Positions 1-64,000 of a stretch of DNA of 64,000 nucleotides are shown here, piece after piece (the stretch's first letter is position 1; every line of letters starts with the position of its first letter). Location of the stretch: positions 992,001 to 1,056,000 of the forward strand of contig NZ_OGVD01000004.1 of NCBI RefSeq assembly GCF_900258045.1, given 5' to 3'. This stretch comes from Sphingorhabdus sp. EL138. GTDB taxonomy: Bacteria; Pseudomonadota; Alphaproteobacteria; Sphingomonadales; Sphingomonadaceae. The position numbers and the translations under genes are program-made. The notes beneath the pieces are model-generated. The model was not told the DNA's origin. It saw only the letters and a program-made list of their open reading frames with translations, and did no database searches.

Positions 1-8
1 GCCTAAAG

Positions 9-407
9 CTAGGCAGCGCGGTCCCGGGCTTCGGCAAAGCTCATCAGTTCATTTGCCACGTCACGGTCGCAGTCACTTACCAGTTCCTTGACGGCGGATA
101 GCAGACTGGCATCACCATCCACATATCTCGAAGCCATTTCCCATTTGGGAAACTGGCGCCGCCCGATATAGCCATTTTTTAGCTGGATTATCGCGGAATG
201 ACGTCTGTCAGCGGATATCCGAGCAAAAGTCTCTTCGACCTGCTCTGCTTCACCTTCCAGATATTGGAGAAATCGCCGTTTATCCTGGATTAAAAGACCG
301 GTTATGCCGTTCCTGACATTATTCCGGCGCCCGACACGAAGAATATCTGTCATTTCTGACCGGGTGATATCCGGTTTTGGTGTGCTGATATAGACAAGTC
401 TGTACAT
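9..407 (-). CDS. BLUF-domain blue-light photoreceptor, stand-alone
   Basis: Single-domain sensor of 132 residues. BLUF domains bind FAD and rearrange hydrogen bonds on blue light; single-domain members usually signal through a partner protein. Visible signature residues are Tyr6 in the LVYIS start, Asn30 before GITGLL, Gln48 in FLQYLEG and Trp89/Met91 in the FPKWEM segment, so the photochemical Tyr/Gln pair is intact. The last ~40 residues form the helical cap. No output domain is fused. It lies downstream of the YHS/Cys-rich unit on the same strand but is separated by a terminator, so it is probably transcribed separately. The output partner is not identifiable here. Confidence 0.93.
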   Translation of the reverse strand: MYRLVYISTPKPDITRSEMTDILRVGRRNNVRNGITGLLIQDKRRFLQYLEGEAEQVEETFARISADRRHSAIIQLKNGYIGRRQFPKWEMASRYVDGDASLLSAVKELVSDCDRDVANELMSFAEARDRAA

Positions 408-478
408 TCTGCACCTTGCAAACGCGTCGAGAGATGCAAGGTTATCTGATTCCGGTTAATTTTTGCCTATACGTCAAA

Positions 479-515
479 CAAAAAGGGCGGCAGAATCACG
501 TTCCACCGCCCCTTC
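479..515 (-). terminator. Rho-independent terminator after the YHS/Cys-rich unit
   Basis: Read on the minus strand, AAGGGGCGG pairs with CCGCCCTT across a ~15-base loop and is followed by a T-rich tract. It sits about 20 bp beyond the stop of the first YHS gene and before the BLUF gene, so it marks the 3' end of that transcription unit. Confidence 0.7.
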
Positions 516-533
516 TCGTTATTTGGACCGCAC

Positions 534-1082
534 TTAAGCGTCGTCGTAACGTGCATCCGCTGGAATTTTCGGGAATTCCTGGTCCGCTTTTTCGATAAAG
601 CCGGGAATATCCTTGTTCCAGGTATCCTGAACTTTCTGATTGAAGTTCAGATATAGCTTACCGTCGACAACAGCATAGAGTTTCGGATCACCCGATGCGA
701 GCTTGCCGCGTGAGGCCGCCCAAGCGCAGTGGCCACCATATTGGGGAGCAAACTTTGCAGGTTCGGCTTGGAATTTCGCCGCATTTTCGGCTGAAGCAAA
801 GTGATATTCAACGCCATTATATCTGACGCGATGTTCCTTGCTTCCTTCAACAGGCACGCCGTCGCCTTCAAAATAGCTGACCGTGTCATAACCGCTTACA
901 GCCACATTTTCAGATCCGGCAGGACCGGTGAAAACAGGTAATTCCATATCATCGGAAACTTCTATAATTGCGGCATCGACCGTTTCAGCTGTTTCCGTTG
1001 TTTCTGCTGTTTCAGACGAAGGGGCGGAGCAAGCGATTGGCAACGTGGCCATCATGATCGCTGCTAAAAATGTCTTGTTCAT
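534..1082 (-). CDS. Exported YHS-domain protein (paralogue 1), possible lipoprotein
   Basis: Protein of 182 residues with a hydrophobic signal peptide (about 1-17) and Cys18 in an imperfect lipobox (LPIAC), then a Thr/Glu/Ala-rich linker to ~45. The YHS domain spans about 50-122: NVAVSGYD, VEYHFAS, AKFAPQYGGHCAWA. Cys119 in GGHCAW is the conserved thiol; homologues are known as YHS-domain (seleno)proteins because some carry selenocysteine there. The C-terminal ~55 residues (KLYLNFN, DIPGFIEKAD) also match the paralogue at 1525-2010. It is the last gene of a three-gene unit and has an AAAGGA ribosome site. Metal or thiol chemistry in the periplasm is inferred from the domain; substrate unknown. 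Confidence 0.9.
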   Translation of the reverse strand: MNKTFLAAIMMATLPIACSAPSSETAETTETAETVDAAIIEVSDDMELPVFTGPAGSENVAVSGYDTVSYFEGDGVPVEGSKEHRVRYNGVEYHFASAENAAKFQAEPAKFAPQYGGHCAWAASRGKLASGDPKLYAVVDGKLYLNFNQKVQDTWNKDIPGFIEKADQEFPKIPADARYDDA

Positions 1083-1106
1083 TTGTTAAATCCTTTGGGT
1101 AATCTG

Positions 1107-1150
1107 TTTGAGGGGGCACTGGTGTCTTAACATAAGCTAACCCCCTCAAA
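1107..1150 (-). promoter_or_regulatory. Perfect 10-bp inverted repeat between Cys-rich gene and YHS gene
   Basis: TTTGAGGGGG at 1107-1116 and CCCCCTCAAA at 1141-1150 are exact inverse complements around a 24-base loop that holds a small CTTA/TAAG stem. No T-run follows on either strand, so it is not a classical terminator. Its place between two co-directional genes suggests an mRNA-stabilising, processing or attenuating hairpin. Function is inferred. Confidence 0.55.
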
Positions 1151-1160
1151 CCACTATTCT

Positions 1161-1463
1161 TTATTGAGGTGCACAGGCCGCTGCGCAGGCACCGCAAGCG
1201 GCGGGTTGAGCAGCGCAGACTGCGGCATCAGCGGCACATCCTGCGGCGCAGGCAGCAGCAGCGCAGTCCGCAGCAGCACAAGCACCGCATGCAGCGGCTG
1301 CACAAGCTCCACCAGATGCAGCACATGCTGCTGCACACGCACCGCAGGCTGGTTGAGCTACTGGAGCAGCTGCCGTGCAGGTAGCAAGCGCTGCAGAAGG
1401 TGTGGCCAGGGACAAGCCGCCCATGACAGCGAGCATGGCGGAAACTTTGCGTTGGTTGTTCAT
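1161..1463 (-). CDS. Exported Cys/Ala-rich low-complexity peptide, unknown family
   Basis: Protein of 100 residues. Residues 1-28 are a clear Sec signal peptide ending PSAALA, leaving a ~72-residue mature chain made almost only of Ala, Cys, Gly, Pro, Gln and Asp. All 14 cysteines (29, 40, 43, 47, 54, 59, 62, 67, 72, 76, 83, 90, 93, 97) lie in the mature part, spaced 3-7 apart in ACGAC and AAAC units; the block QPACGACAAAC recurs near the C-terminus. AAAGGA sits seven bases before the ATG. The cysteine density suggests metal binding or a disulfide-rich structure, broadly like exported copper-buffering peptides, but I recognise no family. It lies between two YHS genes on the same strand, which supports a shared role. 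Confidence 0.8.
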   Translation of the reverse strand: MNNQRKVSAMLAVMGGLSLATPSAALATCTAAAPVAQPACGACAAACAASGGACAAAACGACAAADCAAAACAAGCAADAAVCAAQPAACGACAAACAPQ

Positions 1464-1524
1464 GGTATTTTCCTTTGATGTAAGTGTTTACGTTAAATGG
1501 TTGCGTGACGAATGGGGGCCCCGA

Positions 1525-2010
1525 TTAGCCGCCGAATTTGGCGTCATCCGGGAATGTTGGCCATTTGATATCAGCTTTGCTGATGAAGCCGGCGATATCT
1601 CCAAGCCAGGTTGTCTGAACCTGCTTGTTGAAGTTCAGGTATAGTTTGCCATCAGTAACTTTGTAGATGAGTGGATCACCGGGAGCCAGTGAACCGCGAG
1701 ACAAAGCCCATGCGCAGTGCCCGCCATATTGCGGAGCAAATTTTGCGGGATTTTCTTTAAATTTTGCAGCATTCGATGCGTTGCTGAAGTGATAGTCTAC
1801 ACCCTTATACTTAACCCGATGGGCCTTGCTGCCTTTAACGGGTTTACCGCTGCCGGTGAAATAGGATGTAACGTCATATCCACTCACAGCGATGTTTCCG
1901 CCTTCCACACCGGTAAAGGTCGGACCGGCAATTGCCGCATCTATCGGCAATGCAAAAGTGGCGGTGGTCGCGGCGAGCGCGAGTGCGATTGGCATAATCA
2001 GTGTTTTCAT
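1525..2010 (-). CDS. Exported YHS-domain protein (paralogue 2)
   Basis: Protein of 161 residues with a Sec signal peptide (about 1-28, ending AAIAG) but no lipobox, so probably soluble in the periplasm. The YHS domain (about 31-102) carries NIAVSGYD, VDYHFSN and AKFAPQYGGHCAWA, with Cys99 as the conserved thiol. It is closely similar along its length to paralogue 1 apart from that protein's acidic linker, so the pair arose by duplication. AAGGAA precedes the ATG. It is the first gene of the unit YHS, Cys-rich peptide, YHS, and its promoter must lie in 2011-2170, shared divergently with the leu leader. Confidence 0.9.
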   Translation of the reverse strand: MKTLIMPIALALAATTATFALPIDAAIAGPTFTGVEGGNIAVSGYDVTSYFTGSGKPVKGSKAHRVKYKGVDYHFSNASNAAKFKENPAKFAPQYGGHCAWALSRGSLAPGDPLIYKVTDGKLYLNFNKQVQTTWLGDIAGFISKADIKWPTFPDDAKFGG

Positions 2011-2169
2011 TTTCGGTTCCTTGATAAGGTTTAAGTTCTTGTGATTGGAGGTAAAAATAATTTCGTTGAGCTGTCATGCTCGTTGATGGTTTCGCAGGGC
2101 TGAGCAAAAAGGTTTCACTTCCGGCAAAATAAATTCACCGGCATGGTTGATTTTTGCACCGCAACAGAT

Positions 2170-2229
2170 ATGAGTATCGGCATGAGATGTGCCTCAAACC
2201 TAGAGCTACACCGACTTATGCGCCCTTAG
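2170..2229 (+). CDS. leuL: leu leader peptide (19 or 15 residues)
   Basis: A short reading frame with ATG at 2170 or, in frame, at 2182 ends at TAG 2227-2229, giving MRCASNLELHRLMRP from the second start. Three leucine codons lie close together at 2200, 2206 and 2215 (CTA, CTA, CTT), codon choices rarer than CTG in this DNA. The stop codon lies inside the 5' arm of a strong hairpin. This is the arrangement of leucine attenuation leaders, in which ribosome stalling at Leu codons under leucine shortage favours read-through into leuA. I see no strong ribosome-binding site before either ATG, so the exact start is uncertain. Confidence 0.7.
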   Translation: MSIGMRCASNLELHRLMRP

Positions 2230-2280
2230 GCGTAGCTGTGCTGCTGCCCGATGCGGCAGCCCCGCCTAAGGGATTATTTT
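2204..2280 (+). promoter_or_regulatory. Attenuator of leuA: terminator hairpin plus competing stem
   Basis: CCCTTAGGCG (2223-2232) and CGCCTAAGGG (2263-2272) are a perfect 10-bp inverted repeat; a nested GCTGCC/GGCAGC stem lies inside and ATTATTTTT follows, so the whole is a rho-independent terminator about 70 bp before leuA. A competing stem can form between AGCTAC (2204-2209, inside the leader Leu codons) and GTAGCT (2232-2237), overlapping the terminator's 5' arm. Which ribosome position favours which fold is inferred, not tested. Confidence 0.72.
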
Positions 2281-2350
2281 TCCAGAAAATTGAAATTAAT
2301 TGGCAATTTCCGCCTTGCGCGAAATCGCTTGCAGCATAAGAGTATCGACC

Positions 2351-4009
2351 ATGCATCCTATTCCATCTCAAAAATACCGCCCCTTTGGCCAGATTGATTT
2401 GCCGGACCGGCAATGGCCTTCCCGCACCATTGACAAAGCACCGCGCTGGCTCTCCACCGATCTGCGAGACGGCAATCAGGCACTTATTGATCCGATGGAT
2501 GCGCAAAAGAAACAGCGTTTCTTTGATCTGCTCGTCAAAATCGGAATCAAGGAAATTGAGGTCGGCTTTCCATCCGCTGGCGCCACTGACTTTGATTTCA
2601 TCAGCGGCTTGGTCAAGTCTGGCAGTATCCCAGATGATGTCATAGTGCAGGTTCTGACCCAGTCCCGCCGCGATTTGATCGAAACCAGCTTCGCCAGCCT
2701 GGAAGGAGCCAAGCAGGCCATTGTCCATCTTTATAATGCGGTCTCACCAGCATGGCGTGATGTTGTATTCAAGTTAGGCAAAGACGGCGTGAAGGATATT
2801 GCCAAGGAAGGCGCAACCATCCTGCGTGAACAGGCCGAAAAATATCCTGATACCGACTGGCATTTCGAATATTCGCCGGAAACCTTCTCGACCGCCGAAA
2901 TTGAATTCAGCCTGGAAGTCTGTGAAACGGTCATGGAAATTATCGAGCCAACAGCAGAAAAACCGCTGATCCTTAACCTGCCAGCGACAGTTGAGGCTTC
3001 AACGCCGAATATCTACGCAGATCAGGTGGAATGGATGTGCAAGCATATCAGCAAGCGCGATCATGTAGTCATCAGTCTGCACACACATAACGACCGTGGC
3101 TCGGGCATTGCGGCATCGGAACTTGGCCTGATGGCGGGTGCTGACCGTGTCGAAGGCTGTTTGTTTGGAAATGGTGAGCGTACCGGCAATGTTGATCTGG
3201 TGACGCTGGGCCTCAATATGTACACGCAAGGCGTTGACCCCGAACTTGATTTTTCCAACATGGATGAAATCGTCAATACGGTTGAATATTGCAACCAGCT
3301 ACCGGTTCCGGAACGCCATCCCTATGCCGGTGAACTGGTCTTCACCGCTTTTTCCGGTTCCCATCAGGACGCGATCAAAAAGGGTTTTGCAGCACAGGAA
3401 CTGCGCAATGACGAGCTGTGGAACGTACCTTATCTGCCGATCGACCCGCGCGACATCGGCCGTGACTATGAAGCTGTGATCCGCGTCAACAGCCAGTCCG
3501 GCAAAGGCGGTATCGCGTGGATATTGGAGCAGGATTATGGTCTGAAACTGCCCAAGCGTCTGCAAGCCAATTTCAGCCGCACGGTGCAAGAACTTGCCGA
3601 CGAGACAAGCCGGGAACTGTCTGCCGAGGATATCTGGGGTGCATTCCAGAAACGCTATCATCTCGATGGCGGCGGCCAATACAGCCTGATCGACTATCAG
3701 GAAAGCCAGACCGGCGGCGAACGCATATTTGTCGGAAAGATCAAAGGCCCCGATGGTGAAACGTCCGTCAGTGGTCGCGGCAATGGTCTGATATCGAGTG
3801 TGGTCGATGCCCTCGCCTCTTCGCTTGGCATCACACTGGAGATCATGGACTATCAGGAACATGCGCTGGGTTCAGGCAAAGATGCGCAGGCGGCCGCCTA
3901 TGTCGAATGCAAGACCGGGGACGGCCGTGAATTCTATGGTGTCGGTATCAATAGCGACGTTGCCAGAGCCTCGGTAGAAGCGTTGCTAAGCGCGGTAAAC
4001 CGGATTTAG
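2351..4009 (+). CDS. leuA: 2-isopropylmalate synthase, long (type 2) form
   Basis: Condenses acetyl-CoA with 2-oxoisovalerate, the first committed step of leucine synthesis. The 552-residue protein is of the long class shared with actinobacteria. The catalytic TIM barrel occupies roughly 30-330, with the STDLRDGNQAL substrate/metal motif near the N-terminus, LHTHNDRGS supplying metal His ligands, and GNGERTGN. The C-terminal ~130 residues form the regulatory LeuA dimer domain. I chose ATG 2351 because the family's conserved N-terminus begins there; the frame is open back to 2300 but has no family match. It stands alone behind the leucine leader at 2170-2280, so transcription is probably attenuated by leucine supply. 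Confidence 0.95.
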   Translation: MHPIPSQKYRPFGQIDLPDRQWPSRTIDKAPRWLSTDLRDGNQALIDPMDAQKKQRFFDLLVKIGIKEIEVGFPSAGATDFDFISGLVKSGSIPDDVIVQVLTQSRRDLIETSFASLEGAKQAIVHLYNAVSPAWRDVVFKLGKDGVKDIAKEGATILREQAEKYPDTDWHFEYSPETFSTAEIEFSLEVCETVMEIIEPTAEKPLILNLPATVEASTPNIYADQVEWMCKHISKRDHVVISLHTHNDRGSGIAASELGLMAGADRVEGCLFGNGERTGNVDLVTLGLNMYTQGVDPELDFSNMDEIVNTVEYCNQLPVPERHPYAGELVFTAFSGSHQDAIKKGFAAQELRNDELWNVPYLPIDPRDIGRDYEAVIRVNSQSGKGGIAWILEQDYGLKLPKRLQANFSRTVQELADETSRELSAEDIWGAFQKRYHLDGGGQYSLIDYQESQTGGERIFVGKIKGPDGETSVSGRGNGLISSVVDALASSLGITLEIMDYQEHALGSGKDAQAAAYVECKTGDGREFYGVGINSDVARASVEALLSAVNRI

Positions 4010-4113
4010 CACCCATATTAAGCAATCGGTTAAAATAACAGTGGAATCCGCTGCCGCTTGCGGTATGGCGGGTTTCTAAGCTTTTCTGTTTAGCCTTTTT
4101 AATTGGGGACCTT

Positions 4114-5085
4114 ATGACTTTACCTGCCATATTCGACAATCTTCGCCTGCCACTTATCGGTTCACCTTTGTTTATCGTATCGGGACCGGAACTGGTCATT
4201 GCGCAGTGTAAAGCCGGAATAGTCGGGTCCTTCCCTGCCCTCAACGCACGGCCGCAAAGCCTGCTCGACGAGTGGATGCACCAGATTACCGAAGAGCTTG
4301 CCGCATGGAACCGGGACAATCCCGACAAACCGGCGGCGCCCTTTGCCGTGAACCAGATTGTCCACAAGTCCAATGATCGACTCGATCAGGACATGGCGAC
4401 CTGTGAAAAATGGAAGGTGCCGCTGATTATCACCTCTTTGGGTGCCATTGAGGACCTCAATACTGCCGTTCACAATTGGGGCGGTATCACCATGCATGAC
4501 ATTATCAACGACCGCTTTGCTCACAAGGCGATCGAAAAGGGCGCTGACGGCCTGATCCCGGTGGCGGCCGGCGCTGGCGGCCATGCGGGGGTTATCTCTC
4601 CCTTCGCGCTTATGCAGGAAATCCGTCAGTGGTTTGATGGCCCGGTGGCTTTGTCCGGTTCTATTGGTTGCGGCGCATCCATTCTGGGCGCTCAGGCTAT
4701 GGGCGCAGACCTTGGCTATATGGGCTCCGCCTTTATCGCGACCAGGGAAGCCAATGCCGACCAAGGCTATAAAGACGGCATTGTTGAAGGCCGTGCCAAG
4801 GATATCGTCTATTCTGACCTGTTTACGGGCGTCAGCGGCAATTATCTGCGTGGTTCAATCGAAAATGCCGGTCTCGATCCCGATGACCTTCCGCAAGGCG
4901 ACTATAAGACCATGAACTTCGGTTCTGGCGGCAATACCGAGAAAAAGGCGTGGAAAGATATCTGGGGCAGCGGTCAGGGCATCGGCGCCATTGATGAAGT
5001 CCGTTCGGTTCAGGATATGGTAGATCGCCTAATCACCGAATATCAGGAAGCGCGCGATAGCTTGAAAACCCGGTTTAACTACTAG
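4114..5085 (+). CDS. FMN-dependent nitronate monooxygenase / 2-nitropropane dioxygenase family protein
   Basis: TIM-barrel flavoenzyme of 323 residues. Family signs are LIGSPLFIVSGPELVIAQ at the N-terminus, GADGLIPVAAGAGGHAG at ~143-160 (the glycine-rich FMN phosphate loop with the family His) and SGSIGCGASILGAQAMGADL in the second phosphate-binding segment. Members oxidise alkyl nitronates or act as uncharacterised NAD(P)H:quinone or enoyl reductases, so the substrate cannot be named. It follows leuA by ~100 bp on the same strand and may be read from the same promoter. The C-terminal FGSGGNTEKKAWKDIWGSGQG block is typical of the proteobacterial subgroup. Confidence 0.88.
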   Translation: MTLPAIFDNLRLPLIGSPLFIVSGPELVIAQCKAGIVGSFPALNARPQSLLDEWMHQITEELAAWNRDNPDKPAAPFAVNQIVHKSNDRLDQDMATCEKWKVPLIITSLGAIEDLNTAVHNWGGITMHDIINDRFAHKAIEKGADGLIPVAAGAGGHAGVISPFALMQEIRQWFDGPVALSGSIGCGASILGAQAMGADLGYMGSAFIATREANADQGYKDGIVEGRAKDIVYSDLFTGVSGNYLRGSIENAGLDPDDLPQGDYKTMNFGSGGNTEKKAWKDIWGSGQGIGAIDEVRSVQDMVDRLITEYQEARDSLKTRFNY

Positions 5086-5136
5086 GTCGTCTGAATAGGG
5101 AAGCTTATCGAAAAATCGGCAAACCGGCTTTGCTTT

Positions 5137-6348
5137 TCAGTTGGGTTTTTGCAAAATATCAACCGGCACGCGGCCCAACGTAATATGTTTGGGGCCTCGC
5201 CCAACCTCGATGCGTGCAATCTCGTCCTGATCGGACCGCGATACAAATGAAACATCATCGCTTCTCGTATTGGCAAGCAGGCAAAGCTCTCCGCTTTCTG
5301 AGAAGACAGACCAGCTTGGTGCATCACCGACATTAATTGTCGCACTGAGCGTGAGTTTTTCGGCGTTAACAAATGCGGCATAGTCGGACGCACGCCCGGC
5401 GACGCATAATGTTTGTTCATCAGCAGACAGGGACAGCCCATGATGCGGTGCCTCAAAATCCCAATCATCGTCTGTGACTCCCGCCTTGATGGGCAAATCT
5501 ATCCGGCCTTTCTGCGTATCCCCATCCAGATCGCGTGCAACAATGGCATGCGTATTGGATAGCTGAGCATATAGCATGCGGCGACTCTCGGATATCTGGA
5601 ACGGACGAATCCCTGCATCGAAGCTATATTCCTTCAACACCTGCAACGACTGCGCATCCACTACGGTTATGCGATAGGCATCGCCATTGGCGTTACGTTC
5701 AGACAACTCTGCCTCCATATCGCCAAGGCTGGCAGCATATACCTTGCTTCCATCATCACTGACATGGACATCATGCGGCCAATCGCCTGTCTTGAATTGC
5801 CCCAGTTTATCGCCTGTGCGCGTATCAAGTATCTCGACAATATCCCCGCCGCGAATAACCGCTGACACAAACAACCGTTTGCCGTCGGGTGAAATGTCCA
5901 TATGATCTGCGCGTATTCCGGCGATCGGCGTCCGCCAGAGAATTTCGTGGGTCTTAAGGTCGAACGCGGCAACATCCGCTAGAAAGCCGCGCGAGACAAA
6001 CAATACGCGCCCATTTCGCGACAGATCGCTGTCTTGGGCATAATTCAACCCACCCTTGCCTTCCGCGATATCTTGAGCAAATGATTGGACTGGGTCACGA
6101 AAAAATCCGGTATTTTTGCCGTCGGGAGTAATGTCTATCGTGTCTATTACCTGCCTTTTCTGAACGTCGATCAGGCTAATTGTTCCGCCAACGGCATTGG
6201 CCACAAAAGCGATTTCCCGGCTTTCCCCCTGCTGTTTTGCGGACGAGTTCAGCGGCCCTGTCCCAAAACTGCTTTCCTGCCACATACGCAGCCCGGTAAA
6301 CGAGAGAGCGGCCAGTATGATGATCGCTAGATAAGGCTTTGTTCTCAT
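5137..6348 (-). CDS. YVTN-type beta-propeller protein, membrane-anchored or exported
   Basis: Protein of 403 residues with an N-terminal hydrophobic segment (about 7-22) acting as signal peptide or anchor, followed by a seven-bladed propeller of ~40-residue repeats: IAFVANAVGGTISLIDV, RVLFVSRGFLADVAAFDL, KRLFVSAVIRGGDIVEIL, SKVYAASLGD and others, each ending in a hydrophobic strand with an Asp/Thr turn. Such YncE-like proteins often bind partners, DNA or metals, or sit beside quinoprotein and cytochrome systems; no such partner is visible here. It converges on the nitronate monooxygenase gene, 51 bp apart. Biochemical role unknown. Confidence 0.8.
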   Translation of the reverse strand: MRTKPYLAIIILAALSFTGLRMWQESSFGTGPLNSSAKQQGESREIAFVANAVGGTISLIDVQKRQVIDTIDITPDGKNTGFFRDPVQSFAQDIAEGKGGLNYAQDSDLSRNGRVLFVSRGFLADVAAFDLKTHEILWRTPIAGIRADHMDISPDGKRLFVSAVIRGGDIVEILDTRTGDKLGQFKTGDWPHDVHVSDDGSKVYAASLGDMEAELSERNANGDAYRITVVDAQSLQVLKEYSFDAGIRPFQISESRRMLYAQLSNTHAIVARDLDGDTQKGRIDLPIKAGVTDDDWDFEAPHHGLSLSADEQTLCVAGRASDYAAFVNAEKLTLSATINVGDAPSWSVFSESGELCLLANTRSDDVSFVSRSDQDEIARIEVGRGPKHITLGRVPVDILQKPN

Positions 6349-6462
6349 GACCGGCCCCTGTTACATAGCTTGTTCTTGAAAAGTTGCCCTGAACATAACC
6401 CAAAAATCTGCACTTTTGTGGCTAATCGCAAATCCTGGTGCGATCTGAAAGAAATCCGGTGC

Positions 6463-6900
6463 TCATTTCCTGTCCAATCGGGCCTTGGCCTTTACAAAGG
6501 TACCGCCGCCAAAATCACTGGATGGTACAAGATTTTCACCATCTATCCTCATCAGAACCGTCCCGATGGGGTCATAACGCGCGCCTGCTTTGGGCGGATC
6601 AAATATCAGCATTACCTGTTCATCCTGAAGACTCCAGCTACCACCGGACAAAATGTCTAGCCCACCGACGATCAAATACCATTGAAAGCTGCCATCCTCT
6701 GACAATTGAAGGCCCGAAGCGGTTTCCATCACGCCGCGCAGGTGATAGCGTCCCAACAGTTTTTGTGACGCCTCGATATCTTGCTTGTCAGGGGCGGTTT
6801 GCGCTTTCCCATGTTCTACTTCTTCGGTCTTTTCGGAAGATTGCGGAACAGAGACAGCCAGCATCGACGCCATAAAGCCACTAATCACAAGATTTGCCAT
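6463..6900 (-). CDS. Unknown small exported protein downstream of mltG
   Basis: I place the start at ATG 6900, 7 bp after the mltG stop, giving 145 residues with a signal peptide (MANLVISGFMASMLAVSVP). The frame is open further upstream, but that part overlaps mltG and looks like a shadow. The mature part has a polar linker (~22-42), then a compact domain with GRYHLRGVMETASGLQLSEDG, YLIVGGLDILSGGSW and VMLIFDPPKAG, suggesting a small beta-barrel or lipocalin-like fold. I do not recognise the family. Co-transcription with mltG at the end of the fab cluster suggests an envelope role. Confidence 0.72.
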   Translation of the reverse strand: MANLVISGFMASMLAVSVPQSSEKTEEVEHGKAQTAPDKQDIEASQKLLGRYHLRGVMETASGLQLSEDGSFQWYLIVGGLDILSGGSWSLQDEQVMLIFDPPKAGARYDPIGTVLMRIDGENLVPSSDFGGGTFVKAKARLDRK

Positions 6901-6907
6901 AAGCGTA

Positions 6908-7879
6908 CTACATCTCGCCCCGTTCGCGGCGGATGGCGAACCATTTTTCGACATTGGCATTATGCTCGGCCAGTGTTTTGGCAAAAACATGCCCGCCTTT
7001 GCCGTCCGCGACAAAGAAGAGATAATCGCTGTCTGCCGGGTCAAGCACCGCCTCGATGGAAGCGCGTCCGGGATTGGCAATCGGCCCCTTGGGCAGGCCA
7101 ACCATCGAATAGGTATTATAGTCGTTCACCGCCGCGATTTCCGACTGACGAATGCGCCGTCCCAGCGGCTTTCCCTTGGTAATCGGATAGATGATCGTCG
7201 GGTCGGCCTGGAGCATCATGTTGCGGTTGATCCGGTTGCTATAGACCGCCGCAACCGTCCGCCGTTCGCGGGCCAGAGCTGTTTCCTTCTCGACAATTGT
7301 CGCAAGGATGACGGCTTCTTCAGGTGTCTTGACCACACTGGCCGCGGTCTTTTTGGGCCATAGTTCAGCTATCGTATCCTTCATAGCCTTTTGCATGCGC
7401 GCGACGACCGCCGCACGGCTCTCACCGCGTTCAAAGCTATAACTGTCTGGCAAGAGTGAACCTTCTTCGGGAACGGGGATGTCACCGGTCAAAAGTTTTT
7501 CCGCCATCAGTTTTTCATGCACGATAATTGAGGGTGTACCTTCCGGTATCGTGATCAGCCGTTGCACTGTTTTCCCGCCTTGCAGAATGCCCAATATCGT
7601 CGCATTACTTGCGCCTGCCGGAATAACAAACTCACCCGCCTTGATCGGTTCTGATCCGCCGAAAATCTTCGCGCGATTCAGAAAAGCATCGGCGGACTTG
7701 ATGACGCCATCTTCCTCAAGCGCCCTGGCCGCCATGCCGAGGCTGGAACCTGACTGAACAATAAATGTCCGTTCCTGCTCCAGCGGTCCGGAGGCGGTCC
7801 AGCCATAGATGAAATTGCCTGCCACAAGGCCGATAATGACCGTGGCGATAACAAGGACGAGGCAGCCGAAGCGCCGCAT
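6908..7879 (-). CDS. mltG: Endolytic murein transglycosylase (YceG family)
   Basis: Cleaves nascent glycan strands at the inner membrane and so sets peptidoglycan chain length. The 323-residue protein has one N-terminal membrane helix (~5-26), a LysM-like region (~38-105, FIVQSGSSLGMAARAL) and the YceG catalytic domain. The catalytic glutamate is Glu197 in ATIVEKET, followed by the family blocks LQADPTIIYP and YNTYSMVGLPKGPIANPG. It starts 7 bp after the fabF stop on the minus strand, the conserved acpP-fabF-mltG order, and is probably translated from the same message. Confidence 0.95.
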   Translation of the reverse strand: MRRFGCLVLVIATVIIGLVAGNFIYGWTASGPLEQERTFIVQSGSSLGMAARALEEDGVIKSADAFLNRAKIFGGSEPIKAGEFVIPAGASNATILGILQGGKTVQRLITIPEGTPSIIVHEKLMAEKLLTGDIPVPEEGSLLPDSYSFERGESRAAVVARMQKAMKDTIAELWPKKTAASVVKTPEEAVILATIVEKETALARERRTVAAVYSNRINRNMMLQADPTIIYPITKGKPLGRRIRQSEIAAVNDYNTYSMVGLPKGPIANPGRASIEAVLDPADSDYLFFVADGKGGHVFAKTLAEHNANVEKWFAIRRERGEM

Positions 7880-7886
7880 GGTGGCG

Positions 7887-9143
7887 CTATACCGCTTTCA
7901 TAATGACGCTGGCATTGGTTCCGCCAAAGCCGAAGCTGTTGCTGAGAACCGCTTTCACTTCCCGTTTTCTGGCCACATGCGGCACCAGATCCACGCCTTC
8001 GCAGCTGTCTTCCGGATCATCCAAATTCAACGTCGGTGGTACAGTTTGGTCACGCAGCGCCAGTATAGAGAATATCGCCTCCACCGCACCAGCACCGCCC
8101 AGCAAATGGCCGATGGCCGACTTGGTCGAGCTCATCGACATGGTCGCGATATCATCGCCGAACAGGCGGCGTACGGCGGCCAGTTCCAGCACATCCGCCA
8201 TGGTCGAGGTGCCATGCGCATTGACATAATCAATATCCGCCGTGGTCAGGCCAGAGCGCTTGAGCGCCATTTCCATTGAGCGATAGGCACCGACACCATC
8301 GGGATGCGGCGCGGTTACGTGATGAGCATCACCAGAGAGGCCATAGCCTACCACTTCGGCATAGATATTCGCGCCGCGTGCCTTGGCTCGTTCATATTCT
8401 TCCAGAACGACAACACCGGCCCCCTCACCCATCACAAAGCCGTCGCGGTCTTTATCATAGGGCCGCGACGCAGCGGTCGGGTCATCATTACGTTTGGTGG
8501 ACAATGCTTTCGCTTGCGCAAAACCGGCAATACCAATCGGGCAAATCGTTGCTTCGGCACCACCAGCCAGCATGATGTCCGCATCATCCAGAGCAATCAT
8601 CCGCGCTGCATCACCAATGCTGTGTGCGCCAGTGGAACACGCCGTCACAACCGCGTGATTGGGACCCATAAGGCCATATTTAATCGAAACCTGACCGGAA
8701 ATCAGGTTAATCAGCCGTCCGTGAACAAAGTGAGGGCTAACCCGTCCAGGTCCACGCTCGTTGAGAACCAGTGATTCTTTCTCGATACCAGGAAGACCGC
8801 CAATGCCGGAGCCGATGGAACAACCGGTGCGCAGCTTCTCTTCATCACTCAGCTCGGTAAGACCCGCATCTTCCAATGCCTGTCCCGCTGCATCAATGCC
8901 ATAAACAATGAAAGGATCAACCTGACGCTGGACCTTGTGGTCGACACGCAAATTGGGATCAAAACCATATTCATGATCTGCCGGTTTGACTTCACAGGCG
9001 ATATGACATTTCTGGTTGGAAGCATCAAAGCGTGTGATCTTTCCTGCACCGGATTTCGAAGCAATTATATTGCCCCAGCTTGTTTCGACATCTCCTCCAA
9101 GAGGCGTTACCAAACCCAGTCCGGTCACTACAACACGACGCAT
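7887..9143 (-). CDS. fabF: Beta-ketoacyl-ACP synthase II
   Basis: Elongating condensing enzyme of type II fatty-acid synthesis, joining malonyl-ACP to acyl-ACP. The 418-residue length is normal. The Cys-His-His triad is visible: Cys169 in VVTACSTGAHS, His310 in NAHGTSTMADV and His346 in KSAIGHLLGGAGAV, with Lys341 nearby. In the HGTS motif the usual Thr-x-x-x-Asp follow-on reads TSTMADV, normal for alphaproteobacteria. It lies between acpP (155 bp upstream, with an internal hairpin) and mltG (7 bp downstream). Confidence 0.97.
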   Translation of the reverse strand: MRRVVVTGLGLVTPLGGDVETSWGNIIASKSGAGKITRFDASNQKCHIACEVKPADHEYGFDPNLRVDHKVQRQVDPFIVYGIDAAGQALEDAGLTELSDEEKLRTGCSIGSGIGGLPGIEKESLVLNERGPGRVSPHFVHGRLINLISGQVSIKYGLMGPNHAVVTACSTGAHSIGDAARMIALDDADIMLAGGAEATICPIGIAGFAQAKALSTKRNDDPTAASRPYDKDRDGFVMGEGAGVVVLEEYERAKARGANIYAEVVGYGLSGDAHHVTAPHPDGVGAYRSMEMALKRSGLTTADIDYVNAHGTSTMADVLELAAVRRLFGDDIATMSMSSTKSAIGHLLGGAGAVEAIFSILALRDQTVPPTLNLDDPEDSCEGVDLVPHVARKREVKAVLSNSFGFGGTNASVIMKAV

Positions 9144-9182
9144 TTTATGCTCCTTATTTCAGGCTTGCTTAAGCCCCAATTC

Positions 9183-9232
9183 AAAAGCGGCCACCGGTTC
9201 AGGAAATGCATCCCAGGCCGGTGAGCCGCTTT
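9183..9232 (-). terminator. Hairpin between acpP and fabF (partial terminator)
   Basis: On the minus strand, AAAGCGGCtCACCGG pairs with CCGGTGgCCGCTTTT around a ~20-base loop, ~65 bp after the acpP stop. The 3' arm ends in TTTT but the following bases are mixed, so it probably terminates only partly or stabilises the short acpP message. That would let acpP be expressed far above fabF from one promoter, a known need for ACP. The expression effect is inferred. Confidence 0.6.
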
Positions 9233-9298
9233 GTAATTATTTAGCGATCATTGGCCCCGGAATAGCAGCCCGGATATCAGGCTGCATTCCAAAATCAA

Positions 9299-9535
9299 TT
9301 AACCCTTATTGTTATCGATGAAATCAATCGCATCTTTGACCGTTGCGATTTTTTCAGCCGCATCGTCAGGAATTTCAACGCTGAATTCTTCTTCAAAAGC
9401 CATCACAAGCTCAACAATGTCGAGGCTGTCAGCGCCCAGATCATCGATGAATGCCGCTTCTTCGGTCACCTTGTCGGCTTCAACGCCGAGATGCTCAACA
9501 ACAATCTTTTTTACGCGGTCTGCAGTCTCACTCAT
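9299..9535 (-). CDS. acpP: Acyl carrier protein
   Basis: Carries acyl chains during fatty-acid synthesis as thioesters on 4'-phosphopantetheine attached to Ser37 in the [12 protein letters not shown] motif. The 78-residue length and strong acidity are typical. I start at ATG 9535 ([11 protein letters not shown]), the universal ACP start; the frame is open 11 codons further without family support. Unusually, an unknown exported-protein gene (9644-10180) stands between fabG and acpP. Confidence 0.97.
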
Positions 9536-9643
9536 GAGAGTTCCTTCTTCTTTGGTATTAATTTCCATTTTGTCCTAGTGGCATGGCGCGCCGCTTGCAA
9601 GAGGGCAAGCGCGGCTTTGTGAATGTATGCATAACATTACACG

Positions 9644-10180
9644 CTATTGTCGCAGTTCACCGTTCCGAAAATCTTCCTCGATACCAAATAGAGCGCCGCG
9701 CCATTCCCAATAATTATAGGCTAGTTCACGCAATTCCTTGTCTTCCGGGTAGCCTGCTGCGGTCAAATCTTTATCCATTTTGCCGGATAGAAAAACATCT
9801 TCCAGCATATAGCGCCCGGTTGGTTTCACATTATCGCGATAATATTGGTCGAGAAATGGCTTGAAATCGCCCAAATTCTGAATTTTTTCGATCAAACCTT
9901 CTTGCAACAACCATCCGTCCATCAAGGAAATCCGAAACGCGCTGCGCGTCTGGACATCGGTCCAGCCATACTCTGCCTGACAGTTGTCGGTTAGTTTGTT
10001 TGCTGATTGAAAGGCGTCAACTTCCTCCCCTTTGCGCGCCATCGCAAAATAAGCCTGCGCCTGATCGGCCGAGACTTTCTTGCTCACACAATCGAGATTT
10101 TCAATGGTAAGCAATCCCTCCGTCGGCAGGGATGGCCCGGGGTTTGTGGCCATTGCCAGCAGCAATAAAGTGGAGAGCAT
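9644..10180 (-). CDS. Unknown exported protein inside the fab cluster
   Basis: Protein of 178 residues with a short N-terminal hydrophobic signal (MLSTLLLLAMATNPG). The mature chain is mostly helical, with two cysteines (in IENLDCVSKK and DNCQAEYGW) that could form a disulfide, and conserved-looking aromatic blocks YGWTDVQTR, LDQYYRDNV and YNYWEWRGALFG. I recognise no family. It starts 12 bp after the fabG stop and precedes acpP on the same strand, splitting the usual fabG-acpP neighbours, so it is probably co-expressed with fatty-acid genes. Confidence 0.75.
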   Translation of the reverse strand: MLSTLLLLAMATNPGPSLPTEGLLTIENLDCVSKKVSADQAQAYFAMARKGEEVDAFQSANKLTDNCQAEYGWTDVQTRSAFRISLMDGWLLQEGLIEKIQNLGDFKPFLDQYYRDNVKPTGRYMLEDVFLSGKMDKDLTAAGYPEDKELRELAYNYWEWRGALFGIEEDFRNGELRQ

Positions 10181-10192
10181 CTGAAACGCCCG

Positions 10193-10936
10193 TTAGCTGA
10201 TCATCGCCATGCCGCCGTTGACATGCAGCGTCTGACCAGTGACATAAGAAGCCTCGTTGCTCGCCAGATAGGTCACCGCCGCACCGATATCTTCGCCCGC
10301 ACCCATTTTTCCCGCCGGAATTTTGCGGTTTATCTCTTCTTTCTGGGTGTCTGTCAGAGCTTCCGTCATCGGCGTGGCAATGAAACCGGGAGCGACACAG
10401 TTTACGGTTATCCCGCGCGACGCCAATTCCTGGGCCAGCGCCTTGGACATGCCAACCAGTCCGGCCTTGGACGCGACATAGTTGACCTGCCCAGGATTGC
10501 CAGTGGCACCAACAACCGATGTAATCGAGATTATCCGTCCATGGCGCGCCTTCATCATCGGCCGCGCCGCAGCACGGGCCAGACGGAAAGCCGATTCCAG
10601 ATTGACATTCAGTACGTCTGACCAATCATCATCCGACATGCGCATGACCAGCCCGTCACGGGTGATCCCGGCATTGTTGACCAATATGTCGAGTTTACCA
10701 AGCTTTTCAATCACCTGGGGGACAAGCTCATTCACTTCCTCGGCATCGGACAGGTTACACGGGATCACAACATGTCCCTCCCCTTCCAATTCCGGAATCA
10801 GATCCATCAATGTCAATTTGCGCGTGCCGGACAAGGCAATCGTCGCGCCACGGGCTGCCAGAGATTTGGCAATCGCGGACCCAATTCCGCCCGAAGCGCC
10901 AGTTACCAGCGCAGTCATTCCTGTGAGATCAAACAT
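10193..10936 (-). CDS. fabG: 3-oxoacyl-ACP reductase
   Basis: NADPH-dependent short-chain dehydrogenase that reduces 3-oxoacyl-ACP in each elongation cycle. The 247-residue chain has the Rossmann glycine motif VTGASGGIG (11-19), NNAG (87-90) and the catalytic set Ser140, Tyr153 and Lys157 in VNYVASKAG. The C-terminus (TGQTLHVNGGMAMIS) matches FabG. It follows fabD by 32 bp and is followed by the unknown 178-residue gene, so fabD-fabG-unknown-acpP-fabF-mltG read as one minus-strand cluster. Confidence 0.96.
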   Translation of the reverse strand: MFDLTGMTALVTGASGGIGSAIAKSLAARGATIALSGTRKLTLMDLIPELEGEGHVVIPCNLSDAEEVNELVPQVIEKLGKLDILVNNAGITRDGLVMRMSDDDWSDVLNVNLESAFRLARAAARPMMKARHGRIISITSVVGATGNPGQVNYVASKAGLVGMSKALAQELASRGITVNCVAPGFIATPMTEALTDTQKEEINRKIPAGKMGAGEDIGAAVTYLASNEASYVTGQTLHVNGGMAMIS

Positions 10937-10968
10937 TTTTGTTCCTGTCTTTAATATAGGCAGCGCTT

Positions 10969-11904
10969 TTAGACCGAAGCCAGAAAAGCTTCAATATCAT
11001 CCATTGAAATCAGGCTGGTTGTCTCAACTTCCTTGTTGATCCGTTTCACCATGCCGCCAAGCACCTTGCCGCCAAATTCGACAAACTGCTCTACACCTGC
11101 TTCGGAAAGATTCAGAACAGACTCCCGCCAGCGGACCGTTCCGGTGACCTGCTGAACTAGCAACTGGCGGATTTCATCCGTATCGCTCGCCGCATCAGCA
11201 GTGACATTGGCAAAAACCGGAACAGCGGGCGGTAATATACTGGCTTCGGCCAACGCTCCTTCCATAGCTTCCGCTGCGGGTTGCATCAGTGAACAATGGA
11301 AAGGTGCCGATACCGGCAGCAATACACCGCGTTTAATTTCATGCTCTTTTACCAATGATATGGCGCGCTCAATGGCTCCCATATGACCGGAAATGACCAC
11401 CTGTGTCGGATCATTGTCGTTTGCCACGGTACACACATCACCTTGCGCAGCGGCCTTTGCCAAACCAGCGGCTTTCTTGATATCTGCACCCAGCAGGGCG
11501 GCCATTCCGCCCTCACCTACCGGAACCGCTTTTTGCATGGACTGGCCGCGCAGTTTCAATAACTCTGCTGTTGTTGTCAGGTTCAAAGCGCCCGCGGCAC
11601 AAAGCGCCGTATATTCGCCCAGACTATGACCAGCAACATAGGAGCATAGGTCAGCAAGCGATTTGCCGCCCTCTTTTTCAATGACCCGCAGAGTCGCGAT
11701 CGCATTGGCCATAATAGCTGGCTGTGCATTTTCCGTCAGGGTCAATTCATCTTCCGGCCCTTCACACATCAGTTGGAACAAATTTTGCTCCAGTGCATGA
11801 TCGACTTCCTGAAAAACTTCGTGCGCCGTGTTGCTCGCTTCCGCAAGGGCCTTGCCCATGCCGACGGCCTGGCTGCCCTGCCCTGGAAAAATAAACGCCC
11901 TCAT
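10969..11904 (-). CDS. fabD: Malonyl-CoA:ACP transacylase
   Basis: Loads malonyl groups from CoA onto ACP. The 311-residue protein has the oxyanion segment FIFPGQGSQAVGMG, the nucleophile Ser94 in GHSLGEYTAL, Arg119 that binds the malonyl carboxylate, and catalytic His203 in SAPFHCSLM. It is the first gene of the fab cluster. The cluster promoter should lie in 11905-12046, shared divergently with the phosphotransferase gene. Confidence 0.96.
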   Translation of the reverse strand: MRAFIFPGQGSQAVGMGKALAEASNTAHEVFQEVDHALEQNLFQLMCEGPEDELTLTENAQPAIMANAIATLRVIEKEGGKSLADLCSYVAGHSLGEYTALCAAGALNLTTTAELLKLRGQSMQKAVPVGEGGMAALLGADIKKAAGLAKAAAQGDVCTVANDNDPTQVVISGHMGAIERAISLVKEHEIKRGVLLPVSAPFHCSLMQPAAEAMEGALAEASILPPAVPVFANVTADAASDTDEIRQLLVQQVTGTVRWRESVLNLSEAGVEQFVEFGGKVLGGMVKRINKEVETTSLISMDDIEAFLASV

Positions 11905-12046
11905 ACTGACCCCTCATGGATTTGTTCTGCTGTAGCCGCAGGTAAGAGGGAATGACCTCGCATGCAAGTATCACGACGTAAATCGCCGGAACTATTCTGC
12001 CATTATAGCGATTGCCAATTTTTAATTGACCAATTAAGCTTTCAAT

Positions 12047-13456
12047 ATGGAAAATAAGCTTTCCGAAGAAAAACTGACTGTTTTTTGCACTAGGGCATTG
12101 GGTTCCAACGGTTCAGTTTCCGCGCTCAAACGGCTTTCAGGCGGCGCCAGCATGGAAAGCTGGGCCTTTGCTTATGGAGGGGAGGACTTTGTCCTGCGCC
12201 GCTTGCCCGCCGGCATTTCACCGGACGATGAAGGCTTGCGGGGTATATCGCTGGCAACTCAGGCCGATGTGATTGATCTTGCGGTGCAATCGGGCGTCAC
12301 CGCACCAACCGTTCGGGGACGCCTGTCGCCGGAAGACGATCTCGGCGAAGGCTTTGTGATGGACAAGGCGGATGGTGAGACCCTGCCCCACAAGATTCTC
12401 GGCAATCCGGAATTTGCAGAGGCCGAAAGCAAATTGACCGACCAGTGCGCGGCAGAGCTCTGGAATATCCACAATATCGATCCCGGAATACTGGCCGACC
12501 GTCTGGAATATTATTCGCCGCTGGAACTCATCACTTTGCAGAAAGATAAATATGACGAGATTGGCGGCGCAATCCCGATCTATGAATATGCTTTCCACTG
12601 GCTGAAACAAAACGCTCCAGATAGTACGGATAGCCCGACCAAAAAGCTCGTACATGGCGATTTTCGTATGGGTAATCTAATGATTGCGCCGTCCGGACTG
12701 TCCGCCGTTCTGGACTGGGAATTGGCGCGATTGGGTGATCCGGTTCAGGATTTGGCCTATCTCTGCACGCCCAGTTGGCGCTTCGGTCATTATGAGAAAG
12801 TCGCAGGCGGTTTTGACAGTGCAGACTCCTTTCTTGACGCTTATGCACGGCACAGCGGCGAAACCGTTGATCCGGCCCGGTTCCGTTTCTGGTTGATCTA
12901 TTCCACTGTCTGGTGGGGCGTTGCCTGTCTGGTGATGGGAGAAATTTGGCGCAGTCACGGGGATCGCTCATTAGAGCGCACTGTGATTGGCCGCCGTGTT
13001 TCAGAAGTCGAGATTGATCTGTCCTTGCTGTTTGAAGAGGTCCTGCCTGAAAACATCTGTACTCCGCTCGATTGGAAAATCCCCGAAGCGCAGGATACCA
13101 AAGGCGAAACCAGCTATGATGAACTGCTCACGGCTCTGGGCGAATGGAACATGGAAACGGTTCAACCCGACCTCAAAGGCCATGACCGGTTTCAATCCAG
13201 AGTGGCCGGTAACGCCCTGGGCATTGCGCAGCGGCAGGCGCGCTTTGGTCCTGCATTCAAGGCCGCTTCAGATGAACGGTTGAAAGCTATTGGATTTGAT
13301 CATGGACAGCTTTGTGCCGCACTATCAGAAGGAAGCATAGAAGCAGATCATCCGGGTCTGTGGGACCATCTCAGGCTATCCGCGCTGGAACGCCTGTCGA
13401 TCGATCAACCCAAATATGCCGGTCTTGCCGTCGCCCTCAACAAATGGAAGCCATGA
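12047..13456 (+). CDS. Phosphotransferase (APH-like) fused to a DUF6285-type C-terminal domain
   Basis: Protein of 469 residues. Residues ~20-330 are an aminoglycoside-phosphotransferase-like kinase fold: GGASMESWAF (nucleotide loop), FVLRRLP (Lys equivalent replaced by Arg pair), and the catalytic/metal segment LVHGDFRMGNLMI ... AVLDWELARLGDP. Residues ~360-465 (YDELLTALGEWNM, FQSRVAGNALGIAQRQ, LWDHLRLSALERL) match the DUF6285 family that usually stands beside such kinases as a separate gene. Relatives next to acyl-CoA dehydrogenases are thought to phosphorylate hydroxyacyl-CoA or similar substrates, not antibiotics. It abuts the next gene with one base between stop and ATG, so the two are translationally coupled. 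Confidence 0.85.
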   Translation: MENKLSEEKLTVFCTRALGSNGSVSALKRLSGGASMESWAFAYGGEDFVLRRLPAGISPDDEGLRGISLATQADVIDLAVQSGVTAPTVRGRLSPEDDLGEGFVMDKADGETLPHKILGNPEFAEAESKLTDQCAAELWNIHNIDPGILADRLEYYSPLELITLQKDKYDEIGGAIPIYEYAFHWLKQNAPDSTDSPTKKLVHGDFRMGNLMIAPSGLSAVLDWELARLGDPVQDLAYLCTPSWRFGHYEKVAGGFDSADSFLDAYARHSGETVDPARFRFWLIYSTVWWGVACLVMGEIWRSHGDRSLERTVIGRRVSEVEIDLSLLFEEVLPENICTPLDWKIPEAQDTKGETSYDELLTALGEWNMETVQPDLKGHDRFQSRVAGNALGIAQRQARFGPAFKAASDERLKAIGFDHGQLCAALSEGSIEADHPGLWDHLRLSALERLSIDQPKYAGLAVALNKWKP

Positions 13457-13457
13457 T

Positions 13458-14723
13458 ATGAGTTTTGAAATTCCGCAGGACATCGAAGATTATCTCACCG
13501 TTCTCGACGATTTTATCGAAGCTGAAATCAAGCCGATTGAGCAGCGCGATGACAATATCCGCTTTTTTGACCATCGCCGGGAGGACAGCCGGACCGACTG
13601 GGACAATCACGGCCTGCCGAGCAAGGAATGGGAAGAGCTGCTCGATGAAATGCGCCGCACTGCCGATGCTGCCGGGCATTTTCGCTATGCCTTGCCCAAG
13701 GAATTTGGCGGACAGGACGGTTCCAATCTGGGTATGGCCCGGATCCGTGAACATCTGGCGCATAAAGGGCTGGGTCTGCATAATGATCTTCAAAATGAAA
13801 ATTCCATCGTCGGTAATCTCGTGCAGCCGCTGATGGTTCGGGATTTCGGCACTGAGAAGCAGAAACAGGAATGTATTCCCGCGATGCTGAAAGGCGAAAT
13901 GAAATGGTGCTTTGGGCTAACCGAGGAAGATCACGGCTCTGACGCCACATGGATGGATACCACGGCGGTTCCCGAACAGCGCGATGGTGTCGATGGCTGG
14001 CTGATCAACGGCAACAAGATGTGGACCACCGGCCTGCATGTCGCGACCCATGTGATGACCTTTGCCCGCCACCGCGGCAAGGATGGCGATGCGCAGGGTA
14101 TTGGCTGTTTCCTGGTCCCCACCGATGCTGAAGGCTTTGAAGTTGGCGAGTATATGTGGACATTCAACATGCCCACGGATCACCCCAAGTGCAGCTTCAC
14201 CAATGTGTGGATACCGGCGGACCAGATATTGGGCGATCTCGACATGGGCCTCGCCGCCGCGCAGCATTTCGTCCACGAAAACCGCATCCGGCAGGCCGCC
14301 TCGTCACTGGGCGCCGCGCAATATTGCATAGATGAAGCAGTCAAATATGCCGGGGAGCGCAAACCGTTCGGTAAGCCGCTTTCCGTCAATCAGGCGATTC
14401 AGTTTCCGCTGGTGGAGCTTCACACTGAAGCTGCCATGTTGCGCCAGTTAATCTATAAAACCGCCGCCCAGATGGACGGCATGGCCAAGGTTGACGTGGC
14501 GAAATATCTCTCCGCGCAGGTGTCCATGTGTAACTACCGCGCCAATCGCCTGTGCTGCGACGCCGCCGACCGTGCTATGCAGGTCCATGGCGGCATGGGC
14601 TATTCCCGCCACAAACCGTTCGAACATATCTACCGCCACCACCGCCGCTATCGGATTACCGAAGGATCGGAAGAAATCCAGATGCGCAAAATCGGTGGGC
14701 ATATGTTTAAGTTTATTAAGTGA
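13458..14723 (+). CDS. Acyl-CoA dehydrogenase
   Basis: FAD-dependent dehydrogenase of 421 residues. I start at ATG 13458, immediately after the kinase stop, because the frame upstream overlaps that gene. The chain shows the FAD/acyl-CoA segments WCFGLTEEDHGSDATWMDT and INGNKMWTTG in the middle domain, then helices with ERKPFGKPLSVNQAIQF and the C-terminal MQVHGGMGYSRHKPFEHIYRHHRRYRIT-type signature (within ~375-405) ending in EGSEEIQMRKIG. It resembles the ACAD10/11-like long-chain group that pairs with APH-like kinases. Joint action in degrading hydroxylated or branched acyl chains is inferred from the pairing. Confidence 0.93.
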   Translation: MSFEIPQDIEDYLTVLDDFIEAEIKPIEQRDDNIRFFDHRREDSRTDWDNHGLPSKEWEELLDEMRRTADAAGHFRYALPKEFGGQDGSNLGMARIREHLAHKGLGLHNDLQNENSIVGNLVQPLMVRDFGTEKQKQECIPAMLKGEMKWCFGLTEEDHGSDATWMDTTAVPEQRDGVDGWLINGNKMWTTGLHVATHVMTFARHRGKDGDAQGIGCFLVPTDAEGFEVGEYMWTFNMPTDHPKCSFTNVWIPADQILGDLDMGLAAAQHFVHENRIRQAASSLGAAQYCIDEAVKYAGERKPFGKPLSVNQAIQFPLVELHTEAAMLRQLIYKTAAQMDGMAKVDVAKYLSAQVSMCNYRANRLCCDAADRAMQVHGGMGYSRHKPFEHIYRHHRRYRITEGSEEIQMRKIGGHMFKFIK

Positions 14724-14832
14724 GGTTGGGTCGAGGCTTTACGCGCAAAAGGCAGACATTGGAATTCAACTAATCTACTGACCAAAGAAGATTTTTGGGC
14801 AACCGATGTTGCTGTTCGATAGATCGGTTACT

Positions 14833-15555
14833 CTAAGGCGGTTTATCCGTGCCCGTGTTGGAGTCTGGATATTTTATACCAATCAACATGCGAAAACTAT
14901 CTATGACGGCATCAATGTCCTGCGATGATGTTCGATGAACCAATACCGCTCCTATGCCGTTTGTTGTCAACGCCATTAGCAGGTCCCCCATGATGGTAAC
15001 GTCAGTTTCATCTGGTAGGTCCCCGCATTGTAAGGCATCCGCAATAATCGATTGGAAAATACTGCTATAATTTTGCCTCAGTTGCAGAATTGGAGCAAAT
15101 TTCTCCGGCTCCCTGGCGATTTTCAGCTGCGTAGTACTGGTTAGAAGCTGATTCTGGGTCCCACGCTTGTAGATAGTCTTAGTTGCCTCAAGTACATTAT
15201 TCAAGCGGTCCTTCCAGCTACCATAAACAAGCGATGCTTCCGTTAGAATTTTCGTATTCTGTTCGATGTAAAGTGACACGGCATCCAGGAACAACGCGTC
15301 TTTGGAATCGTAATAATTGTAGATCGCGGCTCCTGTTAAACCAGCTTCTTCGGCAATCATCGTCATGCTGACTTCCGCAAAGTCCCGCTCCCCAAATTGC
15401 TTCGTTGCAGCTTGCAACAATCGTTTCTTGGTGTTTTGCGCGAAGCTACCGTGTGGGCGGCCGGGTTTCTTCTTGGTTTGAATCTCAATGTTCAAAGTCG
15501 ATCGATCCTTTTGGATTGGCGGGTTTTTCCGACCTTCTATCGCGGACGATACCAT
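14833..15555 (-). CDS. TetR-family transcriptional regulator
   Basis: A 240-residue frame from ATG 15555. The helix-turn-helix lies at ~45-90: RLLQAATKQFGERDFAEVSMTMIAEEAGLTGAAIYNYYDSKDALF. The N-terminus is longer than usual and overlaps the DUF3604 gene by 19 bp; TTG 15495, ten bases after AAAAGGA, would give a standard TetR N-terminus without overlap. The rest is a helical ligand-binding domain. It lies just downstream of the DUF3604 gene and may control that gene and the divergent TonB receptor; ligand unknown. Confidence 0.88.
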   Translation of the reverse strand: MVSSAIEGRKNPPIQKDRSTLNIEIQTKKKPGRPHGSFAQNTKKRLLQAATKQFGERDFAEVSMTMIAEEAGLTGAAIYNYYDSKDALFLDAVSLYIEQNTKILTEASLVYGSWKDRLNNVLEATKTIYKRGTQNQLLTSTTQLKIAREPEKFAPILQLRQNYSSIFQSIIADALQCGDLPDETDVTIMGDLLMALTTNGIGAVLVHRTSSQDIDAVIDSFRMLIGIKYPDSNTGTDKPP

Positions 15556-17375
15556 ATAGGGGAGCTATATGCCCGTTCTTGGGTCATTTTTGGGATATTT
15601 GATGGTAACGCAACACTATATTTCTCAGCATCATAAGTGGTCCAGCGCTTTGTCGGAACTTCAATAACACGCACATAATAAAATGCGTGATGTTCTTTTC
15701 GGAAATCTGGATCACGCCAATAAGCCAACACCTCGGCCTCACCAGATACGTTTTCGGTCGTAGCGATGTCGTAGATATTTTCGTTAAGTCGACCTTCACT
15801 GTCCCGCCATGCCTTGATGATTTGTACGCGCTCAAGGCTTGCACCATCGGGATCTTTCATCGCACTGACAATGAAGCGAGGCGTTTCGTTACCGGAGACG
15901 GGTGACAGTACGCCTCCCATTGGTACACCTTTGTCGTAACCCTTTTTAACGAAATCGCCGATTTCCAGGTCATTTTTGGAAAATTCCCAACCGGCAAAAA
16001 TACGCAACTTAATGCGCGGACCAGTTGTCGCATATACCTCCCGGCGTTGAATAGCAGCGAACAACTCTTCACGGGTATTTGTCTGCGCCCAAACACCAGT
16101 GTAACCTGATGCAGTGAGTTTGGAATTCGACCAGAGCGCGCCTCCCATCTTGCTGGTGATCCGCGACTCAGATTGCTCAGAATCCTTGAATTTGCCCCAA
16201 AAATTATTATCATCAGCAGTGGCTAGGCCAGTGTGACTATCTGTTGATCCCATCAGTCCAAATTCATACGGATTTACCCCTAAATCTGCGGCATATTTAA
16301 GACCTTTCTTTAAACCGCTACGAGCATATTCGCCTTTCAACATCTGTTTTTTTAGAGCGGGGTCCTGAGGCTTGGGGGTTTGCGATATATCACCTTCATC
16401 CCAGGTTTCGAAATCTGCATACTCATCGTCAGGTGACAAAAGCGGATGTGCCTCGCCGTCACCCTTAACCTGCGTCACTTCATAGACTGGTTCCCAACGC
16501 GAACGGGTTTTTGCATATTCTTGGGTAAGAGGCGTGCCATCAAGCCTTTGATCATCGAACATGATTCCGCCTGACAAGTTCCCATTATGCGCTATCGCCA
16601 GAACCGATCCACCGGTCTTCGTTTCATATTGCTCCAGAAACTTCCAGAGATCCTCCGGGTCATCACTGTCCAAGGCAGAAAATGGAATTATAGTTTTGGT
16701 TTTGTCCGGACCATCTTTGAACACGACTACGCGATGCAAGTTGCGACCTCCTGGCATTGAAGTCCATTCATACCCGGCAAAAGCAGTGAACTTCCCCGGT
16801 TGATTGTAGCGCTCCGCAATATCAACAACATTGCTCCATATTGTTTGGTTGAATTTCCTGTCGGGAACTTCCTGCGGCGCTGCACCGGTTACCATGGCAA
16901 CATACTCGGTCATGATCGGCCCCATCCCCTCATCGCCGTCGAGATATCCTTTCCAGCGCTTGCCCAGATCCGATCCCAGAACGGTTCTGTCCTCTTGCTG
17001 TAACGCACTCAGGAACCCGAGATATTCGGCGTGATCCGCAACCATCAAAAAATCGAGAGGCCGTGTTAGCTTTGCCTTTTGGCCGGTCGATGTCTCGACC
17101 TCTTCACCCCTCGCAAAACGATATGCTGTTTCCGGGCCAAGATTCTGGTTTCCAAAGCTGTTGCTATCGAAAGACAGATTGGAATGAACATGCAGATCTC
17201 CCCAGAAAACTTGGTCGGGATATTCCGAGGCCGCGAGAAGTTCACTCTCCGCTTCAGGACTATCGTTCACTGAAGACGTATTTTGGCAAGCGAACAGCGG
17301 CATACTGAACATCGCAGCGTATAAATATCGTGCGGCGCGTTGGCCCAATGGCAATATTCCGTTTCTGTTTTTCAA
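15537..17375 (-). CDS. DUF3604 lipoprotein, PHP-like metallohydrolase
   Basis: About 612 residues from TTG 17375, which has AGGGG six bases upstream; the frame is open to GTG 17429. The N-terminus is a lipoprotein signal (YAAMFSMPLFAC) with the acylated Cys in LFAC. The body is the DUF3604 domain, related to PHP phosphoesterases: DLHVHSNLSFDSNSFG, FLMVADHAEYLGFLS, FAGYEWTSMPGGRN, LAIAHNGNLSGG and GLMGSTDSHTGLA supply the His/Asp metal ligands. Substrates of DUF3604 proteins are not established. It faces the TonB receptor across a ~130-bp gap and overlaps the TetR gene, so the three form a regulated uptake-and-hydrolysis locus by inference. Confidence 0.85.
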   Translation of the reverse strand: MKNRNGILPLGQRAARYLYAAMFSMPLFACQNTSSVNDSPEAESELLAASEYPDQVFWGDLHVHSNLSFDSNSFGNQNLGPETAYRFARGEEVETSTGQKAKLTRPLDFLMVADHAEYLGFLSALQQEDRTVLGSDLGKRWKGYLDGDEGMGPIMTEYVAMVTGAAPQEVPDRKFNQTIWSNVVDIAERYNQPGKFTAFAGYEWTSMPGGRNLHRVVVFKDGPDKTKTIIPFSALDSDDPEDLWKFLEQYETKTGGSVLAIAHNGNLSGGIMFDDQRLDGTPLTQEYAKTRSRWEPVYEVTQVKGDGEAHPLLSPDDEYADFETWDEGDISQTPKPQDPALKKQMLKGEYARSGLKKGLKYAADLGVNPYEFGLMGSTDSHTGLATADDNNFWGKFKDSEQSESRITSKMGGALWSNSKLTASGYTGVWAQTNTREELFAAIQRREVYATTGPRIKLRIFAGWEFSKNDLEIGDFVKKGYDKGVPMGGVLSPVSGNETPRFIVSAMKDPDGASLERVQIIKAWRDSEGRLNENIYDIATTENVSGEAEVLAYWRDPDFRKEHHAFYYVRVIEVPTKRWTTYDAEKYSVALPSNIPKMTQERAYSSPIWYRPR

Positions 17376-17418
17376 GATGCTCCCCTGCCGATCCACTACT
17401 GTCAGTTTTGATTGTGGA

Positions 17419-17450
17419 GAATGATCCACTCATTTTTTATATGAATGATC
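17419..17450. promoter_or_regulatory. Repeats in the divergent promoter between DUF3604 and TonB genes
   Basis: GAATGATC occurs twice, 24 bp apart (17419 and 17443), and TCATT (17430-17434) with AATGA (17444-17448) forms an inverted repeat. Spacing and place between divergent genes fit a regulator site, perhaps for the neighbouring TetR protein. The region is AT-rich, so chance is possible. Confidence 0.35.
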
Positions 17451-17507
17451 AATTAATTAATGGAAATGGCCAAAATAAATAGGCTGTTCAAAGGGAGGAG
17501 AGTTGTC

Positions 17508-19748
17508 GTGAGCAACAACAGTCAGGTTTTAAAGCGGAGCTTAGCGGCTGGGACAATATTGAGTTTGATGGCGGGCATCAGCACGCCGGCCTTTGCCCAG
17601 CAAAGTGAAAGCGCTGAAGAAGATAACATCATCGTTGTGACCGGTCGTTTGCGCGGTGATTCCGAGTCTGTGCAGGACGTACCGCTGGCAGTGACGGTGG
17701 TCAGTCCCGAACAGCTGGGTGCGCAAGGCGCGTTGAATATCGAAGATCTTGAAACATTGTCGCCCAGTCTGGTGATTGATCCTGTGGGCGCTGGTCCCGG
17801 TGCTGGCGCTATTTCACTTCGCGGGGTCAGTTTTGAAGATGTCGAGAAGAGTTTTGAGCCCACTGTTGGCGTCGTGATTGACGGCGTTTTTATCGGCACC
17901 AATACTGCTCAGCTCACCAACGCTTTTGATTTTGCACAAATTGAAGTTTTGCGGGGCCCGCAGGGAACACTCTTTGGCCGAAACACAATCGGCGGCGTGA
18001 TTAATGTTGAACGGACACGACCAACCAAAGAGTTCGGTTTGCGTGCTGAGGCCAGTTTCGGCAACTATGGCCGCGAGGACTATAACGCTGTCTTCAATTT
18101 CGGGGATGGTGATGTATTCGGCGCAAAGTTGTTTTTCTCTGACCGTACCTTCGATGGCTTTTACAACAACGTGACGCTGGGGCAACGGACCGGCTCGAAC
18201 AGTGTACGCGGTGCCGGCGGTACGATACTGATAGAACCAAGCGATGCTCTTGAAATACTGCTAACCGCCGAGGTCACAAAAATCGGCGGTGACCCCGCGG
18301 TTGCTTCGCTATCTCAAACCGGTGAAGCCATATGCGGAGTTCCTGTTCCCGCGCTGGCTGAGCAGTGTAATCGCAATACGCGCGAAGACCTGTACACGGT
18401 TTTCGGCAACGTGCTCGGCGATGTCCAGTTTAAAGAGGACTCCTATTCCGCACGGATAAATTATGACATAGGCGACCTCACCCTATCTTCGATAACTGCG
18501 CTGAAAGAGTCTGACGAACTCGTAATCCAGGATTTTGATGGTGCATCCATCTCGTTCTTCACCACTAACCGGGCGCAGCAATATCGACAGTTCAGCCAGG
18601 AATTGCGTTTGGCAGGCGAGTTTGCACAGGGCTTCAGCGGCGTTGTCGGATTGTTCTATTTCAACAATGAATATCAACTGCAACAGGGCACGACGCTGCC
18701 AACCGGGTTTACGCTGCCGGCTGAAACCGATCATGAGACGAAGTCATATGCTGCATTCGCAGATTTTGATATTGAGTTGACTGACCAACTCCGTGTCAGT
18801 CTCGGCGCGCGCTATTCGAAGGACGAAAAAGAATATACGCGTTCGATTTTTGCCGGACCTGGTCCGCTACTCGCGTTGTCCAACGAAGATGACTGGAGCC
18901 AGTTCACACCCCGTGTCAGTGTGGACTATCGGTTCAGCGACGATATCCTCGTTTACGGTTCATATGCGCGAGGCTATCGATCAGGCGGATTTAACGGCCG
19001 CGCCAACAGCCCGTCGTCAGTGGCTGTGTCCTTTGATCCCGAGACCGTTGACTCCTTCGAACTCGGAGCCAAAACCCAGTTCGCAGACGGTCGTGTAACT
19101 TTGAACATAGCGGGCTTTTACAGTAGGTATAATGACAAGCAGGAGGATGTGGTGCAAGCGACTCCTCCAGGCTCTCCAAATCCACAAGAAACAGTCACTC
19201 TAAATGCCGCCAATGCGACCATTTTCGGGGCCGAGATCGATATGCGAGCAGAGCTTTTCGAAGGTTTCACTATTACCAGTTCTCTTGGCCTCCTTGACGC
19301 CAGCTACGATGATTTCTTCATCGATGTAAACCTGGACGGCATTCAGGATGCTGGCGAAGATGCGTCTTCCCGTGACTTGCGCAGAACGCCGGATGTCTCA
19401 TTTTCAATCGCGGGAAATTATGAAGTCGCTCTTGGCAGTGACGGTACGATTAATCTCAACGCGAAATATAGTACGACCAGTTCCTACCAGACCACCATTG
19501 TCGCCGCTCCGGGCAATTTCGGACAGAACGACCCCCGCGGGCTGCATCAAGCGCAGGACGATCTGTCAGCATCGATCACATATACCCATATCCTGGGCGA
19601 TGACACTGAAATATATGTCCGGGCCTTCGGACGTAATCTGACGGACAGCCGCGGACTGAGCTCTGCGCTACCAGTGGCCGGTCTGTTCACGTTCGGAACC
19701 GGAATTGCACCGCGGCAATATGGCGTGACTGTTGGGTTTGAATTCTAA
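17508..19748 (+). CDS. TonB-dependent outer-membrane receptor
   Basis: Start GTG 17508 is chosen because GGGAGGAG lies eight bases before it; the frame opens earlier at 17460 without such a site. The 746-residue protein has a Sec signal peptide ending STPAFA, a TonB box (NIIVVTGR), a plug domain (~45-165, with VQDVPLAVTVVSPEQL, ISLRGVSF and the block VLRGPQGTLFGRNTIGG) and a 22-strand barrel ending in the aromatic QYGVTVGFEF. This is the FecA-like/sphingomonad type that imports diverse organic ligands. The divergent DUF3604 lipoprotein suggests the ligand is hydrolysed at or near the outer membrane; the ligand is unknown. Confidence 0.94.
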   Translation: MSNNSQVLKRSLAAGTILSLMAGISTPAFAQQSESAEEDNIIVVTGRLRGDSESVQDVPLAVTVVSPEQLGAQGALNIEDLETLSPSLVIDPVGAGPGAGAISLRGVSFEDVEKSFEPTVGVVIDGVFIGTNTAQLTNAFDFAQIEVLRGPQGTLFGRNTIGGVINVERTRPTKEFGLRAEASFGNYGREDYNAVFNFGDGDVFGAKLFFSDRTFDGFYNNVTLGQRTGSNSVRGAGGTILIEPSDALEILLTAEVTKIGGDPAVASLSQTGEAICGVPVPALAEQCNRNTREDLYTVFGNVLGDVQFKEDSYSARINYDIGDLTLSSITALKESDELVIQDFDGASISFFTTNRAQQYRQFSQELRLAGEFAQGFSGVVGLFYFNNEYQLQQGTTLPTGFTLPAETDHETKSYAAFADFDIELTDQLRVSLGARYSKDEKEYTRSIFAGPGPLLALSNEDDWSQFTPRVSVDYRFSDDILVYGSYARGYRSGGFNGRANSPSSVAVSFDPETVDSFELGAKTQFADGRVTLNIAGFYSRYNDKQEDVVQATPPGSPNPQETVTLNAANATIFGAEIDMRAELFEGFTITSSLGLLDASYDDFFIDVNLDGIQDAGEDASSRDLRRTPDVSFSIAGNYEVALGSDGTINLNAKYSTTSSYQTTIVAAPGNFGQNDPRGLHQAQDDLSASITYTHILGDDTEIYVRAFGRNLTDSRGLSSALPVAGLFTFGTGIAPRQYGVTVGFEF

Positions 19749-19792
19749 AAAACGTTCCTGTTGTTACTTCGCCTCCCAAAGGCACAATACTT

Positions 19793-19821
19793 AGGGCCCT
19801 GTTTCGGCAGGGCTCCTTTTT
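19793..19821 (+). terminator. Rho-independent terminator after the TonB receptor
   Basis: GCCCTG (19796-19801) pairs with CAGGGC (19808-19813) around TTTCGG and is followed by TCCTTTTTG, ~45 bp after the receptor stop. The rest of the gap to 20044 shows no gene or repeat. Confidence 0.75.
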
Positions 19822-20044
19822 GTTCGCTTGGGCTGTATCTGATCGAGTAGGAATCTCGACTGAGAGCGCGCCGAGCGCAGCCGTTTTATAAGCAAGCAGA
19901 TAGCAATGCTTAAGAGGTATGAAATGTCTGAGTCTTGAAAAGAGCGGGATTGCTTTGTCTGGACATTAAGTGGATTGCATTCCCCTTCCGCTCGCCTAAT
20001 GTGCCGACGATCCGCATATCATCACCATTGGACCGGAGACCAGA

Positions 20045-21118
20045 TTGTCACAACATGATCGTCAACTTCCTTTGGTGGCTGACTTATATGGTGAGTTGCA
20101 ACTTGCCGAACCCACTCAGAAAAAGACATTTTTGTCTCACTTACCCGGCCTTATGCTGGTCGCTGTGGTTTCGCTGGCTGCGCTCTGGCTCAGTGAACAT
20201 TATGGTCCGCCCGCTATATTAATGGGTCTGCTGCTGGGACTGGCGCTCAGCTTCGTGAATGCCGACAAGCGCCTGTCAACGGGGCTGGATTTCTCATCGC
20301 AAACATTATTGCGTATCGGCATCGTATTGATCGGCATGCGGATCAGCTTTGCCGAAATAGGTAGTCTGGGCATAATCCCGTTTGTTGCGCTGATCGCCAT
20401 TATGACGATTGTCATATTCACTGGCATCATCGCCGCCAGACTGTTCAAGCTCGATCCGCTTTTTGGCCTGCTGGCCGGCGGAGCAACAGCGATATGCGGC
20501 GCCTCCGCCGCGCTGGCGCTGTGGAGCATCATCGGCACCAAAAGAATAGATCAGTCGCGCTTCACCATCGTTTTGCTGGGGACAACGATCGCCAGTGCCT
20601 TCGCCATGACTTTCTATCCCGCCATTGCGGGATTTCTGAATCTGAGCGACAAACAGGCAGGTTTTTTGATTGGTGCCTCGATTCATGATGTCGCCCAGGC
20701 CATCGGGGGCGGCTTTTCCTATTCTCCCGAAGCCGGAGAGGTTGCAACGGTGGTGAAACTCTCTCGTGTGACGCTGCTTGCGCCGGTTTTGATCATTGTC
20801 TCAATGGTGCTTCAGAAAATGGCTGTGAAAGATACCGACCCGTCATCGCCGAAAATTGGCCTTCGACAGGGCATGCCCTGGTTCATTATCGGGTTCATCG
20901 TGCTGGTGGCCCTGAACAGCCTGGTAGCCCTGCCCTCTTTTCTGGTTGATGCGGGCAACCGGTTGGCCAGCACATTATTGCTGTTCGCCGTTGTGGCAGC
21001 CGCGATAAAGTCCAATCTGGCCGGATTGATGTCACATGGCTGGCATTGCTTTGCACCGGTCATCATGACGACGGCCATGGCGTTCCTGCTCTCGATGCTC
21101 GCCATTCAATTGCTTTGA
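20045..21118 (+). CDS. YeiH/UPF0324-family inner-membrane transporter
   Basis: Protein of 357 residues with about ten membrane helices. Family blocks are GPPAILMGLLLGLALSF, GIVLIGMRISF, LLAGGATAICGASAALA and GASIHDVAQAIGGGFSYS, matching the putative sulfate exporter (YeiH) family. The start is TTG 20045, seven bases after CCGGAG; the next good start would remove the soluble N-terminus. In sulfur-oxidising or sulfonate-degrading bacteria relatives export sulfate or related anions, but direct evidence is thin and no sulfonate genes are visible here. It appears monocistronic, with the small DUF6356 gene ~150 bp behind. Confidence 0.87.
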   Translation: MSQHDRQLPLVADLYGELQLAEPTQKKTFLSHLPGLMLVAVVSLAALWLSEHYGPPAILMGLLLGLALSFVNADKRLSTGLDFSSQTLLRIGIVLIGMRISFAEIGSLGIIPFVALIAIMTIVIFTGIIAARLFKLDPLFGLLAGGATAICGASAALALWSIIGTKRIDQSRFTIVLLGTTIASAFAMTFYPAIAGFLNLSDKQAGFLIGASIHDVAQAIGGGFSYSPEAGEVATVVKLSRVTLLAPVLIIVSMVLQKMAVKDTDPSSPKIGLRQGMPWFIIGFIVLVALNSLVALPSFLVDAGNRLASTLLLFAVVAAAIKSNLAGLMSHGWHCFAPVIMTTAMAFLLSMLAIQLL

Positions 21119-21271
21119 ATCCGGCAATTAATGATGATTTGAAAATATTTTCTAACTTGCCAGTCTCAGGCAAAAATATTTTCTAAATTGAAGTCATTGT
21201 CGCTGAGATTTGGCAAAGATTTTGTGCTCCGATCGATTATTACGATAGCCGAGATCAGATCAGGAGCAGAT

Positions 21272-21520
21272 ATGAAGCTTTTTACCGAACATCCAGCATC
21301 AGTCGGGGAAACCTATGCCGAGCATTTCATGATGGCATCGAGCTTTGGCATCCCAATGATTGCAGCTGGCTTTGCCTGTCTTTTGCACGGAATTTTCCCG
21401 TTTCTGTTTGAAAATACCGGCAGCAATCTCGTCAAAAGACTCTATGGCCGGATGGTCACGAACCGGGTAAAAGCGGAAAATCGCAGCGCTACCGAGCATG
21501 AACTGGAATGGTGCATCTGA
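21272..21520 (+). CDS. DUF6356-family small membrane protein
   Basis: An 82-residue protein starting at ATG 21272, preceded by AGGAGC. It begins with FTEHPASVGETYAEHF, a block characteristic of a small family widespread in sphingomonads, followed by one hydrophobic segment (MMASSFGIPMIAAGFACLLHGIFPF) and a basic tail with a C-terminal Cys. Function is unknown; the length is usual for the family. The frame is open 28 codons upstream, but that part has no ribosome site. Confidence 0.8.
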   Translation: MKLFTEHPASVGETYAEHFMMASSFGIPMIAAGFACLLHGIFPFLFENTGSNLVKRLYGRMVTNRVKAENRSATEHELEWCI

Positions 21521-21699
21521 CGATCAAGGTCATTTTGACCAAAGGAAAGTCAGCCAGCTCTTGCATTGTAGGAAAAACTTCGCCATAGGCCGCGCTTCCC
21601 GGCGATTCCTGTAAAAGAATCACGGGAAATAGAAGAAAGCCGGAGGGGCGTGTCTGCATGGTGCGGCGTCAGCGATCGGTAACATGAAGGAAATGAAGC

Positions 21700-22092
21700 A
21701 TGCCGCATTATGAGCATGTCTTCCTCGCGCGTCAGGACTTGAGCCAATCTCAAGTCGATAGTCTCGCCCAGGAAGCTACTAAAATTGTTGAAGCCAATGA
21801 TGGCAAAGTCGTTTTGACTGAAACCTGGGGCCTGCGTACGCTGGCTTACAAGGTTCAGAAAAACCGCAAAGCCCATTATGTTATGCTGCGTCTCGACGCG
21901 CCAACCAACGTAATTGCCGAGCTGGAACGTCAGACCCGTATCAACGAAGACGTCATCCGCTTTCTGACCATCCGCGTCGACGAGCATGAAGAAGGCCCGT
22001 CAGTCATGATGCGCAAGCCAGACCGTGACTCACGCCGTGGTGGCGGAGATCGTGGTGGTGACCGCCCTCGCCGTGACCGCGACGATAGTTAA
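21700..22092 (+). CDS. rpsF: 30S ribosomal protein S6
   Basis: Central-domain protein of the small subunit that binds 16S rRNA together with S18. The 130-residue chain has the S6 fold ([36 protein letters not shown]) and an Arg/Gly/Asp-rich tail (~108-130) common in alphaproteobacteria. First gene of rpsF-rpsR-rplI. The 179-bp gap upstream must hold the operon promoter. Confidence 0.97.
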
Positions 22093-22113
22093 GCTAGAAA
22101 AGGAGTAATCAAT

Positions 22114-22338
22114 ATGGGACGTCCATTTTTCCGTCGCCGCAAAAGCTGCCCCTTTTCCGGTAAGAACGCACAACCCATCGACTATAAAGATGTAAAAATG
22201 CTGCAGGGATATATTTCCGAGCGTGGCAAGATCGTACCTAGTCGTATCACCGCAGTTTCTGCTAAGAAGCAGCGCGAATTGTCCAAGGCAATTAAACGCG
22301 CACGCCATCTCGGCCTGCTGCCTTATCTCGTGAAATAG
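22114..22338 (+). CDS. rpsR: 30S ribosomal protein S18
   Basis: Partner of S6 on the platform of the small subunit. It is 74 residues, with [11 protein letters not shown] near the start, [24 protein letters not shown] in the core and [13 protein letters not shown] at the end, all standard. It lies 21 bp after rpsF and 11 bp before rplI, with AAGGAG before its ATG. Confidence 0.98.
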
Positions 22339-22349
22339 GAGCAAGAGAC

Positions 22350-23003
22350 ATGGATATTATTTTGCTCGAACGAGTCGAAAAACTGGGCGGCATTGGCGAT
22401 GTCGTAACCGTGAAAAACGGTTATGCGCGCAACTATTTGCTGCCTAACAAGAAAGCCTTGCGCGCCAATGAAGCGAACAAGAAGGTTTTCGAAGCCAATC
22501 GTGCGCAGATTGAAGCGGACAATGAAGCGAAACGCAAAGATGCTGAAAAAGCATCCGGCAATGTGGATGGCAAACAGATCGTATTGATCCGTGCCTCTTC
22601 CGCCAGCGGCCAGCTTTACGGTTCGGTTTCAGTTCGCGATATTGTTGAAACACTCAATGCTGATGGCGCCCATGTTGAAAAAAGCATGGTCATCCTCGAA
22701 AAACCAATCAAGACGCTTGGTGTATTCGACGTGCGCATCCGCCTGCACCCTGAAGTTTCTGTCACTGTTGAGGTCAATGTGGCTCGCTCTGACGACGAAG
22801 CTGAACTGCAGAAAGACGGCATCGACGTGATAGCCCAGATGTTTGAAGAAGAGCAGGCTGAACTGGCTGCTGCGGCTTTGGCACCTGAAAGCGAAGACGA
22901 CGGTGAAGAAACCGAAGCAACAGACGCTGCGGAAGCTTCAGAGGAAGCAACTTCCGAGGAAGCTGCTGAAGAAACAGAAGAAAGCGCTGAAGACAAAGCA
23001 TAG
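22350..23003 (+). CDS. rplI: 50S ribosomal protein L9 with long acidic tail
   Basis: Binds 23S rRNA near the base of the L1 stalk. Residues 1-150 are a normal L9: the N-terminal domain MDIILLERVEKLGGIGDVVTVKNGYARNYLLP, a connecting helix, and a C-terminal domain with SGQLYGSVSVRDI. The protein is 217 residues against about 150 usually; the extra ~65 residues are a Glu/Ala/Asp-rich disordered tail (EEEQAELAAAALAPES...). Such tails occur in sphingomonads, function unknown. Last ribosomal gene of the operon, followed by a strong terminator. Confidence 0.96.
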   Translation: MDIILLERVEKLGGIGDVVTVKNGYARNYLLPNKKALRANEANKKVFEANRAQIEADNEAKRKDAEKASGNVDGKQIVLIRASSASGQLYGSVSVRDIVETLNADGAHVEKSMVILEKPIKTLGVFDVRIRLHPEVSVTVEVNVARSDDEAELQKDGIDVIAQMFEEEQAELAAAALAPESEDDGEETEATDAAEASEEATSEEAAEETEESAEDKA

Positions 23004-23023
23004 TTTTTCTCAGCAAGTGATTG

Positions 23024-23076
23024 AAAAGCCCGGAGCTGGTGCGTTACAGAGTAACAATCCGCCTCCGGGCTTTTTC
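23024..23076 (+). terminator. Rho-independent terminator after rplI
   Basis: AAAAGCCCGGAG (from 23024) pairs with CTCCGGGC (23063-23070), followed by TTTTTC. It ends the rpsF-rpsR-rplI message only ~20 bp before the TTG of the next gene, so that gene probably depends on read-through or a promoter inside this region. Confidence 0.85.
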
Positions 23077-23093
23077 TTAGGATTGAGGGCATA

Positions 23094-24143
23094 TTGACCA
23101 ATAGCTGGCAAAATCAGTTTTCTCAGGATGCCCGGCTTCTGCCCCATCTGGTTGACCTGCCATCCGATCAGGTGCTGCTGTCGCATTTGACCGAAGGCGA
23201 TTACCGCAAGGCCAGTTTCCTCGACCAGCGCATTATAACCCCGCAATTGCAGCGACAGCTGGTACCCTGGTCGGAATTATCTGCGGTCGACATGCCGCAA
23301 ACCGCCAAGCCACAGTATATTTTCCATATCGGGCATGTCGGGTCTACCCTGTTATCACGACTACTTGGCGAGATTGACAAGCTATTGGCGTTAAGAGAAC
23401 CGCAGTTGCTGCGGACGCTCTGCGAAATATCACAAATTAAGGACGAACCAGAAAGCCCCTGGTCACCAGAAGTTTACGCGCAGCGATTTTCCCAAACCGT
23501 TCAATGGTTATCGCGTTCATTCCATCCTGATCAACGGGTGATGATCAAGGCAAGCAGCTTTGTCAGCGAATTGGCTCCACAGCTTTTGGCGACACCTACT
23601 GACGCGCTATTCCTCTATGCTCCACTGGACCGCTATATCCCGACAATATTGGCGGGCGAAGCCTCTGTGCAGGAAACACACATGATGGCCGGCGCACGAT
23701 TGAAGCGATTGTCCCTGAATCTGGGCGAGGCACCGGCACATTTATGGGAATTATCGCTGGCCAAGCGTGTGGCGATGAGTTGGATGTGTGAACTCGTGAC
23801 CCTGTTCGTGGCTGAGAAGGCAAGTCAGGCTGCCAACATCTTGTGGATGGATTTTGAATCGTTCCTTGAGGATCCTACCGGACAGTTGGTATCAGCAGCA
23901 TCCCATTTCGGCCTTGACCTGTCGGAGCAAAAGGCGAGCGAGTTGGTATCAGGCCCCATCATGTCTTCCTATTCCAAAGCACCGGAACATGATTATAGTC
24001 CGAACTTGCGGCAAGAGTTGCTTGCTCAGGCAAATCGAAATCACGCAGACGCCATTCGAACAGCGATATCATGGGTCGCAGAAACAGCCGAAAATTTCCC
24101 TCTGGTGGCCGAGGCCATAAATTGGATTGAAACGAGAAGATAA
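23094..24143 (+). CDS. Sulfotransferase-like P-loop protein
   Basis: Protein of 349 residues from TTG 23094, with GAGGG just upstream. Residues 75-91 (YIFHIGHVGSTLLSRLL) resemble the 5'-phosphosulfate-binding loop of sulfotransferases (His-x-GST-LL), and the later VMIKASSF and ILWMDFESFLEDP segments fit the 3'-phosphate site and a conserved late block of the superfamily. Acceptor and even PAPS use are unproven. Its TAA overlaps the next ATG by one base (TAATG), so it is coupled to the PKHD hydroxylase gene. The pair lies just behind the L9 terminator. Confidence 0.68.
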   Translation: MTNSWQNQFSQDARLLPHLVDLPSDQVLLSHLTEGDYRKASFLDQRIITPQLQRQLVPWSELSAVDMPQTAKPQYIFHIGHVGSTLLSRLLGEIDKLLALREPQLLRTLCEISQIKDEPESPWSPEVYAQRFSQTVQWLSRSFHPDQRVMIKASSFVSELAPQLLATPTDALFLYAPLDRYIPTILAGEASVQETHMMAGARLKRLSLNLGEAPAHLWELSLAKRVAMSWMCELVTLFVAEKASQAANILWMDFESFLEDPTGQLVSAASHFGLDLSEQKASELVSGPIMSSYSKAPEHDYSPNLRQELLAQANRNHADAIRTAISWVAETAENFPLVAEAINWIETRR

Positions 24144-24799
24144 TGTTCAAACAGCTCAAAATATTGGATCAAAGTCAAGTTAACGAAATTAAAGCCATCG
24201 CTGGTAGCGCGCAGTTTGTGGACGGGAAAATCAGCAATCCCCATTCAAAAGTGAAGAACAACCTGCAGCTTCATGATCTTGATGCCTATAACAAGACATC
24301 CAAAATCCTCCATGACGCATTGATGACAAACCCGGAATTTATGGACTTCGCATTTCCAGAAAAGATCGCTCCGCCGCTGATCACTCGTTACCAACCAGGC
24401 ATGCACTATGGCTTGCACGCAGACAGTGCCATCATTCCTCTGCCAGATGGTCCCATTCGGTCCGATATCAGTTGCACTATCTTTTTGAACGGACCGAATG
24501 ATTCCAAGGGCGGTGCGCTACATGTGACGCAGGGCGAAGCCGGAATGCGCTTCAAGGGCCTGCCCGGGACGGCAATTGTCTATCCTTCCCATACATTGCA
24601 TGAAGTTGAGCCTATCTCCGAAGGCGAAAGAATGGTCGCCATCACTTTCATCCAAAGCCGAATCCGGGACGTTATGAAACGCTACCTCATGTATGAGCTG
24701 AACGAAGTTGCTGCCTTGGAAGGCCTCAATATGAGAGACGAAAACTACACGCGCATGCAGGCGCTGCAATATAATCTCATGCGTATGTGGATGGAATAG
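24143..24799 (+). CDS. PKHD-type Fe(II)/2-oxoglutarate hydroxylase (PiuC-like)
   Basis: Dioxygenase of 218 residues, close to the ~225 of the PiuC/YbiX group. The facial triad is His92-Ala-Asp94 in GLHADSA and His153 in SHTLHEVEP, with Arg163 (GERMVAITF) binding 2-oxoglutarate. Relatives often sit beside TonB siderophore receptors, but none is adjacent here; instead the gene is coupled to a sulfotransferase-like gene. The substrate may be a small molecule or a protein. The 3' end converges on folE, 8 bp apart. Confidence 0.9.
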   Translation: MFKQLKILDQSQVNEIKAIAGSAQFVDGKISNPHSKVKNNLQLHDLDAYNKTSKILHDALMTNPEFMDFAFPEKIAPPLITRYQPGMHYGLHADSAIIPLPDGPIRSDISCTIFLNGPNDSKGGALHVTQGEAGMRFKGLPGTAIVYPSHTLHEVEPISEGERMVAITFIQSRIRDVMKRYLMYELNEVAALEGLNMRDENYTRMQALQYNLMRMWME

Positions 24800-24807
24800 G
24801 CACCTGC

Positions 24808-25467
24808 CTAATAGCCCATCAGGCTCATCACTTCCTTGCGACTGCGTGCATCATCAAGGAAACAACCCAATAAACGGCTGGTCGTCATGCCAACGCCAGG
24901 TGTCCGCACACCGCGCGCTGTCATGCAGCTATGGCTGGCCTCTATAACGACCGCTACACCATGTGGTTTCAGATTGTCCCAGATACACTGCGCGACCTCT
25001 GCCGTCAGACGCTCTTGCACTTGCAAACGTCGTGCAAATCCGTGGAGTACGCGCGCGAGTTTGGAGATACCAACGACTCGGTCAGTGGGCATGTAAGCGA
25101 TACTGGCCTTGCCAATGATAGGCGCCATATGATGCTCGCAATGGGAATGAAAAGGAATGTCTTTCAGCAACACCAATTCATCATAACCGCCGACTTCTTC
25201 AAAAGTTCGCGCCAGATGGATGGCAGGGTTTTCCTGATAACCTTCACAATATTCTTTCCAAGCACGCGCAACCCGCTTGGGCGTATCAAGCAATCCTTCG
25301 CGATCTGGGTTTTCACCCGACCAGCGTAGCAATGTTTTAACTGCCTCCTGCACTTCATCGGGAACAGGAATTTTAGCGGCTTCGCGGGCAGCAAGAGCAT
25401 CATCAAAAGAGTCAGAATAGTCGGCCAAAAAGCAATCCTTTACGCGTGGGAGAATATCTAATGCCAT
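24808..25467 (-). CDS. folE: GTP cyclohydrolase I
   Basis: Converts GTP to dihydroneopterin triphosphate, the first step of tetrahydrofolate synthesis. From ATG 25467 (MALDILPRVK) it is 219 residues, the family's length; the frame opens 12 codons earlier without family support. Zinc ligands are visible as Cys and His in HSHCEHHMAP and the second Cys in EASHSCMTARG. The C-terminus TSRLLGCFLDDARSRKEVMSLM is typical. Monocistronic on the minus strand. Confidence 0.95.
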   Translation of the reverse strand: MALDILPRVKDCFLADYSDSFDDALAAREAAKIPVPDEVQEAVKTLLRWSGENPDREGLLDTPKRVARAWKEYCEGYQENPAIHLARTFEEVGGYDELVLLKDIPFHSHCEHHMAPIIGKASIAYMPTDRVVGISKLARVLHGFARRLQVQERLTAEVAQCIWDNLKPHGVAVVIEASHSCMTARGVRTPGVGMTTSRLLGCFLDDARSRKEVMSLMGY

Positions 25468-25781
25468 TAGATTACGCCCCGCAGCGCGGCAGTGCAAGTG
25501 CACCTATGACCGTATCTTCAATAATGTTTGAGGTGGAGCATCTCGCATCTTTCACTCGATGCGACGGACTATCTGAAACCTATCAAGCGGCCGCGTCACG
25601 CAATATTGCCCCAAACGTAAAGCATTTCTGATCCAGACCAAACCTCCATTGCGATCTGCGGTGAGGACCGCAACGCGGACAGAACTGCCCTTCACCGCCA
25701 AGGTCTCCCGTTTGTCAGGACACTTCAGACAACAGCAGAAAGGTGCATTGAGGATGTTTGAAGAGGTGTGCAGTGTGGGTT
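25468..25781. other. Intergenic gap with no supported gene
   Basis: About 310 bp between folE and the methyltransferase, both on the minus strand. Short open frames occur on both strands but none has a ribosome site, family resemblance or consistent codon use. I also see no clear hairpin or repeat. It presumably holds the folE promoter. Confidence 0.5.
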
Positions 25782-26558
25782 TTAGTCGACGGTCTTCTGG
25801 ATTGCCCAAAGTGCTGGGATCACCGGGCCATCCATCAAAGATACTTCCTGAAACTGTCTTGCGACATATTGGTTGATCGTGTCTTTGAGTTCCGGATACA
25901 ACTCTATGAGATCTGCAGCGCGCTTGGGAATGGTTTCAAGGGCAAGTGCGTTAAACGATCTCCACGCAGGGCTTCTTATCCGCCGCGCGACGATTGCATC
26001 ACCGAAACGTGTTAACCCGGCTTCCATCGCCTTCTGTTCCAAAAGATTTTCATAGTCCTCGGGTGGGGGCACGCCGTCTTCCAGATATCCATCGTCGATG
26101 ATAATCCAACCACCATCGCGCACTACGGTGCGAAGCATGCTCATAGTCTTGGCAGAATCGCCAAGCACTGGTCCGACCGCGATCATCAGAACGGCATTGA
26201 AGCGGGCGGGTTTTGCCAGACACATACGCAGGTCTTCGGCTACAAATCGGCAGCGTGACTCCAGCATCGCTTCTTCCGCCAATTGGCGCGCGATCTCAAT
26301 GAATGGCGGATGAGCATCTACGCCTGTGATTTCGGCGTCAAAAGCGCGTGCTACCCGCATCGATATGTCGCCTCGTCCGCATCCAAGGTCAAGAACAGTG
26401 CTGCCAACAGGAAGGCCGACTTCGCACAGCACATCTACAACGTCATCCTCCACACCACTCAATGATGGTAAGTCTTGGAGTAGATACGGCAGATGAGACA
26501 GCAAGCATTCTGGCGCCTCCATAGTATAAGCCACTTCGTCAAGCAGGGTTTTTGTCAC
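25782..26558 (-). CDS. Class I SAM-dependent methyltransferase
   Basis: Protein of 258 residues from GTG 26558, which has GGAG seven bases upstream. Motif I of the Rossmann methyltransferase fold is GSTVLDLGCGRGDISM (~53-68), followed by ITGVDAHPPFIEIAR with the acidic residue that binds the ribose, and FVAEDLRM. The C-terminal half (DDGYLEDGVPPPEDYENLLEQKAM) looks like a small-molecule methyltransferase. Substrate unknown. It stands alone between folE and tRNA-Arg on the same strand. Confidence 0.82.
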   Translation of the reverse strand: MTKTLLDEVAYTMEAPECLLSHLPYLLQDLPSLSGVEDDVVDVLCEVGLPVGSTVLDLGCGRGDISMRVARAFDAEITGVDAHPPFIEIARQLAEEAMLESRCRFVAEDLRMCLAKPARFNAVLMIAVGPVLGDSAKTMSMLRTVVRDGGWIIIDDGYLEDGVPPPEDYENLLEQKAMEAGLTRFGDAIVARRIRSPAWRSFNALALETIPKRAADLIELYPELKDTINQYVARQFQEVSLMDGPVIPALWAIQKTVD

Positions 26559-26793
26559 GGCATTTCTCCATGATGCTGTAATTGATGTGGGACAATACCG
26601 TGAATCTAGTTGTGCAGAATTCGTTCGGCAACCTCAAAAGCGGTCATACAGACCTCACGCAGTACCAATAGCAGAGGGCTCTTTCAGCATCTTCGCTGCG
26701 ATCCGCACGGACGGCAGCTCTGCCGATTTTCCTCATTTTGAGCCAGTTTGTGACTTGAAGGTCAAAGTCTTCTGACGTTCAACATGCGGAAAA

Positions 26794-26870
26794 TGGCGCG
26801 CCCGGGAAGATTCGAACTCCCGACCCCTTGATTCGTAGTCAAGTACTCTATCCAGCTGAGCTACGGGCGC
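26794..26870 (-). tRNA. tRNA-Arg (anticodon ACG)
   Basis: On the minus strand the sequence folds as a cloverleaf: acceptor GCGCCCG/CGGGCGC, D arm with AGCTCAGCTGGATAGAG, anticodon stem CTTGA/TCAAG around loop CTACGAA, T arm with GTTCGAATC, discriminator G and encoded CCA. Anticodon ACG reads CGU and, after A-to-I editing, CGC and CGA. The rest of the gap 26559-26980 shows no supported gene. Confidence 0.97.
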
Positions 26871-26980
26871 GCATTGAAGGCAGTCAGATAGGGGGAGATT
26901 CTTCTGCTGGCAAGCCATTTTAACCTGTTTTTTGCGAAACGCTGTTATTTATCTGCCCATTGATTTGAGGAGCAGGGAAT

Positions 26981-27649
26981 ATGGGCGCTTGGGGTCCGGG
27001 CAGCTTTGAAAATGACAGCGCACTCGACTGGGTATCCGGGATTTCAAGCCTGGAGGATGTTGCCGCCAAATTTGATGCGCTGGCTGATCTTGAAGAAGCA
27101 GACATTGACGTTGATCTGGCATCTGAAATCATCGCTGCGGCTGAGATTGTTGCGATGTTGATGGGCCAAATCGCTCCAGACGCACCTAAGGACGTGCTGA
27201 AAAAGGTCGATAATTTCGCAAAACCCGATGCCGCGCTTGTCGAGCAGGCGAAAATGGCCGTTTCCGAAGTTTTGGGAGAGTCCGAGCTGCTTGATCTGTG
27301 GTCCGAGGATCTTCAGGACAGCGCTGGATGGAATGTGGCGATTACCGGCTTGATCACTCGGCTTAATGCCGATGTAAACGTCAATCCACCTTCATCCGAG
27401 GAAATCGAGAAAATTTCCGGGGGCTTGAGTCCCTGCGTGTTCTGCGACAAGGATATTGAACCCGAGAACCTCACCAGCCTCTCTTTTCGCGACATGAGCA
27501 GCAAGGACAACCTCGCCATCTCATATGGTGTCTATTGTCATCTGTCCTGCCTGAACAGTAAACTCCACCCCCGCCGCCTAATCCAGAACTGGAGATTCAA
27601 TGTCGATGACGCGCTGGTAGATCAGATCCTCAAAGGCCCAGCTGACTAG
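26981..27649 (+). CDS. DUF4259 protein with a C-terminal Cys-rich domain
   Basis: Protein of 222 residues. It opens with MGAWGPGSFENDSALDW, the hallmark of DUF4259, and an acidic helical region to ~135. The last ~75 residues add CVFCDKDI and YCHLSCL, a four-ligand Cys/His set that could bind zinc and is not part of the usual short DUF4259 protein. Preceded by GAGCAGGG. It converges on ppdK with a 4-bp overlap of the 3' ends. Function unknown. Confidence 0.78.
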   Translation: MGAWGPGSFENDSALDWVSGISSLEDVAAKFDALADLEEADIDVDLASEIIAAAEIVAMLMGQIAPDAPKDVLKKVDNFAKPDAALVEQAKMAVSEVLGESELLDLWSEDLQDSAGWNVAITGLITRLNADVNVNPPSSEEIEKISGGLSPCVFCDKDIEPENLTSLSFRDMSSKDNLAISYGVYCHLSCLNSKLHPRRLIQNWRFNVDDALVDQILKGPAD

Positions 27650-30324
27650 CGCTTTTTGAGTGCTGCCTGAGCCGCAGCGAGCCTCGCAATCGGTACCCGA
27701 TAAGGTGATGCACTGACATAATCCAGGCCGCTTTCCTCACAGAACGCGATCGATGCGGGATCACCGCCATGTTCGCCGCAAATGCCGAGTTTGATATCGC
27801 CGCGCGTTGCCCTGCCGCGCTCTGCGGCCAGTTCGATCAATTGCCCGACACCTTCGACGTCGAGGCTGACAAATGGATCGCGTGGAAAAATACCCTTGTC
27901 GACATATTGGGTCAGAAAGCGTCCGGCATCGTCACGTGACACGCCCAAAGTAGTCTGCGTTAAGTCATTGGTTCCAAAGCTAAAAAACTCACCATGCTCG
28001 GCAATTTTCCCGGCCATCAAGGCGGCCCGGGGCAGCTCGATCATGGTACCCACCAGATATTCGATGCGGCGGCCTTTTTCAGCGAAAACCTCTTCCGCCA
28101 TCCGGTCGACAGCATCTTTCATCAACTCCAGTTCACGCGCTGTGGCCACCAGCGGTATCATGACCTCCGGAATAGGTGCTTCGCCGCTGGATTCGGCTAT
28201 TTCACAGGCCGCTTCGAATATCGCACGCGCCTGCATTTCGTAGATTTCGGGATAGGTCACACCAAGCCGGCAACCACGATGGCCAAGCATCGGGTTAAAT
28301 TCGTGCAGTTCATTGGCACGCTGTTTCAGTGTTTCCACGCCCACGTCGGCTGCGGCTGCCACTTCCTCAAATTCCGACTGATGATGCGGCAAAAATTCGT
28401 GCAATGGCGGGTCGAGCAAGCGGATCGTCACCGGCAGTCCAACCATGACTTCGAAAATCTGGCAGAAATCCTCGCGTTGTTCGGGGAGCAGCTTGGCCAG
28501 CGCTTCCCGCCTGCCCGCTTCATTGGCGGCCAGAATCATCTGGCGAACTGCGGTAATACGTGAGGTTTCGAAGAACATATGTTCTGTCCGGCACAGGCCA
28601 ATGCCTTCCGCACCGAAATCGCGCGCAACCCTGCAATCCTGCGGTGTTTCGGCATTGGTGCGCACGCCGAGACGGCGGACCTTGTCGGCCCATTCCATCA
28701 GCACGCCGAAATCGCCAACCAGTTCCGGTTGAATCGTCTTCACGCGTCCAGCCATCACCTGGCCGTTGCTGCCGTCAATGGTCAGCGTGTCGCCTTCCTT
28801 CAGCTCACGATCGCCGATTTTCAGCAGTTTTGTCTCATTATTGATGCTGAGCCCGCCAGCGCCCGACACACAGGGGCGACCCATGCCGCGGGCCACAACG
28901 GCAGCATGTGACGTCATGCCACCACGCGCGGTCAAAATGCCTTTGGCGGCGTGCATGCCATGGATATCTTCCGGCGAAGTCTCGACCCGCACCAGGATCA
29001 CATCATCGCCCATTTCCGTGCGGTGTTCGGCGGTATCGGAGTCGAATACGATAATCCCGCAAGCCGCGCCCGGAGAGGCGGGCAAACCGGTGGTCAGCAC
29101 ATCGCGTTTGGCATCGGGATCAAGCGTGGGGTGCAGCAGCTGGTCCAGCGCCATCGGGTCAACCCGGGCAACCGCCTCTTCCTGCGTAATCAGGCCGTCA
29201 TTCGCCATATCCACCGCAATTTTCAGCGCCGCCTTGGCGGTCCGCTTACCCGCGCGGGTCTGCAGCATCCACAATTTCCCGCGTTCAACGGTAAATTCGA
29301 TATCCTGCATATCGCGGTAATGGCGCTCGAGCAGATCGAAAACATTCGTCAGCTCACCATAAGTTTCCGACATCGCCTCTTCCATGGAAAGCGGCTTGGC
29401 GTTGGCTTCCTCGCGCGCGGCTTTGGAGAGATATTGCGGCGTGCGGATACCCGCGACGACGTCCTCGCCCTGCGCGTTGATCAACCATTCGCCATAATAG
29501 GCGCTGTCACCGGTGGAGGGGTTGCGGGTAAAGGCCACACCAGTGGCCGATGTCTCACCCATATTGCCGAAAACCATCGCCTGTACGTTGACAGCGGTGC
29601 CCCATTCGGCGGGAATATCGTTGAGCCGGCGATAGACCTTGGCCCGCTCCGCCTGCCAACTGCCGAATACGGCGCTGACCGCACCCCAAAGCTGGTCATT
29701 CACATCTTGCGGGAAAGGCTTGCCCCATTGCTCTTCGACAAGCCCCTTATATTCGGCCACCAGCGCCTTCCAATGCTGAGACTCCATCTCAGTATCCGTG
29801 AAGAAACCATTATCTTCTTTGGCTATTTCCAGCGCCTCTTCAAAACTATCATGATCCAGTTGCAGCACCACGTCGGAATACATCTGGATGAACCGGCGAT
29901 AGCTGTCCCAGGCGAAACGCTCATCGCCAGAGGTTTTCGCCAGACCTTCTACGGTTTCGTCATTCAGGCCGAGATTGAGCACCGTGTCCATCATGCCGGG
30001 CATGGATGCACGGGCACCGGAGCGAACGGATACGAGCAGTGGATCAGCAGCATTGCCGAATGTCTTGCCCGTTACGGCTTCGATATGCGCAACGCCTTGC
30101 GTCACTTCGCCGGTCAGGCTGTCGGGATAGACCCCGCCTTCGTTCATGAAGCGTGTGCACATTTCCGTCGAAATGGTAAAACCCGGGGGAACCGGCAGGC
30201 CGATATTGGCCATTTCCGCGAGATTGGCGCCTTTGCCACCCAGCAGGTTGCGGGCTTCGGTGCTGTCCGTTGGCGCACCATCTGCATCCATGCCGCCACC
30301 GAAACGATATACATATTGAGTCAT
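27646..30324 (-). CDS. ppdK: Pyruvate, phosphate dikinase
   Basis: Interconverts pyruvate, ATP and phosphate with phosphoenolpyruvate, AMP and pyrophosphate. The 892-residue protein has the full three-domain plan: N-terminal ATP-grasp (~1-340, KGANLAEMANIGLPVPPGF), the swivelling phosphohistidine domain with GGMTSHAAVVARGMGRPCVSG carrying the catalytic His near residue 450, and the C-terminal PEP/pyruvate barrel (~530-890) ending CGEHGGDPASI and SASPYRVPIARLAAAQAAL. It serves gluconeogenesis from pyruvate. Upstream lie two copies of a 22-24 bp repeat. Confidence 0.97.
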   Translation of the reverse strand: MTQYVYRFGGGMDADGAPTDSTEARNLLGGKGANLAEMANIGLPVPPGFTISTEMCTRFMNEGGVYPDSLTGEVTQGVAHIEAVTGKTFGNAADPLLVSVRSGARASMPGMMDTVLNLGLNDETVEGLAKTSGDERFAWDSYRRFIQMYSDVVLQLDHDSFEEALEIAKEDNGFFTDTEMESQHWKALVAEYKGLVEEQWGKPFPQDVNDQLWGAVSAVFGSWQAERAKVYRRLNDIPAEWGTAVNVQAMVFGNMGETSATGVAFTRNPSTGDSAYYGEWLINAQGEDVVAGIRTPQYLSKAAREEANAKPLSMEEAMSETYGELTNVFDLLERHYRDMQDIEFTVERGKLWMLQTRAGKRTAKAALKIAVDMANDGLITQEEAVARVDPMALDQLLHPTLDPDAKRDVLTTGLPASPGAACGIIVFDSDTAEHRTEMGDDVILVRVETSPEDIHGMHAAKGILTARGGMTSHAAVVARGMGRPCVSGAGGLSINNETKLLKIGDRELKEGDTLTIDGSNGQVMAGRVKTIQPELVGDFGVLMEWADKVRRLGVRTNAETPQDCRVARDFGAEGIGLCRTEHMFFETSRITAVRQMILAANEAGRREALAKLLPEQREDFCQIFEVMVGLPVTIRLLDPPLHEFLPHHQSEFEEVAAAADVGVETLKQRANELHEFNPMLGHRGCRLGVTYPEIYEMQARAIFEAACEIAESSGEAPIPEVMIPLVATARELELMKDAVDRMAEEVFAEKGRRIEYLVGTMIELPRAALMAGKIAEHGEFFSFGTNDLTQTTLGVSRDDAGRFLTQYVDKGIFPRDPFVSLDVEGVGQLIELAAERGRATRGDIKLGICGEHGGDPASIAFCEESGLDYVSASPYRVPIARLAAAQAALKKR

Positions 30325-30354
30325 ACTATGTTCTATCTCCGAAAATTATCGGCC

Positions 30355-30459
30355 CAAAGTTCACACAAATCACAGGGTGTGTTTCGCCTATCATGACATC
30401 CTGATGAGTCATCGTGCGATCTGCTGTTGCAGTTTCAAAGTTCACACAATTCACACAGG
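30355..30459. repeat. Pair of near-identical 22-24 bp direct repeats upstream of ppdK
   Basis: CAAAGTTCACACAAATCACAGG (30355-30376) and CAAAGTTCACACAATTCACACAGG (30436-30459) lie 81 bp apart in the same orientation between ppdK and glyS. Each contains TTCACACAA and TCACA units that partly repeat in themselves. They could be regulator sites or copies of a dispersed intergenic repeat; no other copy is visible in the window. Confidence 0.6.
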
Positions 30460-30476
30460 CTCGATTGGCAATCACA

Positions 30477-32561
30477 TCACCCCTCAATCTTGGAAAAATC
30501 AGCGACTTGATGCACCGCCGCACGCAAACGGGCCAACAGAGCAAGCCGCGCCTCGCGTTTGTCAGCGTCACTGTCATTCACGGTCACATCCTCGAAAAAC
30601 TGGTCAATCGGAGCACGCAGATTGGCCAGCGCGGTCATCGCCTTTTCAAACTCTTCCGCTGCAATGGCTGCGGTCACATCCGGCTGCGCTGCATCCAGCG
30701 CGTCGATCAGTGCCTTTTCGGCTTTTTCAGGCGTGTAGGAAAGGGATTTTGCGTCGCTTTGCTCGACATTCTCTTTCTTCAAGATGTTCGAAGCGCGCTT
30801 ATAGCCGGCATGTAGGTTAGCACCGTCTTCGGTTGCCAAAAACGCCGCAAGTGCGCGTGCTCGAGCTTCAACACGATCTACTCTGCCATCTGTATCATTG
30901 CCAGCACGCCACTTTCGTGACGCCTGAATATAGTCGTGGCGAACTCCTTCGTCCTTTAGTTGGACGCCCAGTCTTTCGAAAAGAAAATCTGCCAAGACTA
31001 AACCTAGCCCGCTATCATCACCCCAGAAACGAGATACTGAACTAAGCTCCAGCTTAAGGTCGTTTTCTTGTACGAGCCTTAAATAACCAAGCCCTGCTCT
31101 ACGCAGAGCGAAAGGATCCTTGGATCCTGTTGGGAACATTTCTTCGCTAAAGAAGGATAAAAGAGTATCCAGCTTATCCGCCAGACTCACCGCCACCGTC
31201 ACCGGATCGGTGGGCACTTCATCGCCCTGCCCGACGGGCTTGTAATGGTCGCGGATCGCGTTTGCGACCGCCTTGGACTTGCCCTGTTTCTCTGCATAAT
31301 AGCCGCCCATCAAACCTTGCAGGTCGGGAAACTCGCCCACCATTTCGGTGACGAGATCGGCTTTGCAGAGACGTGCGGCCTCGGACACTTCACCATGAAA
31401 TGTATCGCCGGGGTTGGGCTGGTCAAAACCATTCCCTTCTAAAGAAACCAACCACTCGGCCAACTTGGCCACACGCTCTACCTTGTCGGCAACCGTGCCC
31501 AGTTTTTCATGGAACACGATGTTGCTCAATTTCCTGGCATGATCCTCCAGCGCCGTCTTCTGGTCAAGTTCCCAGAAGAATTTGGCGTCGGACAGCCTTG
31601 CCGCCAGCACTTTTTCATTACCCGCAACAATCGCTTTGCCGCCGTCTGTTGCGTCAATATTGGCGGTGCAGATGAAATTTGGTGCCAGTTTGCCGGATTT
31701 GTCGCGGCAGATAAAATATTTCTGGTTCACCCGGGCAGTGAGCTGGATGACCTCTTCCGGTACATCCAGAAACGCTGGATCAAAGCCGCCCAGCAGCGGC
31801 ACGGGCCATTCGGTCAGGCCAGCATTCTCAACCACCAGGCCTTCGTCTGCAACCAGCTCCAGCCCGCCGTCGGATGCCGCCTTGGCCGCACCTTCGCGGA
31901 CTATCGCTTCGCGTTCGGCCTGATCCACCAGCACATGGCAGGCGCGCAGTTTCTCGGCATAATCGCCAGCATTGCCGATCGTTACCACTCCGTCATGGTG
32001 GAACCGATGGCCGACGGTTTCATAACCTGACGTCACGCCGTCAATTTCGCATTCCACCAGATAATCGCCCAATATCGCGACAATGCCGGACAGGGGCCGC
32101 ACCCAGCGCAGACTTTCAGTGGATAGGCTGGCTTCGCCCCAACGCATCGATTTGGGCCATGGGAAGGCCTTGATGATCGGGGGGATTGCTTCGGCCAACA
32201 CATCGCTTGTTGCGCGGCCCGGCTTGTTGATCACGGCGAAATAGGTCGCGCGCCCTTTGACCTCGCGCACTTCCAGTTGATCACGGGTCACGCCATTTTT
32301 ACGGCAGAAGCCGTCAACCGCCTGATCGGGCGCGCCTTCCGGTGGCCCCTTGGCTTCGTCGCTCACCGCCTCGGTCTGCGCTGGCAGGTCCTTTGCGATC
32401 AGCGCGAGCCGCCTTGGCGTCGAGTAAACGGTGATATCAGCGGCTTTCAGGCCGGCGTCAGATAATTGCGCGGCAAATAACCGCTCCAGATCAGCACGGG
32501 CTTTCGCCTGCATCCGCGCGGGAATTTCTTCGGAGAGCAGTTCAAACAGGAAATCGGCCAT
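30477..32561 (-). CDS. glyS: Glycine-tRNA ligase, beta subunit
   Basis: With GlyQ forms the tetrameric bacterial glycyl-tRNA synthetase. I start at ATG 32561 ([18 protein letters not shown]), which overlaps the glyQ stop by one base (TGATG); the open frame four codons earlier lacks support. The 694-residue length is typical. The body has the B3/B4-like and HD-like domains of GlyS (family blocks FICTANIDATDGGKAIVAGN, FHEKLGTVADKVERV, PTDPVTVAVSLADKLDTL) and a C-terminal anticodon-binding region (KALIDALDAAQPDV, FFEDVTVNDSDADKREARL). Confidence 0.97.
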   Translation of the reverse strand: MADFLFELLSEEIPARMQAKARADLERLFAAQLSDAGLKAADITVYSTPRRLALIAKDLPAQTEAVSDEAKGPPEGAPDQAVDGFCRKNGVTRDQLEVREVKGRATYFAVINKPGRATSDVLAEAIPPIIKAFPWPKSMRWGEASLSTESLRWVRPLSGIVAILGDYLVECEIDGVTSGYETVGHRFHHDGVVTIGNAGDYAEKLRACHVLVDQAEREAIVREGAAKAASDGGLELVADEGLVVENAGLTEWPVPLLGGFDPAFLDVPEEVIQLTARVNQKYFICRDKSGKLAPNFICTANIDATDGGKAIVAGNEKVLAARLSDAKFFWELDQKTALEDHARKLSNIVFHEKLGTVADKVERVAKLAEWLVSLEGNGFDQPNPGDTFHGEVSEAARLCKADLVTEMVGEFPDLQGLMGGYYAEKQGKSKAVANAIRDHYKPVGQGDEVPTDPVTVAVSLADKLDTLLSFFSEEMFPTGSKDPFALRRAGLGYLRLVQENDLKLELSSVSRFWGDDSGLGLVLADFLFERLGVQLKDEGVRHDYIQASRKWRAGNDTDGRVDRVEARARALAAFLATEDGANLHAGYKRASNILKKENVEQSDAKSLSYTPEKAEKALIDALDAAQPDVTAAIAAEEFEKAMTALANLRAPIDQFFEDVTVNDSDADKREARLALLARLRAAVHQVADFSKIEG

Positions 32562-33514
32562 CACGCCGCCCACCCGTTCTTAGTCATATAGGCTTCACAG
32601 CTGCCCTTCGCGAGATCGCGGACCTGCCCCATATAGCTGGCCCGCTCCTGCACGCTGATCACGCCGCGCGCTTGCAGCAAGTTGAATACATGACTCGCCT
32701 TGATCGCCTGTTCATAGGCCGGAATGGGGAGCTTTGCCTCAAGGCAGTTCTCGCACTCCGCCGTCGCTTTCCTGAAAAGATCGAACAGTGTTTCGGTGTT
32801 CGCAACCTCGAAATTCCACTCCGACATCTGCTTCTCATTATCCAGGAAGATATCGCCGTAACTGACTCCAGCTCCATTATAATCCAGGTCATAGATGCTA
32901 TCGACGCCCTGAATATACATGGCGAGCCGTTCGAGCCCGTAGGTCAGTTCCCCGGCAACCGGCTTGCAGTCAAATCCGCCCATTTGCTGGAAATAGGTGA
33001 ACTGCGTCACCTCCATGCCGTCACACCAGACTTCCCAGCCCAGCCCCCAGGCACCGAGTGTGGGGCTTTCCCAGTCATCCTCAACAAAACGGATGTCATG
33101 CAGCATCGGATCAATACCGATGGCGGTCAGGCTGTCGAGATAAAGCTGCTGTATATTCGGCGGTGATGGTTTGAGGATGACCTGATATTGGTAATAATGC
33201 TGCAACCGGTTGGGATTTTCGCCATAGCGTCCATCGGTAGGCCGGCGGCAAGGCTGCACAAAAGCGGCATTCCACGGGTCCGGACCAAGCGCACGCAAGG
33301 TCGTCGCCGTGTGGAACGTCCCTGCCCCCATTTCCATGTCATAGGGCTGCAGGATCGCACAGCCCTGTTCGCTCCAGTAATCGTGGAGTTTCAGGATGAT
33401 CTGCTGGAAGCTGAGAGGCTTCTGGGACAGGTTCGTATCCGGCAATGTGAAAGCTTTCTTCGCGAGTGCAATATGTTTCGCGCTTGCTTTGGCGAAAGCG
33501 CGCCAGAGGGTCAA
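32561..33514 (-). CDS. glyQ: Glycine-tRNA ligase, alpha subunit
   Basis: Class II synthetase subunit that binds glycine and ATP. The core begins at [33 protein letters not shown], with [16 protein letters not shown] carrying motif 2. From the 33514 start the protein is 317 residues, with ~32 extra N-terminal residues ([17 protein letters not shown]) relative to most GlyQ, so a later start is possible. Coupled to glyS by a one-base overlap and preceded 21 bp upstream by the molybdopterin oxidoreductase stop. Confidence 0.95.
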
Positions 33515-33535
33515 GCCGAGATTGGCGTTTTTACC

Positions 33536-35635
33536 CTACTCCGCCGCTTCCAATTCTCGTACCGGCGCTACCGTTACCGGCGTCGCGTTGAGGACTGCGT
33601 TGCCGGACAGCGGGTCAAAGCTTGCCGGATCGGTGAGATCATTGATCGAAACGCCCGGTTTTGCAGCGGCGACAGACAGCCCCACCCCTTCACGGCCATG
33701 ACCGAAGCCATGCGGGATCGACATCACGCCGGGCATGACGTCATCGGTGACCTCGACGACAATCTCGACGCTGTTTACCCGGCTTTCCACGGTGGCCATA
33801 TCACCGTCCGTCAAGCCGCGCTCGGCCGCATCATCGGGATGAACCATCAATGTGCAACGTTCCGGCCCTTTCAGCAGGCGCTTGCTGTTATGCAGCCAGC
33901 TATTGTTGCTCCGCACATGGCGGCGGCCAATCAGGCGCAACATGTCCGGGCGGGCATCGCTCAACGAGTCAGCAAAGCGTTGTAACTCCGTCAGAAAATC
34001 GGGATGCGCACATTGGATCTGCTTGTCTTCGGTCATCAACCGATCGGCCATGCAAGGTCGCAATGGCCCCAGATCAATCCCGTTCGGCGCGGCCTCCACC
34101 TCAGCCAGAGTCAGCCCCGCTGGTGAGCTTTGCAGCATATTGTCGAGCACGTCCCGTGGTTCGCGGATATTGGGAACATCCTGCCCGTCCGTCGCCAATA
34201 TCTCACGTGCCAATTCAGCAATAATTTCCCAATCCGCTTTTTCGTCCTCACGAATATCAAAGATCGCAGGCGAATAGCTGGCATAGTTGCGCACCGCCAA
34301 AGGCCCGAAAAAGAAAGGATAATGGTCCTTTTCCAGCGGGCCGCAAGGCGGGAGGATATAGTCGGCATGGCGGCTGGTTTCGGTGACATACATGTCAAAC
34401 GATACCATCAGGTCGAGCTTCTCCAGCGCCCTATCCAGTCTCGCGCCATCAGGGGCTGAAAGGACGGGATTGCCAGTGACAACAAATAGGGTGCGGATCC
34501 GCTCCTCATCTTCGCGCAGCATTTCCTCGGCGAAAGTAATGGTCGGCAATTCGCCCATAACTACCGGCATTTCACCGCGGGCCGTCTGAGTTTTTCGCAC
34601 AGAGCCCCTACCCACCAAATTGATCGTATCAAGCGCCGGTTCCGGCACCATCGTACCCCCTTCGCGGTCGAGATTGCCGGTTGCAATATTAATGACCTGG
34701 ATCAGCCACTGGTTGAGCGTACCAAATTCACAGACAGAAACGCCCATTCGGCCATAAATCGCGGCCGGTTGGTCAGCTCCGAGTTGCGCCGCTATTTCGC
34801 GCATGTCTTCAACCGTTATCCCGCAATGAGTCGACAGTTCAGCCATATCAAAACCGGCAATAGCGGGCTCAATACTCCCCCAACTATCGTCCATTATCGC
34901 CTCGAGGCGAGAGATATCGGCATGGCCGTCATCAAAAACCGCTTTCAATATGCCGATAAATAAGGCCGTATCGGTGCCGGGCTTCACGAAATGATGCGCA
35001 TCGGCCAGTTTCGCGGTTTCTGTCCGGCGTGGATCGATCACAACCAGCTTGCCATCGCGCGCCTGCATTTCCTTCACGCGCTTCTTGAAGTCCGGCACCG
35101 TCCAGATACTGCCGTTTGAGGCCGCCGGGTTTCCACCGACAATCACCAGATACTGGCTTCGATCAATATCCGGCACCGCGGCCAGGCTGACATGGCCGTA
35201 CATATGATATTGCACCACATGATGCGGGATCTGATCCAGCGTCGAGGCGGAATAGATGTTTTTCAACCCTATCGCGCGGCGCAAGGTGCTGATTTGCGTC
35301 GAAATGCCATAATCATGCGCGCTGGGATTGCCCATATACATGGCGGGTTTTGCGCCAGCTTCTTTCAGGTCTTTCAGCTTCGCGGCAATTTCCTGAAACG
35401 CGGTTTCCCAGCCAATTTCCTGCCACTCGCCATTCACTTTCTTGACCGGCTTGTGCAGGCGATCCGGATCATCCTGCAAATCGGCAATGGCCGTTGCCTT
35501 GGGGCAGATATGGCCGCGGCTTAAAACATGATCGGGATTGCCCTTGATTGAGAGTATCTCACGGCCTTCGACTTCAACCAAAACGCCGCAATTGGCTTCA
35601 CAGATATGGCAGGTGCGGGCGTGAATTTGGCTCAT
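33536..35635 (-). CDS. Molybdopterin oxidoreductase of the formate dehydrogenase/nitrate reductase superfamily
   Basis: Start ATG 35635 is favoured because AGGAG lies seven bases before it, inside the earliest open codons. The 699-residue protein has an N-terminal [4Fe-4S] site (Cys9, Cys12, Cys16, Cys44 in CHICEANC and HICPKA), the bis-MGD-binding domains (MGNPSAHDYG, YLVIVGGNPAASNG, VVIDPRRTETAKLADAHH, VVTGNPVLSAPDG) and a C-terminal dinucleotide-binding beta-barrel (MVHPDDAAERGLTDGD, VMSIPHGFGHG). No Sec or Cys is obvious at the usual molybdenum ligand site, and no electron-transfer subunits are nearby, so substrate and partner are unknown. The gene order with glyQS is unusual for function. 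Confidence 0.9.
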   Translation of the reverse strand: MSQIHARTCHICEANCGVLVEVEGREILSIKGNPDHVLSRGHICPKATAIADLQDDPDRLHKPVKKVNGEWQEIGWETAFQEIAAKLKDLKEAGAKPAMYMGNPSAHDYGISTQISTLRRAIGLKNIYSASTLDQIPHHVVQYHMYGHVSLAAVPDIDRSQYLVIVGGNPAASNGSIWTVPDFKKRVKEMQARDGKLVVIDPRRTETAKLADAHHFVKPGTDTALFIGILKAVFDDGHADISRLEAIMDDSWGSIEPAIAGFDMAELSTHCGITVEDMREIAAQLGADQPAAIYGRMGVSVCEFGTLNQWLIQVINIATGNLDREGGTMVPEPALDTINLVGRGSVRKTQTARGEMPVVMGELPTITFAEEMLREDEERIRTLFVVTGNPVLSAPDGARLDRALEKLDLMVSFDMYVTETSRHADYILPPCGPLEKDHYPFFFGPLAVRNYASYSPAIFDIREDEKADWEIIAELAREILATDGQDVPNIREPRDVLDNMLQSSPAGLTLAEVEAAPNGIDLGPLRPCMADRLMTEDKQIQCAHPDFLTELQRFADSLSDARPDMLRLIGRRHVRSNNSWLHNSKRLLKGPERCTLMVHPDDAAERGLTDGDMATVESRVNSVEIVVEVTDDVMPGVMSIPHGFGHGREGVGLSVAAAKPGVSINDLTDPASFDPLSGNAVLNATPVTVAPVRELEAAE

Positions 35636-35787
35636 CATATGTCTCCTCATTTAACTGAGCAATTAGCAGAGTGGTAAAGCAGTGACTAGCATCTGCATCT
35701 TTTTTTGTTCAAAACTTAAATATCGCTAGGATTTGGGCCGAAAATGTTCGATTAACCGGAGCATTCGATCAAATCTTCCTGCTTTCA

Positions 35788-36744
35788 ATGAAAATGGAAA
35801 TGTTACCCATGATGCGACGCTGGCTTTCTTACCTTTTTATCGTTCCGGTATTTCTGGGATTGGCCGCTTGCGAAGCAGCGCCGCCACAATCTGCGGGAGA
35901 CGCAGCTCCCCAGAAAACCGAAATTGCCACCATACCGGATGATCCGGATCCAGCGCTTTGGGTAGTCAAGGACGAAGACACAACCATTTACCTGTTCGGT
36001 ACAGTGCATATTCTGAAACCAGGCCTGACGTGGTTTGATGAGGCGGTGAAAGAAGCTTTCGATGCATCCGATGAACTGGTGGTTGAAATGATCGAACCAG
36101 ATCCGGCTGCCATGATGAAGATCGTCAATGATATGGCGATCGATAAAACGGGCGTTCCCTTGCGCGACAAGCTCAGCGAAGAAGATCGCGCTGACTATGA
36201 AGCGGCCCTCACTTCGCTGAATTTGCCAGTCACGGCATTTGATCCCCTGAAACCGTGGTTTGCCAGTGTCAGCCTGTCTCTCGTTCCGTTGATGAAAAGT
36301 GGATATGATACGAATAGCGGCGTCGAAGATGCGCTGACTTCCCAAGCCAAGGCACGCAATATGAAGATTATCGGGCTGGAAACACCGGAACAACAATTGG
36401 GTTTTTTCGACAATCTACCCGAAGATGTTCAAATCCGCTTCCTGAACTTCAATGTGGATACCATAGATGAAATGGCCGATGGCATGGAAAACATGGTCGC
36501 GCATTGGGCCAATGCCAACATCACCGCGCTCGCGGAATTGATGAATGCTGGTCTGGAGGAAAAGATCCTTTACGAGACACTGCTTACAAACAGAAATGCC
36601 AATTGGGCAGTCTGGGTTGACGAGCGCATGGACCAACCCGGGACTGTCTTCATGGCAGTCGGTGCAGGTCATCTTGCTGGTGAAACTAGTTTGCAGGCGC
36701 AGTTGAAAAAGCGTGGTTTGAAGGCAAAACGTGTGAAATATTAG
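35788..36744 (+). CDS. TraB/GumN-family lipoprotein (paralogue 1)
   Basis: Protein of 318 residues with a lipoprotein signal ending FLGLAAC. The TraB/GumN domain (~45-318) shows LWVVKDEDTTIYLFGTVHILKPG near the start, the two GxxH-type motifs (FGTVHIL and AVGAGHLAGETSL) that resemble the putative metalloprotease sites of the Tiki/TraB superfamily, and LETPEQQLGFFDNLP. Enzymatic activity is not established for bacterial members. Several ATGs cluster at the start (35788-35812), so the exact first residue is uncertain. It is followed by a paralogue 55 bp away. Confidence 0.88.
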   Translation: MKMEMLPMMRRWLSYLFIVPVFLGLAACEAAPPQSAGDAAPQKTEIATIPDDPDPALWVVKDEDTTIYLFGTVHILKPGLTWFDEAVKEAFDASDELVVEMIEPDPAAMMKIVNDMAIDKTGVPLRDKLSEEDRADYEAALTSLNLPVTAFDPLKPWFASVSLSLVPLMKSGYDTNSGVEDALTSQAKARNMKIIGLETPEQQLGFFDNLPEDVQIRFLNFNVDTIDEMADGMENMVAHWANANITALAELMNAGLEEKILYETLLTNRNANWAVWVDERMDQPGTVFMAVGAGHLAGETSLQAQLKKRGLKAKRVKY

Positions 36745-36799
36745 GTAATTTCAAACGCTGCACCTTTCTTTTCGCGTTTGTCATGCCCAAATAGCAATA

Positions 36800-37714
36800 A
36801 TGATTCATGTTCGAGCTCTACTCGCTTTAATCGCCACATTTTGCCTTGCGGCCTGTTCCAACGCCGCACCGCCAGTGCAATTGAACACTGTAAAGGAAGG
36901 CAAACCGGCTCTTTGGAAGGTGACCGGCACAAAGCCGGAGCAACAAGGCACGGCCTATATGTTCGGAACAATCCACATATTGCCCAAAGATGTGAACTGG
37001 CGAACGCCGTTGCTGGAAACCGCCCTGAAGGACTCAGATCGGTTGATTATCGAAGTGCTCGGTCTTGAGGACACCCAGAATGCGGCCAGAATATTTTCCA
37101 AGCTCGCCATCTCTCCTGATCAACCGGAGATTGAAACCCGTGTAGAACCCTCGCTCCGTGATGAACTTGATGCGGTAATTGACAAGAGCAACATCCCCGA
37201 ATTTGCCTTGAACCGTATGGAAAGCTGGGCAGTCGCGCTGTCTTTGGCTTCCGCGCAAACCAATGCACTTGGTCTTGATTCCAGCGAAGGCGTGGAGAAA
37301 AAGCTGATCGCGCAATTTGCTGATTTTAAAAAGCCCGTTGAAGGCTTGGAGACTATAGAACAGCAGCTTGGTTATTTCGACACACTGCCCGAATCGCAGC
37401 AGCGCGACATGCTCACCAGCGTTGTCGAGGAAGCGGCTGATACAAAGGGAGCCTTTGAAAAACTTTTCAACGCCTGGATTTCAGGAGATACGGACAAGAT
37501 TGTGGAACTGTCCAACGGCGGGATATTGGAAGATCCCAGAACGCGGGAAAAACTCTTGATTGCCCGCAATCAGGACTGGACCGAACAGTTGGACAAAAGA
37601 TTGCAAAGCCCCGGCATATCATTTGTAGCAGTGGGCGCGGCTCATCTTGTTGGGCCAGACGCTGTTCAGGCCATGCTTGAAAAGCGCGGATACAAGATCG
37701 AGAAAATTCAATAA
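36800..37714 (+). CDS. TraB/GumN-family lipoprotein (paralogue 2)
   Basis: Protein of 304 residues with signal and lipobox CLAAC (Cys20). It shares the same order of motifs as paralogue 1: LWKVTGTKPEQQGTAYMFGTIHILP, LETIEQQLGYFDTLPESQQ and FVAVGAAHLVGPDAVQAML, including both His-containing motifs. The pair arose by tandem duplication. It is followed 21 bp later by a thioesterase-like gene on the same strand. Role in the envelope inferred only from the lipid anchor. Confidence 0.87.
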   Translation: MIHVRALLALIATFCLAACSNAAPPVQLNTVKEGKPALWKVTGTKPEQQGTAYMFGTIHILPKDVNWRTPLLETALKDSDRLIIEVLGLEDTQNAARIFSKLAISPDQPEIETRVEPSLRDELDAVIDKSNIPEFALNRMESWAVALSLASAQTNALGLDSSEGVEKKLIAQFADFKKPVEGLETIEQQLGYFDTLPESQQRDMLTSVVEEAADTKGAFEKLFNAWISGDTDKIVELSNGGILEDPRTREKLLIARNQDWTEQLDKRLQSPGISFVAVGAAHLVGPDAVQAMLEKRGYKIEKIQ

Positions 37715-37735
37715 TATAGATTTCAGGGCAACTTC

Positions 37736-38533
37736 ATGACATTTCTGTTTGACCGCGAGACCGCACTCATTCCGTGCGGCGATGGGCAGTATACTATCGA
37801 AGCCAGCGATGTTTATCGCAATCCTACGGGCGCGGCATTTGGTGGCTGGGTTGCGGCAATCATGGCAAGAGCCGTTGAAGACCATCCTGATCGGACCAGC
37901 CCCGTTGTTTCCCTGCAAACCACTTATATAGCCGGTGTCGGACCGGGTGAAGTCAGCGTTGAATCAAGGTTGCTGAAATCAGGCGCTTCAACACAGTTTT
38001 GGCGAGTTGAACTGTTTCAGGCCGGTAACGTCGTCATTGTTGGCGATATTGTCACGAGCAACAGACGCCCCGTCGAACTAAACTATCAAATCGATATGCC
38101 TGAAATACCTGCCCCGGAGAACAATCCCCAGTTGAAACCAATGGAGGGTCAGGCGCCCCAGTGGATTCGAACCTACGATCAGCGTATCGCGAAAGGTGTT
38201 CCTTTTCAGGTTAACGAAACGCCGGAGACGATTGTCTGGATCAAGGAAGAGGATGGCAGGCCGCTGGACCGTATCAGCATTATCTCCATTTGCGACGTGC
38301 CCATGCCGCGCACCTTTTTCCTCAGCGAGGAATTTCGCCCGGGATCGACCGTTGCCATGTCCACTTACATATACGCCAGCGAAGAAGATATTGCCGCGGC
38401 CGGATCGGATTATCTCGTCATGCGTGTCTCCGGCGCCGTGGTCAGAAACAGCAAGAGTGATTCCCGCGTTGAACTTTGGTCTGGCAATGGAACCTTGCTC
38501 GCGACCAGCAACCAAATCGGCTTTTTCCGCTAG
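37736..38533 (+). CDS. TesB-like acyl-CoA thioesterase (double hotdog)
   Basis: Protein of 265 residues with two hotdog domains. The first (~10-110) has YRNPTGAAFGGWVAAIMARAV, the substrate-binding helix of the family, and VVSLQTTYIAGVGPG; the second (~140-265) carries DRISIISICDVPMPRTF and SGNGTLLATSNQIGFFR, whose final block (LLATSxQ) is typical of TesB-like thioesterases with the catalytic Asp/Thr/Gln set. Acyl specificity unknown. Downstream by ~135 bp comes rplY. Confidence 0.85.
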   Translation: MTFLFDRETALIPCGDGQYTIEASDVYRNPTGAAFGGWVAAIMARAVEDHPDRTSPVVSLQTTYIAGVGPGEVSVESRLLKSGASTQFWRVELFQAGNVVIVGDIVTSNRRPVELNYQIDMPEIPAPENNPQLKPMEGQAPQWIRTYDQRIAKGVPFQVNETPETIVWIKEEDGRPLDRISIISICDVPMPRTFFLSEEFRPGSTVAMSTYIYASEEDIAAAGSDYLVMRVSGAVVRNSKSDSRVELWSGNGTLLATSNQIGFFR

Positions 38534-38669
38534 TAGAAAGCCATCCGGCCTCACGCTGCAATTTGCCTTGCTTTTCGGTGGTCCCCTGCCTATAGCGCCC
38601 TCTTTCCGACCATGAGCACCCTGGAGGCGTGGCGGAATATCGTAAAAACCTAATTTTTGGAGCAACATT

Positions 38670-39356
38670 ATGAGTGATCAGCTGACGATTTCAGCCGAGC
38701 CTCGCGAACGGGCTGGCAAGGGAGCCTCCCGTGCACTACGTCGCGAAGGCCGCATCCCCGCCGTTATATATGGCGATAAAAAAGACCCTTTGACAATTCA
38801 TGTGGAAGAACGAGAGCTGAACAAATTGCTTGGCACCGGCGTATTCATGAACTCTTTGGTCATGGTGGACGTAAAAGGCGAAAAAAGCCGGACCCTGCCA
38901 AAAGATGTTGCTTTTGATCCGGTCACTGACCGTCCATTGCATGTTGACTTTTTCCGCCTGGCGAAAGGCGCGAAGGTACAGGTCAACATTCCGGTTGTAT
39001 TTATCAACGAGGAAGAATCACCTGGTCTGAAACGTGGCGGCGTGCTCAACGTTGTGCGCTTTGAACTCGACCTTATGTGTGACGCAGACAAGATCCCCGA
39101 TCAGATCGAGATTGATGTGACCGGTCTGGAAATTGGTGATTCGATCCATATTTCCCACGTTACCCTGCCTGAAGGTTCGGAAAGCTCGATTACCGATCGT
39201 GACTTCACCATTGCTGGTGTAACCGCACCGTCCGCACTGAAATCTTCTGAAGATGAAGCTGAAGAAGGCGAAGGTGAAGAGGGCGAAGAAGGTGAAGAAG
39301 GTGCTGAAGGCGAAGCAGCTGAAGGCGGCGACGCAGAAGGCGGTTCCGAAGACTAG
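38670..39356 (+). CDS. rplY: 50S ribosomal protein L25/general stress protein Ctc
   Basis: 5S rRNA-binding protein of the long CTC type: 228 residues. The L25 domain is at 1-95 ([30 protein letters not shown]), the CTC beta domain at ~95-190 ([32 protein letters not shown]), and an acidic Gly/Glu tail from ~193. GGAGC precedes the ATG. The order rplY-pth-ychF is the conserved bacterial order; a terminator separates rplY from pth. Confidence 0.96.
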
Positions 39357-39382
39357 ACCTTTTCACAGAAAACAATGTAACG

Positions 39383-39438
39383 AAAAACCGTTCATACTGA
39401 GCCCGTCACCGGGCTTGCCAATGTATGAGCGGTTTTTT
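39383..39438 (+). terminator. Rho-independent terminator between rplY and pth
   Basis: AAAAACCGTTCATAC pairs with GTATGAGCGGTTTTTT (one wobble) and the enclosed bases form a second stem AGCCCG/CGGGCT, giving a branched hairpin ending in a T-run ~30 bp before pth. Confidence 0.8.
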
Positions 39439-39465
39439 GTATCTGGATTTTAAGGAAATCGAAAA

Positions 39466-40038
39466 ATGCAGCTATGGGTCGGCCTTGGCAATCCGGGCGC
39501 ACAATATGCGCTCCACCGCCATAATGTCGGCTTCATGGTGCTGGATGCGCTGGAAGAAGTGCATGGTTTCCCTGAACCGAAGAAGAAATTTCAAGGTTGG
39601 GCGGTTGAAGGGCGGCTGGGTTCAGAGAAGCTGCTCCTTCTCAAACCCGCCACATTCATGAATGAAAGTGGTCGGGCGGTACGAGCGGCGATGGACTTTT
39701 ACAAGCTGGCGCCATCTGACGTTACCGTGTTCCATGACGAACTGGATCTGGAACCGTTCAAGGTAAAGGTGAAAGTCGGCGGCGGTCATGCTGGTCACAA
39801 TGGCTTGCGATCCGTAGATGCGCATATCGGCCCGGATTTTCGCCGAGTACGTATCGGCATCGGACATCCCGGCCACAAGTCACGGGTGCACGGACATGTA
39901 CTGGGCAATTATGCCAAGGCGGAGATTGACGATCTGGCAGAAATGCTGGGCGGCATTGCCGCAGAAGCAGACTGGCTGGCCAAGGGCGACAATGCCCGGT
40001 TTATGAGCGAGCTGGCGCTGAAGATGCAAAAGGATTAA
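39466..40038 (+). CDS. pth: Peptidyl-tRNA hydrolase
   Basis: Releases peptides from prematurely dropped peptidyl-tRNA. The 190-residue length is normal. N-terminal WVGLGNPGAQYALHRHNVGF holds the catalytic His19 and Asn9; FMNESGRAV and VFHDELDLEPFKVKVKVGGGHAGHNGLRS hold the Asn and Asp of the active site. It lies two bases before ychF, a conserved pair. Confidence 0.97.
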   Translation: MQLWVGLGNPGAQYALHRHNVGFMVLDALEEVHGFPEPKKKFQGWAVEGRLGSEKLLLLKPATFMNESGRAVRAAMDFYKLAPSDVTVFHDELDLEPFKVKVKVGGGHAGHNGLRSVDAHIGPDFRRVRIGIGHPGHKSRVHGHVLGNYAKAEIDDLAEMLGGIAAEADWLAKGDNARFMSELALKMQKD

Positions 40039-40040
40039 AC

Positions 40041-41141
40041 ATGGGTTTTAAATGCGGTATCGTTGGCCTTCCCAACGTTGGAAAATCAACACTTTTCAAT
40101 GCGCTTACCGAGACACAGGCGGCGCAGGCGGCCAATTATCCGTTCTGTACTATCGAACCCAATGTCGGTCAGGTTGCAGTGCCCGATCCGCGGTTGCAGC
40201 AGATCGCCAAGATCGCCGGTAGCGCGAAAATCATTGAAACCCAGCTCGCCTTTGTCGACATCGCTGGCCTTGTCAAAGGCGCATCACAGGGCGAAGGCCT
40301 CGGCAACCAGTTCCTTGGCAATATCCGCGAAGTCGATGCAATTGTTCATGTTTTGCGCTGTTTTGAAGATGACGATATCCAGCATGTGTCGAACAAGGTT
40401 GATCCGATTTCCGACGCCGAGGTTGTCGAAACCGAATTGCTGCTCGCCGATCTGGAGAGCCTTGAAAAACGCGTTCCGGCCTTTGAAAAGAAAGCGACCA
40501 GCGGCGACAAGGAAGCCAAGATTGCCGCCAGCGTGCTGGGCCAGACGCTCGAGTTATTGCGCGACGGCAGACCTGCACGGCTCACCCAGCCCAATGATGA
40601 TGAAGAGCAACGGATTTTTGACCAGTCACAATTGCTGACCGCCAAGCCGGTACTCTATGTCTGTAATGTCGATGAGGGCGATGCCGCCAACGGCAATGAC
40701 TTGAGCGCCGCTGTGTTTGAAAAGGCCAAGGCCGAAAATGCCGAAGCGGTTATCGTATCGGCCGCGATCGAATCCGAACTGGTCGGCATGGAAGCCGAAG
40801 AGCGCGCCGAATATCTTGCGGAGCTGGGACTGGAAGAATCCGGCCTCGCCCGCGTGATCCGAGCCGGTTATCAATTGCTCAGCCTGCAAACTTTCTTCAC
40901 CGCTGGCCCCAAGGAAGCCCGAGCCTGGACGGTTCACAAAGGTGCCAAGGCTCCGGAAGCGGCTGGCGAGATCCACACCGACTTCGAACGCGGCTTCATT
41001 CGCGCGGAGACGATCGCCTTTGATGATTATGTATCACTGGGCGGCGAAAGCGCGGCACGCGATGCCGGTAAACTGCGCCAGGAAGGCAAAGACTATGTCG
41101 CTCAGGACGGCGACATCATGAATTTCAAATTCAATGTCTGA
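40041..41141 (+). CDS. ychF: Redox-regulated ATPase/GTPase YchF (OLA1 family)
   Basis: P-loop NTPase of the Obg superfamily that prefers ATP and binds ribosomes. It has 366 residues: G1 GLPNVGKSTLFNAL near the start, G3 FVDIAGLVKGASQGEGLGNQFL, a coiled-coil insert (~125-200, LLADLESLEKRVPAFEKKA), and the C-terminal TGS domain (~280-366, LQTFFTAGPKEARAWTVHKGAKAPEAAGEIH, ending YVAQDGDIMNFKFNV). Tightly linked to pth. Confidence 0.98.
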   Translation: MGFKCGIVGLPNVGKSTLFNALTETQAAQAANYPFCTIEPNVGQVAVPDPRLQQIAKIAGSAKIIETQLAFVDIAGLVKGASQGEGLGNQFLGNIREVDAIVHVLRCFEDDDIQHVSNKVDPISDAEVVETELLLADLESLEKRVPAFEKKATSGDKEAKIAASVLGQTLELLRDGRPARLTQPNDDEEQRIFDQSQLLTAKPVLYVCNVDEGDAANGNDLSAAVFEKAKAENAEAVIVSAAIESELVGMEAEERAEYLAELGLEESGLARVIRAGYQLLSLQTFFTAGPKEARAWTVHKGAKAPEAAGEIHTDFERGFIRAETIAFDDYVSLGGESAARDAGKLRQEGKDYVAQDGDIMNFKFNV

Positions 41142-41188
41142 CTTGTCATAAAAGCCGGTTAGACTGAAGTCAGTCCAAAGGGGTTTCT

Positions 41189-42436
41189 ATGATTCGATAT
41201 ATGATACAGGCATTTGCCGTTTGTGCTTTGCTGGCCGGATGCGCCACTGGACAGACATCAGCACCAACGGCGGCGGGGGATATTCCCCTGCCAGCTGAAC
41301 GAGTCCGCAAACCGGTCACCATATTGATTTCCATTGATGGATTCCGCCCGGATTATCTGGATCGCGGGATAACACCCAATCTCAGCGCCCTGGCAGCATC
41401 CGGTGTTCATGCCGATATGCGCTCCAGTTTTCCGACCAAGACCTTTCCCAATCACTGGACCTTGGTAACAGGCAAAAGACCGGACAATCACGGCATTGTC
41501 GGCAACAGCATGGAAGATATCGCCCGGCCCGGTGAAAAGTTCACAATGGCCAACAAGGACTCGTTTTGGTGGGATCAGGCAGAACCCATCTGGATAACCG
41601 CTGAAAAGCAGGGCGTGCGTACAGCCACCATGTTCTGGCCGGGATCAGAGGTCGAGCTGGATGGTACACGCCCCAGCGACTGGTGGCCCTTCTCACAATC
41701 CCTTTCCAACGACCGCCGCATCAATGCCGTGGTCGACTGGATGCGGCGGCCGACGGCCACGCGCCCGCAGCTTGTTACACTTTATTTTGATACCGTCGAT
41801 ACGGCTGGCCATTTTTACGGTCCTGCACCTGGCGAAAAACTGCATGCGGCAATAAGCGCGGTCGACAAAAATATTGGCAGCCTGATCGCACAATTGGCCG
41901 CTTTGGACCAACCGGTAAATTTCGTCATTACGTCGGATCACGGCATGGCGGAGACCCACCCAGACCGTGTGATCTATCTCGACAACATCCTGCCACGGGA
42001 TCAATATCGTCTGGTAGTGGATGGCAACTACGCCGGGATTGAACCTCTGGCGGATGACATGACCGCCATCAACGCTGCTTTCTTGAAACCGCATGATAAT
42101 ATGGAATGCTGGAAAAAGGCTGATATTCCGGCGCGCCTACAATATGGTAAAAACCCCCGGGTACCATCGATCATCTGCCTGCCTGAATCCGGCTGGGTGG
42201 TTTATCAGGACAAGCCGGAATGGATGACGGGAACGGGCGGCGGTCATGGTTATGATCATCTGCATCCCGACATGATCGCGTTTTTCCTCGCCAGCGGCCC
42301 TGATTTTGTCGGCGACACAAAGATCGAGACGTTCGACAATGTCGATATCTATTCGCTGCTCGCACATCTGACCGGCGTTAAACCGAACCAGAGCAATGGC
42401 GATCTTTCTCCATTTGAACAGGCGCTAAAACCCTGA
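41189..42436 (+). CDS. Ectonucleotide pyrophosphatase/phosphodiesterase-like lipoprotein (alkaline phosphatase superfamily)
   Basis: Protein of 415 residues with lipobox LAGC (Cys18). Catalytic features of the NPP group are ISIDGFRPDYLD (metal Asp50), the nucleophile Thr85 in FPTKTFPNHWTLVTG, YFDTVDTAGHFYGP (metal Asp/His) and VITSDHGMAETH. GGHGYDHLHPDM supplies another His. It is predicted to hydrolyse phosphodiester or pyrophosphate bonds of extracellular nucleotides or lipids from the periplasmic or outer-membrane side. Not obviously in an operon; 42 bp before the MaoC gene on the same strand. Confidence 0.91.
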   Translation: MIRYMIQAFAVCALLAGCATGQTSAPTAAGDIPLPAERVRKPVTILISIDGFRPDYLDRGITPNLSALAASGVHADMRSSFPTKTFPNHWTLVTGKRPDNHGIVGNSMEDIARPGEKFTMANKDSFWWDQAEPIWITAEKQGVRTATMFWPGSEVELDGTRPSDWWPFSQSLSNDRRINAVVDWMRRPTATRPQLVTLYFDTVDTAGHFYGPAPGEKLHAAISAVDKNIGSLIAQLAALDQPVNFVITSDHGMAETHPDRVIYLDNILPRDQYRLVVDGNYAGIEPLADDMTAINAAFLKPHDNMECWKKADIPARLQYGKNPRVPSIICLPESGWVVYQDKPEWMTGTGGGHGYDHLHPDMIAFFLASGPDFVGDTKIETFDNVDIYSLLAHLTGVKPNQSNGDLSPFEQALKP

Positions 42437-42477
42437 AACCTTGTCATAGAAACGGGGTTTCATCGGAAAGTTCATCC

Positions 42478-42924
42478 ATGCTCTATTATGAAGATATCCA
42501 GATCGACGTCGTCCAGAAATACGGGTCGTACAAGGTTACCAAGGACGAGGTAGTCGAATTCGCCTCCAAATATGATCCGCAGCCTTTTCACCTCGATGAA
42601 GAGGCCGCTGCGAAGACCCATTTTGGACGCCTGTCTGCCAGCGGATGGCACAGCGCGGCGATGATGATGCGGATGATGGTTGACCAGATGACGGCCAATA
42701 AACAAGCCGGACTGGGCTCACCGGGCGTCGAAAACCTGCGATGGTTAAAGCCCGTCTATCCTGACGACACGCTGCGCTGCGAACATGTTACGCTGGAAAA
42801 ACGCCGGTCCGAAAGCCGTCCGGAAATGGGCATCATGAAGGGCAAGATCACGGTGTTCAATCAACATGACGAACAAGTCATGACGATGGAGAGCACTGGC
42901 CTTATCCAGGTCCGCGGGGACTGA
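42478..42924 (+). CDS. MaoC-like hotdog dehydratase
   Basis: Single hotdog protein of 148 residues. The (R)-hydratase signature is visible as FASKYDPQPFHLDEEAAAKTHFG with the Asp-x-x-x-x-His pair, followed by the central helix LSASGWHSAAMMMRMM. Members hydrate enoyl-CoA or act on related thioesters; this one belongs to the short MaoC group and its substrate is unknown. It converges toward the LysR gene 60 bp away. Confidence 0.88.
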   Translation: MLYYEDIQIDVVQKYGSYKVTKDEVVEFASKYDPQPFHLDEEAAAKTHFGRLSASGWHSAAMMMRMMVDQMTANKQAGLGSPGVENLRWLKPVYPDDTLRCEHVTLEKRRSESRPEMGIMKGKITVFNQHDEQVMTMESTGLIQVRGD

Positions 42925-42984
42925 TTGCTGCGGAAGTGTTCACAGCTGCATTCAAATGGCCACACCCAATCTATGAAATGTCCG

Positions 42985-43860
42985 CTATTTCAAACACTCG
43001 ATAAAGCGTTCAACTGTTGGCTCGGATCCGGCATTGCGAAGCACAGCGGCACTGACGGAAAATTCAAGTTGTTGCGGATGTGCAAAGCCGGCCAGCTTGC
43101 CTACTGCCATTAAAGGTCTTGCCGATGATTCAGGAACCGACGTCAGAATGTCGGACTGCCCAACCAGATCAATGCAGGCCGCCTGACTCAACAATCTGTA
43201 TTTGGGGAAGTCATGCTCTCTTAGCAACGCCTGCACATCGCGGGAAAGACTGGCTTCAAAGTGACTGTCAAACCCCGCAATTGCCCAGTCATGTTTTACA
43301 ATATCTTCCAATTTGCGTCCGCTCTGCAGAACATCATGGCCCGGCCTGCAGACAGTGAAATAAGGCTCAGATACCAGATTGGTAACACGCAGTCGTTCAA
43401 AATGCGGCAGCCGGGCGAGTGTTTTCTCATGGTATAGAAGCAGGTGAATACGGCGCTGGACAAGTTCTTCCATGGCCTGAGCTGGCGGCATGGTCTCGGC
43501 AACGATCCTTGTGCGGGGATATATTTTCGCAAACCTCACGATCGCCGGGTGAATCATTGTGTCCAGTATGGCGGGTCCACTCACCACATGAAGAACATGC
43601 TCGCCGCCCTGCGTTTCCGATTTCACAGCTTCCGCAAAACTCAAAAGATCCCGCGCCATCGGATATAACCGTTTTCCCGCCTCGGTCGGAGCAACAGTTC
43701 GGGTCGTGCGATGAAACAGTTTTACGTCCCAGCTCTCCTCCAGGATTTTGACACTTTTTGTCAGCGCAGAATGGGTAAGGTGCAGTTCTTCCGCTGCACT
43801 GGAAAAACTGAGGAGGCGGTACACAGCCTCGAAGTGCCGTAATAATCTGAGATCATCCAT
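42985..43860 (-). CDS. LysR-family transcriptional regulator
   Basis: Regulator of 291 residues from ATG 43860 (MDDLRLLRHFEAVYR); an in-frame TTG lies three codons earlier. The winged helix-turn-helix is at 1-60 (LLSFSSAAEELHLTHSALTKSVKILEESW), then a periplasmic-binding-protein-like effector domain (~88-290). It is divergent from the sterol-desaturase-like gene with ~90 bp between, the usual arrangement for a LysR target. Inducer unknown. Confidence 0.92.
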   Translation of the reverse strand: MDDLRLLRHFEAVYRLLSFSSAAEELHLTHSALTKSVKILEESWDVKLFHRTTRTVAPTEAGKRLYPMARDLLSFAEAVKSETQGGEHVLHVVSGPAILDTMIHPAIVRFAKIYPRTRIVAETMPPAQAMEELVQRRIHLLLYHEKTLARLPHFERLRVTNLVSEPYFTVCRPGHDVLQSGRKLEDIVKHDWAIAGFDSHFEASLSRDVQALLREHDFPKYRLLSQAACIDLVGQSDILTSVPESSARPLMAVGKLAGFAHPQQLEFSVSAAVLRNAGSEPTVERFIECLK

Positions 43861-43874
43861 ATGTTCCAAATAGT

Positions 43875-43886
43875 ATCAAATATGAT
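43875..43886. promoter_or_regulatory. Possible LysR-type operator
   Basis: ATCAAATATGAT is a dyad (ATCA/TGAT) with a T-N11-A match, located in the ~90-bp divergent gap between the LysR and desaturase-like genes. Short and AT-rich, so only tentative. Confidence 0.3.
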
Positions 43887-43951
43887 CTGATTATTCAATT
43901 CCATTCATTTAATGATAATGATAGCAAAATGCCCAATCGGGAGAGACCGTT

Positions 43952-44926
43952 GTGACACTGGAAACCATCATCAACTCCAACATCGCTATGATAGTGATAC
44001 CACTCTATTTTGCCGCGATCTTCGGTGAATCCATCGCCAATCACTTCTTTCATGAAAGAGGAGCAGGTGACTGGAAAGACAATGGGGTGTCCATGGGCCT
44101 GGGACTGGTCAGTGCAGTGACAAACGGCGCCACGGCCTTCATTTCTGTCGGCGTGCTGTTCTGGGTCCAGCAGTTCCAGTTTTATGCCATTCCGCTGAGC
44201 TTTGTGTCCTTGCTGATCTGCTTCATCCTCGACGATCTACGTTATTATTGGCATCATCGTATTGCGCATCGATGTCGTTGGGTCTGGGCGATGCACGTTG
44301 TTCACCACAGCAGCACCCAGTATAATTTTTCCGTTGCACTGCGACAGGGATGGACCAAGCATTTTACTGGTACGATGATGTTCAAGGTGCCGCTGGTGCT
44401 GATCGGCTTCGACCCGGTGGTTGTTCTGTTCTGCGGCGTTATCAATCCTACCTACCAGTTCTTTCTTCACACCGAGCTGGTAAACAAGATGCCGCGCTGG
44501 TTTGAATTTCTGTTCAACACACCGTCCCATCATCGAGTCCATCACGGTCGCAACCCACTATATCTGGACGCCAATTATGCCGGCACGTTGATCATCTGGG
44601 ATAGGATGTTTGGGACATTTGTTCCCGAAGATGAAAGCGAACGGGTCGATTACGGGTTGGTCAAAAACCTCGAGACTCTCAATCCGTTCACGATCATATT
44701 CCACGAATATTGGAATATCGTGAAAGACGTATCCCAAAAAGGTATTTCGGTCTGGCAGCGGCTGCTCTACTTGCTCGCCCCTCCGGGATGGTGCCACGAC
44801 GGATCGCGGCTGTCTTCGGATCAGATAAAGGCAGATTATTTTCGAAGCATGGCTGGCGAAACAGAACCAGACGTTTCGACGGTGGTGCAAGCACCAACTA
44901 GTCAGAAGCAGTTTGAAAAAGCCTGA
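43952..44926 (+). CDS. Sterol desaturase/fatty-acid hydroxylase family membrane enzyme
   Basis: Diiron membrane enzyme of 324 residues from GTG 43952 (GGGAGAG upstream). Four to five membrane helices surround the histidine boxes: HHRIAH (His101, 102, 106), HVVHH (His115, 118, 119) and HHRVHH (His193, 194, 197, 198), the eight-or-more-His set of the family. Members hydroxylate or desaturate sterols, carotenoids, sphingolipids or alkyl chains. The C-terminal ~60 residues are soluble. It overlaps the next gene by one base (TGATG) and is opposite a LysR gene that probably controls it. Confidence 0.92.
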   Translation: MTLETIINSNIAMIVIPLYFAAIFGESIANHFFHERGAGDWKDNGVSMGLGLVSAVTNGATAFISVGVLFWVQQFQFYAIPLSFVSLLICFILDDLRYYWHHRIAHRCRWVWAMHVVHHSSTQYNFSVALRQGWTKHFTGTMMFKVPLVLIGFDPVVVLFCGVINPTYQFFLHTELVNKMPRWFEFLFNTPSHHRVHHGRNPLYLDANYAGTLIIWDRMFGTFVPEDESERVDYGLVKNLETLNPFTIIFHEYWNIVKDVSQKGISVWQRLLYLLAPPGWCHDGSRLSSDQIKADYFRSMAGETEPDVSTVVQAPTSQKQFEKA

Positions 44927-45522
44927 TGCCGGGTCCGCACTACGCCATTTCCGAAGCATTGATTGTGATTGCAGCCATATGGGCAGGCTTTAGTCTTGCA
45001 AAATCGCACCTTCCGCTGGCAGCAATCGGCATTGGCATATTGGGAATGGCAGCAGCAATCGGTGTTTTTCGTTTCGGATTCGAACAGATCGAAACCTTGG
45101 CGAGCCTTCACAGGAATTTTTCCCAGATTGGCGGTGCGATCGCGATGGGGCTGATTGCGTCCCAGATGATGCTGCAGCTTCCAACACTCAAGGACCGCAA
45201 TAATCGCTGGTGGCTGCCGATTTTGTGTGTGGGGGGTACCGCGGTGCTCGCTATTGTAATACCGCGATTCACGACAGGATTGTTCACTGGATGGCTTGCA
45301 ATAGCCATGCTCACAGCTGCAGTATTTCCCGGGCACACATCGGTCACTCGCTTTTTCACAGTGAGCCTTATCTCGGTATTTCTTTTCAATGTGCTTCTGA
45401 TCCGTCAAACACCATCACTTGGAGCAGATCTTAGCTGGCACATATTCCATGTTTTGATCGCTATCTGGCTGATCGGCATAGTTTGGGTATTTGACAAGAT
45501 ATCAGGCGCTGCACACAAATGA
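44926..45522 (+). CDS. Unknown polytopic membrane protein coupled to the desaturase-like gene
   Basis: Protein of 198 residues with about six hydrophobic segments (from ~8, 30, 64, 92, 122, 147 and 173). Notable residues are HYAISEALIVIAAIW near the start, a conserved-looking FRFGFEQIETLASLH loop and DLSWHIFHVL near the end. I recognise no family with certainty. Its ATG overlaps the stop of the desaturase-like gene, so it is translationally coupled and may support or anchor that enzyme or handle its product. Confidence 0.75.
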   Translation: MPGPHYAISEALIVIAAIWAGFSLAKSHLPLAAIGIGILGMAAAIGVFRFGFEQIETLASLHRNFSQIGGAIAMGLIASQMMLQLPTLKDRNNRWWLPILCVGGTAVLAIVIPRFTTGLFTGWLAIAMLTAAVFPGHTSVTRFFTVSLISVFLFNVLLIRQTPSLGADLSWHIFHVLIAIWLIGIVWVFDKISGAAHK

Positions 45523-45571
45523 GTGAACGGAAGAAACAACCTCCGTTTTCGGCATAAAACCGGTCCGTGCG

Positions 45572-47395
45572 TTACTTTCTTCCAAAGAGTTTTTCAATAT
45601 CCCCATGCGCCAATTTGACCCAGGTGGGGCGGCCATGGTTGCACTGGCCGGAATGCGGGGTCACTTCCATTTCACGTAAAAGCGCGTTCATCTCAGCAAC
45701 ATTGAGAACCCGCCCGGCCCTTACCGAACCATGACAGGCCATGGTCGACGCCACATGATCGATCCGTTCCTTGAGTGACAAGGCCTCCTCATAGGCGCCA
45801 AGCTCGTCGGCCAGGTCGGTGATCAGGCCTTTGACATCACCGGAACCCAGCATCGCCGGTGTAGCCCGCACCAGCATGGCAGAGGGACCGAACCGCTCCA
45901 GATCCAGTCCGAATTCGGATAGTTCGGCCATGCGTGCCTCCAGTCGATCGCAGGCATTTTCGTCCAATTCCACGACCTCGGCCATCAACAAGGCCTGGGA
46001 AGCAACAGTGCCGCCGTCTACGGCCTTGCGCATGCGTTCGAGCACCAGACGTTCATGGGCAGCATGTTGATCGACAATGACCAGTCCGTCTTCTGCTTCG
46101 GCAACGATATAGGTTTTTGCTACCTGCCCGCGAGCTATGCCGAGTGGATGGCTAACCGCTTCAGGAACTGGTTCGGCTGCTTCTTCAGCGCGCCCCATAA
46201 GGGGAGCCAGTTCATCGCTGCTTAATCCACTGAAGGCGCTGACATTGTCTTGCACACCGCCAGTGGTTGCTGATGGATAAGGCTGTGACTGGAAGTTTGC
46301 CCTGCCCCCGACCGGTCCTTGCGCGGTAAAAATGCTGGTTTGCGGATCCGGCGCCTGTGGTTCGGTCTGCCAGTTGGCCAGAGCGGACTCCGCCGGACGC
46401 TGGACCGCGCGAAAACCGCCTTCATCCAGGGCGCGTCGCAAGCCGCTGACAATCATGCCGCGGATCATTGCCGGCTCGCGGAAACGAACCTCGGTTTTGG
46501 CCGGATGCACATTCACATCGACAAGCTCCGGCGGCATATCAATAAACAGCGCCACAACAGGATGACGATCCCGCGCCAGCATTTCCGCATAAGCCCCACG
46601 CACCGCGCCAACCAATAGCCGGTCTTTGACGGGTCTGCCGTTGACGAACAGAAACTGATGATCGGCCACACCGCGGTTATAGGTCGGCAAGCCTGCGACA
46701 CCGGACAGGCGAACCTCTTCGCGCACCAGATCGACCGCGACGCTATTGGCGCGCAATTCCTTGTTGGTCAGTGCTGCCACCCGGTCCGGGCCACTTTCAC
46801 CGCCCTGCACTGCAATCGCCTTGCGATTTTCATGGGTCAGCGTGAACCCGATATCCGGGCGCGCCATGGCAAGACGACGCACCACATCCACGCAAGCGGC
46901 ATATTCGCTGCGCGGCGTGCGCAGGAATTTCCGCCTGGCGGGGACCTTGGCGAAAAGCTGTTCCACTCGCACTTTCGTGCCGGGCGGGATCGCTGCTGGC
47001 CCGTCGCTCTCAACCTCTCCGTGATTCACAATTCGAGTCCAGCCATCTTGGCCTTCCACCCGGCTTTCGATGGTCAGTCGTGCAACACTCGCAATGGAGG
47101 GCAGCGCTTCACCCCGAAAGCCCAATGTAGCGACCATCTCAATCGCTTCATCCGGTAACTTGGACGTCGCATGACGCTCTAGGGCCAAAGCAATGTCGTC
47201 GCGAGTCATGCCGCAGCCATTGTCGGCCACCTCGATCAGATCGAGACCGCCCTGTTCGAGGCGGATATTGATCTGGCTGGATCCGGCATCAATGGCGTTT
47301 TCGACCAGCTCTTTCAGCGCACTGGCTGGACGCTCGACAACTTCACCGGCTGCGATCCGGTTGATCAGGCTATTTGGGAGTCTTCTTATTGACAT
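45572..47395 (-). CDS. mutL: DNA mismatch repair protein MutL
   Basis: ATPase that links mismatch recognition to strand excision. From ATG 47395 (AGGA eight bases upstream) it has 607 residues; the frame opens nine codons earlier without support. The GHKL ATPase domain shows INRIAAGEVVERPASALKELVENAIDAGS, DNGCGM and GFRGEALPSI; the C-terminal dimer domain (~420-607) has VDQHAAHERLVLERMR and ACHGSVRAGRVL and ends in CNHGRPTWVKL. It contains the QxHAxHE-like element VDQHAAHER and CxHGRP, as in endonuclease-type MutL. Divergent from mreB. Confidence 0.96.
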   Translation of the reverse strand: MSIRRLPNSLINRIAAGEVVERPASALKELVENAIDAGSSQINIRLEQGGLDLIEVADNGCGMTRDDIALALERHATSKLPDEAIEMVATLGFRGEALPSIASVARLTIESRVEGQDGWTRIVNHGEVESDGPAAIPPGTKVRVEQLFAKVPARRKFLRTPRSEYAACVDVVRRLAMARPDIGFTLTHENRKAIAVQGGESGPDRVAALTNKELRANSVAVDLVREEVRLSGVAGLPTYNRGVADHQFLFVNGRPVKDRLLVGAVRGAYAEMLARDRHPVVALFIDMPPELVDVNVHPAKTEVRFREPAMIRGMIVSGLRRALDEGGFRAVQRPAESALANWQTEPQAPDPQTSIFTAQGPVGGRANFQSQPYPSATTGGVQDNVSAFSGLSSDELAPLMGRAEEAAEPVPEAVSHPLGIARGQVAKTYIVAEAEDGLVIVDQHAAHERLVLERMRKAVDGGTVASQALLMAEVVELDENACDRLEARMAELSEFGLDLERFGPSAMLVRATPAMLGSGDVKGLITDLADELGAYEEALSLKERIDHVASTMACHGSVRAGRVLNVAEMNALLREMEVTPHSGQCNHGRPTWVKLAHGDIEKLFGRK

Positions 47396-47552
47396 ATCGC
47401 CATTCCTAGCCCAAGCGATCATGCCAAGCGACCCTTGATTGTGACTTAGTTTCTCGGGGGGATTTGCTGGACGATCCGAATGCTTAGCTTCATCCCCCGT
47501 TCAGCCAAAATGTCGCTATGGTTTTAGAAAACAGCGTTCGCTGTAAATATAA

Positions 47553-48611
<1,059 letters not shown>

Positions 48612-48655
48612 TAAATGATTTGACCAGAATGAAGAAAGCGGGAGGATAAGCAAGC

Positions 48656-49564
48656 ATGGCGCCGCCACGAAACCGGCGCCCAGGATTTTCCAAGCGGGCG
48701 CAATATAGCATATTCGCCAGCTACTTACTGGGCATATTGGGAGCTGTTGTCGGTCTCCTGCTGCTGCTTATCTCTATTTTCGATCCTCAAGGCTTTGCTG
48801 TGCTGCGAACCATCGGCGCAGAAGCAACTGCACCGGTTAGCAGAACCCTGGCTGAAGTCGGCGGAGCGACTGGCAATGCCGGCGACAATATTTCCGCCTA
48901 CTTCAACGCGGCTTCCAAAAATGCCGCCATGGAACGTGAGCTGAGAAGCAACCGCATCGAGATTTTGGAAGCGCGCGCGCTGAAACAAGAGAATGAACGG
49001 CTGAAACGGCTACTCGATCTCGACAAGGAGGTGCCCGATGCAATCGGTATGGCGCGTCTGATCAGTTCGACATCATCCAGTTCGCGGCGTATGGCGACAC
49101 TTGGATTGGGCACCACTGATGGTATTTTGATCGGGCAGCCCGTGCGTGCGCCAGAAGGGCTTGTCGGACGGGTACTGGAAGCCGGACCGACAACTGCTCG
49201 GATTTTACTGGTTTCCGACAGCCAGAATGTGATGCCCGTCAAACGCGCTAGTGACGAACTGCCTGCTTTTGCGACCGGTCGGGCTGATGGAACCGTCGAC
49301 GTGCGGCCGATTAACCTGGGTACCAATCCATTTAAGGGCGGTGACTTGCTGATTACATCGGGCAGCGGCGGCCTGTATGCGCCGGGCATCCCGGTGGCGG
49401 TTGTGATCCGTAAGACAGATACCGGCGCCATCGCCCGCATATTGGCCAACGCCGCAAAAGTCAGTCACGTCATCGTTCAGCCAATGTTTCAGGCAGAAAC
49501 CGTTGCCGCGATCGAGCAGGAAGCAATCGGCCGCGATGATGCTGAAACGGAAGGCGGCGAATAG
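48656..49564 (+). CDS. mreC: Rod-shape determining protein MreC
   Basis: Bitopic scaffold between the MreB filament and the periplasmic elongation enzymes. It has 302 residues: cytoplasmic Arg-rich start, one membrane helix (~22-44), a coiled coil (~80-125, AMERELRSNRIEILEARALKQENERLKRLL) and the double beta-barrel domain (ARLISSTSSSSRRMATLGLG, GLVGRVLEAGPTTARILLVSD, GDLLITSGSGGLYAPGIPV). Its TAG overlaps the GTG of mreD. Confidence 0.96.
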   Translation: MAPPRNRRPGFSKRAQYSIFASYLLGILGAVVGLLLLLISIFDPQGFAVLRTIGAEATAPVSRTLAEVGGATGNAGDNISAYFNAASKNAAMERELRSNRIEILEARALKQENERLKRLLDLDKEVPDAIGMARLISSTSSSSRRMATLGLGTTDGILIGQPVRAPEGLVGRVLEAGPTTARILLVSDSQNVMPVKRASDELPAFATGRADGTVDVRPINLGTNPFKGGDLLITSGSGGLYAPGIPVAVVIRKTDTGAIARILANAAKVSHVIVQPMFQAETVAAIEQEAIGRDDAETEGGE

Positions 49565-50079
49565 TGGCAAGACCCTATCGCTCCCGCATCAATCGGCAAC
49601 CATCGCAGTTTCGCATCAAATTCATCCCGTCGATCACCGTCATATTCGGTTCAATGATCACGGCCCTGCCGCTGATCACCGACTATCCAATCCTTCCGCC
49701 AATCGGCCTTCTGGTGCTGCTCTCGTGGCGTTTGATCCGCCCGGGCTACTGGCCAGTATGGGCTGGTTTCCCTCTCGGCATGGTTGATGACTTGTTCAGT
49801 GGGCAACCCTTTGGTAGCGCGGCCTTTTTATGGTCACTGGTTTTTCTGGCTCTGGAAACGCTCGACCGGCGCGGCGTTGGCAGGGATTATTGGCAGGATT
49901 GGCTTATAGCCTCCCTTTCGATAATTTTTGTGCTAATATGCGGCATGCTGATCATCGACTTTCAGAGCAACTTGCTGCGCCTCGATATATTGGTGCCACA
50001 GATCCTGTTGTCGATCCTGCTCTACCCCTTTGTAACCCGCTTGATCGGAACAATTGACAATTGGCGGGTATCGATATGA
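49564..50079 (+). CDS. mreD: Rod-shape determining protein MreD
   Basis: Polytopic partner of MreC, 171 residues with about five membrane helices (LPLITDYPILPPIGLLVLLSWR, the MVDDLFSGQPFGSAAF loop typical of MreD). GTG start overlaps the mreC stop by one base and its stop overlaps the next ATG (ATGA), so the three are translationally coupled. Confidence 0.93.
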   Translation: MARPYRSRINRQPSQFRIKFIPSITVIFGSMITALPLITDYPILPPIGLLVLLSWRLIRPGYWPVWAGFPLGMVDDLFSGQPFGSAAFLWSLVFLALETLDRRGVGRDYWQDWLIASLSIIFVLICGMLIIDFQSNLLRLDILVPQILLSILLYPFVTRLIGTIDNWRVSI

Positions 50080-52046
50080 GTATCGGCGGGGGCAAAACCA
50101 TTAGCGGCGCGGTTCAGGCGCTGACTTTTTCCCGCCGCGCAACAGTGATCGGTGGATTGCAAGCCGGCATCGGCGTCCTGCTCGCCGGACGCATGGCCTA
50201 TATTTCGGTGGCGGAAAATGAACGCTATCAACTCCTGTCCGAGAGTAATCGGGTCAATCTGACGCTGGTGCCGCCGCGGCGCGGATGGCTGATTGATCGC
50301 AACGGTAAACCGATTGCCAACAACAAGACGGATTTCCGCGTTGACCTCATTCCTGACCGGATGCGCGACAAAGACAAAACTGTTGCGACACTGGCCCAAC
50401 TCCTGTCGCTGGATCAGGAGGAAATCGACCGGATCAACAAGGAATTGACACAGGCCAGCAGTTTCCAGCCTGTTCAGGTTGCAACTGGCCTGGATTGGGA
50501 AAATTTTGCTGCTGTCAGCGTCCGCCTGCCCGATTTGCCCGGCGTATCCCCGCGACAGGGTTTTTCCCGCTTTTATCCAACCGGAGCAGCTGTTGGCCAT
50601 CTCGTGGGTTATGTCGGTATTGCTTCTGCCGAAGAATATAAAGAAAACCCCGACCCGATACTGGTCACGCCAGGATATAAAATCGGTAAGGACGGCCTGG
50701 AAAAAACCTTTGAGGACCGCCTGCAAGGCAAACCTGGGGCGAAGCGCGTTGAGGTGACAGCGCGCGGCAAAATAGTACGTGAACTCGATAGCCGACCCGA
50801 TACACCGGGCAAAGCCTTGCAACTGACCCTCGACATTGATTTACAGGAATATGCTGCTCGCCGACTGGGCCCTGAATCCGGTTCGGTGGTGGTTATGGAT
50901 TGCGAGACCGGTGATATTTTGACGATGACGTCCATGCCGTCTTTCGATCCGAACAGCTTCTCGGACGGGATCGGGCAAACCGAATATGGCATGTTACGCG
51001 ACGACGATCATGTTCCCCTGCGTGACAAATCGTTAAAGGGTCTGTTTCCGCCTGGTTCGACAATCAAGCCGATGGTGTCGCTTGCTTTACTGCGGGCCGG
51101 TATTGATCCTGAAGAAACCGTGAGCTGCCCCGGTGGATTGCGGGTAGGCAATCGCTTCTTCAATTGTCACAGCACCCATGGCAGCGTGAACATGAAGCGG
51201 GCGAACGCTCAAAGCTGTGATACCTATTTCTACAAAATGGCCTTGCGCATCGGATATGACGCGATCGCGCTGATGGCGCGGGAGCTTGGATTGGGCGCCA
51301 AATATGATCTGCCGGTCGCCTCGCAAAGCTATGGTACGGTTCCAGACACACAATGGATCAAGAAGCGCCACGAACGCGAATGGGCCAATTTTGATACGGT
51401 GAACAGCGCCATCGGACAGGGTTTTTTCCTGTCCAATCCGCTGCAGCTTTGTGTGATGACCGCTCGCATGGCATCTGGAAGGAAACTGGAAGCCAGACTG
51501 CTGTCTGAGGAAAAACGGACCTCCGCTCCGCCGCTGGACATTTCACCTGAACATCTGTCCTATGTGCGCGAGGCGATGAGCGAAGTGGTGAATGGTGTGG
51601 GCACAGCAAGACGCGCACGACTGCCGATCGAAGATATCAAACTGGGCGGTAAAACCGGCACGGCCCAAGTCGTCAGCCTGAAATATGGTCGAGGAGGGCG
51701 CGATGTGCCCTGGAAATTCCGCGACCATGGACTGTTTGTTTGCTTCGCACCTGTCGATAACCCGCGCTATGCCGCCTCTGTTGTGATTCAACATGGAGGC
51801 GGGTCATCATCCGCATATCCGGTTGCGCGGGATGTCCTGACATTTCTCTATGATCGCGAGCAGGCCATGGAAAAACTGCTGGCCATGGAGGAAAGCTGGG
51901 GCGGAACCATATCCGAACGCATGGATCGCCAGCTCGCCGCTTATCGCGCGCAGAAGGAGCTGGAAAAAGCAATAGCCGAAGGGCGCGTCCCACCACCTCA
52001 AGCCGAGACAGATGGCGAGGGTCCTGCTGCCGAAGTGGGGCAATAG
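50076..52046 (+). CDS. mrdA: Penicillin-binding protein 2 (elongasome transpeptidase)
   Basis: Monofunctional class B PBP that cross-links new wall during elongation. From ATG 50076 (4-bp overlap with mreD) it has 656 residues. A membrane helix follows a cytoplasmic start (~20-45), then the pedestal domain (LVPPRRGWLIDRNGKPIANN) and transpeptidase domain with nucleophile Ser in PPGSTIKPM, SCD in QSCDTYFYK and KTG in GGKTGTAQV. The C-terminus is long and Glu/Lys-rich. Confidence 0.97.
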   Translation: MSIGGGKTISGAVQALTFSRRATVIGGLQAGIGVLLAGRMAYISVAENERYQLLSESNRVNLTLVPPRRGWLIDRNGKPIANNKTDFRVDLIPDRMRDKDKTVATLAQLLSLDQEEIDRINKELTQASSFQPVQVATGLDWENFAAVSVRLPDLPGVSPRQGFSRFYPTGAAVGHLVGYVGIASAEEYKENPDPILVTPGYKIGKDGLEKTFEDRLQGKPGAKRVEVTARGKIVRELDSRPDTPGKALQLTLDIDLQEYAARRLGPESGSVVVMDCETGDILTMTSMPSFDPNSFSDGIGQTEYGMLRDDDHVPLRDKSLKGLFPPGSTIKPMVSLALLRAGIDPEETVSCPGGLRVGNRFFNCHSTHGSVNMKRANAQSCDTYFYKMALRIGYDAIALMARELGLGAKYDLPVASQSYGTVPDTQWIKKRHEREWANFDTVNSAIGQGFFLSNPLQLCVMTARMASGRKLEARLLSEEKRTSAPPLDISPEHLSYVREAMSEVVNGVGTARRARLPIEDIKLGGKTGTAQVVSLKYGRGGRDVPWKFRDHGLFVCFAPVDNPRYAASVVIQHGGGSSSAYPVARDVLTFLYDREQAMEKLLAMEESWGGTISERMDRQLAAYRAQKELEKAIAEGRVPPPQAETDGEGPAAEVGQ

Positions 52047-52049
52047 GCA

Positions 52050-53162
52050 TTGAACGATTTTATTCCTGCGCCCATTGCGCAACTTCCCTGGAAAACAATA
52101 TTATTGTTGCTTGTCATGGCGAGCTTCGGCTTTGTCGTGCTCTATTCAGCAGCCGGAGGAAGCCTGACACCCTGGGCCGGTCTGCATATGGCACGATTTC
52201 TGGTGTTTCTAGGCATGGCGATAGTCTTCTCCCGGTTGAAGGAGAATTTCTGGAAAACAATTGCATTCCCCGTTTATATTACCGTTGTCATCATGCTTCT
52301 CGGCGTGGAACTGATGGGCGCGGTTCGCGGTGGTAGCCAAAGATGGCTGAGCCTTGGTTTCATCCGCATTCAACCTTCAGAACTGATGAAACCGGCAATC
52401 ATTCTCGCGGTCGCCCGTTTTTATGATTTATTGCCGGCAGGTCAAATCAGAACGTGGGCGGCAATCTGGCCGTTATTGGTGCTGCTCGCATTTCCGTGCG
52501 CGTTGATCCTGCTGCAACCCGATCTTGGTACGACAATCACTGTTGTGGCCGGAGCCATGACCGTCGCCTTCCTTGCCGGATTGCCGATGCGGCTGTTTGT
52601 CGGTGGAGCGGCAGCGGTTGCCGTCATCGCCCCCCTTGCCTATTTCTTCGCGCTTGAAGAATATCAACAACGCCGCGTGACCACGTTCCTCAATCCCGAA
52701 AATGATCCCTTGGGCGCAGGCTATCACATCAGCCAGTCCAAAATCGCCATCGGGTCCGGCGGAATTTTTGGCAAAGGCTTCCTCAATGGCACACAAAGCC
52801 ACCTCGATTACCTCCCCGAAGGGCACACGGACTTTGTCTTTGCAACAATGGCGGAGGAATGGGGTCTGATGGGCGGCGTTGCGGTCCTGACCGGTTTTTT
52901 CCTGCTATTCCGGTGGGGCTTGGGTGTTGCAATGAAGGCCAAGACCCGTTTCTCCCAACTTTTGGCGGCCGGTCTGTCGACCACGATATTCTTCTACGTC
53001 GCAATCAACCTGATGATGGTTATGGGCCTAGCGCCGGTGGTGGGTATTCCCCTGCCCTTCCTCAGTCACGGCGGATCATCGATGATGACGATCATGATCT
53101 GTATCGGGATATTAATGTCCATAGACCGCCATCCGGGCCGCCGCAGCGGAACATTCGGATAA
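52050..53162 (+). CDS. rodA: SEDS-family peptidoglycan polymerase RodA
   Basis: Glycosyltransferase partner of PBP2. It has 370 residues with ten membrane helices and the SEDS blocks RGGSQRWLSLGFIRIQPSELMKPA, ILLQPDLGTTIT and NLMMVMGLAPVVGIPLPFLSHGGSSMMT. The start is TTG 52050, three bases after the mrdA stop. Last gene of the mre operon; tRNA-Lys follows 70 bp later. Confidence 0.97.
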   Translation: MNDFIPAPIAQLPWKTILLLLVMASFGFVVLYSAAGGSLTPWAGLHMARFLVFLGMAIVFSRLKENFWKTIAFPVYITVVIMLLGVELMGAVRGGSQRWLSLGFIRIQPSELMKPAIILAVARFYDLLPAGQIRTWAAIWPLLVLLAFPCALILLQPDLGTTITVVAGAMTVAFLAGLPMRLFVGGAAAVAVIAPLAYFFALEEYQQRRVTTFLNPENDPLGAGYHISQSKIAIGSGGIFGKGFLNGTQSHLDYLPEGHTDFVFATMAEEWGLMGGVAVLTGFFLLFRWGLGVAMKAKTRFSQLLAAGLSTTIFFYVAINLMMVMGLAPVVGIPLPFLSHGGSSMMTIMICIGILMSIDRHPGRRSGTFG

Positions 53163-53232
53163 AGTCAAGATAGCCCATCAGACGGTTGTTCTTCGCAAGA
53201 TGAGACCTATATGACATGCATATCGAAAATAG

Positions 53233-53308
<76 letters not shown>

Positions 53309-53490
53309 TTTTTGCGGATTCAAAAATAATGCGAGGCATTGTTTTCCGCCAAAAATCCCGAGCGGAAGCGAAGGGTGACCTGATGCACGAGCAACGGTTG
53401 TCATGATGTGTGTAGCTCTCACAGATCTCAAGTAGACTTAAAGCAACTTACCGAGACGCATCTTTCCACCAGCACAATCCAAAACCCATG

Positions 53491-53571
53491 AAAAAAGGCG
53501 GGCTCCTTTGGAACCCGCCTGAATTTTTCAAACAAAGCGCGAAAAAAGGGGAAGTGCCCAGGCACTTCCCC
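53491..53571 (-). terminator. Tandem rho-independent terminators after HU
   Basis: Two hairpins follow the HU stop on the minus strand. The first pairs GGGGAAGTGCC with GGCACTTCCCC (53548-53571) and ends in TTTTTT; the second pairs AGGCGGG with CCCGCCT (53496-53520) and ends in TTTTTT. The second also has a weaker T-run on the plus strand. Confidence 0.85.
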
Positions 53572-53578
53572 AATTTAT

Positions 53579-53854
53579 TTATTTGTTAACGGCGTCCTTC
53601 AAGCCCTTGCCGGCTTTGAATTTTGCTTGTGTAGATGCAGGAATCTGCATTGGCTCACCCGTGCGTGGGTTACGGCCTGTAGAAGCTTTACGCTTTGATG
53701 TAGAAAATGTTCCAAAACCGACGAGACGGACTTCATTGCCGCTCTTCAGTGAACCTGTGATAGAATCGAAAACTGCGTCAACGGCTTTGCCGGCATCGCT
53801 TTTGCTGAGACCACTGTGATCTGCTACGCTACTGATAAGATCCTGTTTATTCAT
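53579..53854 (-). CDS. hup: HU-family DNA-binding protein
   Basis: Nucleoid protein that bends DNA, 91 residues from ATG 53854 (MNKQDLISSVADHSGLSKSDA); the frame opens 30 codons earlier without support, and AAGGGGGGA lies upstream of the chosen start. The core shows VFDSITGSLKSGNEVRLVGFGTFSTSKRKASTGRNPRTGEPMQIPA with the intercalating Pro in the beta arms, and ends GKGLKDAVNK. Monocistronic, between tRNA-Lys and lon, with tandem terminators. Confidence 0.96.
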   Translation of the reverse strand: MNKQDLISSVADHSGLSKSDAGKAVDAVFDSITGSLKSGNEVRLVGFGTFSTSKRKASTGRNPRTGEPMQIPASTQAKFKAGKGLKDAVNK

Positions 53855-54104
53855 AATGGGTATCCCCCCTTCTCTAAAAGCAATTCTTGATTGAATCGCG
53901 ACTTTGTCTGGGGTCAGTAACAACAAGAAGCCCCCTTGAGTCAAAGGAAAACCGCCGATTTTTGGGTCAAAGATGTAATATTTATGTCAAATCGTTAAAA
54001 TTGGTCCAATTTCGGACATTTTCGGCCAGTTTCTGGCGCGAACCGCAGGCAAACAGCCGCAAAGCTGGCAGCGATCACCCATAGCGACTCGCGTAAAGCT
54101 ACCG

Positions 54105-56540
54105 TTAGTGGCGTGCCGTTGACCCGGCATCATCGGTGACTGGAGCCGTTGCATGGCTCGCCAACTCATCCGCATCACTCCACTCGATCGGTTCTACTTT
54201 TTCGGCCAGAGCCTGGGCGAGAACTTCATCGGCATGCTTGACCGGAATAATCTTCAGCGAAGACGTAATATTGTCGGGAATCTCGACCAGATCTTTCTCA
54301 TTTTCCGCCGGGATCAAAACTGTCGTTATACCGCCCCGCAATGCCGCGAGCAGCTTTTCTTTCAAACCACCGATAGGCAATACACGGCCGCGCAAGGTGA
54401 CTTCGCCCGTCATGGCTACATCGCGCCGCACCGGAATACCGGTCAGCGTGGAAACAATTGCAGTCACAATGCCAACACCGGCTGACGGACCGTCTTTCGG
54501 CACGGCCCCTTCGGGCAAGTGGATATGAATGTCCTTGCGGCTGAAAATACTGGGCTTGATGCCATAAGATGGCGCACGGGCCTTTACGAAGGACAAGGCG
54601 GCCTGAACGGACTCCGTCATCACCTCTCCCAGCTTGCCGGTCGTCTTGATCTGGCCCTTGCCAGAGACGGTTACGGATTCGATTGTCAGCAGCTCGCCGC
54701 CGACTTCTGTCCACGCAAGACCGGTTACGGCACCCACCTGGTTTTCTTCCTCGCCGACGCCGTGGCGATATTTGCGAACACCGGCATATTCAGACAGCGT
54801 CTCCGGCGTAATTTCAACGCTCTTATACTCGCCTTCCAGTATCCGGCGCAGCGCTTTGCGTGCCAGTTTTGCAATCTCGCGTTCCAGGGTCCGTACACCG
54901 GCTTCTCGGGTATAATAACGGATAAGATCACGCAACGCGTCATCCTGCAGCGAAAATTCGCCTTTTTTCAAGCCATGTGCATCGACTTGCTTTTCAATCA
55001 GGTGGCGTTTTGCAATTTCAACCTTTTCGTCTTCGGTATAGCCTTCGAGCCGGATGATCTCCATGCGGTCGAGCAGCGGCTGCGGCAAATTCAGAGAATT
55101 GGCAGTTGTGACGAACATGATGTCCGACAGATCAATATCTATTTCGAGATAATGGTCTTGAAACTTGTCATTTTGCTCAGGATCCAGAACTTCGAGTAGT
55201 GCAGAGGCAGGGTCGCCGCGGAAATCCTGACCAAGCTTGTCTATCTCATCAAGCAGGAACAGCGGATTGGACGTACCCGCCTTTTTCAGATTGGACACGA
55301 TCTTACCGGGCAGCGAACCGATATAGGTCCGACGGTGCCCACGAATTTCAGCTTCATCACGCACTCCACCCAGGGACTGGCGAACAAATTCACGGCCTGT
55401 CGCGCGCGCAATCGAACGACCAAGCGATGTTTTACCGACGCCTGGAGGACCGACGAGGCAGAGAATCGGCCCCTTAAGTTTGTTGGTCCGCGCCTGTACG
55501 GCGAGATACTCCACGATCCGCTCCTTCACTTTTTCCAGTGCAAAGTGATCGTCATCAAGAATTTTCTCAGCCTGTTTAATGTCTTTCTTCAGACGGGACT
55601 TCTTGCCCCATGGCAGGCCCAGCAGCACATCAAGATAGTTGCGGACAACCGTCGCTTCCGCAGACATGGGCTGCATGCCTTTAAGCTTTTTATATTCAGC
55701 GTTGGCTTTGGTCTTGGCTTCCTTGGAGAGCTTCATCTCTTCGATTTTTTTACCCAGCGCCGACATTTCATCGCCTTCGCCGTCTTCGCCATCACCCAGC
55801 TCGCGCTGGATAGCCTTCATCTGTTCATTCAGATAATATTCGCGCTGGGTTTTCTCCATCTGGCGTTTCACGCGGCCGCGAATTTTCTTTTCGACCTGAA
55901 GAACCCCAAGTTCGCCTTCCATGAAAGCAAAAGCCATTTCCAGACGCTTGACCGGATCACTCTCGATGAGCAGGCTCTGTTTGTCGGCCACTTTGACGTT
56001 TATATTGGCGGCGACCGCATCGGCCAGACGCGATGCTTCGTCAATCTCGCCAAGCTGAACCACAGTTTCGGCTGGCATTTTTTTGTTAAGTTTGGAATAA
56101 TTCTCAAATTGTTCAATGACAGAGCGCATCAACGCCGCTGATTCCGGGCCTTCCACGGACTGCTCGTCGATCAAATCCACTTGCGCCAGCACGAAGCCAT
56201 CATCTTTCTCTTCCAGCGAAACATGCTTCGCTCGCTGCTTGCCTTCAACCAGCACCCGGACGGTACCATCTGGCAGCTTCAAAAGCTGAAGCACCGTCGC
56301 CACAACACCAAGATCATAAAGTTGATCGCGGGCCGGATCATCTTCCGCCGGATCCAGCTGTGCTACCAGGAAAATTTCCTTGTCGCTATCCATGGCCTTT
56401 TCCAGAGCCACGACCGACTTGTCACGGCCCACAAAAAGCGGGACGATCATATTGGGGAACACCACAATATCGCGCAGCGGCAACAAAGGCAGCGCCTTGG
56501 CTTCGGGATTATTGGCAGATGTGGATTCGGACTGGGACAT
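54105..56540 (-). CDS. lon: ATP-dependent protease La (Lon)
   Basis: Degrades damaged and regulatory proteins. The 811-residue chain has the LON substrate domain (~15-205, LPLLPLRDIVVFPNMIVPLFVGR), a coiled region, the AAA+ ATPase (Walker A GPPGVGKTSLG near 370; Walker B FLLDEIDKLG) and the protease with Ser686 in KDGPSAGVG and the Lys in GGLKEKLLAALRGG. An RpoH-type promoter lies just upstream. It sits between HU and the ybaB-dnaX pair, as in many alphaproteobacteria. Confidence 0.98.
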   Translation of the reverse strand: MSQSESTSANNPEAKALPLLPLRDIVVFPNMIVPLFVGRDKSVVALEKAMDSDKEIFLVAQLDPAEDDPARDQLYDLGVVATVLQLLKLPDGTVRVLVEGKQRAKHVSLEEKDDGFVLAQVDLIDEQSVEGPESAALMRSVIEQFENYSKLNKKMPAETVVQLGEIDEASRLADAVAANINVKVADKQSLLIESDPVKRLEMAFAFMEGELGVLQVEKKIRGRVKRQMEKTQREYYLNEQMKAIQRELGDGEDGEGDEMSALGKKIEEMKLSKEAKTKANAEYKKLKGMQPMSAEATVVRNYLDVLLGLPWGKKSRLKKDIKQAEKILDDDHFALEKVKERIVEYLAVQARTNKLKGPILCLVGPPGVGKTSLGRSIARATGREFVRQSLGGVRDEAEIRGHRRTYIGSLPGKIVSNLKKAGTSNPLFLLDEIDKLGQDFRGDPASALLEVLDPEQNDKFQDHYLEIDIDLSDIMFVTTANSLNLPQPLLDRMEIIRLEGYTEDEKVEIAKRHLIEKQVDAHGLKKGEFSLQDDALRDLIRYYTREAGVRTLEREIAKLARKALRRILEGEYKSVEITPETLSEYAGVRKYRHGVGEEENQVGAVTGLAWTEVGGELLTIESVTVSGKGQIKTTGKLGEVMTESVQAALSFVKARAPSYGIKPSIFSRKDIHIHLPEGAVPKDGPSAGVGIVTAIVSTLTGIPVRRDVAMTGEVTLRGRVLPIGGLKEKLLAALRGGITTVLIPAENEKDLVEIPDNITSSLKIIPVKHADEVLAQALAEKVEPIEWSDADELASHATAPVTDDAGSTARH

Positions 56541-56594
56541 TTATACTCCAAACTATGGCGCGAGATTCGGTACTGACTGCGCGCCTGTCAGCCT

Positions 56595-56622
56595 ATATGG
56601 GGCGCACTCAGATGACTTCAAC
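56595..56622 (-). promoter_or_regulatory. RpoH (sigma-32)-type heat-shock promoter of lon
   Basis: On the minus strand, GTTGAA (56622-56617) and CCCCATAT (56602-56595) are separated by 14 bases. This matches the sigma-32 consensus CTTGAA-N13-15-CCCCATNT in all but one base and lies ~55 bp before the lon ATG, where lon is known to be heat-shock controlled in other proteobacteria. Confidence 0.8.
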
Positions 56623-56660
56623 CACTATAAAACCATCAGAGCAGGAAAGCGGCAATACCG

Positions 56661-56996
56661 CTAAAAGGGAAGCTTAAAGCCCGCCGGCAGGCCCATACCG
56701 CCTGTCATTTTGCCCATTTCCTCGTTGCTGACGGCATCTGCCTTGTCACGTGCATCGTTAAACGCGGCAGCGACCAAGTCTTCCAAAATACCTTTTTCTT
56801 CTGCCTTCATAAGGCTTTCATCGATGCTGACCCCAAGTATCCGGCCTTTGGCAGTTGCTTTGACGGATACCAATCCGCCACCGGATTTCCCCTCTACCTC
56901 GATACTGTCGAGCTTGGACTGGGCTTCCTCCATCTGTGTTTGCACGGTTTGCGCGGCCTCCTGTGCCGCTTTGATCATTTCTTCCATAGATTTCAT
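56661..56996 (-). CDS. ybaB: YbaB/EbfC nucleoid-associated protein
   Basis: Small dimeric DNA-binding protein, 111 residues: MKSMEEMIKAAQEAAQTVQTQM helix, core GGGLVSVKATAKGRILGVSID, C-terminal NEEMGKMTGGMGLPAGFKLPF. Its ATG overlaps the dnaX stop by four bases (ATGA), the conserved dnaX-ybaB pair. Confidence 0.95.
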   Translation of the reverse strand: MKSMEEMIKAAQEAAQTVQTQMEEAQSKLDSIEVEGKSGGGLVSVKATAKGRILGVSIDESLMKAEEKGILEDLVAAAFNDARDKADAVSNEEMGKMTGGMGLPAGFKLPF

Positions 56997-58807
56997 GCTT
57001 GTGAACTCCTTGATTCAGGCCGGGACTCAGCCGGGGCCTGCACTGTTTCATTTTCCAGTAATTCCGCGTCAGGAAAAGCCTCAAAGGCAGCTTTTACCAG
57101 CGGTGTATCCAATATAGCCTGTGTCGCGGCATCCTGATCAAGCTGAGCTTGTTCGGAAATGCTGGGCTTTGCTTCGCCCTGCCCTTCTTTTATGGTCCAC
57201 ACGCTACCTGTTGCCTCTTTCAGCGCGTCCGTGATCTTTTTCACGTCAGATACTGCAATCGGCCGCGCAGATTGATATTCAATGACCGGCGCTGAAAAGC
57301 TGATAATACGCATATCAGCTATTAATATGCTTTCCAATATCGGTGAAACGCCGCCGATAATATCGATCACACCCTGAAAATCCTGTGGCTGAAAATCCCG
57401 TGGCAGGTTATTTTCAGGGACCTGCTGTTCGGCTTGATGGTTTTCCGGCGGTTGAGGCTCGACATGTTCCGGTTCCGTGATCTGGGCAGGAATATCAGAC
57501 ACCGGTGCCGGCGGCGCCTCGTGAACAGGTGCCGCACTGCGTTCCGGAGCGACTTCACCGGCAGTTGGAGCCGCAGGGGCAGCACCTTGCGACAACATTT
57601 TCGCCAGTTCACCCGGGTCCGGCATATCGGCTGCGCAAAGCACTCGCAAAAGCGCCATATCACAAGCTTCGCGCGGCATATGTGCTTGCTGAACTTCTTC
57701 ATAACCTTTCAAAAGAAGCTGCCATAACCTATGGAGAACTGGAAAAGATAATTGCTCCGACCAAGCGCCCAGTTGCGTTTTGGCTTCGTCTGACAAAGTC
57801 GGATCATTGGCGCGCCCGACTTTGTACAAAGTCACCTGATGGCAAAGCGACAACAGTCCATTCATCAGCGAAAGAGGCTCTACACCCACGCGATATTGTG
57901 CATCAATCGCATCGAGCAAAGCCTGAGAATCTGCCTCAAGAAGCAGTCCGAACAACCGGCGCACGGCGCTGCGATCAGACAGTCCCAGCATTTCCCGGAT
58001 CTGCGACGCCTTGACGTCACCGCCCTCCTCCATGTCGGCATGAGCAATCGCCTGATCGAGGATGGAAAGGCCATCGCGAACCGACCCTTCGGCGGCCTGG
58101 GCAATGAGGTCGAGCGCTTCCTGCTCTGCCTGTACGTTTTCTTTTTCGACGATATGCGCAAAATGTGCCGACAATTGCTCCGCTTTGATCCGTTTCAAGT
58201 CAAAGCGCTGACAACGGGATAGTACCGTAATCGGTACTTTATTCACTTCGGTCGTCGCAAATATGAATTTCACATGGGCCGGCGGTTCTTCCAGCGTTTT
58301 CAAAAGCGCGTTAAACGCGTTTTTCGACAGCATGTGGACTTCGTCGATAATATAGATCTTGTAGCGCGCAGAAACCGAAGAATAGCGCACAGCCTCAATG
58401 ATTTCGCGGACATCATCCACTCCGGTATGGCTGGCGGCGTCCATTTCGATAACATCGATAAAACTGCCCTCGGCAATGGAGCGGCATGGCTCGCATTTCC
58501 CGCAAGGATCAATCGTTGGACCACCCTGCCCGTCTTCACCAACGCAGTTCAGCGCCTTTGCAATCAGCCGGGCGGTCGATGTCTTGCCTACACCGCGCAC
58601 GCCTGTCATCAAAAACGCATGGGCCAGGCGATCACGCTTGATCGCGTTGCCCAGCGTCTGGACCATGGCATCCTGTCCGATAAGCTCGGCAAAGCTGGAC
58701 GGCCGGTATTTGCGCGCCAACACGCGGTATGGCTGTGCAGCAGCAGGGGCCGGGTCGATGGGCGCTTCCACGCCGCCAGCGGCAAATATGTCGGGTGAAT
58801 CGGACAT
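56993..58807 (-). CDS. dnaX: DNA polymerase III subunit gamma/tau
   Basis: Clamp-loader ATPase that also ties the replisome together. It has 604 residues: Walker A GVRGVGKTSTARLIAKAL, zinc module with CGKCEPC, EVHMLSKNAFNALLKTLEEPP and the arginine finger region TVLSRCQRFDLKRI. Past ~400 comes a Pro/Ala/Glu-rich linker and a tau-type C-terminal domain. No frameshift site for a short gamma form is evident. Followed by ybaB. Confidence 0.97.
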   Translation of the reverse strand: MSDSPDIFAAGGVEAPIDPAPAAAQPYRVLARKYRPSSFAELIGQDAMVQTLGNAIKRDRLAHAFLMTGVRGVGKTSTARLIAKALNCVGEDGQGGPTIDPCGKCEPCRSIAEGSFIDVIEMDAASHTGVDDVREIIEAVRYSSVSARYKIYIIDEVHMLSKNAFNALLKTLEEPPAHVKFIFATTEVNKVPITVLSRCQRFDLKRIKAEQLSAHFAHIVEKENVQAEQEALDLIAQAAEGSVRDGLSILDQAIAHADMEEGGDVKASQIREMLGLSDRSAVRRLFGLLLEADSQALLDAIDAQYRVGVEPLSLMNGLLSLCHQVTLYKVGRANDPTLSDEAKTQLGAWSEQLSFPVLHRLWQLLLKGYEEVQQAHMPREACDMALLRVLCAADMPDPGELAKMLSQGAAPAAPTAGEVAPERSAAPVHEAPPAPVSDIPAQITEPEHVEPQPPENHQAEQQVPENNLPRDFQPQDFQGVIDIIGGVSPILESILIADMRIISFSAPVIEYQSARPIAVSDVKKITDALKEATGSVWTIKEGQGEAKPSISEQAQLDQDAATQAILDTPLVKAAFEAFPDAELLENETVQAPAESRPESRSSQA

Positions 58808-58885
58808 CGGCAGAGTTTAGGCGCAAGCCGTCAGCTTGTCGAAGCTTAAACAGCGATTGGTCACAAAAGCCTGTGTATATTTTGT

Positions 58886-58981
58886 GAGTAGGAGCCGGGC
58901 GACCCGCAGAAAAATCGTTACGGCTGCTTCCTTCCGGATCTGACCGGGTTGGCGAACACTACGTCCACCCGACTCCCGCTG
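58886..58981 (-). ncRNA. ffs: Signal recognition particle RNA (4.5S, bacterial small type)
   Basis: On the minus strand the sequence contains the diagnostic apical domain GTTCGCCAACCCGGTCAG and TCCGGAAGGAAGCAGCC, flanked by arms GGGAGTCGGGTGG and GTCGCCCGGCTCC that pair end to end. It is the binding RNA for Ffh in co-translational targeting. End positions are approximate (a few bases). It lies just upstream of dnaX, a common alphaproteobacterial position. Confidence 0.95.
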
Positions 58982-59025
58982 CGCATATGGCGAGCTTTGT
59001 CAGCGGATTCAAGTCAGTTTTGCGA

Positions 59026-59955
59026 TTATGATCGATTCAGACGCGGTGCTATCCAGGCTGCAATTTTCGCAACTTCGGCAATCGTCCGATCGACTATTGC
59101 TGCCGACGCAGTCGGTCGATCAGTGTAAACCGTCAAAAATCGCGGTTCATCGCCTTCATAGCCTGCAAATGATGGCCAGAATATCGCGACATCATTATAG
59201 GCCAGTCCACCTCCTGCCGTTCCCGTCTTGTTGCCTACCGGCCAACCATAGGGCAAGCCGAGGCGAATGCGACCAAGGCCGGTCTTACTCGACGCCATTG
59301 CGTCATATACGATGCTCCAGTTTGTCAATCTAGACTTCCCACTCATCATGCCGTGCATCAACTTCGCAAAAGCTATCGGACTGGTGGTATCGCGTGGATC
59401 GCCAACTTTGTTTTCATTGAGAAACGGTTCAATGCGATCAAGACGGGTGATCACATCCCCACGGCGGCGGACAAAATCCGTAAAGGCTTCCGGGCCACCA
59501 ATAGCTTTCAATATCAAATTTGCCGCAGCGTTATCACTCGATTTGACCGTCGCTTTGGCTAATTGCTCCAGCGTCACCATTTTCTTTGCCGCTATCTGTT
59601 CTTCGACAAACGGCGCATAAGGGACCAGATCATTCTCCGTCACCGCGAAGCTTTTCTTCACATCAACCCGCCCTTTGTCAGCGGCGTCAAACAGCGCAAA
59701 TGCAAGAGGCGCTTTGAAGGTCGAACACATCGCAAAGCGTTCATCACCCCGATGATCCAAAGCAATGTCTCCCTTAGCGTCGGTCAAGGCCACACCGAGA
59801 CGGCCACCGATACGTTTTTCGAGCTTTGCCAGCTCCCGTCTTGCCGCTGCGTCTTGATATTTGAACACTGCAGGCTCTTGTGCAGATAAAGCAAAGGGCG
59901 AAGCCGCACTGACAGTCAACAGCGACGAACCTGTAACAAAGCTCCGGCGATTCAT
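59026..59955 (-). CDS. Class A serine beta-lactamase with Tat-type signal
   Basis: From ATG 59955 (309 residues; GGAG ten bases upstream; an earlier GTG at 59964 overlaps the ferredoxin stop and is too close to it). The signal is twin-arginine-like (NRRSFVTG) with a hydrophobic core. Active-site motifs are complete: Ser78-x-x-Lys81 in CSTFK, Ser140-Asp-Asn in KSSDN, the omega-loop Glu176 in EPFLNE and Lys243-Thr-Gly in NKTGTAG. Predicted to hydrolyse beta-lactams in the periplasm; spectrum unknown. Its start lies within the ferredoxin stop region, so it is co-transcribed with Fe-S genes. Confidence 0.93.
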   Translation of the reverse strand: MNRRSFVTGSSLLTVSAASPFALSAQEPAVFKYQDAAARRELAKLEKRIGGRLGVALTDAKGDIALDHRGDERFAMCSTFKAPLAFALFDAADKGRVDVKKSFAVTENDLVPYAPFVEEQIAAKKMVTLEQLAKATVKSSDNAAANLILKAIGGPEAFTDFVRRRGDVITRLDRIEPFLNENKVGDPRDTTSPIAFAKLMHGMMSGKSRLTNWSIVYDAMASSKTGLGRIRLGLPYGWPVGNKTGTAGGGLAYNDVAIFWPSFAGYEGDEPRFLTVYTDRPTASAAIVDRTIAEVAKIAAWIAPRLNRS

Positions 59956-59960
59956 AACGG

Positions 59961-60302
59961 TCACACTCCTTGCATGTTGCGGCTCTCCGCAGGGATCCGC
60001 ACCGTCAGGCCATCAAGATCGGGGGTTAAGGTGATCTGACAGGCCAGACGGCTCGTGCGCCGGGCACCTGCGGCAAGGTCGAGCATATCCTCTTCCATCT
60101 CCGTGGCTTCAGGCAACTTGCCGAAATCGTCAGCATCCACAATCACGTGGCAAGTGGAACAGGCCATTTGCCCTTCGCAGGTGCCTTCTAGAGGTTGATC
60201 ATGAATCTGCGCAACTGTCAGCAGATCATCGCCTTCGGATGCATTTGCGGTCACTGTCTGTTCGCCATCAGCACTGACGAAATTCACTTTAATGTCACTC
60301 AT
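59961..60302 (-). CDS. Adrenodoxin-type [2Fe-2S] ferredoxin
   Basis: Protein of 113 residues with cluster ligands Cys42, Cys48, Cys51 (CEGQMACSTC) and Cys88 (RLACQI), the spacing of the ISC/adrenodoxin class, plus the acidic helix EATEMEEDMLDLA that binds partners. Likely electron donor in Fe-S assembly. Its ATG overlaps the stop of the preceding cysteine desulfurase by four bases. Confidence 0.95.
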   Translation of the reverse strand: MSDIKVNFVSADGEQTVTANASEGDDLLTVAQIHDQPLEGTCEGQMACSTCHVIVDADDFGKLPEATEMEEDMLDLAAGARRTSRLACQITLTPDLDGLTVRIPAESRNMQGV

Positions 60303-61414
60303 ATATGCTGTGTCTCAACCGCCCCGTTTATTATTTTCGATGCTATCTCAATATCTTCCAAACTGTTGTAACGGCCAAATCCCACACGAATGGAGGATTT
60401 GATTTGCGCTGGCTCAAGGCCCAATGCCGCAAGCACATGGCTTGGACGACCGGAGCCACTAGCGCAGGCTGATCCTGCTGAAAAAGCGACGCCCCGGACA
60501 TCCGACATCAGGCGAGCCACATCAACGCCGTCGCGGCGGATATTGAGATTTCCCAAGTAGCGTTGATCCATTGCGCCGTTGATCTCCCAGTCTGAAAAAC
60601 AGGATCGGGCTTTATTGGCCATTGCCTGAATATGAGCTGCATCAACATCATGCTGTTCTGCACACAGCACTGCCGCTTGTCCGAACCCGGCGCATAATGC
60701 TGGTGATAGCGTTCCAGACCGGATGCCTTGTTCCTGTCCGCCGCCTTGGATCATGGGCGGCAGATCAATCCCCTCACGCACCCACAATGCGCCAATACCT
60801 TTGGGGCCATATATTTTATGCGCCGATATTGCTGCCATATCGACATTGTCCGGGATAGGCACCCGCCCATAGGCTTGAACGACATCGCATAACATCAACG
60901 CACCATGCTCGTGTGCCAGATTGGTGATGGCTTCAACCGGCTGAATAACGCCAATCTCGTTATTCACCAGCATCGCGGCGACAAGTGCGGTCTTTTCGTC
61001 AATCGACCCGCCCAACTCTTCCAATGACACAATGCCGTCAGGGCCTATCGGATGCCTTTCGACCATGAAGCCATGCTCTTTGTAGGACAGCGCAGTATCA
61101 CGAACCGCTGCATGCTCGCTGTCGAGAACGATAATTTTGTCGCGTCCGGCGGCTTTCAGGGCATGAGCAGCCCCAAAACCCAGGTTGATGGCTTCCGTCG
61201 CACTGCCAGCGAAAAATAGCTTCCCGTTACTCGGCAAAAGGCTGGTCACCTGATCTCGCGCAACCTCTACAGCGGCCGCAGCTTTACGGCCCAATAAATG
61301 CGCGCTGTGCGGATTACCGAAATTGTCGCGCAGCCAGGGAACCATGGCGTCAAACACTTCCGGTGCGAGCGGCGTTGTCGCCTGATTATCGAGATAGATC
61401 GGATCTTTGGCCAT
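60299..61414 (-). CDS. Cysteine desulfurase (second of a tandem pair)
   Basis: PLP enzyme that takes sulfur from cysteine as a persulfide. From ATG 61414 (4 bp after the first desulfurase stop) it has 371 residues; the open frame upstream overlaps that gene. PLP Lys200 is in ISAHKIYGPKG, and the catalytic loop SAGSACASG holds Cys317. NNEIGVIQPVE and DVVQAYG are NifS/IscS-type blocks. Followed with overlap by the ferredoxin, as in ISC-like assembly units. Confidence 0.94.
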   Translation of the reverse strand: MAKDPIYLDNQATTPLAPEVFDAMVPWLRDNFGNPHSAHLLGRKAAAAVEVARDQVTSLLPSNGKLFFAGSATEAINLGFGAAHALKAAGRDKIIVLDSEHAAVRDTALSYKEHGFMVERHPIGPDGIVSLEELGGSIDEKTALVAAMLVNNEIGVIQPVEAITNLAHEHGALMLCDVVQAYGRVPIPDNVDMAAISAHKIYGPKGIGALWVREGIDLPPMIQGGGQEQGIRSGTLSPALCAGFGQAAVLCAEQHDVDAAHIQAMANKARSCFSDWEINGAMDQRYLGNLNIRRDGVDVARLMSDVRGVAFSAGSACASGSGRPSHVLAALGLEPAQIKSSIRVGFGRYNSLEDIEIASKIINGAVETQHI

Positions 61415-61418
61415 CGGA

Positions 61419-62492
61419 TCAGCTCTTGGGTGCCGCGCTGAAGATGGATTTCCACTGTTCGATAAAGTCATAGATTTCCGCGCGGGTCGTATCGCGGCCG
61501 ACGCTCACGCGGATAACTTCCCGGGCGGTTCCTTCATCAATGCCCATGGCTTCGAGCACATGACTGGGTTTCAGCGTGCCAGAGGAGCAAGCGCTACCTG
61601 CGGATACCGAAAAACCGGCCATATCAAATTTGATCAGCTGTGTGTTTGCCGCCACTCCGGGCATTTGATAGCTGCCGATGGTGGCAATTCTTGGTGCATT
61701 CTCTGCGACAACGGCCCCGCCCTCTGTTTTTATCGCATTATCCAAATGCGCGCGCAATTCCGTTGCTCGCCCCGCCCAATTGGCCGGTGCCTCCAGAGCG
61801 GCGACCATCGCCATTATGTAAGGCAGGTTCTGGGTACCGGAACGATAACCCTGTTCCTGACCGCCATAAGCATGGAGCAATTTCAGATCCTTGATGAGCA
61901 GCGCCCCGACACCGGGAGGGCCACCAAATTTGTGACCGGCAATGATAATCATGTCAGCATCGGGAAGCGGCATTTTGCCGGCTGATTGCGAGCAGTCCGC
62001 CAGCAGAATCGCATCGCGGTCCCGCGTTACCTTCGCTAGCGCTTCCATATCCTGCATCACGCCGGTTTCGTTATTCACTGACTGCACAACAACCAGCGCC
62101 TGCTCTTTCTCCGCCTTCAGCAGATGATTAAGCCGCATCGGCACCACGAGACCGTTGAGATCAACCGGTATACTGTCCGCGCCTTCGGCAAAACGTAAAA
62201 CCACATCATGCTCAATCGGCGATACCAATTGCCGCACGGGTTTGGTCTGTTTCAATGCCATGGCAATCGCTTCGCTGGCGCCGCTGGTGAAGATGACCTC
62301 TCCATCCCAGTCCAGCGCAGCCTTGAATCGCTTGCGCGCATTTTCCAGCATTGCGCCGGCACCGCGCCCGTCTGCATGGGGCGAAGACGGGTTGGCCCAA
62401 TGCGCAAACCCTTCCAGACAGGCCTGCCGGGCGACGTCCAGCATGGGCGTTGTCGCGGCATAGTCCAGATAGATGCGTTTCTGCTCAGACAT
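61419..62492 (-). CDS. Cysteine desulfurase (first of a tandem pair)
   Basis: Protein of 357 residues, IscS/NifS class: YLDYAATTPM start, SVNNETGVMQDME, PLP Lys188 in IIAGHKFGGPPG, RSGTQNLPYIMAM and the catalytic Cys302 in SAGSACSSG. It is shorter and divergent from its neighbour (60299-61414), so the pair is not a recent duplicate. Two desulfurases before one ferredoxin suggests separate acceptors. First of the minus-strand unit; promoter in 62493-62638, shared with the hydrolase. Confidence 0.94.
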   Translation of the reverse strand: MSEQKRIYLDYAATTPMLDVARQACLEGFAHWANPSSPHADGRGAGAMLENARKRFKAALDWDGEVIFTSGASEAIAMALKQTKPVRQLVSPIEHDVVLRFAEGADSIPVDLNGLVVPMRLNHLLKAEKEQALVVVQSVNNETGVMQDMEALAKVTRDRDAILLADCSQSAGKMPLPDADMIIIAGHKFGGPPGVGALLIKDLKLLHAYGGQEQGYRSGTQNLPYIMAMVAALEAPANWAGRATELRAHLDNAIKTEGGAVVAENAPRIATIGSYQMPGVAANTQLIKFDMAGFSVSAGSACSSGTLKPSHVLEAMGIDEGTAREVIRVSVGRDTTRAEIYDFIEQWKSIFSAAPKS

Positions 62493-62638
62493 TTTGCTAG
62501 GCTAAACCCTTTGACAATTACGGGATTGAGTTGCGGATTATTTCACTCTCTCTATATAGACGCTTCATTCAGCGCAAAAGCTAATCTGCCTTTTGACGCC
62601 ATTCAAAATTTAATCTTGACCAAAGAATTGAAAAAGCC

Positions 62639-63295
62639 ATGCCTGACGTAATTTTTACCGGACCCGAAGGTCGCCTCGAAGGCCGTTTTAGCCCAGGACC
62701 GCGCGACCGCGCACCGGTCGCGATGATCCTTCACCCCCACCCGCAGGCGGGCGGCACGATGAATGATCGGATCACGCAGGCCATGTACAAGACATTTGTG
62801 AACCGCGGTTTTGCTACATTGCGGTTCAACTTCCGCGGGGTTGGCCGGTCACAGGGCACATTTGACAATGGCATTGGCGAGCTTTCCGATGCCGCTTCGG
62901 CATTGGACTGGGTCCAGAGCATCCATCCTGAAGCGCAAACGACCTGGATTGCCGGCTATAGCTTCGGTGCCTGGATTGGCATGCAGCTTTTGATGCGGCG
63001 CCCGGAAGTCCGCGGCTTCATCTCCGTATCTCCGCCGGCCAACATGTATGATTTCAACTTCCTCGCCCCCTGCCCATCTTCCGGGATCATCATTCAGGGC
63101 GTGAACGACGAAGTTGTTACGCCAAGCGCGGTGCAAAAGCTGGTCGATAAACTTCGCACGCAAAAACATATCACCATCCATCACGATGAAATTCCACGTG
63201 CAAACCATTTTTATGAAAATGAAATGGAATTGCTCATGGGTTCAGTCGACAACTATCTCGACATGCGTCTGGCGCCAGATTCGCCGATCAAATAA
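62639..63295 (+). CDS. Alpha/beta hydrolase, carboxylesterase-like
   Basis: Protein of 218 residues. The nucleophile elbow is AGYSFGAWIGMQLLM (Gly-Tyr-Ser-Phe-Gly, Ser near 110), the oxyanion segment ILHPHPQAGGTMND, the acid Asp in QGVNDEVVTP and the His in IPRANHFYENE. This matches the DUF1749/CocE-NonD-like small hydrolase group that occurs beside Fe-S assembly genes in sphingomonads; substrate unknown. Divergent from the cysteine desulfurases. Confidence 0.9.
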   Translation: MPDVIFTGPEGRLEGRFSPGPRDRAPVAMILHPHPQAGGTMNDRITQAMYKTFVNRGFATLRFNFRGVGRSQGTFDNGIGELSDAASALDWVQSIHPEAQTTWIAGYSFGAWIGMQLLMRRPEVRGFISVSPPANMYDFNFLAPCPSSGIIIQGVNDEVVTPSAVQKLVDKLRTQKHITIHHDEIPRANHFYENEMELLMGSVDNYLDMRLAPDSPIK

Positions 63296-63299
63296 GCTG

Positions 63300-63512
63300 T
63301 TAGTTGGGGCGATCCGGTATCGCACTGCCGCTTTGGCTATCCGAACCTGGGGTCGGTACTGTCCAGATTGCCACGTTGGCAAACATGACCGCAGATGCAA
63401 TCAGCATCAAAATGCCCTGTTTCCTGTTCTTGCCGGTGCGTATCAAATACACACCGCCAGCCAGCAATCCGGCGCCCGCCAGCATCAAGACAGACAATAT
63501 CCAATCAGCCAA
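63300..63512 (-). CDS. Unknown small membrane protein with two helices
   Basis: I start at TTG 63512 because AAAGGAG lies seven bases before it, although the frame is open to ATG 63536. This gives 70 residues beginning LADWILSVLM (first residue read as Met). Two hydrophobic segments (WILSVLMLAGAGLLAGGVYLI and GILMLIASAVMFANVAIWTV) are joined by a basic loop (RTGKNRKQ), and the tail is Ser/Pro/Asp-rich. Converges on the hydrolase gene. Function unknown. Confidence 0.68.
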   Translation of the reverse strand: MADWILSVLMLAGAGLLAGGVYLIRTGKNRKQGILMLIASAVMFANVAIWTVPTPGSDSQSGSAIPDRPN

Positions 63513-63683
63513 TAGTCCGCTCCTTTGCAAAAACACTGCAGTTATAATGAACTGATTTCAAGCCATGATCACGGTCCATCCGATATGGATGAAGTTCGAC
63601 AAGATGGATGATTATGCTATGGACAAGTTTAACAAAGAACATAAAAAGAACATATCTGGGACTACAACAGACAAGGACCAAGG

Positions 63684-64000
63684 GTGCAAAGCGATCTCCC
63701 ACTATTGATTATGGCGGATATTCCCCCGACATTCCGTCTGGCGGACCTCTCGGTTTCCGGTCAGATGTCAGAGTGTATCAGCCTTACACCCTCGCAATAT
63801 CAAAGTCGCGACCGGTTGGAAGTAATGACGGGCGGCATGGGTTTTGAGCTGATTCACTACAGTGCCGAAGAGATTAGTCAAAACCTGTCAATTGCCGATC
63901 TGGATCATATTTTCTGTAAAGCTCCGGAAAAAAAAATGGCAGGCATCGGCATTAAACCAGGCAAACACATCGGAGCGGCAAAGCATAGCGATACTGTTAA
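63684..64000 (+). CDS. Partial unknown protein, runs off the right edge
   Basis: An open frame starts at GTG 63684 (AAGG upstream) or ATG 63711 and has no stop before the window ends, so at least 105 residues. The sequence reads MADIPPTFRLADLS ... MTGGMGFELIHYSAEEIS ... DLDHIFCKAPEKK. No family is recognisable from this N-terminal part. Codon use looks coding. No alternative gene fits this stretch better. Confidence 0.55.
   Translation, partial: MQSDLPLLIMADIPPTFRLADLSVSGQMSECISLTPSQYQSRDRLEVMTGGMGFELIHYSAEEISQNLSIADLDHIFCKAPEKKMAGIGIKPGKHIGAAKHSDTV

Follow-up and report, generated by a model that had tools for sequence, protein, structure and literature searches.

A conserved YHS-peptide-YHS operon of Sphingorhabdus sp. 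EL138 that may encode an exported Cys-rich thiol sponge

We report an operon from Sphingorhabdus sp. EL138 in which the genes for two YHS proteins enclose the gene for a small Cys/Ala-rich peptide. The operon is real, conserved, and undescribed within the literature searched, and it would be a new variation on exported Cys-rich metal/thiol buffers. In our preferred reading, to which we assign a probability of roughly 0.6, the three genes encode a thiol sponge of the cell envelope together with two helpers, the operon belongs to a metal/thiol-stress regulon, and a DUF6969 (PF22308) protein encoded elsewhere in the genome is the candidate maturation factor. The window is the whole stretch of 64,000 nucleotides that was analyzed, and the features of the operon, which is found in its first 2.1 kb, are as follows.

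2090-2116, minus strand: SigF-type promoter-like site, GAAACC-N16-CGAAA, 106 nt 5' of the YHS1 start
1525-2010, minus strand: YHS1, 161 amino acids, YHS_seleno family, GGHCAW motif (Cys99), predicted from its sequence to be exported
1161-1463, minus strand: Cys/Ala-rich peptide, 100 amino acids, leader MNNQRKVSAMLAVMGGLSLATPSAALA, mature part of 73 residues, 14 of them Cys
1106-1151, minus strand: hairpin in the gap between the peptide and YHS2, 11-bp stem without a T run, MFE of -25 kcal/mol, z of -3.2
534-1082, minus strand: YHS2, 182 amino acids, YHS_seleno family, lipoprotein-like N-terminus, GGHCAW motif
476-512, minus strand: intrinsic terminator of the operon, from folding and a T run

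Organization and conservation of the operon

The ORF calls gave the gene order YHS1, peptide, and YHS2 with gaps of 61 and 78 bases, and an AAAGGA/AAGGA-like site was read 5' of each ORF; the three ORFs stand where an earlier note on this DNA had put them. The terminator that the note placed at the end of the operon was recovered by folding (MFE of -26.7 kcal/mol for 466-530, z of -3.9), unlike with a simple consensus scan, which gave no call there. This arrangement suggests a single transcription unit in which the three genes share a transcript. The hairpin between the peptide and YHS2 has stems of differing sequence, by eye, in several relatives; it is possibly an element of mRNA processing or stability, and it could allow the peptide to be made in excess over YHS2. 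Within positions 1-6500 of the window, nothing reached the gathering score of an Rfam model.

The peptide has a Sec-type signal peptide that is clear by eye and is predicted to be exported. After the apparent AxA site, the mature part consists of 14 Cys, 39 Ala, 6 Gly, and 4 Pro, together with 3 Gln, 2 Asp, 2 Thr, 2 Val, and 1 Ser; charged, aromatic, and bulky residues are almost absent. The earlier note had the composition right, and its Cys-Cys spacing of 3 to 7 is correct except for the first gap, which is 11. The peptide matched no Pfam or NCBIfam family at E up to 1, a metallothionein model included, and no described family was found for it in Pfam, NCBIfam, or the literature searched, which agrees with the earlier claim.

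YHS1 and YHS2 score 148.1 and 140.5 bits, respectively, against NF041384 (curated cutoff of 70), the NCBIfam model "YHS domain-containing (seleno)protein", and both match Pfam YHS. The GGHCAW cysteine that the two proteins had been said to share is found in both, and Cys99 of YHS1 is invariant in 35 aligned homologues. The AlphaFold2 model of YHS1 (pLDDT of 82.7) gave no Foldseek match at E ≤ 0.001, and its best Z by VIA-align was 6.9 (9d2f_A). Stretches 43-93 and 96-157 of YHS1 both align weakly (Z of ~3) onto one part of a toluene monooxygenase, and the model would be compatible with YHS1 being a tandem YHS duplication.

A search with YHS1 returned 54 loci, which were divided into the nearest 23 (L003-L025) and the distant 31 (L026-L056); genome counts are unweighted for relatedness throughout. 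A Cys-repeat ORF is present in 22 of the 23 nearest loci, L018 being without one, and in 1 of the 31 distant loci (L038). The exact YHS-peptide-YHS order is kept in 13 of the nearest 23 (L003-L014 and L016), and the order is YHS-peptide-DUF6969 in L015, L023, and L024. The search for a conserved neighborhood that the earlier note had suggested thus had a positive outcome, to which the array-YHS fusions described below also belong. Because the neighborhood is conserved across relatives, a chance or artefactual operon was ruled out. All of the nearest loci are labeled Sphingomonadales except L013, a MAG labeled Sulfitobacter. The L013 contig (G532) has a Sphingomonadales gene order and comes from the sole operon genome without DUF6969; this MAG is probably mis-binned.

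The peptides of L003-L013 contain exactly 14 Cys in 9 of 11 cases (15 in L010 and 11 in L011) within a rearranged array. The arrays vary by genus (ACGAC, GACGAC, ASACAA, and NPCAANPCAA), and a leader with ML-x-V-x-GGL is retained. For six loci, the mean identity over the first 20 residues is 0.52 for the peptide leaders versus 0.33 for the YHS1 signal peptides, and over 24 residues the values are 0.49 and 0.37, respectively. The very low complexity of the array, and the variation of its length and repeat units between genera, would fit a disulfide-cross-linked structural or coat protein with no specific metal or redox role. We regard this explanation as very improbable, given that the number of Cys stays constant while their order changes, that YHS_seleno and DUF6969 are recurrent partners, and that the stress-type promoter-like site is conserved.

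The array is also found fused to the YHS domain itself. In L017, L019, and L021 (Sphingorhabdus), the N-terminal part of the second YHS protein is made up of the family leader and a Cys array. YHS_seleno was found in 13 of 194 cyanobacterial genomes, and in two of these (G545 and G725) the YHS domain comes after an N-terminus that resembles a signal peptide and an NPCAGK or DPCAAA array; a third genome, G712, has the beginning of a short array. The fused proteins score above the NF041384 cutoff, and with examples in Sphingorhabdus and Cyanobacteria the fusion occurs in two phyla. DUF6969 was found in 0 of the 194 cyanobacterial genomes, and the array therefore need not have DUF6969. Nor is YHS a universal partner of the peptides, since in many loci the neighbor is DUF6969 instead.

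DUF6969 genes beside Cys-repeat arrays

The link to DUF6969 is absent from the earlier note and may outweigh the YHS part in importance. The EL138 genome encodes a second peptide of the family (L002, G000:C1:153250-153534) about 840 kb from the operon, which was retrieved with the window peptide as the query (E of 6.9e-5, 59% identity) and has the leader in common with it. The only DUF6969 gene of the genome (E of 1.7e-57) is located directly downstream. The second peptide also adjoins GTA-holin-like and lysozyme-like genes. A phage origin was rejected, there being no PHROGs match for DUF6969, the second peptide, or YHS1.

DUF6969 was found in 17 genomes of an order sample of 147, and nine of the 17 belong to the family of EL138. 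In these nine genomes, a Cys peptide with the leader lies immediately upstream of all 10 DUF6969 genes. The peptide beside DUF6969 in G074 has only 5 Cys. DUF6969 is present in 21 of the 22 genomes of L003-L025, versus the 17 of 147 given above for the order; in those 21 genomes, a Cys peptide with the leader was found within the 1.5 kb flank of 23 of 23 DUF6969 genes (L015, L023, and L024 being counted here again). Among the YHS_seleno genomes of the family, a YHS-linked peptide was found in 5 of 6 with DUF6969 and in 0 of 10 without it (p = 0.0014), as determined with a profile that can miss peptides. Peptide profile A1, at E ≤ 0.01, missed the real peptides of G118 and G130 and gave probable false matches in G138, G144, and G057. 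More widely, DUF6969 was found in 20 of 398 Pseudomonadota genomes. Two genomes, G071 and G536, have identical DUF6969 coordinates and are probably one genome.

A Cys-repeat ORF lies within 3 kb of 30 of the 47 distinct DUF6969 genes versus 0 of 40 control stretches from DUF6969-bearing genomes, by a rule that was set after seeing examples and that misses the G074 peptide and the 4-Cys NPCGP peptide of L198. One of the positives (L199) is doubtful, being antisense and without a leader. The count is 27 of 44 when L015, L023, and L024, which were chosen via YHS, are left out, and 26 of 44 when L199 is omitted as well (p = 3e-10 versus 0 of 40). By the same rule, 17 of the 47 genes have no Cys-repeat neighbor, and several of these are extra copies in genomes that also have a linked copy.

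The neighbors of DUF6969 include NPCAAK peptides (L156, L185, L186, L188, L191, L243, and L277), KCGAK peptides (L152 and L195), and arrays whose fusion partner is a SoxA/TsdA-type cytochrome c domain (L187 and L189) or cytochrome P460 (L148, L151, and L158, with L184 added by its CxxCH-like end). An FGE-sulfatase gene (L151) and rhodanese genes (L196-L199) are found near DUF6969 loci. One partial DUF6969 locus was seen in a scan of viral contigs. A search of plasmids gave 91 DUF6969 records, and an NPCAAK peptide stands beside DUF6969 in one of the four regions that were read (Skermanella, L243), with none in L241, L242, and L244.

Seven histidines of DUF6969 (H38, H56, H58, H68, H70, H72, and H104 in L002 numbering) are kept in 44-47 of the 47 proteins, and Arg177 and Asp178 are kept in 46 of 47. 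DUF6969 has no signal peptide by eye and should therefore be cytosolic, where the leader could be recognized before export. For Buf1, preliminary results are reported by which the signal peptide belongs to the recognition sequence (PMC12452194). An AlphaFold2 model of DUF6969, built from only 3 sequences, has a pLDDT of 53.0 and gave no Foldseek match at E ≤ 0.001; nothing follows from the missing match since the model is low-confidence. No sequence relative was found in the PDB at E up to 10. DUF6969 was also considered as a relative of MNIO or DUF2063, and this was rejected at profile probabilities of 0.3 and 0.1 percent, respectively.

We tentatively suggest, at somewhat less than even odds, that DUF6969 is a new family of metal-dependent enzymes that mature Cys-repeat peptides and proteins before Sec export, with the window peptide as a substrate in trans. 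The proposal would cover the ACGAC, NPCAA, and KCGAK arrays, including those joined to cytochrome c or P460. DUF6969 is encoded outside the window operon and could act on the window peptide only in trans. If the proposal is true, the exported metal sponges with modified Cys that DUF6969 matures would form a new RiPP-like class.

The SigF-type site and the bufferin operon

Across all 12 of the aligned loci, those of EL138 and 11 relatives, the sequence GTGAAACC and the CGAAA element 5' of YHS1 are unchanged, as is the distance between them. The operon site GAAACC-N16-CGAAA is one substitution away from the Caulobacter SigF promoter sequence, GTAACC-N16-CGAA (PMC3511200). Under chromate and cadmium, Caulobacter SigF drives two bufferin-type operons, CC2907-2905 and CC3254-3257 (PMC3511200). 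The EL138 genome has one bufferin operon, in which Pfam recognizes DUF2282, MNIO, DUF2063, DoxX, a sigma factor, and NrsF, and the exact form GTAACC-N16-CGAAA is found 90 nt before its precursor gene. Another exact site is located 74 nt before a glutathione reductase gene (TIGR01424, over the cutoff). Nine SigF-like sites were found genome-wide versus 16 for a reversed-pattern control, and thus the count alone shows nothing and only position is informative. Six of the nine, among them the three sites described above, lie 49-106 nt before a co-directional ORF, in some cases with overlap into an upstream ORF.

The strict site also precedes the peptide in G130 (-188) and G118 (-61) and was matched in the DUF6969-linked loci L071 and L073. 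It was not found before the second EL138 peptide, in the DUF6969-linked loci L065-L069, L072, and L080, in L117-L120, or in 9 of the 11 loci L015-L025, where L017 has a tight match near YHS and L025 a loose one. Since the site is missing from most other Cys loci, it is a feature of the operon's clade and not of the whole family. By the position and conservation of the site, the operon is a candidate member of a SigF/NrsF-type metal/thiol-stress regulon.

Several of these observations would also fit an array that carries disulfides or sulfane sulfur, in sulfur handling or oxidative folding, and is not a metal sponge. DUF6969 loci contain the rhodanese genes (L196-L199) or the SoxA/TsdA-type cytochrome c fusions (L187 and L189), a SigF-like site precedes glutathione reductase, and two members of the Caulobacter SigF regulon, DoxX and YedY, have been linked to sulfur (PMC3511200). 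The window operon, however, contains none of those sulfur genes, and other arrays have cytochrome P460 as the fusion partner (L148, L151, and L158, with L184 placed by its CxxCH-like end); a sulfur carrier is in our judgment quite unlikely.

The window peptide could alternatively be, in effect, an unlinked bufferin-type RiPP that is modified in trans by the single MNIO of the genome, with DUF6969 uninvolved. Three observations would favor this. All 22 of the operon genomes have MNIO, versus 80 of the 147 genomes of the order sample (72 of the 147 have YHS_seleno), the SigF-type site is common to the YHS operon and the bufferin operon, and peptide-DUF6969 pairs adjoin MNIO genes in two cases: in G130 the pair is beside an MNIO/DUF2063 operon, and in L195 MNIO, DUF2063, and DoxX-like genes are followed by a KCGAK peptide and DUF6969. 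With MNIO in all 22 operon genomes, co-occurrence alone cannot choose between MNIO and DUF6969. The evidence against it begins with the YHS operon, which holds YHS-peptide-YHS only and has neither an MNIO nor a DUF2063 gene. The sole MNIO match of the genome (PF05114, G000:C3:28137-28937) is on a different contig, beside its own DUF2282 precursor and in the operon where the DUF2063 gene also sits. The window peptide matches neither DUF2282 (Pfam) nor BufA2 (NCBIfam), and G118 and G122 have a DUF6969-linked peptide without an MNIO match. We consider modification by MNIO unlikely.

YHS_seleno genes are found within ~1.5 kb of MNIO in at least 4 genomes of the order sample, by coordinates, and the YHS proteins concerned pass NF041384. 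In G043 and G049, YHS is directly 5' of genes for a bufferin-like peptide, MNIO, and DUF2063-like and DoxX-like proteins, and the peptides match BufA2 below its cutoff. In G120 and G141, YHS is downstream of MNIO genes; MNIO and a DUF2063-like ORF were seen at the G141 locus, and a precursor was not. This adjacency, the SigF-like site shared with the bufferin operon, and the site before glutathione reductase lend indirect support to the metal- or thiol-handling module that the earlier note had put forward.

Proposed function and relation to known systems

In the thiol sponge that we favor, a SigF-like sigma factor would turn the operon on under metal or thiol-oxidizing stress. The exported peptide would then use its clustered Cys to capture soft metals (for example Cu(I), Cd, Hg, or Ag) or, alternatively, to take up oxidizing equivalents. 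The YHS proteins, with one invariant Cys each, may act on the same pool, either by moving metal or by keeping the array reduced. A cytosolic maturation factor may recognize the conserved leader, and the best candidate for such a factor would be DUF6969, encoded ~840 kb away and acting in trans.

To our knowledge, exported copper-binding RiPPs have been recognized only recently, and all of them need MNIO enzymes. A Cys-array family with a recurrent partner other than MNIO would widen this biology. The family spans several families of Pseudomonadota, with YHS fusions in Cyanobacteria, and such a system would assign functions to YHS_seleno and DUF6969, both so far unexplained. In the literature searched, no publication on DUF6969 was found, and none that joins the YHS domain with "cysteine-rich peptide". 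For the NPCAA repeat, only unrelated literature was found, as judged by its listing, and no publication that combines "YHS domain" with DUF692 or DUF2282 was found among the matches listed. The pairing of YHS proteins around a Cys array, or their fusion to one, was not found in the literature searched. In the main text of the MNIO landscape paper, neither YHS nor DUF6969 is mentioned (PMC12452194).

The bufferin group comprises MNIO-modified Cys-rich RiPPs of the types Buf1/DUF2282, Buf2, Buf_EGKCG/oxazolin, and CxxxxC (PMC12452194). Cys/Ala units are absent from the portion of its text that was searched. Like the bufferins, the operon peptide is small, Cys-rich, and predicted to be exported, and its operon is preceded by a SigF-type promoter-like site; YHS_seleno also adjoins MNIO operons, and both systems stand side by side in L195 and G130. 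Unlike the bufferin operons, the YHS operon is without MNIO, DUF2063, and a DUF2282/BufA2 match, and the partners are YHS and DUF6969. The peptide would be like the bufferins in role, these being metal buffers of the SigF regulon, and it falls outside the bufferin group for want of the MNIO, the DUF2063, and the DUF2282 or BufA2 precursor signature. YHS1, YHS2, and the fused proteins all belong to NF041384, and they are here paired around a Cys array or fused to one. The window peptide shares the leader and the Cys/Ala array with the DUF6969-partnered peptides, but no DUF6969 gene adjoins it. Metallothioneins are, like this peptide, rich in Cys with few other reactive side chains; in contrast to them, the peptide is Ala-rich and is predicted to be exported.

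Hairpin and BLUF gene at the operon

Two features on the minus strand concern the operon of the Cys/Ala-rich peptide and its two YHS genes:

9-407, minus strand, BLUF blue-light sensor gene (PF04940)
1106-1151, minus strand, stable hairpin in the gap that separates the peptide gene from YHS2

Stems were recognized by eye at the position of the hairpin in several relatives, with sequences that differ among them, and the hairpin in this intergenic gap may set unequal expression. The BLUF gene lies immediately downstream of the operon and was found by gene clustering to be retained in 11 loci.

Element upstream of leuA

About 2200-2285, 5' of leuA, conserved inverted repeat CCCTTAGGCG...CGCCTAAGGG
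2300-4009, plus strand, leuA

The inverted repeat is followed on the plus strand by a T-rich run and resembles an attenuator of leuA or a terminator; Rfam returned no match for it.

Own-genome sites and DUF6969 neighborhoods

Other sites resembling the Caulobacter SigF promoter precede the glutathione reductase gene, a gene for a DUF2147 protein, and two genes for exported proteins in the same genome (loci L245, L247, L250, and L251). In the region C1:147000-160000 (L122/L002), the pair formed by this genome's second peptide and DUF6969 adjoins GTA-holin-like and GH108 lysozyme genes.

Elsewhere, NPCAA-type Cys arrays beside DUF6969 occur fused to a cytochrome domain, either cytochrome c of the SoxA/TsdA type or cytochrome P460 (L187, L189, L148, L151, L158, and L184). 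An exported FGE-sulfatase-like gene adjoins DUF6969 in L151, L185, L186, and L188, the Pfam comparison having covered the L151 gene. An exported rhodanese-like protein is encoded directly downstream of DUF6969 in L196-L199; the genomes of L196-L198 are about 2 Mb with sulfur-transporter-like genes, and a 4-Cys NPCGP peptide is present in L198.
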